From Desulfonatronovibrio sp. (lineage in GTDB: Bacteria; Desulfobacterota; Desulfovibrionia; Desulfovibrionales; Desulfonatronovibrionaceae), in NCBI GenBank assembly GCA_003566455.1, contig PXDF01000165.1:1-41997 (forward strand): 41,997 bases of DNA. The letters run 5' to 3'. How positions within the stretch are numbered: position 1 is the first letter of the stretch; every line of letters starts with the position of its first letter. Shown piece by piece: positions 1-41,997 of the stretch. The translations under genes and the position numbers were made by a program. Under the pieces are notes generated by a model. It was given only the letters and a program-made list of their open reading frames with translations. It was not told where the DNA came from and ran no database searches.

Positions 1-53
1 CAGCGCCGATGATACTTGGGGTCAACCCCTGGGAAAGTAGGTCGCCGCCGGAA
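1..53 (+). rRNA. rrf: 5S ribosomal RNA, 3' portion (truncated by window start)
   Basis: CAGCGCCGATGATACTTGGGGTCAACCCCTGGGAAAGTAGGTCGCCGCCGG matches the conserved 3' half of bacterial 5S rRNA (compare E. coli CAGCGCCGATGGTAGTGTGGGGTCTCCCCATGCGAGAGTAGG). Exact 3' end estimated. Confidence 0.9.
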
Positions 54-80
54 CAATTCTTATCCTGCCTCCAAAGGCAC

Positions 81-114
81 AAAAAAAGGGACTCATTAAT
101 GAGTCCCTTTTTTT
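81..114 (+). terminator. Intrinsic terminator after the rRNA operon (perfect palindrome, probably bidirectional)
   Basis: AAAAAAAGGGACTCATTAATGAGTCCCTTTTTTT is a perfect 34-nt palindrome with A7 and T7 flanks. Confidence 0.9.
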
Positions 115-345
115 GTGGCATGCAGGCGACCATTCATGGAAGCAAATTTACCATTCATGGAAATGATGTGGATAATGCCTGTATATTGTCAAGAAATCCT
201 TGTATGTAATAACATATCATAAAAATTCGCACACCTGACTCTCCTGTTTGCCTCTGTAATTCTTTTTTTCTTCTCTGGAAAATGAGCATATTTTTTATCA
301 AGTTTTAAGCTTTTACCGGACATCATAACTTAAAGAGTTGACTGC

Positions 346-1098
346 ATGTTTTCATTGGCGGTTATTTCATCCAGTTTATTATCACGCGGTTCCTGGCCCT
401 TCAGTCCTTCAAAGGCCAGACCTGCGCATCCTTTGCTTATTCAGAGCAAGGAATATTTTTCCAGGCTAGATCAGAGCAATCCCTTGAAAAGATACGATTT
501 TGTAGTCCTGGACACAGAGTTGACCGGACTGGAGGTAAAAAAGGATGAAATCGTTTCCATAGGGGCTGTTCGCATCCGCGAGATGCGCATTGATATAAAA
601 GACAGTTTTTATTTCTGCGTATGCCCTTCCAAAGAAGTGCCAAAGCAAAGCACATTGATCCACAGAATAACGCCGTCACAGGCAAGCAAGGCTCCTCCCC
701 TTGAAGAAGGTCTTCTGGCCCTGCTTGACTATTGCGGCAACTCATTGATTATCGGTCATAATATCAATCTGGACATGAAGATTATCAACCGGGCACTGGA
801 GGAACGCTTCGGAGGAAGGCTTTACAACCTCTGTATAGACACCATGCGTCTGGCCCGTGTTTACCAGGATAGACAATGGGTTGGTTCACTTGAATGCTGC
901 AATACGGAAATTTCCTACAATCTGAAAAAGTTAAGCCAGGAATATAATCTGCCTCTGTTTGAAGAACACAATGCCTTAACCGACTCCCTGCAGACAGCCT
1001 ACCTGTTTTTATTTCTGATTCACAAGATGCAGGACGCAACCTCCTGGAACCTTAAGGATCTTTGCAGGGTCGCCTGTGTCAGGAGATGGGGAGGGTAA
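346..1098 (+). CDS. DnaQ-like DEDD 3'-5' exonuclease
   Basis: ORF with FVVLDTELTGLEVKKDEIVSIGAVRI, IGHNINLDMKIINRAL and EHNALTDSLQTAYLF exonuclease motifs. Start codon uncertain. Confidence 0.85.
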   Translation: MFSLAVISSSLLSRGSWPFSPSKARPAHPLLIQSKEYFSRLDQSNPLKRYDFVVLDTELTGLEVKKDEIVSIGAVRIREMRIDIKDSFYFCVCPSKEVPKQSTLIHRITPSQASKAPPLEEGLLALLDYCGNSLIIGHNINLDMKIINRALEERFGGRLYNLCIDTMRLARVYQDRQWVGSLECCNTEISYNLKKLSQEYNLPLFEEHNALTDSLQTAYLFLFLIHKMQDATSWNLKDLCRVACVRRWGG

Positions 1099-1150
1099 TG
1101 TTTAGGATAGATATGTGGATTTGGTTCTTATAACTCGGGAGGTTTGAAGG

Positions 1151-2932
1151 ATGGATATTGACACGACATGGGTTTGGATCTTTCTGGCCTTGTATGTTGT
1201 CTACTGCTTCTATTGGGGCTTAAGAGGTTATTTTACCGAGAAAACCTCTTACGGCTATTCAATAGGCGGGAGGCAAATTCCCATGATCGCCTTCCTAATG
1301 GCCGCCACAGCAGCATCCTTCAGCGGATGGACAACTGTCGGACATCCGGGACTCATCTGGAAATATGGGCTGGCTTATGCCTTTGCTTCGTTTTATGTGC
1401 TGACCATACCTATAACCGGGAGTTTTTTCGCCAAGCGAACCTGGCTCATGGGCAAGAGGTACGGCTTTGTCACCCCCGGCGACATGTATGCCTATTACTA
1501 CAACAATGAGAACGTGCGCTCGCTGGTGGTCATAACCGCGATACTGTACGGTGTTTTCTACTCCGCGGTCCAGCTTATTGCCGCCGGCGCTTTGTTCCAC
1601 TGGGTTACCGGATTTCCCCTGTCCTGGGGGGCCATTCTCATGGCCTTTATTGTCTGGTTCTATGTGGTCACAGGCGGACTCAGGGCCAGTACCTGGGTAG
1701 GAGTAATTCAGTTCATTCTGCTGGTATTTTCCATCATTCTAATTGGCATCTATGTCCTGATCCATTTCGGGGGCTGGTCCGCACTCAGTCAGCAGGTGGC
1801 AGGAATGCCTGAAAGTTATCTGCAGGTACCTTCTATAATTGAGTTTACCGTTGGCGAGCAAATATGGACTACACTGATGATCCTGACCTACCTGTTTGCC
1901 CTGATGGGCATTCAGTCCTCTCCGGCCTTTACCATGTGGCAGTTTTCCAATAAGAATCCTAAACCCTTTGCCTGGCAGCAGGTCTTCATGTCCACTTTTG
2001 TGGTGGGCTTTGCCCTGTTCTTTTTTACCGCCTTCCAGGGTCTGGGCGCGCAGATTCTGGACATGCAGGGCCTTATTGAACCAGCCTCGGACAGGGACGT
2101 GGTGCCCATTCTCATGGCCAAGTTCCTGCCGCCTTTTGTCCTTGGCATCTGCTTTATCGGTATTATAGCGGCCATGCATTCAACTGCAGCTCCTTACATC
2201 GGCACAGCCGGGTCCATGCTCTTGAGGGATGTATGGTGGTTGAAGATACGTAAGAAAAAAGGCAGCCATGCTGAACAGATATGGTTCAACCGCCTGTTTG
2301 TCACCATTTTGACCATTCTTGCTCTTCTGGTGGGGCTTCACTCAACAGCGGCCATAGTCATCCTTGGCGCTCTGGCCACTGCTCTGGGTTTTGTAATGTA
2401 TATTCCTCTTCTGGGTACCCTCTGGGGTTTCCGCTGGCCTTCCATAGGCACCTTCCTGGGCATACTCGTGGGATTGGCAGTCGTCTTTCTGACCTACCAC
2501 GTCTTCCCCAATCCCCTGACCATTCACAGCGCAGCCTGGGGTACGGGCAGCGGCCTTATAGTTGCCTATCTGTGCCGTTTCCTGGGAGCCAGAGACAATC
2601 AGGAAACCATCAACAGACAGAAGGAAGTCCGTTCCTGGCTGGACAGCATTGAACAGCCCGGTCCCAGGGGACGCACCTGGCGCAATTCAATGAAGATAAT
2701 CGTGCCTTTTTGGTATATCTTTGCAATAGGCCCCCTTTGCATCCTGGGCAATTATGGTCTGTTTTCCTTTGCCGGGTTCCCGTCGCTCTGGTCCTGGCAG
2801 ATAGCCTGGTGGATGGTTGGCATCGTCATGATGTGGGCCCTCTGCTTCAAGGCGGAAATGGCCACCATTACAGATGAACAGATCAGGAGAGCCGAAACCG
2901 AGTCCAATATCGTGGTCGAAGAAGTGACCTAA
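1151..2932 (+). CDS. Sodium:solute symporter family (SLC5/SSS) protein
   Basis: 593 aa multi-TM ORF; SIGGRQIPMIAFLMAATAASFSGWTTVGHPG and later TM segments typical of SSS permeases. Confidence 0.9.
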   Translation: MDIDTTWVWIFLALYVVYCFYWGLRGYFTEKTSYGYSIGGRQIPMIAFLMAATAASFSGWTTVGHPGLIWKYGLAYAFASFYVLTIPITGSFFAKRTWLMGKRYGFVTPGDMYAYYYNNENVRSLVVITAILYGVFYSAVQLIAAGALFHWVTGFPLSWGAILMAFIVWFYVVTGGLRASTWVGVIQFILLVFSIILIGIYVLIHFGGWSALSQQVAGMPESYLQVPSIIEFTVGEQIWTTLMILTYLFALMGIQSSPAFTMWQFSNKNPKPFAWQQVFMSTFVVGFALFFFTAFQGLGAQILDMQGLIEPASDRDVVPILMAKFLPPFVLGICFIGIIAAMHSTAAPYIGTAGSMLLRDVWWLKIRKKKGSHAEQIWFNRLFVTILTILALLVGLHSTAAIVILGALATALGFVMYIPLLGTLWGFRWPSIGTFLGILVGLAVVFLTYHVFPNPLTIHSAAWGTGSGLIVAYLCRFLGARDNQETINRQKEVRSWLDSIEQPGPRGRTWRNSMKIIVPFWYIFAIGPLCILGNYGLFSFAGFPSLWSWQIAWWMVGIVMMWALCFKAEMATITDEQIRRAETESNIVVEEVT

Positions 2933-2948
2933 GAGGAGGTATAAAATA

Positions 2949-3035
2949 ATGAAAGCTGAAGATATCTGGTTGATTCTGGTTTTAGGGTTCAGTGTTTTAT
3001 GGCTGATACTTCTGAGCGTGGGAGCCCTGGGATAA
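2949..3035 (+). CDS. Small single-TM protein, candidate symporter small accessory subunit
   Basis: ATG..TAA ORF of 28 aa, MKAEDIWLILVLGFSVLWLILLSVGALG, 16 nt after the symporter stop with GAGGAGG ribosome-binding site upstream. Confidence 0.7.
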   Translation: MKAEDIWLILVLGFSVLWLILLSVGALG

Positions 3036-3089
3036 GTAAATATAGGTATACACAAGCGGTTACAGAACTGATTAAATATCATCAAGGGA

Positions 3090-5000
3090 TCAGGTAATGC
3101 CGATATCCTGAGTCAGATCCATGCGCATTCTGCCCTGGGCGTTCCTGATCCCTTTGAATGCCTCTTTCAGGCTTTGCCTGTGGATATAAGTCAGTTCTTT
3201 GGGCAGGATAAGGTTATCCGCAGGTCTGCCCTCTTCCACCATCATTTCAATCTGATGCGAAAGCCTGATCAGCATCATAAATCCGTATGCGTGGGCGAGC
3301 TCCTGATAATCCTTTTTATCCAGAACTCCAAGCTGGCCCAGTTTTTCCAGTCTGCTCAGAGTATTGGTGTCAGATATTCTGTGCTTAAGGGCATAAACCC
3401 TGGCAAAGTCCACCATGATCTGCATGGGTTTTTTAATATCCAGGTAATTTTTTCTGTCCTTTGTTGTTTTAAGCACCAGATTTCCGAAAAAATCCAGAGG
3501 GGGTTTGAAGCGCAGGGAATTTTCCGCCAAATGACGGAAAAAACCCAGCCAGTCCCCAAGGGTCTGGAACAGGTAGTTTCTCAGTCCATCAATCAGGTCA
3601 TTGTCGCCGTAGCCGGTCCTGAAATCGAAGAAAATACTGGAATGCAGCAGATCAACCGGCTCCGCGTTGTGGATCCAGTTCCAGAAGTATTTCTGCCAGA
3701 CACTCAAAGGCTGACACCATTTGAGATTGTTGGCCATAATCTTGAACCTGCAGAATGAATACCCCACCTGATCCAGCATTGTGCAGATTTTATCTCCTAG
3801 CTGTAAAAAGTATTTTTGGGCCTCTTTTTCCAGATCCGCCTCCACATCAGCATAGACTATAGCGTTGTCCTGGTCGGTTTTCAGGGTCTGCTCCATGCGG
3901 CCTTCGCTGCCCATGATCATGAAAGCGAAACGCGCTGGAGGCTTTCCAGCCTGTTCCAATGCAAATTCGGAAATTTTTTTCAGGATGGCATCGGAGATTT
4001 CAGTAATGATCCGGTTCAGATCTCCAGCCCTGGCTCCACTGTCCATTAAAGATTTTATCAGTCCGGGCAATTGCCTGTATCTGGCCTTGAGGTCAGATAT
4101 TCCTCCAGCCAGTAGAATTTCCCGCATTAAATAGACAGGAGACTTTCCCTGGGCCAGAAGCAGGTCCTGTTCTGTGGCAATGCCCAGAATGTTTGCAGAG
4201 TCATCTGTTATCACCAGGTGTTTGATATTGTGTTTCATCATTTTCATGATGGCCTCAAAAACCTGAGCCTTGGCGGACAGGGTGATAAGAGGCCTGGAGG
4301 TGATATCCCTGACCGGTTTATTAACAGGGTAGTTTCTGCTTACAACCTTGCTTCGCAGATCATTGTCCGTGAGCAGACCCACACTTTGCCCCTGGGAATT
4401 CATGACCACGATTGAGCTCCTTTTCTTGCTGCTCATGATTTTTGCTGCATCCTGTATGTTCAGATCTTCAGAACATGAGGCGAATTCCCTGGAGAAAATA
4501 TCCTGCAGGTAAAGGTTGAGAAAGCCCGGAGAAGCGGTTGATTCATCGGTGCCCGCGGTTCTGGCAATAAGGGTCATATAGGGCCGCTGCAGCATCTGAC
4601 TGCTGAACTGTGCCGTGAAGTACTGAATAAATTCGGGATAACGGGAACAGAGATCAAGAAAATGTACTCTGGACAGAGAATAAAGTGTTGTCTTCTCGAG
4701 GGTTATTACCGTGCGTATGGAAAGGCTTCTGTTGAAAAGGGTTGACAGGCCCCCGTAAATGCTTTTTTCTTCAAGAACCTCGCTTAAATCTTTCCGGTTC
4801 TCTCCCTCAATGTATTTTTCCACTTTGCCCTGGGCAATTATATAGACATGGTTCAAGATGGACTTGTTTTGAACAAAAAGGATCCTTCCGGATGGATAGC
4901 TGCTTTGGCTTAAATTTTGTGCTGTTTTCCCTAGTTCATCCTCGGAAAGAAGGTCAAATGGCTCTACAGTGGCTAAAAACCTGACGGCTTCACTATTCAT
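3090..5000 (-). CDS. DUF294-type putative nucleotidyltransferase with cyclic-nucleotide-binding-like and CBS domains
   Basis: 636 aa: N-terminal cNMP-like domain (FVQNKSILNHVYIIAQGKVEKYIEG), CBS pair (IMSSKKRSSIVVMNSQGQSVGLLTDNDLR), then FMIMGSEGRMEQTLKTDQDNAIVY nucleotidyltransferase motif. Confidence 0.88.
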   Translation of the reverse strand: MNSEAVRFLATVEPFDLLSEDELGKTAQNLSQSSYPSGRILFVQNKSILNHVYIIAQGKVEKYIEGENRKDLSEVLEEKSIYGGLSTLFNRSLSIRTVITLEKTTLYSLSRVHFLDLCSRYPEFIQYFTAQFSSQMLQRPYMTLIARTAGTDESTASPGFLNLYLQDIFSREFASCSEDLNIQDAAKIMSSKKRSSIVVMNSQGQSVGLLTDNDLRSKVVSRNYPVNKPVRDITSRPLITLSAKAQVFEAIMKMMKHNIKHLVITDDSANILGIATEQDLLLAQGKSPVYLMREILLAGGISDLKARYRQLPGLIKSLMDSGARAGDLNRIITEISDAILKKISEFALEQAGKPPARFAFMIMGSEGRMEQTLKTDQDNAIVYADVEADLEKEAQKYFLQLGDKICTMLDQVGYSFCRFKIMANNLKWCQPLSVWQKYFWNWIHNAEPVDLLHSSIFFDFRTGYGDNDLIDGLRNYLFQTLGDWLGFFRHLAENSLRFKPPLDFFGNLVLKTTKDRKNYLDIKKPMQIMVDFARVYALKHRISDTNTLSRLEKLGQLGVLDKKDYQELAHAYGFMMLIRLSHQIEMMVEEGRPADNLILPKELTYIHRQSLKEAFKGIRNAQGRMRMDLTQDIGIT

Positions 5001-5024
5001 TGACTTCTCCTTGTTGATGAAATG

Positions 5025-5251
5025 CTACTTAGTTGATGCTTTGAGCAGCAAAGAGACTGACGCTGCGAATATACAGGAAACGCCCGCAATGGTAAAGGAA
5101 ATAGACCAGGTTGAGATATCTCCGACATCGGCCGCATCCCTGAAATATCCGGCTATCTGCGGACCGGAGATTTTTGTCAGTCCGTAGCATGAAAATATCC
5201 ATCCATAGTTGGCTCCAAGGCTTTGCTTCTCAAAATAATCAGCTGTAATGA
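5025..5251 (-). pseudogene. C-terminal remnant of an OFA-type (oxalate/formate-like) MFS transporter
   Basis: Minus-strand translation IITADYFEKQSLGANYGWIFSCYGLTKISGPQIAGYFRDAADVGDISTWSISFTIAGVSCIFAASVSLLLKASTK* resembles the last two TM segments of OFA MFS proteins; in-frame TAA immediately upstream and no start codon. Confidence 0.7.
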
Positions 5252-5514
5252 TTTAAAAAAGAAGCTTTACTGCGATGAACTGCCAATGAGCTCATGTTGC
5301 CTGCGGCCGGAAATTTTTGTAGTCTGATCCTAGATTATTCTGATGACAAAAGCGTATCAGATTTATCTTAAACAATTATATCCGTGAAGACGATTTTATA
5401 AAATATTTATTGCCAACAAGTTTAACAGGTTACAGCAAGATGTATGAAATTTATCTCTGAGGGAAAATTCAAGATATGTTTTGTTTTACCGGTTAACAGA
5501 ACAGGGCGGTATTC

Positions 5515-6315
5515 ATGAGTCATGAAAAGAGTTTTTCAGTTGAGAAGTTCACCAGCTATCAAGATTCTCTTCAGGCGTGTCTTGACGGTATTTCAGCGGG
5601 CAGTGTTATCAAAAAGCGCAAGCTGATCATAATCAAACCCAACCTGGTTAATTCAACTCCATTTCCAGTCACAACATCTCCGGATATGATCAGCGCTCTT
5701 GTAGGATACATCCGGAAGTATTCAAAGGCCAGACTGATTGTTGCCGATGGGTGCGGGGATGCTGATCTTGATACAAGTCAGGTATTCCAGCAGCTTGGCT
5801 ACCTGGATCTGGCAGCAGAGCATGGCCTGGAACTCGTTGATCTTAATCAGGAACCTTTAACCAGGCTTAGAAATCCCCAATGCAAGGTGCTGCCGGAAAT
5901 CTATCTGCCCAGGATCGCACTCAAGGGTTTTCTTATTTCCGTGCCTGTTCTCAAGAAACATTCTCTGGCCCGGGTCACCCTGGCCATGAAAAACATGCTG
6001 GGGATTGCTCCCCCGAAATACTACCAGCAGGGGGGAAGCTGGAAAAAGTCTTTCTTTCATGGCCAGATGCACAGATCCATTTTTGAACTGAACCTTTACC
6101 GGAAACCCGATTTGTCAATCATTGACGCCACATTGGGCATGGCCGAATACCATCTGGGGGGCAGCACCTGCGATCCTCCCGTGAACAGGATCGTAGCCGG
6201 ATTCGACCCTGTGAGGGTTGATGCTTGCGGAACTGAACTTCTGGGCCTCTCCTGGAAGGATATCCCCCATATCCGCTTGGCCCACGGGGTTCTGGGGCGG
6301 GCGTGTGAGCGGTAA
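5515..6315 (+). CDS. DUF362 domain-containing protein
   Basis: 266 aa ORF with KRKLIIIKPNLVNSTPFPVTTSPDM, SVPVLKKHSLARVTLAMKNMLGIAPP and DACGTELLG, typical of DUF362. Confidence 0.85.
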   Translation: MSHEKSFSVEKFTSYQDSLQACLDGISAGSVIKKRKLIIIKPNLVNSTPFPVTTSPDMISALVGYIRKYSKARLIVADGCGDADLDTSQVFQQLGYLDLAAEHGLELVDLNQEPLTRLRNPQCKVLPEIYLPRIALKGFLISVPVLKKHSLARVTLAMKNMLGIAPPKYYQQGGSWKKSFFHGQMHRSIFELNLYRKPDLSIIDATLGMAEYHLGGSTCDPPVNRIVAGFDPVRVDACGTELLGLSWKDIPHIRLAHGVLGRACER

Positions 6316-6364
6316 ATAAATTGAAATCGCCCAGAAAAAAATATCAGTTTTTTGAAAATTTTTG

Positions 6365-6393
6365 TTGACAAAGGCAAAATTAATAAATTATTC
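6365..6393 (+). promoter_or_regulatory. Candidate sigma70 promoter of the aromatic operon
   Basis: TTGACA at 6365-6370, 17-nt spacer, TTATTC at 6388-6393; predicted start about 6400, nearly at the leader ATG (6402). Confidence 0.5.
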
Positions 6394-6401
6394 CTACTCA
6401 C

Positions 6402-6494
6402 ATGTTAGATAATTCCCTCAACCACACCTGTATCAATTTTTATTTTTGGTATTTTTATTTTAACAGGGCCTGTGGTCTGGAGGGAGAGGTTTAG
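6402..6494 (+). CDS. Aromatic operon leader peptide (attenuation peptide)
   Basis: 30-codon ORF MLDNSLNHTCINFYFWYFYFNRACGLEGEV* with eight consecutive aromatic codons (TTT TAT TTT TGG TAT TTT TAT TTT, 6438-6461), upstream of a terminator preceding the aromatic operon. No clear Shine-Dalgarno. Confidence 0.85.
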   Translation: MLDNSLNHTCINFYFWYFYFNRACGLEGEV

Positions 6495-6560
6495 TCTAAC
6501 AGCAACAGTTTTAAACTCACAATCCAAAGGGCCGCAGGCATAAGCCGGCGGCCCTTTTTT
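6413..6560 (+). promoter_or_regulatory. Transcription attenuator with mutually exclusive 1:2, 2:3 and 3:4 helices
   Basis: 1:2 = TCCCTC(6414-6419)/GAGGGA(6480-6485) plus ACCACA(6421-6426)/TGTGGT(6471-6476). 2:3 = GCCTGTGGTCT(6468-6478)/GGGCCGCAGGC(6529-6539), 11 pairs incl. 3 GU. 3:4 = terminator. Confidence 0.85.
6526..6560 (+). terminator. Attenuator terminator upstream of the ADH synthase gene
   Basis: AAAGGGCCGC(6526-6535)/GCGGCCCTTT(6548-6557), inner GGC-AUAA-GCC, T6 at 6555-6560. Confidence 0.92.
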
Positions 6561-6618
6561 GTTTCAGAGAACCGGGTCGCCGCAAGTCCTGGGCCGGAAA
6601 ACCAGGGAGGAAAAAAAG

Positions 6619-7419
6619 ATGCATTTAGGAAAAGCCATCAGACTGGAAAGAATCTTCAACCGCAACACCGGCAGAACAATTATTGTGCCCCTTGATCATG
6701 GGGTAACCGTTGGTCCCATCTATGGCCTGGCTGATCTCAGGGCAACAGTGGGAAAAATTGCCGAGGGAGGAGCCAACGCTGTAGTCATGCATAAGGGTCT
6801 GGCCAGATGCGGCCACAGAGGCGAGGGAAGCGATGTCGGACTGATTGTTCATCTGTCAGCCAGCACATCCATTTCACCCTTTCCCAACGCCAAGACCCTT
6901 GTGGCCACAGTTGAAGACGGAATCAAGCTTGGAGCTGACGCTGTTTCGGTTCATGTTAATCTTGGAGATGAAACCGAGAGGGATATGTTAAGAGATCTGG
7001 GTGCGGTGGCTTCCAAGGCCAATGAATGGGGCATGCCCCTTCTGGCCATGGTTTACGCCAGAGGGCCCAAGGTAAGGAATGAATATGATATGGATGTTGT
7101 CAGTCATTGCGCCCGGGTTGGAGAAGAGCTTGGGGCTGATGTGGTCAAGGTTCCGTATACGGGTGAAATGGACAGTTTTTCCAAAGTTGTGGAATCGTGC
7201 TGCATTCCGGTGGTTATTGCCGGGGGGCCCAAGCTTGATAATGGCAGGGATCTGATACAGATGGTTCACGATGCTGTAGCTGCCGGAGGGGCTGGACTGT
7301 CCATAGGCCGGAATATTTTCCAGCACGACAATCCATCCTTGATAATAAAAATATTGTGCGAAGTTGTGCATAATGATGTTGAGATCGATGAAGCCATGGA
7401 AATGCTGGCAAAGGGCTAA
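6619..7419 (+). CDS. 2-amino-3,7-dideoxy-D-threo-hept-6-ulosonate (ADH) synthase, DeoC/FbaB class I aldolase family (AroA')
   Basis: [37 protein letters not shown]...; adjacent to DHQ synthase II. ATG 6619 preceded by GGGAGG; the 6559 start in the ORF track lies inside the terminator. Confidence 0.9.
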
Positions 7420-7440
7420 GTCCTTTTGCCGGCTTTTTTT
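7404..7440 (+). terminator. Strong intrinsic terminator-like hairpin overlapping the ADH synthase stop codon, internal to the operon
   Basis: GCTGGCAAAGG(7404-7414)/CCTTTTGCCGGC(7422-7433), one GU and one bulge, followed by T7 (7434-7440). Stop TAA 7417-7419 lies in the loop. Confidence 0.8.
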
Positions 7441-7478
7441 GTCTGCAACATATCTGGAACATACAGACCGGATCAAAT

Positions 7479-8453
7479 ATGAAGAAAAAAATATTTTTCA
7501 AAGCTGTTCCCTTTGACAAGCAAATGGTCACTCTGGCTCTGGAATCAGGAGTTGACTCCATTCTGGCTGAAAAAAAAGATCTGGAAAAGATATCGGTTCT
7601 TGGCAGAACAGAAGTTCTGGATGTTGATGAATTCAGTTTTATGAGCATCAGCAGCAAGGATGATGAAAAGGCAGTGGTGGATGTGGTGAAATCCGGCAGG
7701 AGGGTTGTGCTTTCCAGGGACGTGGAAATAATCCCTGTGGAAAATATCCTGGCTCAGGTTTCGGACATAGGCATGGAGGTTGACTCTCTTTCCAGCCTGG
7801 AAACCGCCCTTGGAATCCTTGAAAAAGGGGTAAGCTTTGTGGTTGTTGACCAGGGAAGCTCTCAGGACCTTAAACAAATGGTTAAAAAGATTAAACAGGA
7901 TCAGGGAAAGATTGATCTTGTTCCCGGGAAAATAACTGAAATTTCACCCATTGGCCTCGGTCACAGGGTATGTGTGGACACCATTTCTCTGCTTGACACC
8001 GGTCAGGGGATGCTTGTGGGCAATTCAAGCGCTTTTACTTTCCTTGTCAACGCTGAAACAGAGTCAAATCCTTATGTGGCTGCCAGACCCTTCAGGATTA
8101 ACGCCGGAGCGGTTCATTCCTACGCGTGCCTTCCCCAGGACAAAACAACCTATCTTGAGGAGTTGTCTCCAGGTAATGAAGTTCTGATTGCTGCCAGTGA
8201 CGGCAGCAGTTTTTCTGCGGTTGTGGGCCGGATCAAGACAGAGATAAGGCCGATGCTTCTTATTACCGCAGAGTTTGAGGGTAACAGGGGAAGCGTGATT
8301 CTGCAGAACGCTGAAACCATCAGGCTGGTAAACAGGGATGGAAAGCCGGTCAGTGTGGTCAAGCTCAAAGTCGGAGATGAGGTTCTGTGCAGACCGGATC
8401 AGGCAGGGAGACATTTTGGAATGCGCATCCAGGAAGAAATCAGGGAAGAATAG
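7479..8453 (+). CDS. 3-dehydroquinate synthase II (AroB')
   Basis: KIFFKAVPFDKQMVTLALESGVDSILAE...; EISPIGLGHRVCVDTISLLDTGQGMLVGNSSAFTFLVNAET...NPYVAARPFRINAGAVHSY, hallmark of DHQ synthase II. Confidence 0.93.
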   Translation: MKKKIFFKAVPFDKQMVTLALESGVDSILAEKKDLEKISVLGRTEVLDVDEFSFMSISSKDDEKAVVDVVKSGRRVVLSRDVEIIPVENILAQVSDIGMEVDSLSSLETALGILEKGVSFVVVDQGSSQDLKQMVKKIKQDQGKIDLVPGKITEISPIGLGHRVCVDTISLLDTGQGMLVGNSSAFTFLVNAETESNPYVAARPFRINAGAVHSYACLPQDKTTYLEELSPGNEVLIAASDGSSFSAVVGRIKTEIRPMLLITAEFEGNRGSVILQNAETIRLVNRDGKPVSVVKLKVGDEVLCRPDQAGRHFGMRIQEEIREE

Positions 8454-8455
8454 AC

Positions 8456-9556
8456 ATGAATCAGGAACAAAGTCTACAAGATATCCGGGAACAGATAAGT
8501 GATATTGATGAAAGCATGCTTGATCTTCTGAACAGGCGCGCCGTTCTCAGCCTGAAGGTGGGCCGGATAAAATCCCGTTCCATGGACAGTGTTTTCAAAC
8601 CGTTCCGGGAAAAGGAAGTAATGAACGGGCTGGCGGCAAAAAACAAAGGCCCTATTCCTGAAGAGCACCTCAGAGCTATCTACAGAGAGATTTTTTCATC
8701 ATCAAGAAGCCTTCAGCAGAAACAGAGGGTAGTTTACCTGGGTCCGGAAGGAACCTTTTCCTTTTTTGCCGGGGTTGAATACCTGGGCCAGAGTGCTGAT
8801 TTTTTCTCAAAAAACAGCCTGGAAGATGTATTCAGAGCCGTGGACAACAGAGAAGCCGAGCTTGGCATAATTCCCCTTGAAAATTCTCTTCAGGGCAGCG
8901 TGGGTCAGAGCCTGGATCTTTTTCTCAAATTTGAGGTATTCATCCATGCCGAGGTATTCTGCCGTATCAGTCACGCTCTGCTCACTCAGGAAAAAAAGCT
9001 TTCAGACATTAAAAAGGTTTACTCCCATCCCCAGGCATTGCAGCAGTGTTCCGTCTGGCTTAAAACCAATCTTCCAGGTATCGCCATAATCCCTGATGAC
9101 AGCACAGCTTCAGCGGCAAGACGGGCCGCAGGGGAAAAAGGAACCGCAGCTCTGGGCCATAAAAAACTGGCCGGGATATTTCATCTTGATGTATTTGAAC
9201 AGGGTCTGGAAGATGTTCCAGACAACTGGACAAGGTTTCTGGTAATAGGCAGTTCCCCTCCAGAGGCAGGAAACCGGGAAAAAACCTCTTTGCTGTTCAC
9301 AGTCATGGATAAGCCCGGTTCTCTGGTCACGGCCCTGAATGTGCTGTCCAGAAAGGGAATTAATATGAAAAAGCTTGAATCGAGACCCATGAGGCTGGAA
9401 AAGTGGAGGTATGTGTTTTTCACAGACGTGGAATGCGATCTTACCTCTGAAGAATATACTGATGTACTTAAGGAATTGAGAGAGAGCTGTCATTTTCTGA
9501 GGATCCTGGGCAGCTATCCGCATGGCCCGCAGATCAGTGAATCAGTAAATCGGTAA
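8456..9556 (+). CDS. pheA: Bifunctional chorismate mutase / prephenate dehydratase
   Basis: N-terminal CM (LQDIREQISDIDESMLDLLNRRAVLSLKVGRIK), PDT (VVYLGPEGTFSFFAG...NWTRFLVIG), C-terminal ACT (KPGSLVTALNVLSRKGINMKKLESRP). Confidence 0.95.
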   Translation: MNQEQSLQDIREQISDIDESMLDLLNRRAVLSLKVGRIKSRSMDSVFKPFREKEVMNGLAAKNKGPIPEEHLRAIYREIFSSSRSLQQKQRVVYLGPEGTFSFFAGVEYLGQSADFFSKNSLEDVFRAVDNREAELGIIPLENSLQGSVGQSLDLFLKFEVFIHAEVFCRISHALLTQEKKLSDIKKVYSHPQALQQCSVWLKTNLPGIAIIPDDSTASAARRAAGEKGTAALGHKKLAGIFHLDVFEQGLEDVPDNWTRFLVIGSSPPEAGNREKTSLLFTVMDKPGSLVTALNVLSRKGINMKKLESRPMRLEKWRYVFFTDVECDLTSEEYTDVLKELRESCHFLRILGSYPHGPQISESVNR

Positions 9557-9740
9557 ATCGGTGAGTCGGTAAATCGGTAAATCAGTGAATCAGTAAATCG
9601 GTAAATCAGTGAATCAGTAAATCGGTAAATCAGTGAATCGGTGAGTCGGTAAATCGGTGAGTCGGTAAATCGGTGAGTCGGTAAATCGGTGAGTCGGTAA
9701 ATCGGTGAGTCGGTAAATCAGTGAATCGGTGAATCAGCTA
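9533..9740 (+). repeat. Tandem array of 26 x 8-bp units, consensus RTCRGTRA, overlapping the pheA 3' end
   Basis: Units (A=atcagtga, B=atcagtaa, C=atcggtaa, D=atcggtga, E=gtcggtaa): ABC DEC ABC ABC A DEDEDEDEDE A D + atcagcta. Confidence 0.97.
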
Positions 9741-9891
9741 ATGAATGAAGCGGTTAAGCAAAAGGTCGGTCCGGGGATTTTAGCTTTGTGTACAGGGTTA
9801 GCAGCTGGATGCAGATATGTCTTGAGCTGCCTGCCGGCATGATTTTATTAACCTTGAACTTCCTGAATAAAACAACAGCTGGAAGATAACC

Positions 9892-11241
9892 ATGAAAGAC
9901 AACATTGATCCGGTAATCCTCAAGGCTCCTTCCTCCAAGTCCATGTCCCACCGGGCTCTGCTGGTTGCAGGACTGGCCAGGGGGATATCCAGACTTGGAA
10001 ATATCCTTGTCAGCGATGACCTGAAACATACCAGGATGTGTCTGCAGGCCATGGGAGCTGAAATTGCCGAGTCAGGATCTGATTTGATGGTCACGGGACT
10101 TGGCGGGAAAATCTCTGCCCTTCCGGGCAAAAGAGTCAGGCTGGATGTCGGGGAATCAGGAACAACATGCAGGCTTGTGGCCGCAATTGTGGCGGCAGGA
10201 AGAGGTGAGTTTGAGATTTCAGGACGAGGCCGAATGCATCAGAGGCCGGTTAAAAGTCTTGATCATGCCCTGACACCCCAAGGCGTAAGGTTTCATTACC
10301 TGGGCCTGGACGGATGCCCGCCGCTGGTTATAAGTTCCCAGGGTTTGCCCGGAGGTGAAATAAACATTTCCCTGGACGACAGCAGCCAGTATTTGTCCGG
10401 CATTCTTCTGGCTTCCACCATGGCCGGGGACATCGTTACCATCAATATTTCCGGACAAAAGGTTGTTTCCTGGCCATATGTCAATCTTACCCTTCAGGTT
10501 ATGGAGGAATTCGGATGTGTGCCGGAGATTCATATTTCTGAAAACAGCAGCTGGAAACCGGTAAAGCCTTCAGAGATCAGGCAGGTTGAACCCGGAATGG
10601 CGAGATTCAAAGTCAGCCCCATGATATTTCCGGCCAGGGATTATCAGGTTGAAGGGGATTTTAGTAACGCCTCATATCTTCTGGCTGCCGGGGCAGTTGG
10701 TCAAAAGCCGGTCCTGGTCAGGGGGCTGAATCCTGATTCCCGGCAGGGCGACAGGGCCATTCTGGATATTCTTGCCCAGATGGGGGCCGAAGTAATCATA
10801 AAAGATAAGGAAATTCTGGTTCAAGGGGCGGGTCTCAAAGGAGTTGATCTGGATATGGGTTCCAGTCCCGATCTGGTGCCGACGGTAGCGGTTCTGGCCT
10901 CCTTGGCCCGGGGCAGAACCAGGATATGCAATGTTGCTCACCTTAAAATAAAGGAAAGTGATCGCTTGAGCGGCGTCTTTAATGAAATATCCAGAACCGG
11001 ATGTAATTGTGAACTCCTGGAAGACGGACTTGTAATTGATCCATCCGGAACAGAGGCAGGCAGGAAAATTGAGTTTTCCACATACGATGATCATCGCATG
11101 GCCATGAGCCTCTCTTTATATGAGCTCGCAGGGATTAAGGCTGTTCTGGATAATCCGGGATGTGTGAACAAGTCATTTCCAGGGTTCTGGGATGAGTGGA
11201 AAAAGATAAGAAAGGCCAATAATGTTTCCGGAAATGAGTAA
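9892..11241 (+). CDS. aroA: 3-phosphoshikimate 1-carboxyvinyltransferase
   Basis: APSSKSMSHRALLVAGLARG; DVGESGTTCRLVAAI; LKIKESDRLSG; TYDDHRMAMSLSL. Confidence 0.95.
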   Translation: MKDNIDPVILKAPSSKSMSHRALLVAGLARGISRLGNILVSDDLKHTRMCLQAMGAEIAESGSDLMVTGLGGKISALPGKRVRLDVGESGTTCRLVAAIVAAGRGEFEISGRGRMHQRPVKSLDHALTPQGVRFHYLGLDGCPPLVISSQGLPGGEINISLDDSSQYLSGILLASTMAGDIVTINISGQKVVSWPYVNLTLQVMEEFGCVPEIHISENSSWKPVKPSEIRQVEPGMARFKVSPMIFPARDYQVEGDFSNASYLLAAGAVGQKPVLVRGLNPDSRQGDRAILDILAQMGAEVIIKDKEILVQGAGLKGVDLDMGSSPDLVPTVAVLASLARGRTRICNVAHLKIKESDRLSGVFNEISRTGCNCELLEDGLVIDPSGTEAGRKIEFSTYDDHRMAMSLSLYELAGIKAVLDNPGCVNKSFPGFWDEWKKIRKANNVSGNE

Positions 11242-11998
11242 AATCGTCATAGTCGGGGGGCGCGGCCGCATGGGGAGGATGCTGGAGAAAAGCTTTGCCA
11301 TGGCCGGTGCGGAGATAATCTGTCTTGACCGGCCTTTGCCTGATGAGGAGCTTGAAGCTCTGCTCTCTCCAGCCGTTTTTGTTTTTCTGGCTGTGCCCAT
11401 TTCAGTTTTCAGCACTGTGGTGGATGATGTTGCTCCCAAAATGCCGTCAGGGGCGATCCTTGCAGATATCTGCTCAGTCAAGGTTTCCCCGCTCATGATC
11501 ATGGAAAGGTCATATCCAGGTCCAGTACTTGGCACACACCCCCTTTTCGGCCCTGAACCTGACATTGATGATGAGCTTAAAGTTGCTTTGTGTCCCGGAA
11601 GAAATATCAGCTCTTCTCAAATAACGATGGCTGAAGAATTATTTAAAAGATCAGGCATGCTGACCTTTATTACCAGCGCCCATGAACATGATCAGGCCAT
11701 GGCCTGCATCCAGAGCCTGAATTTTGTGACCACTGTTTCCTATTTTGCCAGTCTGCCCGGTAATCTTGATCTGGAAAAGTACGCTACTCCATCCTTCAGG
11801 CGCAGAGTCGACTCAGCCCGGAAGATGCTCAATGAAGACGCTTTTCTCTTTTCTTCCCTGGCTGAGGATAATCCTTATACCGGTCAGATGATCCGACGCT
11901 TCAAGTCTTTTCTTAACCTGAGCGCTGCCGGAGAACTGGAGCTCTTGCAGGATAAGGCCCTCTGGTGGTGGCGCAATGAGAAGAAACGGGGAGGATAG
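11222..11998 (+). CDS. tyrA: Prephenate dehydrogenase
   Basis: IVIVGGRGRMGRMLEKSFAMAGAEI nucleotide-binding motif; VLGTHPLFGPEPD; C-terminus DKALWWWRNEKKRGG*. Start may be 11222 or 11234. Confidence 0.92.
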   Translation: MFPEMSKIVIVGGRGRMGRMLEKSFAMAGAEIICLDRPLPDEELEALLSPAVFVFLAVPISVFSTVVDDVAPKMPSGAILADICSVKVSPLMIMERSYPGPVLGTHPLFGPEPDIDDELKVALCPGRNISSSQITMAEELFKRSGMLTFITSAHEHDQAMACIQSLNFVTTVSYFASLPGNLDLEKYATPSFRRRVDSARKMLNEDAFLFSSLAEDNPYTGQMIRRFKSFLNLSAAGELELLQDKALWWWRNEKKRGG

Positions 11999-12069
11999 CA
12001 TTGTCTTGGGAAAGATGTTCAGCAGGAATGTAAGGCCGTATCCTCCCCGTGGAGGCTGCGGCCTTTTTT
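11963..12069 (+). promoter_or_regulatory. Candidate trp attenuator using the 3' end of tyrA (Trp-Trp-Trp codons) as leader
   Basis: TGGTGGTGG 11963-11971. Antiterminator ACGGGGAGGATA(11986-11997)/TATCCTCCCCGT(12039-12050), 12 perfect pairs. Competing terminator 12032-12069. Confidence 0.78.
12032..12069 (+). terminator. Intrinsic terminator between tyrA and trpE
   Basis: AAGGCCG(12032-12038)/CGGCCTT(12059-12065) with inner CCTCC(12042-12046)/GGAGG(12051-12055), T6 at 12064-12069. Confidence 0.9.
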
Positions 12070-12105
12070 ATGGCAATTGTGTAAGGAGAAAAAGGAGAAC
12101 ATTGC

Positions 12106-13515
12106 ATGATCAGACTTAAACAAAAGGCAGTCTGTCTGCCCGCGGACACGCAAACCCCGGTGTCACTGTATCTGGGGTTTGTAGGCAGAGAAAAGGGAAT
12201 CCTGCTGGAGAGCTCCGAGGTTGACGGCAGGCTTGGACGCTACAGCCTGCTGGCCTGGGATTTCAGGATGCAGCTGGAATGCAGAGATGGAAAACTTGCT
12301 ATAAAGGTGCTGGATCATCGTCTGGATAAAGTCAGGGAACTGGAGGGCATGGAATTTACTTCCGGTCTTCGCCGGTTGTTGGGCGAACTGGAAATTGAGC
12401 CTGAAGCCGGCTTTGATCTTCCACCCATGACCAGGGCCATTTATGGTTATCTGGGCTACGGGGTGAGCGGTCTTCTTGAGCCCAGTCTTGCTGATCTCCT
12501 TCCACCCGGAGGGGCGGAAGCCCAGCTTGTGCTGCCTGGAAGGATGCTGCTTTTTGATCATCTTCACTACCATTGCTATTACCTTTGTCTGGACAATGAC
12601 GCCTCCCTTCCCAAGTCCAAACCATCCAGGGCCAGATCAGAGTTCAATATCGGAAAGATCACCACTCTGCCTGATCAGGAAAAATATCATGACTGGGTCA
12701 GAAAAACCAAAGAGCTCATCAGGCAGGGAGAGGCTATCCAGGTAGTTCTCTCCACGCGTTTTCAGGCGTCCTTTAAAGGCGATCCCTTTCTTGTGTACCG
12801 TCATCTTCGCAGGATTAATCCTTCTCCGTACACTTTTTTCCTCAAGCTTCAGGACATTACTCTTATGGGTTCTTCCCCGGAACTCATGGTCAAATGCGGG
12901 CAGAATGTGTTGCAGCTCAGGCCCATTGCCGGAACAAGACCCCGGGGTGTTACCGAGAAAGAGGATCAGCTTCTGGCGGATGAACTGTTGAGAGACGAAA
13001 AGGAGCGGGCGGAACACGTTATGCTTGTGGACCTGGGACGCAATGATCTGGGCAGAATAGCAGAGGCCGGCAGTGTTGAAGTGGATAAGTTCATGCAGGT
13101 GGAGCGCTTTTCTCATGTCATGCACCTGACATCATATCTGTCAGCCAGACTGAAGCAGGATATGGATGTGATCGATATACTTAAGGCTTCTTTTCCAGCA
13201 GGAACGGTTTCAGGAGCTCCGAAAATCAGAGCCATGGAATTAATCGGAGAGATGGAGGAAATTCAGCGCGGCCCCTATGCCGGAGCCATCGGCTGGATCG
13301 GCCTGGATCAAGGAGCGGTGAACATGGATACCGGTATTACCATCAGGAGTCTGTGGATAAGAGACGGCAGGATTGAGTGGCAGGCAGGCGCAGGGGTTGT
13401 TTTTGATTCGGTACCTGAAAAAGAATGGCAGGAATGCTCAAACAAAGCCAAGGCTATCCGCAAAGCCCTGACCAGTACAGGAGGCACTGATGATTTTGCT
13501 CATAGACAACTATGA
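12106..13515 (+). CDS. trpE: Anthranilate synthase component I
   Basis: LRPIAGTRPRGVTEKEDQLLADELLRDEKERAEHVMLVDLGRNDLGR; FPAGTVSGAPKIRAMELI. Confidence 0.95.
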   Translation: MIRLKQKAVCLPADTQTPVSLYLGFVGREKGILLESSEVDGRLGRYSLLAWDFRMQLECRDGKLAIKVLDHRLDKVRELEGMEFTSGLRRLLGELEIEPEAGFDLPPMTRAIYGYLGYGVSGLLEPSLADLLPPGGAEAQLVLPGRMLLFDHLHYHCYYLCLDNDASLPKSKPSRARSEFNIGKITTLPDQEKYHDWVRKTKELIRQGEAIQVVLSTRFQASFKGDPFLVYRHLRRINPSPYTFFLKLQDITLMGSSPELMVKCGQNVLQLRPIAGTRPRGVTEKEDQLLADELLRDEKERAEHVMLVDLGRNDLGRIAEAGSVEVDKFMQVERFSHVMHLTSYLSARLKQDMDVIDILKASFPAGTVSGAPKIRAMELIGEMEEIQRGPYAGAIGWIGLDQGAVNMDTGITIRSLWIRDGRIEWQAGAGVVFDSVPEKEWQECSNKAKAIRKALTSTGGTDDFAHRQL

Positions 13516-14065
13516 TTCCTTTACTTTCAACCTGGTTCAGGTGCTTCAAAAAATGGGCGTGGAACCGGTTGTTGTTAGAAACAGCGACTCCTTTATATTT
13601 GAAGCCCTTGAAGGCAACCTGGAGGCGGTAGTCATTTCTCCGGGTCCAGGCAGGCCTGAAAACGCGGGTCTGTGTCTTGGGCTTCTGAACAGGCTGGGAT
13701 CGGAGGTTCCTGTTTTGGGGGTCTGCCTTGGTCATCAGATTTTGGGGTATTTTGCCGGGGCTGAAGTCCGGGTTGCCGACAGGATAATGCATGGCAAAAC
13801 CAGTATGGTTTACCATGATCAGACCGGGGTATACAACAATGTTTCAAATCCCCTTGAAGTCTGCAGGTACCATTCACTGGTGGTTGAGCATGAAAACAAT
13901 CTCAGCTTCAAGGTAACAGCCAGAACTGAAGAGAACGAGGTTATGGGCCTTGAATTTGTTGACCGGCCATGGATAGGAGTACAGTTTCACCCTGAATCAA
14001 TACTCACTCCCATGGGGCCCAGGATTGTTGAAAACTTCATAATTATGGCCGGTGTAAAACAATAG
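13490..14065 (+). CDS. trpG: Anthranilate synthase component II (glutamine amidotransferase)
   Basis: MILLIDNYDSFTFNLVQ; VISPGPGRPENAG; VLGVCLGHQ; GVQFHPESI. Overlaps trpE by 26 nt. Confidence 0.95.
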   Translation: MILLIDNYDSFTFNLVQVLQKMGVEPVVVRNSDSFIFEALEGNLEAVVISPGPGRPENAGLCLGLLNRLGSEVPVLGVCLGHQILGYFAGAEVRVADRIMHGKTSMVYHDQTGVYNNVSNPLEVCRYHSLVVEHENNLSFKVTARTEENEVMGLEFVDRPWIGVQFHPESILTPMGPRIVENFIIMAGVKQ

Positions 14066-14087
14066 ATCTTATAACAGAGGAAACCTC

Positions 14088-15080
14088 ATGAATATCCAGA
14101 AATCATTGAATAAGATATGTGATAAACAGAACCTTGATTACCACGAAAGCAGGGATATTTTCAGGGCTTTGTTTGAAGGCGGCTTGACCGGAGCCCAGAG
14201 CGGGGCTCTGCTTCTTGGTCTGAGGTTCAAAGGCGAGACAGGTGATGAACTTGGAGCCGCTGTAAGCGTGGCCCTGGAAAAGGCCCGGCTGGTTGACAAT
14301 GTCAGAGGAATTCGCATCGATACCTGCGGGACTGGAGGTGACGGGAGGAGCAGCTTCAACTGTTCAACAGCAGTGGCTTTTTTTCTGGCTGATCTTGGCG
14401 TAAAGGTGGTCAAGCACGGCAACCGGGCAGTGTCCAGTTCAAGCGGCAGCGCTGATGTGGTTGAGGCTCTGGGGCTGCCTCTTCTGGATGACCCTTTAAA
14501 GGTTGAACCTGAACTGGCCAGGACAAACTTTGCCTTTCTCTTTGCGCCGCATTTTCATCCAAGTTTTGCGCAAATCGCCCCTCTCCGGAAAGAGCTGGGC
14601 ATAAGAAGCATATTCAATCTGATGGGGCCTCTTCTCAACCCAGCCAGGCCCACTCACCAGGTCCTGGGGGTTCCCTGCACATCTTTCATGCCCATAATGG
14701 CTGATGTCCTGGTCAAGAATAATGTAGTGTCAGCGGCTGTTGTCCATGGGTCCGGTGGTTTTGATGAGCTTTCTCCATGCGGGAACAACAGGGTGATTTT
14801 TGTTCACGAGGGCAGTCTGAAAGAGGAGATAATCGATCCTTCAGAATTCGGGTTTCCCGCATGTCTTCCCGAAGCAATGGTCTGCAGAAACAAGGAGGAA
14901 GCACTGTTGAGGCAGAAAGAAATTCTGCGCGGTGCGGGCAAAGAAGCCATGCAGGACATGGTTGCCCTGAATCTGGGCCTTGGTCTCCACCTGATTGAGC
15001 CCGGCAAAAATTTAAGAAAATGCATGCTTCTGGCCAGAGATATTGTCAGGTCCGGGCTTCAGAATTTAAAGGTCTGCTGA
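14088..15080 (+). CDS. trpD: Anthranilate phosphoribosyltransferase
   Basis: DTCGTGGDGRSSFNCSTAVAF; KHGNRAVSSSSGSADVVEALG; NLMGPLLNPARP. Confidence 0.95.
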   Translation: MNIQKSLNKICDKQNLDYHESRDIFRALFEGGLTGAQSGALLLGLRFKGETGDELGAAVSVALEKARLVDNVRGIRIDTCGTGGDGRSSFNCSTAVAFFLADLGVKVVKHGNRAVSSSSGSADVVEALGLPLLDDPLKVEPELARTNFAFLFAPHFHPSFAQIAPLRKELGIRSIFNLMGPLLNPARPTHQVLGVPCTSFMPIMADVLVKNNVVSAAVVHGSGGFDELSPCGNNRVIFVHEGSLKEEIIDPSEFGFPACLPEAMVCRNKEEALLRQKEILRGAGKEAMQDMVALNLGLGLHLIEPGKNLRKCMLLARDIVRSGLQNLKVC

Positions 15081-15081
15081 T

Positions 15082-15855
15082 ATGAAAAGCCGGATGATTG
15101 AAGAATTCGTCAAGTCCAAACAGGAAGAGATCAACCTGTTGAAACAACTTGAAGCCGGGACAGGGCTTCCCCTTCCTTACCAGGGGCCGAGGCCAGGACT
15201 GAGGCAGGCCCTGACCAGGTCCGGGCCCCGCGTAATCGCTGAATATAAAAGGGCCTCGCCGTCCAGGGGAGTCATAAATTCCGGAATATTTCCCCATGAG
15301 GCGGCGGAAATGTTTGTCAGAGGTGGGGCAGACGCTTTTTCCGTGCTTACGGAAAAAAGGTATTTTCAGGGCGCCATCAGTTTTGTGGATATTTTTGCCG
15401 GAAATGGTCTGCCTGTGCTGCGCAAGGATTTTGTGTTTCATCCTCTGCAGATAATAGAGACAGCCGCGACAATGGCTTCGGCTGTTTTGCTCATTGTCAG
15501 AATTTTCCAGGAACAGGGGCTCTTAATGAGGCTTGTAGAAATGAGCCTTGGATATGACCTGGAGCCAGTAGTGGAAATATTCAGCCGAGAGGAATTGGAG
15601 ACAGCCAGGAAATCCGGGGCCAGAACCATACTTGTCAACAACAGGGATCTGGACACGCTTAGTGTGAATCTGGATGTTTCCAGGAAATTGATCAAAGAAA
15701 AACACAAAAATGAAACCTGGATCTGCGCCAGCGGAATAGAAAATAAATCTCAGGTGGATGAATTATACAGCTCAGGGTTTGATGCCTTTCTTATCGGCAC
15801 CAGCATCATGTCTTCAGGTGATCCTGAGGCAAGGTTAAGGGAGCTGAAAATATGA
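15082..15855 (+). CDS. trpC: Indole-3-glycerol phosphate synthase
   Basis: VIAEYKRASPSRGVIN; SVLTEKRYFQG; LRKDFVFHPLQI; LVNNRDLDTLSV. Confidence 0.95.
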   Translation: MKSRMIEEFVKSKQEEINLLKQLEAGTGLPLPYQGPRPGLRQALTRSGPRVIAEYKRASPSRGVINSGIFPHEAAEMFVRGGADAFSVLTEKRYFQGAISFVDIFAGNGLPVLRKDFVFHPLQIIETAATMASAVLLIVRIFQEQGLLMRLVEMSLGYDLEPVVEIFSREELETARKSGARTILVNNRDLDTLSVNLDVSRKLIKEKHKNETWICASGIENKSQVDELYSSGFDAFLIGTSIMSSGDPEARLRELKI

Positions 15856-16472
15856 GCAGGCTGCTGATCAAGGTCTGTGGACTGACCAGCCTGGAGGATT
15901 TGAAGTTTTGCCGGGATCAGGGCATTGATCTGACCGGCTTTATATTTCATCCTTCAAGTCCCAGGCATGTCAGCCCAAAGCTTGTGGGCTCCTGGGAAAA
16001 GAAAGATGAACTCAGGGTCGGAGTTTTTGTTGAGCATAAACCAGAAGAAATACTCAAGACAATCGACATGGCCGGGCTGGACCTGATCCAGCTTCACGGA
16101 GGGCAGGACCGGGAAACCTGTGACCTGATGGGCGGCGCCCACAGGGTGATCAGAACGTTCTGGCCGGAACGTTTTGAACTGGTCCAGGATTTTATGGCTG
16201 AACTCGATGCATTCAGGCATGTATGCAGGTATTTTCTCTTTGACGCCGGTAAAAACATGGGAGGCCACGGAAGAAGCATAGCCAGCCCCTGGTTGAAACA
16301 GGCGGCAAGCCCAAGGCCCTATCTTCTGGCAGGCGGTCTTGGCCCTGACAATATAGCAGGAGTCCTGAATTCCGGCGCGGCCGGTCTTGATCTCAACTCC
16401 GGTGTTGAAAGCAGTCCAGGTGTGAAGAGCAGGCAGAGAATCATGCGCGTACTAAATATTATCAGGAGATAA
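15852..16472 (+). CDS. trpF: Phosphoribosylanthranilate isomerase
   Basis: [55 protein letters not shown]. Confidence 0.93.
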
Positions 16473-16474
16473 AA

Positions 16475-17647
16475 ATGAAAAAAGGATATTTTGGTGAATT
16501 CGGGGGACAATTTGTTCCTGAACTTCTGGTTCCTCCCCTGAGGGAGCTTGAAGAAGCCATGCAGGACATCATGGACGATCCAGTATTCAACAGGGATCTG
16601 GACGGGGTGTTCACGGAATTTGTGGGCAGGCCCACCCCCATATGCAGGTGCGCAAACCTGTCCGGCGATCTGGGCTTTGATCTGTGGCTGAAAAGAGAGG
16701 ATCTGGCTCATACCGGCGCGCATAAGATAAATAATACCGTGGGTCAGGCCCTACTGGCCAGGCATATGGGCAAAACCTGCCTTCTGGCCGAGACCGGGGC
16801 GGGACAGCACGGAGTGGCAACAGCCACGGCCGCTTCTGTTCTGGGTCTGGAATGCGTTGTTTTCATGGGCGCTCTGGATGTCAAAAGGCAAAGCCACAAT
16901 GTAAGACGCATGGAGCTTCTGGGGGCAAGGGTGGAGCCTGTGCTAAGCGGCACAAAGACCCTAAAGGACGCCATTAACGCGGCTCTGAGATATTGGATAG
17001 CCCATCAGAAAAACACCCATTACTGTCTGGGTTCTGTTGTTGGACCGCATCCTTTCCCTCTGCTGGTCAGGAAACTGCAGTCTGTTATCGGCCGGGAGGC
17101 AAGAAGCCAGTTTCTGGACAGAACCGGCAGGCTTCCTGACCTGGTGGTGGCCTGCGTGGGCGGCGGCTCCAATGCAATGGGCATCTTTCATCCCTTTGCC
17201 GGTGACAGGGAAGTGCAGCTGGTGGGAGTTGAAGCCGGAGGAGAAGGGAGGCCTGGGTGTTATCATTCAGCAACCCTGTCCAGGGGCAGTTTCGGAGTTC
17301 TGCACGGAACCCGAACCTATCTGCTTCAGACCTCAGAGGGGCAGATTATGCCTTCTCACTCGGTGGCTCCTGGGCTTGATTATCCCGGAGTAGGGCCTGA
17401 ACACGCCTTTTTAAAGGACAGCGGCCGGGCCAGGTATGATGTGGTTTATGACGCAGAGGCCCTTGAAGCCTTTTACCTCCTGTGCCGCAAAGAAGGCATA
17501 ATCCCTGCTCTGGAAAGCTCCCATGCTCTGGCCTGGGTTATTGGCAACCGGGATAAAATCAGGCCGCAAAGCGCGGTGCTTGTGAATCTGTCCGGCAGAG
17601 GGGACAAGGATCTGGATATTGTCCGGGAAATTGAATCCCAGGTTTAG
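16475..17647 (+). CDS. trpB: Tryptophan synthase beta subunit
   Basis: [66 protein letters not shown]. Confidence 0.96.
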
Positions 17648-17674
17648 AAAACTCTAAATTTTCAAGGAAGAATA

Positions 17675-18445
17675 ATGAAAAAGGAAAATATACTTACCCA
17701 GAGAATCAGCCAGGCCGTGAAGGGCGGGCGCAGGGCTCTGATTCCCTTTGTTCCAGCAGGTTTTCCGGATAAGGATGTGTTCTGGGATATAATAATGGAG
17801 CTGGACAGATCCGGGGCGGACATAATTGAAATCGGGGTTCCTTTTTCAGACCCTGTGGCTGACGGGCCGGTGGTGGAAAATGCGTCCATCAGATGCCTTG
17901 AGCAGGGGATTGGCCTTGCCTGGATAATGGAGGGGCTTTCTCAAGTCAGAGAAAAAATCGAGGCAGGCATTGTGCTCATGGGATATTTTAATCCCTTTTT
18001 GCAGTACGGTCTGGAAAAGCTGGCAACACGAGCCGAAGAAGCCGGCGTAAACGGACTGATCATTCCTGATCTTATCCTGGAGGAGGCAGGTCCTCATCTG
18101 AAGCTGCTGGAAACTCACGGGCTGTCTTTTGTGCCGCTGGTTGGGCTGAACACTCCAAAAAGACGCATGGCTGAATACTCTGAATTAGGCCCGGCTTTTG
18201 TCTATCTGGTATCAGTGCTGGGCATTACCGGGACAAAGGTCAGCGCCGGCCAGTTATTAAGAACAAAGCTGCAGGAGGTGAAGGATGTATTCTCCTGTCC
18301 TGTTGCCCTTGGCTTCGGCCTGAGTTCCAGGGATCAACTGGATTCAACGGCTGATCTGGTGGACGCGGTGGTGTTCGGCAGTGCTCTGATTCAGCACCTT
18401 GATTCCGGAAAAAAAGCAGGTGATTTCATGAAGGGCTGGAACTGA
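17675..18445 (+). CDS. trpA: Tryptophan synthase alpha subunit
   Basis: LIPFVPAGFPDKD; IIEIGVPFSDPVADGPVVENASIR; LGFGLSSRDQL. Confidence 0.95.
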   Translation: MKKENILTQRISQAVKGGRRALIPFVPAGFPDKDVFWDIIMELDRSGADIIEIGVPFSDPVADGPVVENASIRCLEQGIGLAWIMEGLSQVREKIEAGIVLMGYFNPFLQYGLEKLATRAEEAGVNGLIIPDLILEEAGPHLKLLETHGLSFVPLVGLNTPKRRMAEYSELGPAFVYLVSVLGITGTKVSAGQLLRTKLQEVKDVFSCPVALGFGLSSRDQLDSTADLVDAVVFGSALIQHLDSGKKAGDFMKGWN

Positions 18446-18618
18446 AAAATTAAATTAAAAAAACTTTTGAAAATTTGTGCTACAAGAATATGATTATCTC
18501 AGGGTTGATTTTTTTGCGGTTCAGGGGCTTGTTTTCTGCCTGCAGGTATGAACTTCAGATTTATTAACGGCGCTGATTTGTTCAGCAGAGAAACTCCACT
18601 GCATTACAGAGTGAAAAA

Positions 18619-18651
18619 AAGCCCCGGATGACAGACAGCAGTCCGGGGCTT
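18619..18651 (-). terminator. Intrinsic terminator of rpmB (minus strand)
   Basis: AAGCCCCGGA(18619-18628)/TCCGGGGCTT(18642-18651); A7 on the plus side (18614-18620) gives a T7 tail when read from the minus strand. Confidence 0.87.
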
Positions 18652-18676
18652 GAAATTCCTGACAATAATAAATTGT

Positions 18677-18877
18677 TCAGCTTATGGTGGGCTTTGCAAC
18701 CGAGCCTGAACGCAGGCATCTGGTACACACATCAATTCTTTTAACCCTGCCCAGGCTGTCCCGGGATCTGACCCTCTGGAGATTGGGCAGAAATCTTCTT
18801 TTGTTCCGGTTGTTGGCGTGACTGACATTATTGCCCACCTGGGGTTTTTTCCCACAAATCTCGCATTCCCTGCTCAT
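18677..18877 (-). CDS. rpmB: 50S ribosomal protein L28
   Basis: [37 protein letters not shown]. Confidence 0.95.
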
Positions 18878-19042
18878 ATAAAAATCCCTCCTGATCTATG
18901 CATATCAAGCCTTCCAGGCTTATGCGCCTTAAAGTTCAGCCAAAACAAAAGGAATTTCTATCCTGAAATTAATAAAATGGCAAGAGTAAAAATCTTGACA
19001 ATAACCTGGATTACAAGCTAGTGAGTTTTTCTGGGATTAACT

Positions 19043-19570
19043 ATGCATTATCGTTGGCTGCCCATATCAGATATCCCGGTCCAAGGCCGGGAATTTTATT
19101 TTACAGGTGAGCAGGAGTGGCTTGCCATTTGCGCGGAAAATAACCTTGATTATGAAATATCCCAGGGCATGACAGCAGAACTGGGTGTATTTCCGCAGAA
19201 GCACGGAGTATATCTCAAAGGGTCCATTAAGGGCCGGGTTAATTCTCCCTGTTGCCGATGTCTTGAGCCGGGTGTTGTCAATATTGATCATCAGTTTGAA
19301 TTGTTTGAAGATTTTGAAGAAACTCAGGCCGAACAGACAGGCGCGGGTATCCTCAAGTTTGAAAACAGCCAGTGGATGATTAATATTCGACAGGTGATAA
19401 GTGAACAACTGCAGCTGGCCATGCCTGACAAGATTCTCTGCGGCAGTGAATGCCTGGGACTGTGTCCGGTTTGTGGAGAAAATATGAACAAAGGTCTCTG
19501 CAGGTGCGGGTCAGTATCCGGCGATCCCAGGCTGGCTGTGTTCAGGCAATTAAAAATAAAAAATAAATAA
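19043..19570 (+). CDS. DUF177 (YceD-like) protein
   Basis: C-terminal CGSECLGLCPVCGENMNKGLCRC; immediately upstream of rpmF. Confidence 0.88.
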   Translation: MHYRWLPISDIPVQGREFYFTGEQEWLAICAENNLDYEISQGMTAELGVFPQKHGVYLKGSIKGRVNSPCCRCLEPGVVNIDHQFELFEDFEETQAEQTGAGILKFENSQWMINIRQVISEQLQLAMPDKILCGSECLGLCPVCGENMNKGLCRCGSVSGDPRLAVFRQLKIKNK

Positions 19571-19582
19571 TGAGGTAAAGAA

Positions 19583-19771
19583 ATGGCATTACCCAAAAAG
19601 AAGACTTCCAAATCCAAAAAAGGGATGCGCAGGGCTCACGACCGCATTCCCACACCAAATTTTATCTATTGCGAGTGTGGAGAAGCCACCCTTCCCCATC
19701 GTGTCTGTCCTGACTGCGGGATATACAAAGGACGCCAGTATTTAAGGCCACAGCAGGATGCAGCCAGCTAA
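19583..19771 (+). CDS. rpmF: 50S ribosomal protein L32
   Basis: MALPKKKTSKSKKGMRRAHD...CGEATLPHRVCPDCGIYKGRQYL. Confidence 0.95.
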   Translation: MALPKKKTSKSKKGMRRAHDRIPTPNFIYCECGEATLPHRVCPDCGIYKGRQYLRPQQDAAS

Positions 19772-20813
19772 ACCCCGGATCGCGGTTGACGCCATGGGCG
19801 GAGACTTTGGTCCGGAGGTTGTTGTTCCGGGAGCTCTGGCAGCAGCCAGAAAGGACAACCTGGGGCTGATCCTGGTGGGCAATGAGGAAATGATAGAAAA
19901 GAGCCTGTCCGGCCGGAAACATCAAGGCATTGACCTTGAAATCGTTCACGCGTCAGAAGTAGTTGAAATGTCGGAAAAGCCTTCTGATGTTCTGCGAAAG
20001 AAAAAAAACTCATCCATACAGGTTGCCTTCAAACTGATCCGGGAGGGCAGAGGTCATGGAGTAGTCAGCGCGGGCAATTCAGGCGCCACCCTGGGTTGTG
20101 GAATGTTCACACTGGGCCGGATTAAGGGTGTTGAGCGTCCGGCCCTGGCATCAATCCTGCCTTCTGAAAAAGGACCGCTGATACTTATTGATGTCGGAGC
20201 CAACGTGGAATGCAAGCCTTATCAGCTGGTTCAGTTCGGGCTGATGGCGGAAGTTTTCGCCAGAAGCGTACTCCATGTTGAAAGGCCAAAAGTAGGCGTA
20301 TTGACCATTGGGGAAGAGGACGATAAAGGCAACAACCTGGTCAGAGAAACAGTCAAGCTCTTCAAGATGTCGTCCATGAATTTTGTGGGTAATATTGAGG
20401 GGCGGGATTTTTTTACCGGAAAGGCCGACATCATTGTCTGTGATGGCTTTGTAGGTAATGTTTCCTTGAAGCTTATGGAAGGGCTGGCCATTTCTCTTAC
20501 CAAAATACTCAAGGAAGAGGTTAATAAGAGCTGGCTTGCCCGGCTGGGCTTTCTTCTGGGAATAAGGGCTCTGAAAAGATTCGGCCGGCGCATTGACTAC
20601 GCTGAATACGGAGGGGCTCCGCTTCTGGGCCTCAATGGAATCGGGATAGTCTGTCATGGCTCATCCAATTCCAAGGCCATTACCAACGCCGTACTGATGG
20701 CTGGAGAATTCATCAGAAATGGAGCCAATCAGCTCCTCATAGACGGACTGGGCGCCAACAGAGAGATCAGCATTTTCGGCAAAAAAGCCCTGCCCAGATC
20801 GATGCCCAGATGA
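19758..20813 (+). CDS. plsX: Phosphate acyltransferase PlsX
   Basis: IAVDAMGGDFGPEVVVPGAL; VSAGNSGATLGCG; ALASILPSEKGPLILIDVGAN. Overlaps rpmF by 14 nt. Confidence 0.95.
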   Translation: MQPAKPRIAVDAMGGDFGPEVVVPGALAAARKDNLGLILVGNEEMIEKSLSGRKHQGIDLEIVHASEVVEMSEKPSDVLRKKKNSSIQVAFKLIREGRGHGVVSAGNSGATLGCGMFTLGRIKGVERPALASILPSEKGPLILIDVGANVECKPYQLVQFGLMAEVFARSVLHVERPKVGVLTIGEEDDKGNNLVRETVKLFKMSSMNFVGNIEGRDFFTGKADIIVCDGFVGNVSLKLMEGLAISLTKILKEEVNKSWLARLGFLLGIRALKRFGRRIDYAEYGGAPLLGLNGIGIVCHGSSNSKAITNAVLMAGEFIRNGANQLLIDGLGANREISIFGKKALPRSMPR

Positions 20814-20894
20814 CTACTTTTTTCTTGTTGCAGAAACTAACATTTCAGAATGATCTGTCTTTGATATAACCGGACCCTGAAAGATCTTTGCCAA

Positions 20895-21890
20895 ATGAAA
20901 AACAGCACCTATATAGCAGGATTCAGCTTTTACGTACCTGACACAATACTGACCAACCAGGACCTTGAGAAAAAGGTCGATACCAATGATGAATGGATTG
21001 TTTCCAGAACCGGCATCAGGCAGAGACATATTGTAAACAGTCAGGCCTGTTCCGACCTTGCTTATGAAGCATGTCTCAAGACTCTTGAAAGATCCAGCCT
21101 CATGCCCGGTGATATTACCCACATAATAACCGCCACCTTCACTCCTGACGCCTACGTTCCCAATGCTGCCTGCATTATCATGGAAAAACTGGGCATAAGG
21201 GGGATTCCGGCCCTGGATGTCAATGCAGCCTGTACAGGTTTTATCTACGGCATTGAACTGGCCAGGGGCTTATGCGTTCTTTGGCCCGGCTCAAAGGTGT
21301 TGCTTGTGGCCTCTGAAGTTGTTACTTCAAGAATCAATTTTAAAGACAGATCCACTGCCGTGCTTTTCGGAGACGGGGCAGGGGCCTGCGTGATTTCCGG
21401 CGAATCTTTTGACCACAACGCGTCTGCAGGATATATTCGGGACGTGCTGCTTAAGGCTGATGGCTCATTAGGCGGCCTGCTCACCGTAAAGGGCGGGGGA
21501 TCAGCATATCCCCTGGTTCCCGGACAGAAAGCAGATGATGATTTTTTCGTACAGATGGAAGGCCGTGAGGTATTCAAGCACGCAGTCAGGTCCATGAAAA
21601 ATATCTCCCAGGACATCCTTGAAAGAAATAATATTGTCGCGGAGGACATTGACCTGTTCATTCCTCACCAGGCCAATATCAGAATCATTGAATCCCTGGC
21701 CAAATCAATGTTGATCAGTAATGATAAGATTTTTGTCAATGTCCAGGAATACGGCAATACATCCGCGGCATCTGTTCCCATTGCTCTGGCCGACGCGTGG
21801 GAAAAGGGCAGGGTCAAGCCCGGGTATCTGGTGCTGCTGGTGGCTTTTGGCGGAGGGTTTACATGGGGAGCCGCCCTGATCCAGTTTTGA
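20895..21890 (+). CDS. fabH: Beta-ketoacyl-ACP synthase III
   Basis: WIVSRTGIRQRHI; LDVNAACTGFIYGIELA; FIPHQANIRIIES; YGNTSAASVPIAL. Confidence 0.95.
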   Translation: MKNSTYIAGFSFYVPDTILTNQDLEKKVDTNDEWIVSRTGIRQRHIVNSQACSDLAYEACLKTLERSSLMPGDITHIITATFTPDAYVPNAACIIMEKLGIRGIPALDVNAACTGFIYGIELARGLCVLWPGSKVLLVASEVVTSRINFKDRSTAVLFGDGAGACVISGESFDHNASAGYIRDVLLKADGSLGGLLTVKGGGSAYPLVPGQKADDDFFVQMEGREVFKHAVRSMKNISQDILERNNIVAEDIDLFIPHQANIRIIESLAKSMLISNDKIFVNVQEYGNTSAASVPIALADAWEKGRVKPGYLVLLVAFGGGFTWGAALIQF

Positions 21891-21981
21891 CAGGGCCGGT
21901 AAAATAAATGTTTCGCAATCAAAGGCAATAAAAGCGCCCCACAGGGCAGAAGTCTTTTTATCAACTCTCAAGGAGATTACC

Positions 21982-22725
21982 ATGCCTGACCTAATCAAAA
22001 CAGCCCTTATCACCGGCGGCTCCCGGGGCATTGGCCGGGCCTGCGCCATACGCCTGGCCAAGTCAGGATACCAGGTTTTTGTCACCTATGTCAGCAGACC
22101 CGAACCAGCCTTTGAGACCTGTAAAATTATTGAAGAAGCTGGAGGCCAAGCTTCCTCCTTTGCCCTTGATATTGGAGACCATCAGGCCATAGTTGACTTT
22201 TTCAAAGAAAAGATAAAAGACCGGGTATTCCTCAGTGTGCTGGTGAACAACGCCGGCAGCACAATGGACGGTCTTCTGGTCAGGATGGGTCAAGAACAAT
22301 GGGAAAAGGTGCTCAGGGTCAACCTGAGCGGTTCTTTCTTCTGCCTGCAGCAGGCCGCTAAAATAATGATGCGTCAGAAAACCGGAAGGATTATAAACAT
22401 CACTTCTGTGACGGCTCAGTCAGGCAACCCCGGCCAGGCCAATTATACAGCGGCCAAGGCCGGACTTATGGGGTTAACCAGAACAGCGGCATTGGAGCTG
22501 GCCCCCAGGAATATTACTGTAAACGCTGTAGCGCCTGGATTTATTGAAACCGATATGACCGCCGCTCTGAACCAGGAAGTCCGGGAAAGATACCTGGAAA
22601 TGATTCCTTTGAAAAGATTCGGGTATCCGGAAGATGTGGCGGAATCAGTCGCCTTTCTGGCTTCACCCGGTGGGGCCTACATTACAGGGCAGATCCTGGG
22701 AGTCAATGGCGGTATGTACATGTAG
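21982..22725 (+). CDS. fabG: 3-oxoacyl-ACP reductase
   Basis: ALITGGSRGIGRACAIRLA; VLVNNAGSTMDGLLVRM; NYTAAKAGLMGLTRTAALELA. Confidence 0.94.
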   Translation: MPDLIKTALITGGSRGIGRACAIRLAKSGYQVFVTYVSRPEPAFETCKIIEEAGGQASSFALDIGDHQAIVDFFKEKIKDRVFLSVLVNNAGSTMDGLLVRMGQEQWEKVLRVNLSGSFFCLQQAAKIMMRQKTGRIINITSVTAQSGNPGQANYTAAKAGLMGLTRTAALELAPRNITVNAVAPGFIETDMTAALNQEVRERYLEMIPLKRFGYPEDVAESVAFLASPGGAYITGQILGVNGGMYM

Positions 22726-22871
22726 CCGTTCCAGCAGGCCGGCTTTATTTTTTTTGATGTGTGTTTAGGGATGCGGCCGCTCAGCAGCCCGCGGTTCTGT
22801 CATCCGGTAACAGATAAAAGACATTTGAACAGTAAATAACAGGATAATCAATAATTTGAAGGAGAAATGAA

Positions 22872-23102
22872 ATGTCCGTAGATCAGAGAGTAAAGGAAAT
22901 CGTTGTTGAGCAGCTTGGTATTTCCGCTGATGAGGTAAAAGGCGAATCAAAGTTTGTTGAAGACCTGGGCGCTGACTCCCTGGACCTGACAGAACTGATC
23001 ATGGCCATGGAAGAGGAATTTGATGTTGAGATTGATGACGACAAGGCACAGGAAATTCTCACTGTCCAGGCTGCTATTGATTTTATTAAGGCTAATCAGT
23101 AG
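22872..23102 (+). CDS. acpP: Acyl carrier protein
   Basis: [51 protein letters not shown]. Confidence 0.97.
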
Positions 23103-23157
23103 GCGTTTATTTTCATAAGCGGGCCCTTGAAAATTTTCCAATTGCCGCGTCGCTTCT

Positions 23158-23223
23158 CCGGCACCCACTTGAGATGTCAATAATTATGTAAAATAGAACA
23201 GCATCAACTCAAGTGAGTGCCGG
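23158..23223. repeat. Inverted repeat (16-bp arms, one mismatch, 34-nt AT-rich centre), MITE/REP-like
   Basis: CCGGCACCCACTTGAG(23158-23173) / CTCAAGTGAGTGCCGG(23208-23223); weaker symmetry extends outward (TTGAAAATTTTCCAA ... TTTGGAATCTTTGAA). Confidence 0.8.
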
Positions 23224-23469
23224 ACATTTGGAATCTTTGAACTTCACGCGTTTCACATGATCCAGTAAGGAGTTTACAGTCTGATAAGCCGGCGTTGTTC
23301 AGGATTAAAGGGTGTGTACTTCGTGTCCCCTGAAATATCTGTCCCTTAATGTTCACCAGGCATTCATTCAGTGAGCCCGGATGCCGGTCTCTTTCTGAAC
23401 AGCATGCTGTAAACAGGCTTTGTTGAGAACCTTAAACAGATATTTCAAACCATACACCTAATTACTTAA

Positions 23470-24720
23470 ATGGATACTCCTATGCCCAGAGTAGTTGTTA
23501 CAGGGCTTTCAGCCATAACACCCATTGGCAATGATCTGGAAACCAGCTGGCGAGCCCTTTTGGCGGGGAAAAGCGGTGTGGACAGGCTTACTCGCTTTGA
23601 CTGCTCTGAGTACGCCACAAGAATAGCCGCCGAGGTCAAGGATTTTGATCCGACCCTCTTCATGAGCGTAAAGGAAGCCAGGCGTATGGACAGGTTTTGT
23701 CATTTTGCCGTGGCCTCCGCAAAGATGCTTATGCAGGACTCGGGACTTGCAGATGATCCCATGGACATGACCCAGTGCGGCGCGCTTGTTGGATGCGGCC
23801 TCGGCGGGCTGGAAACCATTGAGGAATTCCATACCAGGCTGATGAAGTCCGGTCCAAAAAAAGTATCTCCTTTTTATATCCCGCTGCTCATTGCCAATAT
23901 GGCTGCTGGTCAGATATCCATTGCCACCGGGGCCAAAGGGCCCAACCTGGCCACCACATCGGCCTGCGCTTCAGGTCTGCATGGGATTGGTTATGCCTAT
24001 TCCGACATAAGGCTTGGACGAATCAGGGCCATGATAGCCGGTGGTGTCGAATCCACCATCACACCCATGGCTGTGTCCGGTTTCAACGCCATGAAGGCTC
24101 TGTCCATCAGCAATGAATTTCCTGAAAAGGCCAGCCGTCCGTTTGATCTTGACCGAAACGGCTTTGTAATCGGCGAAGGAAGCGGACTGCTTTTACTGGA
24201 ATCTCTGGACAGCGCTCTGGAAAGAGGCGCAAGAATATACGCTGAGGTGGCTGGATTCGGCGCTTCAGCAGACGCTTTCCACATGACGGCTCCTGATGAG
24301 TCCGGGGAGGGAATGGCTCTGGCCATGAGACAGGCCCTGAAGGAGGCCAATGTGTCTCCTGAACAGGTCGATCATATTAACGCCCATGGAACATCCACCC
24401 AACTTAACGACGTGTGTGAAACCCGGGCCATAAAGGAAGTTTTTGGCAGGCATGCCTATGATATGCTCCTTACTGCCAACAAATCAATGATTGGACATAC
24501 TCTGGGTGCTGCCGGAGGCATTGAAGGGGTTTTCAGCGTTCTGAGCATTTACAATTCCAGGATTCCGGGATCAATCAATCTGGACACTCCTGATCCTGAA
24601 TGTGACCTGGATTACTGCTCTTATGGAAGCGTGTCCAGGCAGATCAGTTACGCCCTCTGCAATTCCTTTGGCTTCGGCGGAACCAACGCCTCAATTCTGT
24701 TCAAGAAATTCGAAGATTAA
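23470..24720 (+). CDS. fabF: Beta-ketoacyl-ACP synthase II
   Basis: [75 protein letters not shown]. Confidence 0.95.
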
Positions 24721-24751
24721 CCATAAATCATTTCCCAGGATAAATAAGATT

Positions 24752-25996
24752 ATGAATATGCAGGAACTCAAAGACCAGGACCCAAAGGTTGCCCGGGCCA
24801 TTGAGCTTGAAGAGCAGAGGCAGCTTGCCAAGCTGGAGCTTATTGCCTCTGAAAATTTTACTTCCCTGGCTGTTCGGCAGGCCATGGGGAGCGTTATGAC
24901 CCACAAATACGCTGAAGGCTATCCCGGCAAGAGATATTACGGGGGATGCGAGTTTGTGGATCTGGCCGAGGATCTGGCCAGAGACAGGGCCAAAGAACTG
25001 TTCGGGGCTCAATATGCCAATGTCCAGCCTCATTCAGGGTCTCAGGCCAATATGGGAGTTTACTTCGGCGCTTTAAACCCCGGTGACACCATTCTGGGGA
25101 TGGATCTTTCCCACGGGGGACATCTGACCCACGGCAGTCCTGTCAATTTTTCAGGCAGGCTTTATAATATTGTTTTCTATGGCGTGGAAAAGGAAACAGG
25201 CCTTATTGACTATGACCAGGTTGAAGCCAGGGCCCTTGAACACAGACCGTCTCTGATCATTGCCGGGGCAAGCGCTTATCCTCGGGTCATAGATTTCAGG
25301 CGGTTCAGGGAAATCGCGGATAAGGCAGGGGCCAGACTCATGGTGGACATGGCTCATATTGCCGGGCTGATCGCGGCTGATCTTCATCCTTCGCCCGTAG
25401 ACCACGCTCACTTTATCACAACCACCACCCATAAGACCCTGAGAGGTCCCAGGGGGGGGATGATCCTTAGTTCCCAGGAATTCGGCAAGACTCTCAACTC
25501 CCAGATTTTCCCGGGAATCCAGGGCGGACCCCTGATGCATGTCATAGCGGCCAAGGCTGTGGCCTTTGGAGAGGCATTGAAGCCTGAATTCGCAAAGTAC
25601 CAGAAAACAGTCATTGAAAACGCCGTGAAAATGGCGGAATTTCTGACCCGGGCCGGATACAGCCTGGTGTCAGGAGGCACGGACAATCACCTGATACTTA
25701 TCGATCTGACCAATAAAAATATTACCGGCAAGGATGCTGAAATTGCCCTGGATAAAGCAGGGATTACAGTCAACAAGAATACTGTGCCCTTTGAAACCAG
25801 GTCGCCCTTTGTCACTTCTGGCATCAGGCTGGGTACACCGGCCCTGACCACCAGGGGAATGAAGCCGGAACACATGGAAAAAATAGTGGCCTGGATAATC
25901 GATGCTGTGGATAATTATGAAAATGACGAGCGCCTCAGGAAAATCAGCCAAGAGGTGGAAAAATTCGCCAGCCGGTTTCCACTGTTTGCCTGGTAA
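24752..25996 (+). CDS. glyA: Serine hydroxymethyltransferase
   Basis: [54 protein letters not shown]. In-frame ATG 24752 preferred over the 24602 start. Confidence 0.95.
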
Positions 25997-26069
25997 TTTT
26001 CAGACAGAAATCAGAGGCCGCGATTACAGAGATCAGTTACACAGCCGGGAACAGCACTGGGGGTAATGA

Positions 26070-26531
26070 TTGAAGCAGGAAAGGCTTTCCTGGGACGAGT
26101 ACTACATGCGGATCACCCACCTGGTGGCGGAACGCTCCACCTGTATCAGAAGAAAAGTGGGCGCTGTGGCTGTCAAGGACAAACGCATCCTGGCTACCGG
26201 GTACAACGGTTCTCCGGCCGGGCTCAGGCATTGCTCTGATACCGGCTGCATCCGCGATCTGCTGAATATACCTTCAGGCCAGCGTCATGAGCTTTGCCGG
26301 GGGCTGCACGCTGAGCAGAATATCATTGTTCAGGCGGCTGTGCATGGCATAAGCATAACCGGTTCCAGCATCTACTGCACTACCCAGCCCTGCCTGATCT
26401 GCACCAAGATGCTCATAAACTGTAAAGTGGAAAGTATTTATTTTGCCGGCGGATATCCTGATGAACTGGCTCAGGACATGCTCATCGAAGCTGGAATTAA
26501 CTTCAGGTTTCTGCCTCATGAATCAAAGTGA
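26070..26531 (+). CDS. dCMP deaminase (ComEB-like)
   Basis: [67 protein letters not shown]. Apparent TTG start. Confidence 0.92.
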
Positions 26532-27648
26532 TCTGATGATAAAGGCCGTCTCTCTGGCGGAAAAAGGAAAGGGAAAAACCTGTCCCAACCCCTGCGTGGG
26601 CGCTTTGATTGTTGCCGGAGATGAAATTGTGGGCCGGGGATATCACAGGGCTTTTGGAGAAAATCACGCTGAAGTTGAAGCCATTAACGACGCTCTTTCC
26701 AGAAACCATGACCTTGCCCTGTGCACCCTTTATGTAACCATGGAGCCATGCAATCATCACGGAAAAACCCCTCCATGCACAAAGGCCATTCTGGATTCAG
26801 GCATTAAAGAAGTGGTCATCGGGGCCATGGATCCCAACACAAGCGTTTCCGGAAACGGAGCAGGCTTTTTAAAAAATGCCGGCGTCAGGGTAACAACCGG
26901 GATTGAAGAACAGAAATGTCTGGACCTTATTGCTGACTTCTTGGTCTGGCAACAGACTTCCAGGTCCTATGTGTACCTTAAAATGGCATCTACACTGGAC
27001 GGAAGAATCGCCACCAGGGAAAAACATTCCAGGTGGGTAACTTCAGACGCCTCGCGGAAAAAAGTCCATGAGCTGCGTTCCATTGTGGGCGCAATCATTA
27101 TCGGTGCCAACACCTTTTATCAGGATAACCCGAAGCTTACCTGCCGGGGTTTTGAAAAAGCCCGTCAACCCCTGAGCGTTATTGTCACTTCAAGGCTTCC
27201 GGAGCCTGACAGTGATTTCCTCCTGCTCAAGCACCGGGCTGATGAGACCATCTTCTGGACTGATCCGGCAACGTCTGCGTCTCAGGCAGCAGAAAGGCTC
27301 AGGGACATGGGGTGTGTGGTGATGGCTCTGGACAGTAACCAGGCCGGCCTTGATCTGAATCAGGGCCTGGTCAGATTGAGGCAGGATAAAAATGTCCATT
27401 ACGCGCTGTGTGAAGGCGGAGGCAGGCTGGGTCTGAGTTTTATTGAGGCGGGCCTGGCCGATGAGATATGGTATTTCGCGGCCATGAAAATCCTGGGAGA
27501 TGAACAGGGCATACCTGTTTTTCACGGACGGGAAACAAAATTGATGAATGAGGCCGTCAACCTGCGTCTGAACCGGTCCCGGATGGTGGGAGATGATCTG
27601 TGGCTCAGACTTTTTCCCAAAGACCGGGCATTGACCGGAAAGCAATAA
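26518..27648 (+). CDS. ribD: Riboflavin biosynthesis deaminase/reductase
   Basis: [62 protein letters not shown] 26518 overlaps the dCMP deaminase gene. Confidence 0.95.
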
Positions 27649-27727
27649 CTTGCAATGATGTTTGTCTGCCGGCCTTTGAAACCGGGAACTCTGTTCAATA
27701 AGGACTTTTTAACCTTTTAAGGGATCC

Positions 27728-28387
27728 ATGTTTACAGGAATTATTCAGTCTGCCGGCACCATATCCGGCCTGGAAAAAAAAGGGGCTGAAACCAGGCTGC
27801 GCATTTCTCCGGCAAAGGCCTTCAAAGATCTGATCTTTGGAGAGAGCATTGCAGTCAACGGAGTCTGTCTGACTGTTGAAAATTTCGGTAAAGACTGGTT
27901 TTATGTTTACGCGTCCGGTCAGACCATGAGCATAACCAATCTTGGCTTTCTGAAGCAAGGGCGCAAGGTCAATCTTGAAAGGGCCTTAACTTTAGGGGAT
28001 CGCCTTGGAGGCCATCTGGTTTCCGGTCACGTGGATTGTCTGGGAAAGGTTACTTTTATTGAAAAAGCCGGCGAATCAGTAATTTACAATGTTTCATTTC
28101 CTGAACAATACTCCAGGCAGGTCATTGATAAGGGGTCTGTGGCTCTTGACGGCATAAGCCTGACCGTTATTGAATGCGGCTCCGGCTTTCTCAGTGTAAA
28201 TATTATTCCAGCCACCCAAAAGGAGACTACGGTGTCTGACTGGACAAAATCAAGCCTGGTTAATATGGAAACTGATCTGATCGGCAAGTACGTGGAAAAA
28301 ATGCTGGGTTCTGTGCTTAAAGACAGAAATGATCAAAAGCCGGAAAACCGGATCACAGGGGATTTTCTCAGGGAACACGGATTTTAG
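27728..28387 (+). CDS. ribE: Riboflavin synthase
   Basis: MFTGIIQSAGTI; SIAVNGVCLTVE; GGHLVSGHVDCLG; VALDGISLTVIE. Confidence 0.94.
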   Translation: MFTGIIQSAGTISGLEKKGAETRLRISPAKAFKDLIFGESIAVNGVCLTVENFGKDWFYVYASGQTMSITNLGFLKQGRKVNLERALTLGDRLGGHLVSGHVDCLGKVTFIEKAGESVIYNVSFPEQYSRQVIDKGSVALDGISLTVIECGSGFLSVNIIPATQKETTVSDWTKSSLVNMETDLIGKYVEKMLGSVLKDRNDQKPENRITGDFLREHGF

Positions 28388-28492
28388 GCTTAACCGGCAA
28401 CAATTATACAAATTTGTCACAATGCATCCAGGGGTCAGGGGTCTGTCCTGAACCAGGGACAAAAAATATTAAACAGGTTATGAGGTTAAATA

Positions 28493-29713
28493 ATGTCCAT
28501 TTGCGGAATTGAAGAAGCTGTCAAGGAAATAAAGCAGGGGAAAATGGTCATCCTGGTAGATGATGAAGACCGGGAAAATGAGGGCGATCTGACCGTTGCC
28601 GCTGAAAAGATCACACCTGAAATCATAAATTTTATGGCCAAGTACGGAAGAGGGCTGATCTGTCTGGCCCTGGCCCCGGAATGGGTTGACAGCCTCGCCC
28701 TGCCCATGATGGCCACCAAGAACACCTCCAAGTTCGGCACAGCCTTTACCGTATCCATAGAGGCCGCCAAGGGGGTTACAACCGGAATTTCCGCATATGA
28801 CCGCGCAACCACCATTCTTACGGCCATTCAGGATGATGTGACTCCTGACGATATTTCAACACCGGGCCATGTTTTCCCGTTAAGGGCCAAAAAAGGCGGG
28901 GTCCTGGTCAGGGCCGGGCAGACTGAAGGCAGCGTTGATCTTGCCCGTCTGGCAGGTCTCAAGCCTGGAGCGGTGATCTGTGAAATCATGCGCGATGACG
29001 GTAATATGGCCAGGATGCCGGACCTCATGGAATTCGCCAGGGAACACAATATCAAGATTTGCACCATTGAGGATCTTATCAGATACCGGGCAAGGTTTGA
29101 CTCCATGGTGAAGCGGGTCGGGGAATCCAACCTGCCAACCTGCCATGGAAATTTCAGGGCCATCGCCTTTGAAAGCCAGATTGACAACCACACCCATGTT
29201 GCTTTGGTCAAAGGAAAAATAGAAAAAGACGAACCTGTTCTCATCCGGGTACACAGCCAGTGTCTCACCGGAGATGTTTTCGGCTCTCTGCGCTGCGACT
29301 GCGGCAACCAGCTCAAGGCGGCCATGCAGATGGTGGATAAGGAAGGTAAAGGGATCATCCTGTATATGAGCCAGGAGGGAAGAGGAATAGGTCTGGCCAA
29401 CAAGATCAAGGCCTATGCCCTCCAGGACCAGGGTAAGGATACTGTTGAGGCCAATGAGGCCCTGGGTTTTGCCCCTGATCTGCGCGACTATGGAATCGGC
29501 GCTCAGATCCTTGTGAACCTGGGCGTGAACAAAATGAGGCTTTTGACCAACAACCCTAAAAAGATCATCGGTCTTGAAGGGTTTGAGCTGGAGGTCGTGG
29601 AAAGAGTCCCCATTGAGGTCCCTGCCTGTGAAGAAAATATGTGTTACCTCCTGACAAAAAAGGAAAAAATGGGGCATTTGCTGAAGATTTCCGACAGCCA
29701 AAAACCCCAATAA
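28493..29713 (+). CDS. ribBA: Bifunctional DHBP synthase / GTP cyclohydrolase II
   Basis: ILVDDEDRENEGDLTVAAEKITPEIINFM; HSQCLTGDVFGSLRCDCGNQL; MSQEGRGIGL. Confidence 0.95.
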   Translation: MSICGIEEAVKEIKQGKMVILVDDEDRENEGDLTVAAEKITPEIINFMAKYGRGLICLALAPEWVDSLALPMMATKNTSKFGTAFTVSIEAAKGVTTGISAYDRATTILTAIQDDVTPDDISTPGHVFPLRAKKGGVLVRAGQTEGSVDLARLAGLKPGAVICEIMRDDGNMARMPDLMEFAREHNIKICTIEDLIRYRARFDSMVKRVGESNLPTCHGNFRAIAFESQIDNHTHVALVKGKIEKDEPVLIRVHSQCLTGDVFGSLRCDCGNQLKAAMQMVDKEGKGIILYMSQEGRGIGLANKIKAYALQDQGKDTVEANEALGFAPDLRDYGIGAQILVNLGVNKMRLLTNNPKKIIGLEGFELEVVERVPIEVPACEENMCYLLTKKEKMGHLLKISDSQKPQ

Positions 29714-29727
29714 ACCCGGAGTAATAA

Positions 29728-30201
29728 ATGCTGCACATCAAAACAGTCGAAGGTAAGCTGGATGCCAGAAATCTTAAGATCGCCCTGGTTGCCTCAAGGT
29801 TCAATGATTTTATAGTGGACAAGCTTGTGGGCGGCGCTGTTGATTATCTTGTGCGCCATGGAATGGACAGGGAAAACCTCACCATTTACAGAATCCCCGG
29901 CGCGTTTGAATTTCCGGTTGTAGTCAAAAAACTGGCTTTGAAAAAAGACTATGACGGCATAGTCTGTCTTGGAGCGGTTATCAGAGGGGCAACACCGCAT
30001 TTTGATTACGTGGCCTCGGAAGCCACCAAGGGCATAGCCCAGACTTCCCTTGAATCAGGTGTTCCCATTGGCTTCGGGCTGCTGACCACGGACACCCTTG
30101 AGCAGGCCATTGAGCGTGCTGGAAGCAAGGCCGGGAATAAGGGCGTTGAAGCCGCTGCCGCACTTGTTGAGACCATAAGGGTCCTGGAGCAGATTGATTA
30201 A
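29728..30201 (+). CDS. ribH: 6,7-dimethyl-8-ribityllumazine synthase
   Basis: [61 protein letters not shown]. Confidence 0.95.
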
Positions 30202-30493
30202 GTGGTGTCCGGCTGATTCAGACGGATCTGCTTTTTTCAGGTTCTGATTTTCAGCCGGCCTGTGATCCTGGATTGGCAGATTTTCAAAGAGACTGGCCCT
30301 GGCTGCAGGAAGATTTCCTGTTGAATCAGGGATTGCCCTACGAAAAAAAAATTCGACCAGACCCAGGAAAGTTCAGGATCGCTTCATGCTTTGCGCGAAC
30401 CGGATGAATTTTCCCGCGGCAGACACCCCAGGGAGTGATAAGCTGGAATTTTAAATTTCCCGCTGATGAACACCTATACCAATCGGATACAAC

Positions 30494-30988
30494 TTGCCTT
30501 CAAGCCCCATGGAAAGTCATAAAAAAAATCCAAGGCCAGGGAGTGAAAACACCAGAAGAAGACAAAGGACCTTTGCTTTCCAGGTCCTTTATTCGCTGAA
30601 TTTCATGCCAGGCCTGGAAACTCTGGATTCAACCTTTGAAAGGTTCAGGGAAGAATCTTCCTCAAACAGATCAGGCAAGGAAACATTTGCCTGGTCCATT
30701 GTTCAGGGAGTGTGGAATAATCTGGACAAACTGGACCAGATCATTGCCTCATATTCTAAAAACTGGAAAATCAAGCGCATAGCCAAAATTGAGCTGACCA
30801 TCATGCGTGTGGCAGTGTATGAAATGCTTTTTTGTCCTGACATTCCTCTTAAAGTGGCCCTAAATGAAGCCATTGAGATGGCCAAGGTCTTTGGGGACGA
30901 TAATTCCAGAAACTTTGTCAACGGCATACTGGACGCGGTGGCCAGAGATACTAAAGATGGTAAATTTGGGATTGATAAGGGATTTTAA
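30494..30988 (+). CDS. nusB: Transcription antitermination factor NusB
   Basis: RRRQRTFAFQVLYSLNF; KIELTIMRVAVYEMLFCPDIPLKVALNEAIEMAKVFGDDNSRNFVNGILD. ATG 30509 is an alternative start. Confidence 0.92.
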   Translation: MPSSPMESHKKNPRPGSENTRRRQRTFAFQVLYSLNFMPGLETLDSTFERFREESSSNRSGKETFAWSIVQGVWNNLDKLDQIIASYSKNWKIKRIAKIELTIMRVAVYEMLFCPDIPLKVALNEAIEMAKVFGDDNSRNFVNGILDAVARDTKDGKFGIDKGF

Positions 30989-31505
30989 GTCCTGTCCGGC
31001 AGAAGTTTCCAGGCTGTCCTTCCGCATGCCCCAGGGCTATGGCCATGAAGCTGTTCTCCTGAAATCATGGCCTGAGCAGGAAACACAGGTGTGGGAACTG
31101 GCAGTTCCCCGCAATCCTGATGAAAGACCTGACATATGGATAAAGCGGTTATCCCTGGTGGTAGATAACCTTGGGGGCTATGCCTGGTGCGTCAATACTC
31201 AGGAACTAGTGCAAAATCTTCAAATGCCTCCGGGTGAAGCTTTGCATGAGTGGGGCAGGTTTTTCTGGCCTGCTTTCAAGGGTGACGGACTGTTTTTTTT
31301 CACGGCTGACAGCCATGGGGAAATCATCAGGCAACAGTTTCTAAAGTGGCAGGCCAGCGAGACCACCATCTGTTTTCGCCGGAAATACGATCTGACCCTG
31401 GAACAATCACCAGGGATCTGTTCAAAGAAGACGGATGGATCAATCAGACATTTTCTGAACCCGTTGAAAGAGACCCTTGGTCTGCTCAGGCAGGACAAGA
31501 ATTAG
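30957..31505 (+). CDS. Hypothetical protein between nusB and leuS
   Basis: ORF from ATG 30957 ([86 protein letters not shown]...), overlapping nusB; not assignable to a family by eye. Confidence 0.7.
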
Positions 31506-31558
31506 CATTCACCCATGATTTCTGTTTTTTCGAACTGAAGCTGAACACGGAGATGGTA

Positions 31559-34057
31559 ATGAACAACAGGTACAACCCCCTTGAAATTGAAGCAAAATGG
31601 CAGAAACAATGGGAGCGGAGCCAGAACTTTCTGGTGACCCACCGCGACCATCGTCCCAAATACTATGTCCTGGAAATGTTTCCCTATCCATCCGGTCGAA
31701 TTCACATGGGGCATGTCAGGAATTATTCAATAGGAGATGTGGTGGCCAGGCTTAAACGGATGCAGGGCTTCAACGTTATCCATCCCATGGGCTGGGACGC
31801 ATTCGGTCTTCCAGCTGAGAACGCGGCCATAAAAAACAGGACCCACCCGGCCAAATGGACATACGAGAATATATCCTACATGAAAGCTGAACTCAGGAAG
31901 CTGGGGTATTCCTATGACTGGACCAGGGAACTGGCTACCTGCCACCCTGGATATTACAAGTGGGAACAGCTTTTCTTTCTAAGATTCATGGAAAAGGGCC
32001 TGGTTTATAGAAAAAAGGCCCCGGTGAACTGGTGTCCAGAGTGTCTGACCGTCCTGGCCAATGAGCAGGTCGAAGCCGGGGTTTGCTGGCGCTGCGATTC
32101 TGTTGTTGAGAAAAAAGAACTTGCCCAGTGGTTCCTGCGCATAACCAGTTATGCTGAGGAGCTTCTGGAATGCCTGGACAGCCTTTCTCATGGATGGCCG
32201 GAACGGGTCATTGCCATGCAGAAAAACTGGATCGGCAAAAGCACAGGCATGGAGATCGATTTTCAGGTGGAGGGGCTAAACAGAAAGATAAGGGTTTTTA
32301 CCACCAGGCATGATACATTGTTTGGGGCCACCTTCATGAGCCTGGCCCCTGAGCATGAACTGGTCCAGGAGCTTATTAAGGACAGTCCTGACAGGGAGGG
32401 GATCATCGGCTTCATCGACAACGTCACCCGCATGGACCGGATATCCAGAACATCTGAAAACCTGGAAAAGGAAGGGTGTTTTACCGGAAAATACTGCCTT
32501 AACCCGGTCAACGGCGAAAGGATGCCCATTTTTATAGCCAATTTTGTACTGGTGGAATACGGAACAGGAGCGGTTATGGCTGTTCCGGCCCATGACCAGA
32601 GAGATCTGGAGTTCGCCAGAAAATATGATCTCCCGGTCAAGGTCGTGGTCCAGCCTGAGGACATATCTCTCCAGGCGGACATGGAAACGGCCTATTCTGG
32701 GGCTGGAACCATGGTTAATTCAGGACAGTTTGACGGCATGTTCAGTGAAAACTTTAAAGAAGCCATTGCCGACTACCTGGAACATGAAGGACTTGGCAAA
32801 AGAACCGTTAATTTCCGCTTGAGGGACTGGAATATTTCCAGGCAGAGATTCTGGGGAGCCCCCATACCAATCATATATTGCGAAAAATGCGGGCCTGTTC
32901 CTGTCCCGGAAAAAGATCTGCCGGTAATCCTCCCCCAGGACGCCCGCATGCCAGAAGACGGAAGATCGCCGCTGCCTGAGCTGGAAAGCTTTCTGAACGT
33001 CTCCTGTCCAGTATGCGGGGGGGTGGGACGCAGGGAAACCGATACCATGGACACCTTTGTTGAATCGTCATGGTATTTTGCCAGGTTCACTGACGCCAGA
33101 AATGATAATCAGCCCTTTGATAAAGAGGCCGCCAGGTACTGGCTTCCAGTTGATCAGTATATCGGCGGGATAGAGCACGCCATATTACACCTTCTGTATT
33201 CCCGTTTTTTTGTAAAAGCCCTCAGGGACCTGGGTTATCTGGATATAGATGAACCTTTTTCCAATCTGCTGACTCAGGGCATGGTTCTGAAAGACGGGGC
33301 CAAGATGTCGAAATCCAAGGGAAATGTTGTTGATCCCGATGAAATGATCAATAAATTCGGTGCTGACACTGTCCGGTTGTTCTGCCTGTTTGCCTCACCC
33401 CCTGAAAAAGACCTTGAATGGAGCGATTCTGCCATTGAAGGGGCCTTCCGCTTTCTCAACCGCCTGTGGCGGCTGGTCATGGAGCTTCTGCCTGAACTGA
33501 GGCCCACCGGCCCATGCGCGGTTCTTGATCAGGACTTTCTTTCTGAAGGAGAAAAGTCGCTTCGGACAAAAGAACATGAATCAATTCAAAAAATTACCAG
33601 AGACATGATTGATAAGTTTCAGTTCAATACAGCTATTGCCGGGGCCATGGAGCTTGTGAACGCGATCTATCAGTCAAAGGATGAACTCGGAGACTCTCCA
33701 AACAGGTGTGAGGTGCTTTCTTCGGCCATTTCCTCGGTTCTGACGGTTCTGTCCCCCATTACTCCGCATGTCTGCGAAGAATTGTGGACAAGGCTTGGAT
33801 ATGATTATCCCCTGTCTCAAAGTTCATGGCCCAGGCATGACGACAGGGCCCTGCTCAGGGATGAAGTCCTGGTGGTAATCCAGGTTAACGGCAGACTCAG
33901 GTCAAAAATGAGCGTGCCCGCGGATATCTCCCGGGAAGAACTGCGACGGCTGGCTTTGAATGATGAAAAGACATTAAAGCATATTCAGGGCGGGGATATT
34001 ATCAAGACCGTCATTATACCTCAAAAGCTGGTAAATATTGTAGTGAAAAACAGATGA
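31559..34057 (+). CDS. leuS: Leucyl-tRNA synthetase
   Basis: [58 protein letters not shown] 31559 with GGAG upstream is preferred over the ORF-track start. Confidence 0.96.
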
Positions 34058-34587
34058 AAGATTATCGCCTTTTTTTTCTGGTGCTTTTTGTTTCTGTGCT
34101 TCCTCTTTCCTGCGGCTACAACTTTGTGGGCGGAGCTCCCATAAGCCTGCCCCAGGGGGTGCAGAACCTTTACATCAGCTCTGTTGAGAATCCCACTCAG
34201 GAAGCATGGCTTGAGTCCTATCTGAGGTCAGCCTTTCATGATGAATTTGCCCGCCGCGGTCGTGTGAACTGGGTTTCCGAGGATCAGGCCCAGGCCCTGG
34301 TCAATATTGAAATTCAGCGGTTCAGGACAGCGGACAGTCTGACCAGGCAAAGAGACAGAACCGTCAAGGCGGATGTGTCCATAACCATGGAAGTGAAAAT
34401 GCTGTCCGCGGAAACCGGCGAATTGATCTGGTCTTCAGGAAACATAACCGGCAGAGGCTCTTACTTTCTGGCAGCCGAGGATGTCTCAGCTCCCGGAGCA
34501 CCGGGTCCGGAACAGAGAAGGGCTTCTGAAGAAGCTGTGGATGATGCAGTGACCAGGGCGGCGGACCGGCTTGGGGACGGATTTTAA
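34054..34587 (+). CDS. lptE: LptE-like LPS-assembly lipoprotein
   Basis: Signal peptide and lipobox [20 protein letters not shown]; position between leuS and holA. Confidence 0.78.
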
Positions 34588-34612
34588 CCAGAAACCAGGC
34601 GACAGGGAAAAG

Positions 34613-35593
34613 ATGTCCAGACCAGGCTTTTACTTCTGCTTCTGTCCAGATTACAACCTGCTTAAAACGCGGATTAACCGTCTTCTTGAAACTTCCGGGC
34701 AGAAGGAATGGAGAAAAAAAATCATCTGGCTTGATGAGCAGATTGATGAGCATGTTCTCTGGAAGGCTTTGAATCTTCCCGGCATGACAGGACCTCCCAG
34801 AGCGTTGATTCTTCGAAAATGCGAAAAACTTCCCGACAAATTCTGGGCTGATATCTCTGTTTCGCTGAGGGGATTCAGACCGGGCATCTGGCCGTTTTTC
34901 TGTTTTGAGTCAGACTGGGACAGAGGAAAGCCCAAAATACCGGCTCATATAACCAGGCGGAAATATTTCAGGTTCGCCCGGGAAAAAGGCTGGATATGGG
35001 AATACCCGGGCCTGACCAGAAAGAATATTGTCAGGTATATTACCAGCAAATTCGGCGAAATGGGAATTGAGCCCGGGCCCGGGGTTATTGATGACCTGTC
35101 TTTCATGCTGCCACTGGACAGTCATGGGATTGACGCGGAAATGGAGAAGCTGGCCCTTCTGGCCCATCCTGAAAAAACCATTCTTAAAGAGCATCTGAAA
35201 GCCATATCTCCTCAACTGGACATGGACATCTTTTCTTTTCTGCAGGAAATTCAGAAGGGAACAAACATATCCTCGGCCTGGAACAAAATATTCAAGGAAC
35301 AGTCAAGGGGAGAGGAAATGCTTTTCCCATTTCTTGGCCTTCTGCTGAGAGAAGCCAGGATTCTCTGGCATCTGGCAACCGGTCAGGACAGCAGGGTCAA
35401 TCTTTACCCTGGAATCAGGCAGCAGAAGGCCGGCCTGGCCAGGACCATGGGCCTGGCCAGAATATCCATGCTGTGGGATCTGGTCCTTGAGGCCGAGTCA
35501 GGGGTAAAGTCTGGCCGGTTCAGTACAGAGCAGGCCATGGACAACCTGACAGCCAAGCTCTTCAAACTCTTTTCCCGGCAAAGGGATCAGTAA
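34613..35593 (+). CDS. holA: DNA polymerase III delta subunit
   Basis: FYFCFCPDYNLLKTRINRLLETSGQKEWRKKIIWLDEQ..., C-terminal LAKLFKLFSRQ; clamp-loader delta-like organisation. ATG 34613 preferred. Confidence 0.72.
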   Translation: MSRPGFYFCFCPDYNLLKTRINRLLETSGQKEWRKKIIWLDEQIDEHVLWKALNLPGMTGPPRALILRKCEKLPDKFWADISVSLRGFRPGIWPFFCFESDWDRGKPKIPAHITRRKYFRFAREKGWIWEYPGLTRKNIVRYITSKFGEMGIEPGPGVIDDLSFMLPLDSHGIDAEMEKLALLAHPEKTILKEHLKAISPQLDMDIFSFLQEIQKGTNISSAWNKIFKEQSRGEEMLFPFLGLLLREARILWHLATGQDSRVNLYPGIRQQKAGLARTMGLARISMLWDLVLEAESGVKSGRFSTEQAMDNLTAKLFKLFSRQRDQ

Positions 35594-35640
35594 TCCAGGA
35601 ATCAGGGGTTTTTTAAACAACCGTTTTACACCGGCAATTC

Positions 35641-36321
35641 ATGAAAAAGGAACAACCCCACTATATTGGCCATAGAAAAAGGCTCAAGCAGAGGATAGAC
35701 AAAGACCCTTCGCAACTCCACGATTACGAACTGCTGGAGCTTGTCCTGGGCTACGCCCTGCCGAGAAAAGATACCAAGCCCCTGGCCAAAGCCCTCCTTG
35801 AACGCTACGGAAACTTCAAGGAAATCCTGGCCGCAAAGCCCAAAGATCTTGAAACTGTTGACGGAATCGGTCCGGGAATTATTATTTTCCTTAAAGTCTG
35901 GCGAGAATTCTGGTCCAGAACTGAACAGGCGGACTTTATCCTGAAAAGCGTGCTCAGTTCACCGGAAAAAGTGGTCACACTCGCTAAATCCAGGCTCAGG
36001 TTCAAGGATATCGAAGAATTCTGGACAATAATGGTCGACAATAAAAACAGGCTTGTTGGTTTTGAAAAAATGAGTAAAGGTACTGTTGATCAGGCTCCGG
36101 TTTTTCCCAGGGAGATCATCACCAGGGCCCTGGAGCTTCGGGCCAGCGGCATTATCCTGGTACATAACCATCCAGGAGGTGATCCTGGTCCTTCCCTGCA
36201 GGACAGGGAACTGACTTCGAAAATCAAACGAATCGCGGTTGAGATGGGAATAAGGGTTCTTGACCATATTATAATTGCTGAGGATAACCATTTCAGTTTT
36301 CAGGAATACGGATATTTATAA
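35641..36321 (+). CDS. radC: RadC/JAB-domain DNA repair-like protein
   Basis: DYELLELVLGYALPRKDTKPLAKALLERYG; ILVHNHPGGDPGPSLQDRELTSKIKRIAVEMGIRVLDHIII. Confidence 0.93.
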   Translation: MKKEQPHYIGHRKRLKQRIDKDPSQLHDYELLELVLGYALPRKDTKPLAKALLERYGNFKEILAAKPKDLETVDGIGPGIIIFLKVWREFWSRTEQADFILKSVLSSPEKVVTLAKSRLRFKDIEEFWTIMVDNKNRLVGFEKMSKGTVDQAPVFPREIITRALELRASGIILVHNHPGGDPGPSLQDRELTSKIKRIAVEMGIRVLDHIIIAEDNHFSFQEYGYL

Positions 36322-36336
36322 CCAAAGGAGGAGTAA

Positions 36337-36606
36337 ATGAAGTCAATGCGTTGCGTAATAAGCGGAAAAGTGCAGGGAGTTTATTTCCGTTCTTGGACAA
36401 AAGACCAGGCTGACAGCCTCGGGGTAAAAGGATGGGTCAGAAACATCAGTGATGGCAGAGTTGAGATTTTGGCTCAGGCAGCTGATGATATTCTGGCTGA
36501 ATTCAAAAAACGCCTGATTCAGGGTTCATCAATGAGCGAAGTCAAAAACATTGAGTGTGAAACCATGGATTATGAAAAAGAATATTCCGTCTTTGAAACC
36601 AGGTAA
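36337..36606 (+). CDS. acyP: Acylphosphatase
   Basis: MRCVISGKVQGVYFRSWTKDQADSLGVKGWVRNISDGRVEILAQ. Confidence 0.95.
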   Translation: MKSMRCVISGKVQGVYFRSWTKDQADSLGVKGWVRNISDGRVEILAQAADDILAEFKKRLIQGSSMSEVKNIECETMDYEKEYSVFETR

Positions 36607-36720
36607 GTCCTGTATTTCCGCCTTATTCTCTGTGGAGCAGTAATATTTTGAGCGTCTGACTTGTTGACTATCCCTGGACAGAACTTAATAATCTAAACAG
36701 TGTTCAATGTTAAATTAAAT

Positions 36721-36751
36721 TGCGGACTTTGGATCAGTTTCAAAGTCCGCA
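36721..36751. repeat. Inverted repeat/hairpin downstream of acyP
   Basis: TGCGGACTTTG(36721-36731)/CAAAGTCCGCA(36741-36751), 9-nt loop, weak T tail. Confidence 0.75.
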
Positions 36752-36962
36752 GTTTATGTTTGGCAGGCCTTGAGAACTTTCATTTGGTTGCCGGGGCAAA
36801 AGTAAAAAAAAAGCTCAAGGCGGCCGGCAGAGCAAAAGATTCGCAGTTCAGGTTCAGGGAGGGATTTACATCTTCATTTGCCGTCCTTTCTTATTAGCGC
36901 CCTCCCGTGACTTGATCTTTTTTTTGCCAGTCGCGCTGATTTTTCCATGCCCTGTCTGATCA

Positions 36963-36989
36963 GCCTGAAAAAAAATTTTTTTTTCAGGC
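36963..36989. repeat. Palindromic A8T9 tract
   Basis: GCCTGAAAAAAAATTTTTTTTTCAGGC upstream of lon. Confidence 0.9.
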
Positions 36990-37178
36990 CCAGAGACCAG
37001 ATGACAGAAAAACAGAGGACAGAAAATCAAGCAGTTACAATGCCGTCCAGTCTGGAAAATCAGCATTTGGGCTCTTTGCGGGAACATCCTGTCCAACTAA
37101 TTAGCATTTTACAAAATTATTCTGCTGTCAGAAAAATTAAATGGAACAGATTGCTCAAATAACTTCAGGAGAATTTTA

Positions 37179-39587
37179 ATGAACGAAGAAAACAAGAATA
37201 TTGCTCCCCTGGAATCAGCAGAAAAATCTGATGAAAACGGCGGGGAAAAGCATTCCAGGGAAGGGGAAATGGAAATTCCATCCACTATGCCTCTTCTGCC
37301 GGTCAGGGATATAGTGGTCTTCAATTACATGATCATCCCGCTTTTTGTGGGGCGTGACAAAAGTGTCCAGGCCATAGATGCCGCCCTGAACAACAACAGA
37401 TACCTCCTCATCTGCACCCAGAAAGACGAGCAGACGGAAGACCCGGGACCTGATGACATATACCAGACCGGAACCGTGGCATTGATCATGCGCATGCTTA
37501 AAATGCCCGACGGCCGCCTCAAGGTTCTGGTACAGGGCATAAGCCGGGCCAGGATCAAAAGATTTGTCAAGACCGATCCTCTGGACGTGGTTGAGGTAGA
37601 AGTGGTCAAGGATAAGGTCTTCAGTGAACCTACTTCTGAATCAGAAGCCCTGCTCAGGGCAGCCAGGGAACAGAGCGAAAAAATTCTGAGCCTTCGCGGG
37701 ATCGATGCCGCGGAAATCATGGCTGTCCTGAACACTGTTGATGATCCGGGCAGACTGGCCGATCTGGTTGCCTCCAACCTGAGGATGAAGCCGGCTGAAG
37801 CTCAGAAAATCCTTGAATGCGATGACCCGTTGCTGCGTCTGAAAATGGTCAATGAACAGCTGATCAAAGAGGTTGAGGTGGCATCCATGCAGGCCAAGAT
37901 CCAGAGCATGGCCAAGGAAGGCATGGATAAGGCCCAGAGGGAGTATTTTCTGCGCGAACAGCTCAAAGCCATTCGCAAGGAACTGGGAGATGTCTCAGAA
38001 AGCGGCAATGATCTGGATCAGCTCAGGCAGTCTCTTAAAAAAGCCGGACTTCCCTCCAGGGTGATGAAGGAAGCTGAAAAGCAGCTTCAGCGTCTGGAGA
38101 ACATGCATCCGGAGTCTGCTGAATCCACTGTTGTCAGAACCTACCTGGACTGGCTCATTGATATTCCATGGAAGAAAAAAACCAGGGACCGTCTGGAAAT
38201 CAAAGAGGCAGAAAAGATTCTGAATGAAGATCATTATGATCTGGAAAAGGTCAAGGAGAGGATCCTGGAATACCTGAGCGTGAGAAAACTCAATCCAAAG
38301 ATGAAAGGTCCCATACTCTGTTTTGTTGGGCCTCCGGGAGTTGGGAAGACATCCCTGGGCCAGTCCATAGCCAGATCCCTGAACCGCAGGTTTGTGAGGA
38401 TGTCTCTCGGCGGAATGAGGGATGAAGCTGAAATCCGTGGGCACAGGAGAACATATATCGGTTCAATGCCCGGAAGGATAATCCAGGGCATGAAGGAAGC
38501 AGGTTCAATTAACCCGGTCTTCATGCTGGATGAAATCGACAAAGTGGGCACTGATTTCAGGGGGGACCCGTCTTCAGCCCTGCTGGAGGTGCTGGATCCG
38601 GAACAGAATTTCTCCTTTACCGACCATTATCTCAATGTGCCCTATGACCTTTCAAAGGCCATGTTCGTGTGCACGGCCAATATCCTGGATACCATCCCCT
38701 CAGCCCTGCTGGACAGGATGGAGGTCATCAGGATCCCGGGATACACTGAACAGGAAAAGATAAAAATAGCCAGAAAATATCTTCTGCCCAGGCAGATAAC
38801 TGAAAACGGCCTTACCGCAAAGAATGTCCAGATCAATGATGCCGTAATAAGGGAAATCATCCGGAAATACACCAGGGAAGCAGGCCTGAGAAATCTGGAA
38901 AGGGAGATGGGGTCAGTCTGCCGCAAGATAGCCAGGCAGGTTGCTGAAGGCAAAAAGGGCCCTTTCAGGATCACTAAAAAAGGGCTGGGGAAAATGCTGG
39001 GCATTCCCAGGTTTCAGGATGAAGACAGGGAAAAGGAGCTGCCGGCCGGCGTGGCTGTTGGTCTGGCCTGGACCCCTTATGGCGGGGAAATCCTGCATGT
39101 TGAAGTCAGTCTTATGCCTGGCAGGGGAAAACTTATCCTTACCGGACAGATGGGAGATGTCATGAAGGAAAGCGCCCAGGCCGCCCTGAGCTATGCCAGA
39201 AGCAGGGCTGTAAAGCTTGGGTTTGACGAGAATCTTCTGGACAAGAGAGACATCCACATTCATGTGCCTGCCGGAGCCACGCCCAAGGACGGACCTTCAG
39301 CCGGAGTGACCATGGTGGCCGCCCTTGTGTCAGCCCTGGCTGACAAGTCTCTGCCCAGCGACATCTGCATGACCGGCGAAATCACCCTGAGGGGCAGAAT
39401 AATGCCTGTTGGAGGAATAAAAGAGAAGATTCTGGCCGCTGTGAGTTCAGGGATCAGGTCCGTGATCATTCCGGATTCCAACAAGCGGGATTTCGATGAA
39501 ATACCGGCTGAGCTGCGCAGAAATATCAAGGCCAGGTCAGTTGAGAATATTGATCAGATCTGGCCCATACTGGGCATTGAAATCTAG
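37179..39587 (+). CDS. lon: ATP-dependent protease Lon
   Basis: LPLLPVRDIVVFNYMIIPLFVGRDKS; GPPGVGKTSLGQSIARSL; PKDGPSAGVTMVAALVSAL (catalytic Ser). Confidence 0.97.
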   Translation: MNEENKNIAPLESAEKSDENGGEKHSREGEMEIPSTMPLLPVRDIVVFNYMIIPLFVGRDKSVQAIDAALNNNRYLLICTQKDEQTEDPGPDDIYQTGTVALIMRMLKMPDGRLKVLVQGISRARIKRFVKTDPLDVVEVEVVKDKVFSEPTSESEALLRAAREQSEKILSLRGIDAAEIMAVLNTVDDPGRLADLVASNLRMKPAEAQKILECDDPLLRLKMVNEQLIKEVEVASMQAKIQSMAKEGMDKAQREYFLREQLKAIRKELGDVSESGNDLDQLRQSLKKAGLPSRVMKEAEKQLQRLENMHPESAESTVVRTYLDWLIDIPWKKKTRDRLEIKEAEKILNEDHYDLEKVKERILEYLSVRKLNPKMKGPILCFVGPPGVGKTSLGQSIARSLNRRFVRMSLGGMRDEAEIRGHRRTYIGSMPGRIIQGMKEAGSINPVFMLDEIDKVGTDFRGDPSSALLEVLDPEQNFSFTDHYLNVPYDLSKAMFVCTANILDTIPSALLDRMEVIRIPGYTEQEKIKIARKYLLPRQITENGLTAKNVQINDAVIREIIRKYTREAGLRNLEREMGSVCRKIARQVAEGKKGPFRITKKGLGKMLGIPRFQDEDREKELPAGVAVGLAWTPYGGEILHVEVSLMPGRGKLILTGQMGDVMKESAQAALSYARSRAVKLGFDENLLDKRDIHIHVPAGATPKDGPSAGVTMVAALVSALADKSLPSDICMTGEITLRGRIMPVGGIKEKILAAVSSGIRSVIIPDSNKRDFDEIPAELRRNIKARSVENIDQIWPILGIEI

Positions 39588-39676
39588 TGAGCCGGCCAGA
39601 GACGCGGGATCAGGTTCAGGATTCAAAAAGCCGGGGTTTTTACCGGGTCCTGAACAATCTCTGTTAAGACCACTTG

Positions 39677-39715
39677 AGTACGCGTCCGCAGAAACATCTG
39701 ATGCGGGCGCGTACT
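39677..39715. terminator. Hairpin between convergent lon and radical SAM genes (possible shared terminator)
   Basis: AGTACGCG(39677-39684)/CGCGTACT(39708-39715) with inner CGCA/TGCG; poor T tail. Confidence 0.55.
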
Positions 39716-41997
39716 TTATTCCATGATCTGCCTGGTCTTGGTGATCATCATTTCCCAGGGTCCAACTTCTGGAAATATGCTTTTGACCACAAAAAGAGGA
39801 CTCAGGTATTGGTATTCCCAGGACAGGGTCAGCTTGAGGGTATTTTCGTTCCATGAAGAATCTGTAACCAGGGGGCGCAGATCCCGGTTGATAATTCCTT
39901 TTTTGCCCATTTTCCGGACCACGAATTCATCCCTTTTGCAGAAGCTTTTCCAGGCATCCCGCAGTCCGGCCAGATCAGGCCCCGGAACATGAAAATCCAC
40001 CACAAATTCTTCCATCCTGGCCTGGGCCTGCCTGCGCCCCAGGCTCAGCATCTGAACCCCGTTAGCTTTCATGCCTGAGACAAGGTTTTGGTTCAGGCCC
40101 TGGACCATTTCCTTTTCAGGCATGTCCCGGCGCAGGAAAATATTATACCATTCAGCCATGCTGGCGACGCCCACGGACAGGGCCCGGCCAAAGGAAATGA
40201 GCGGAGTCGGCCTGAAGCCCCTGGAAAAGGACAGGGGCCAGCGGCACCTGCGCATGGCCCGCTCCAGCAGGGATTGAAGCTCCAGCTGACTCAAATATAT
40301 GCTCAAGCCTGTTTTTTCATACCAGACGCGGTAATGAAAGTTTCTGGCGGACAGGTCTTTCTGTTCAAAACTGGCCTCTTCTGGTTCACTGTCCTGGTCC
40401 CGGAGTTCCAGGTTGAGAATATTTTTGATTTTGACACCCTCAGCACAAGACAATCTTGAAGGGGAGCCTTTCTGGTCGCAGACTCCGCAATTTCTGCAGG
40501 CTTCATAGCGGCAGTCCCTGGTAATCTTTCCCTGAAGCGCCCTTTTTTTCTCAGCCAGGAGATAGTCTCTGCTGACCCCGCAGTCCAGATGATCCCAGGG
40601 CAAGGGCTCATGAGCAGCTCTTGGCCTCAGGTACTGCTCAAAATCCAGGCCAAATCCCTGAATAATTTCCAGCCAGGCCCCGAGCTGAAAATGATCCGTC
40701 CAGCAGGTGAAGGTCTGCCCCCTGGCAAAGGCCTTTTCCACAACCCGGGAAAGTTCACGTCCTCCCCTGGAAAAAACGCCCTCCAGAACACTCATTTCCG
40801 GGTCGTGCCATTTAAGGGCAAGCCTTTTATGTGGTCTGAAAATATCCCTGAGATAAACCAGCTTTTCCCTGATCTCATTCAGTCCGGCCTGGTTTTCCCA
40901 TTGAAACGGGGTATGAGACTTGGGTACAAAAGGGGATACTGACGCGGTTACGTGCAGTCTTTTCCGGGCAAAACCGCCGGTTTCAAGGACCCTGAGACAT
41001 AAATCCCTTATGCCCTCCAGATCATCCATGGTTTCCGAGGGCAGCCCGATCATGAAGTACAGCTTTACCCCGTTCCATCCGAGCCTGAACAATGATTCAG
41101 TATGTTCCAGGAGTTCATTTTCTGTCACCCCTTTGTTGATGATGTCCCTCAGGCGCTGGGAACCGGCCTCAGGGGCCAGAGTGGCCTGGGTATATCTTAT
41201 CCTGGCCATGAGGTTCATCAGATTCTCGTTAACCGAACCAACCCTGAGGGAGGGCAGGGAAATGGAGACCTGCTCACTCTGACACCTGACAAAGCTCTCC
41301 AGGAATAATCTTTCCAGGGCTGAAAAATCCCCGGCGCTCAGGGAGAGAAAGGACAGTTCTTCCAGGCCGGTCTGCTTCAGGCCCTGGTCAATGATTTTTA
41401 CTATTTCAGAAACTTTTCTTTCCCGGACAGGGCGGTAAATGCTGCCGGCCTGGCAGAAGCGGCATCCCCTGGTGCATCCCCTGGCGATTTCCACGCTGAA
41501 CCGGTCATGAACAATCTTGCCGTAGGGAATTATCTGGTCCACGGGAAAGGCCACATCATTTAAGTCATGAACAAGAGCTTTGGAAATCGTTTTGTAGTCA
41601 TCATAAACAGGCTCAAGCTGATTATGACCTTTATGTTCAAAAAAAGACGGTACATACACTCCCGGGATATGCCTGAGCCTCTGCAGCAGCTCATCCCTGT
41701 CCTGACCGGAAGCCCGGGACTGCCTCACAGCCTCGGCGATATGGATAAGCAGTTTTTCCCCGTCGCCCAGAACCATGAGGTCGAAAAAATCAGCCATTGG
41801 CTCGGCATTGAATGTGGCTCCCCCGCCGGCGATAACCAGGGGGAACCGTCCATTTCTGTCCCTGGAGCGAAAGGGCAGGTCGGCCAGATCAAGCATATAC
41901 AGAACATTGGTGTAGCAGAGCTCATGGGTCAGGCTGAAGGCCAGAATATCCAGCTCTTTGAGGGGGGTGTCAGACTCCAGGGTGCACAGGTCCATAC
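39716..41997 (-). CDS. TIGR03960-type radical SAM protein fused to a DUF2344/TIGR03936 domain (N-terminus beyond window)
   Basis: VEIARGCTRGCRFCQAGSIYRPVRERKVSEI radical SAM cluster motif; C-terminal YHYRVWYEKTGLSIYLSQLELQSLLERAMRRCRWPLSFSRGFRPTPLISFGRALSVGVAS-like region. ORF runs to the window edge. Confidence 0.85.
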   Translation of the reverse strand, partial: MDLCTLESDTPLKELDILAFSLTHELCYTNVLYMLDLADLPFRSRDRNGRFPLVIAGGGATFNAEPMADFFDLMVLGDGEKLLIHIAEAVRQSRASGQDRDELLQRLRHIPGVYVPSFFEHKGHNQLEPVYDDYKTISKALVHDLNDVAFPVDQIIPYGKIVHDRFSVEIARGCTRGCRFCQAGSIYRPVRERKVSEIVKIIDQGLKQTGLEELSFLSLSAGDFSALERLFLESFVRCQSEQVSISLPSLRVGSVNENLMNLMARIRYTQATLAPEAGSQRLRDIINKGVTENELLEHTESLFRLGWNGVKLYFMIGLPSETMDDLEGIRDLCLRVLETGGFARKRLHVTASVSPFVPKSHTPFQWENQAGLNEIREKLVYLRDIFRPHKRLALKWHDPEMSVLEGVFSRGGRELSRVVEKAFARGQTFTCWTDHFQLGAWLEIIQGFGLDFEQYLRPRAAHEPLPWDHLDCGVSRDYLLAEKKRALQGKITRDCRYEACRNCGVCDQKGSPSRLSCAEGVKIKNILNLELRDQDSEPEEASFEQKDLSARNFHYRVWYEKTGLSIYLSQLELQSLLERAMRRCRWPLSFSRGFRPTPLISFGRALSVGVASMAEWYNIFLRRDMPEKEMVQGLNQNLVSGMKANGVQMLSLGRRQAQARMEEFVVDFHVPGPDLAGLRDAWKSFCKRDEFVVRKMGKKGIINRDLRPLVTDSSWNENTLKLTLSWEYQYLSPLFVVKSIFPEVGPWEMMITKTRQIME

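Follow-up and report, generated by a model that had tools for sequence, protein, structure and literature searches.

Evidence for a tryptophan attenuator with the C-terminus of TyrA as its probable leader peptide in the aro-trp supraoperon of Desulfovibrionales

Introduction

The enteric trp attenuator (trpL; Rfam RF00513, Trp_leader) combines tandem Trp codons, alternative terminator and antiterminator structures and a downstream trpE. A full-length upstream gene can also serve as the leader; the nearest such case is rph-pyrE of E. coli, in which the terminator lies between the two genes (PMC2784333). Pyrimidine supply is sensed there through coupling near the terminator, and there are no control codons. 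For Desulfovibrio vulgaris, the Merino database (Table 7 of PMC1173090) gives a putative attenuator ahead of the aroA'-aroB'-pheA-aroF-tyrA-[trp] supraoperon. It is placed ahead of aroA', and the text does not mention any attenuator at the tyrA-trpE junction. A paper on Desulfovibrio regulons (PMC545781) mentions neither tyrA, nor trpE, nor attenuators.

Leader peptides are usually seen as disposable mini-genes. In this study we describe an element at the tyrA-trpE junction of Desulfonatronovibrio sp. that suggests that the sulfate reducers of the order Desulfovibrionales have welded a leader peptide onto a working enzyme. The analysis started from a 41,997-nucleotide stretch of contig PXDF01000165.1, referred to hereafter as the window. 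The element resembles the enteric attenuator in its tandem Trp codons, its terminator and antiterminator alternatives and the trpE gene downstream, but its leader forms the end of a 258-residue enzyme, it lies within a larger operon and no more than two competing structures were seen. An end-to-end alignment to RF00513 over 11960-12071 scored 12.9 bits (E 4.7) against a gathering cut-off of 41, and no Rfam family reached its gathering cut-off in the window or in four loci with stand-alone leaders (L208, L210, L211 and L222, all Desulfovibrionales). The element shares with rph-pyrE a full-length upstream gene and a terminator between genes, but it has Trp codons and an antiterminator, and its stop codon lies about 30 nt from the terminator. 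Stand-alone trp leaders elsewhere in the phylum have a WWW(W) run with similar spacing and a similar type of terminator, and in four genomes they lie directly downstream of tyrA; in contrast to the TyrA tail, they are separate ORFs of 13-25 aa with their own start and no enzyme fusion. Searches of the open literature found no description of a trp attenuator embedded in tyrA.

Results

The window carries an aro-trp supraoperon in the order aroA' (a DeoC/LacD-type aldolase homolog), aroB' (DHQ synthase II), pheA (CM-PDT-ACT), aroA/F (EPSP synthase), tyrA and trpEGDCFBA. Pfam matches support the identities of the four upstream genes (DeoC/LacD-type, DHQ synthase II, CM-PDT-ACT and EPSP synthase), of TyrA (PDH_N) and of TrpE (anthranilate synthase I). 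The tyrA-trpE element, the trp genes and the first attenuator described below are on the forward strand. The tyrA gene (11222..11998) encodes a prephenate dehydrogenase of 258 residues whose C-terminus is the proposed sensing peptide. Its membership in the TyrA fold is supported by a match to PF02153 (E 5.6e-13) and by an AlphaFold model (pLDDT 92.7) whose best PDB match is TyrA of H. influenzae (2pv7, E 2e-19). The first gene under the proposed control is trpE (12106..13515; Pfam Chorismate_bind and Anth_synt_I_N), followed by trpG, trpD, trpC, trpF, trpB and trpA (13490..18445); among these ORFs trpG, trpD, trpC and trpB were identified by Pfam and trpF and trpA were named from sequence and gene order.

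The original prediction called the tyrA-trpE element a second attenuator, and a first one is present at the head of the supraoperon, ahead of the first aro gene. It consists of a leader (6402-6494; translation MLDNSLNHTCINFYFWYFYFNRACGLEGEV), which contains FYFWYFYF, and a terminator (6529-6560; GGGCCGCAGGCATAAGCCGGCGGCCC then TTTTTT), and it corresponds to the attenuator listed for D. vulgaris (PMC1173090), where the supraoperon is the same. Near the end of this leader, GCCTGTGGT could base-pair with GCCGCAGGC of the terminator arm, a two-element design like that at tyrA-trpE. Elsewhere in the supraoperon, a strong terminator-like hairpin (7404-7433; 12 pairs, then TTTTTTT) overlaps the aroA' stop codon ahead of aroB'. 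This hairpin may act through coupling, since a terminating ribosome would block it.

TyrA ends in WWWRNEKKRGG (full tail ALWWWRNEKKRGG). The proposed control codons are three consecutive TGG codons (11963-11971) in frame with tyrA, and the segment after them (11972-11995, RNEKKRGG) encodes arm 1 of the antiterminator and is predicted to be mostly disordered (pLDDT about 55 after residue 250). Arm 1 (ACGGGGAGGATA, 11986-11997) starts after a gap of 14 nt from the TGG run and ends on the first two bases (TA) of the TAG stop (11996-11998). It forms 12 bp with arm 2 (TATCCTCCCCGT, 12039-12050), which is common to the antiterminator and to an intrinsic terminator (12032-12069) made up of the hairpin AAGGCCGTATCCTCCCCGTGGAGGCTGCGGCCTT (12032-12065; -23.5 kcal/mol) and a U-tract to 12069; the terminator scan returned a partial stem. 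When the sequence was read directly, the Trp run, both arms and the terminator all lay where the original prediction had placed them, and the 12-nt complementarity to the inside of the terminator before trpE was exact. The locus has two elements expected of an attenuator: a run of Trp codons in a frame that is translated ahead of the operon, and an intrinsic terminator before the first structural gene. Pairing of arm 1 with the terminator was equalled by 1 in 3000 dinucleotide shuffles of a 60-nt interval, and there are just two copies of TGGTGGTGG in the 42-kb window. The stability of the whole region in RNAfold was not exceptional (z -1.15), because the terminator and antiterminator compete.

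We infer that the element senses Trp through the position of the ribosome and that termination in vivo responds to Trp. When charged Trp-tRNA is scarce, the leading ribosome would stall on the WWW codons and leave arm 1 (11986-11997) bare. Bare arm 1 would pair with arm 2 (12039-12050) as it emerges, which would block the terminator and allow transcription of trpE and the genes downstream. With sufficient Trp, the ribosome would reach the TAG and cover arm 1, and the terminator would form. Specificity for Trp is suggested by the identity of the codons only.

Measured from the first base of the P-site codon, the footprint of a ribosome extends about 15 nt downstream. In a footprint model, about 99% of arm 1 bases were free with the third Trp codon in the A site and covered with the stop codon in the A site. 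For the window, the modelled probability of the terminator was 0.00 with the ribosome stalled and 0.97 with the ribosome at the stop, and that of the antiterminator was 0.98 and 0.00, respectively. With a stalled ribosome and folding at equilibrium, the antiterminator exceeded 0.5 in only 12 of 69 loci and the terminator won in most species; before the 3' arm of the terminator is made, the antiterminator dominates in 63 of the 69. The switch is therefore probably kinetic. Neither a pause hairpin nor a protector (1:2) structure, of the kind that would keep ribosome and polymerase in step, was noticed. As a stalled ribosome leaves TyrA unfinished, Trp shortage might, speculatively, also lower the output of TyrA; stalling at WWW would delay completion of the enzyme at low Trp and might, just as speculatively, favor the flow of chorismate to Trp.

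tyrA was found in 280 of 297 Desulfovibrionales genomes, and 103 tyrA loci from the order were read. The complete module (a Trp run and arm 1, then a terminator containing arm 2, then trpE) was found at 69 of the 103, in six families and 22 genera, with two loci ending at a contig end. Three or four Trp residues are present at 68 of these 69 attenuator loci and the terminator was found in all of them. Named genomes with the module include members of Desulfonatronovibrio, Desulfonatronospira, Desulfonauticus, Desulfomicrobium, Desulfonatronum, Humidesulfovibrio, Pseudodesulfovibrio, Halodesulfovibrio and Nitratidesulfovibrio, a set that overlaps largely with the 69-locus sample and follows the same pattern. 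A covariance model (R1), built from 24 loci including that of the window, had a single match in the window's own genome, the tyrA-trpE element (E 5e-18), and matched 29 of 31 relatives. Weaker second matches (E about 1e-4) occur in two genomes of the same family (G003:C58:1324-1436 and G010:C97:1042-1151).

The Trp run had been expected only where a terminator and trp genes follow tyrA. The full module does keep to this context: it was seen only where trpE follows tyrA, two contig-truncated loci excepted. The run itself does not, as WWW is kept in Desulfovibrio, Bilophila and relatives with trp elsewhere. TyrA of the Desulfovibrionales hardly varies at the second and third Trp of the run, and the first Trp is lost (ARLWW) in two genomes of the Desulfomicrobium family in which trpE was not detectable. 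In the AlphaFold model WWW falls within a C-terminal helix (239-256). Part of the Trp run may therefore be structural, since WW is near-invariant in TyrA proteins that lack any attenuator. The tail after the helix was modelled with low confidence, so the residues that encode arm 1 are likely free to vary.

The antiterminator, which is exclusive with the terminator, is kept by selection. With one locus per genus, the duplex between an arm and its own terminator averaged -25.0 kcal/mol, compared to -19.0 kcal/mol with the terminators of other species. The difference between self and cross-species duplexes among these genus representatives (z -8.9) was reached in 0 of 20,000 permutations, and z ranged from -8.3 to -9.5 over five random redraws. 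The signal persisted when permutation was restricted to families (z -10.3) or to genera (z -5.2). In an unguided MAFFT alignment (A1), 77.1% of cells pair, compared to 50-63.5% when the partner was slid, and there were 23 two-sided compensatory changes versus 12.3±3.0 in shuffled data. Because this alignment misplaces the arm in loci with short tails (e.g. L029), its pair counts are weakened, and we rely mainly on the duplex test, which needs no alignment. Both analyses bear out the covariation of 11986-11997 with 12039-12050 that the original prediction called for. Arms that changed together include GGGAGGAC x GTCCTCCC, GGGGGAAGGGC x GTCCTTCCCTC, AAAGGGAAGGA x TCCTTCCCTTT, GAGAAGTGC x GCACTTCTC, GGGACGCGGC x GCCGCGTCCC and GGGGTGCGG x CCGCACCCC.

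The distance from the last Trp codon to the start of arm 1 has a median of 17 nt (10-90%: 15-21) and an SD of 2.6 nt, compared to an SD of 7.5 nt for the distance from the arm to the stop. At L029, where the tail is four codons long (WWWRDKA-TAG followed by GGACGCGGC), arm 1 begins at the last base of the stop and runs into non-coding sequence, still at +15. Arm 1 keeps its spacing to the Trp codons whether it is coding or past the stop; its position is set by these codons rather than by the reading frame. Codon choice in the tail is also biased: GGG or GGA accounts for 102 of 113 Gly codons in the tails of the 69 attenuator loci, whereas the bodies have 474 of 1158 (p 8.8e-26). At loci without the attenuator there was no such bias in the tails (21/46 compared to 204/558 in bodies, p 0.27).

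In Desulfovibrio sensu stricto, Bilophila and others, where TyrA has WWW and trp lies elsewhere, tyrA no longer has the arm, the terminator or the Gly-codon bias. The relocated trpE is preceded, in the genomes checked, by a short ORF, for example MNVFSNTISNSFKGWWWRIQLRGGDVRA or MLNAFSLTFSAYRWWWRVVDVKGGVRPA. These stand-alone leaders have a Trp pair or triplet at 17 of 18 loci, an arm at +15 to +18 and the same terminator, and they resemble the nearest embedded tails, WWWRSHTERGGVRPS in Nitratidesulfovibrio and WWWREDNDTGGVRQ in Halodesulfovibrio. In a tree of TyrA built without the tails, the relocated-trp clade (23 rows, a few of them loci from genomes in which trpE was either not found or not looked for) is nested within the embedded lineages and joins Nitratidesulfovibrio and Halodesulfovibrio with 100/100 support. 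TrpE of this clade is 52-55% identical to that of the window, compared to 38-44% for TrpE of other classes, so the trp operon was inherited within the order.

No Trp run was found in TyrA of the other classes of the phylum. In many families of those classes the covariance model matches short leader ORFs with WWW in front of trp genes, for example MKRILSIGNSWWWWKNIGEGFVHR; stand-alone WWW leaders in other families of the phylum were recorded at L237-L244, L246-L250, L253, L254 and L256. Judging by the four Desulfovibrionales loci scanned, such leaders seem to have no Rfam family of their own. The leader lies directly between tyrA and the trp genes in four genomes (one in family f18, two in f69 and one in f74), with the Trp run 54-161 nt past the tyrA stop, and in three of the four it is in the frame of tyrA.

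Discussion

We consider it very probable that the tyrA-trpE element is a Trp-responsive, ribosome-mediated transcription attenuator inside the aro-trp supraoperon, with the C-terminus of TyrA as its leader peptide. This leader would have been fused to the enzyme and later detached in the Desulfovibrio lineage. The conservation, co-evolution and spacing reported above support, on computational grounds, the original prediction of a Trp attenuator in the 3' end of tyrA. An improbable alternative is that the terminator is an ordinary intercistronic one, giving partial polarity between aro and trp, that the Trp cluster of TyrA is purely structural and that the complementarity reflects chance or a G/C-rich bias. 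The near-invariant WW inside a predicted helix, the persistence of WWW in Desulfovibrio without trp and the preference for the terminator at equilibrium would all fit such a terminator. It would not account for arms that co-evolve at a fixed spacing from the Trp codons, for a Gly-codon bias found only with the attenuator, or for stand-alone leaders that carry the same module free of any enzyme. Retention of WWW in TyrA without trp is explained by the same WWW module in the short leader ORF before the relocated trpE in the genomes checked. Polarity by translation coupling, as in rph-pyrE, would likewise involve a terminator right behind the stop of a full-length upstream gene (PMC2784333): a ribosome close behind RNA polymerase would sterically block the terminator, and Trp starvation would slow ribosomes and raise termination. 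This is the wrong sign for a biosynthetic operon and leaves the co-evolving arms unexplained. In E. coli, termination is maximal when the stop-to-terminator distance exceeds about 27-30 nt (PMC4824070); at 33 nt in the window and a median of 30 nt overall, the terminator would not be blocked by a ribosome that has reached the stop. We therefore rejected coupling of this type on distance, as the terminator is not close enough to the stop, and regard it as very unlikely.

As a form of translational control, the pair GGGGAGGA/TCCTCCCC might be a Shine-Dalgarno/anti-Shine-Dalgarno device that gates initiation or re-initiation at trpE, and arm 1 of the window does resemble a Shine-Dalgarno sequence. 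However, loci of the Humidesulfovibrio and Pseudodesulfovibrio type keep the pairing with arms (GGGACGCGGC or GGTGCGGC) that are not Shine-Dalgarno-like, and trpE starts 85 to several hundred nt past the tyrA stop, in the window with a Shine-Dalgarno-like sequence of its own, which makes this device extremely unlikely. If a short leader ORF with a start of its own were hidden in the 3' end of tyrA, the sensing peptide would not be TyrA itself. The window offers a TTG at 11945 with GGAG 3 nt upstream, but 27 of the 69 loci have no in-frame ATG, GTG or TTG within 48 nt and a well-spaced Shine-Dalgarno-like site is present at 3 of 69. An internal start was rejected because neither start codon nor Shine-Dalgarno sequence is conserved across the 69 loci, and a hidden ORF seems highly improbable.

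The distribution suggests how this attenuator arose. A stand-alone trp leader ORF between tyrA and trpE would have fused in frame to tyrA in the ancestor of the Desulfovibrionales; loss of the intervening stops and the linker from a tyrA-leader-trp arrangement would give the state seen in the order. The direction of this change is inferred. On relocation of trp in the Desulfovibrio/Bilophila/Mailhella lineage, the leader would have reverted to a stand-alone ORF. It is likely that the fused leader was kept across the order as a dual-purpose tail, both part of the enzyme and a Trp sensor for the next operon, and was released in one sub-lineage. The original prediction called the use of an enzyme tail as sensing peptide unusual; the sensing role of the tail is supported, but the tail is better described as an order-wide, apparently fused trp leader peptide than as a peculiarity of one enzyme.

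Living examples resemble the states before, during and after fusion of a leader, which opens the evolution of leader peptides to direct tests. In a coding tail, selection can act on RNA pairing and on the identity of codons in addition to protein. Attenuators can hide within annotated genes, where searches for short leader ORFs would miss them, and the tyrA-trpE element suggests how one operon within a supraoperon can gain amino-acid control of its own.

Among the remaining loci, a clade of the Fundidesulfovibrio/Solidesulfovibrio type (L058, L066, L074, L084, L086, L097, L105 and L106) has trpE adjoining tyrA and no terminator, and the Trp run is mostly decayed (GWW, AWW); at L084, trpE starts at the tyrA stop. 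At L069, from a genome of the Ca. Desulfovibrio kirbyi type, the tyrA frame enters an apparent tRNA gene of opposite orientation and encodes the unusual tail WWWGTNLVREGGVEPPCRIGAGS.
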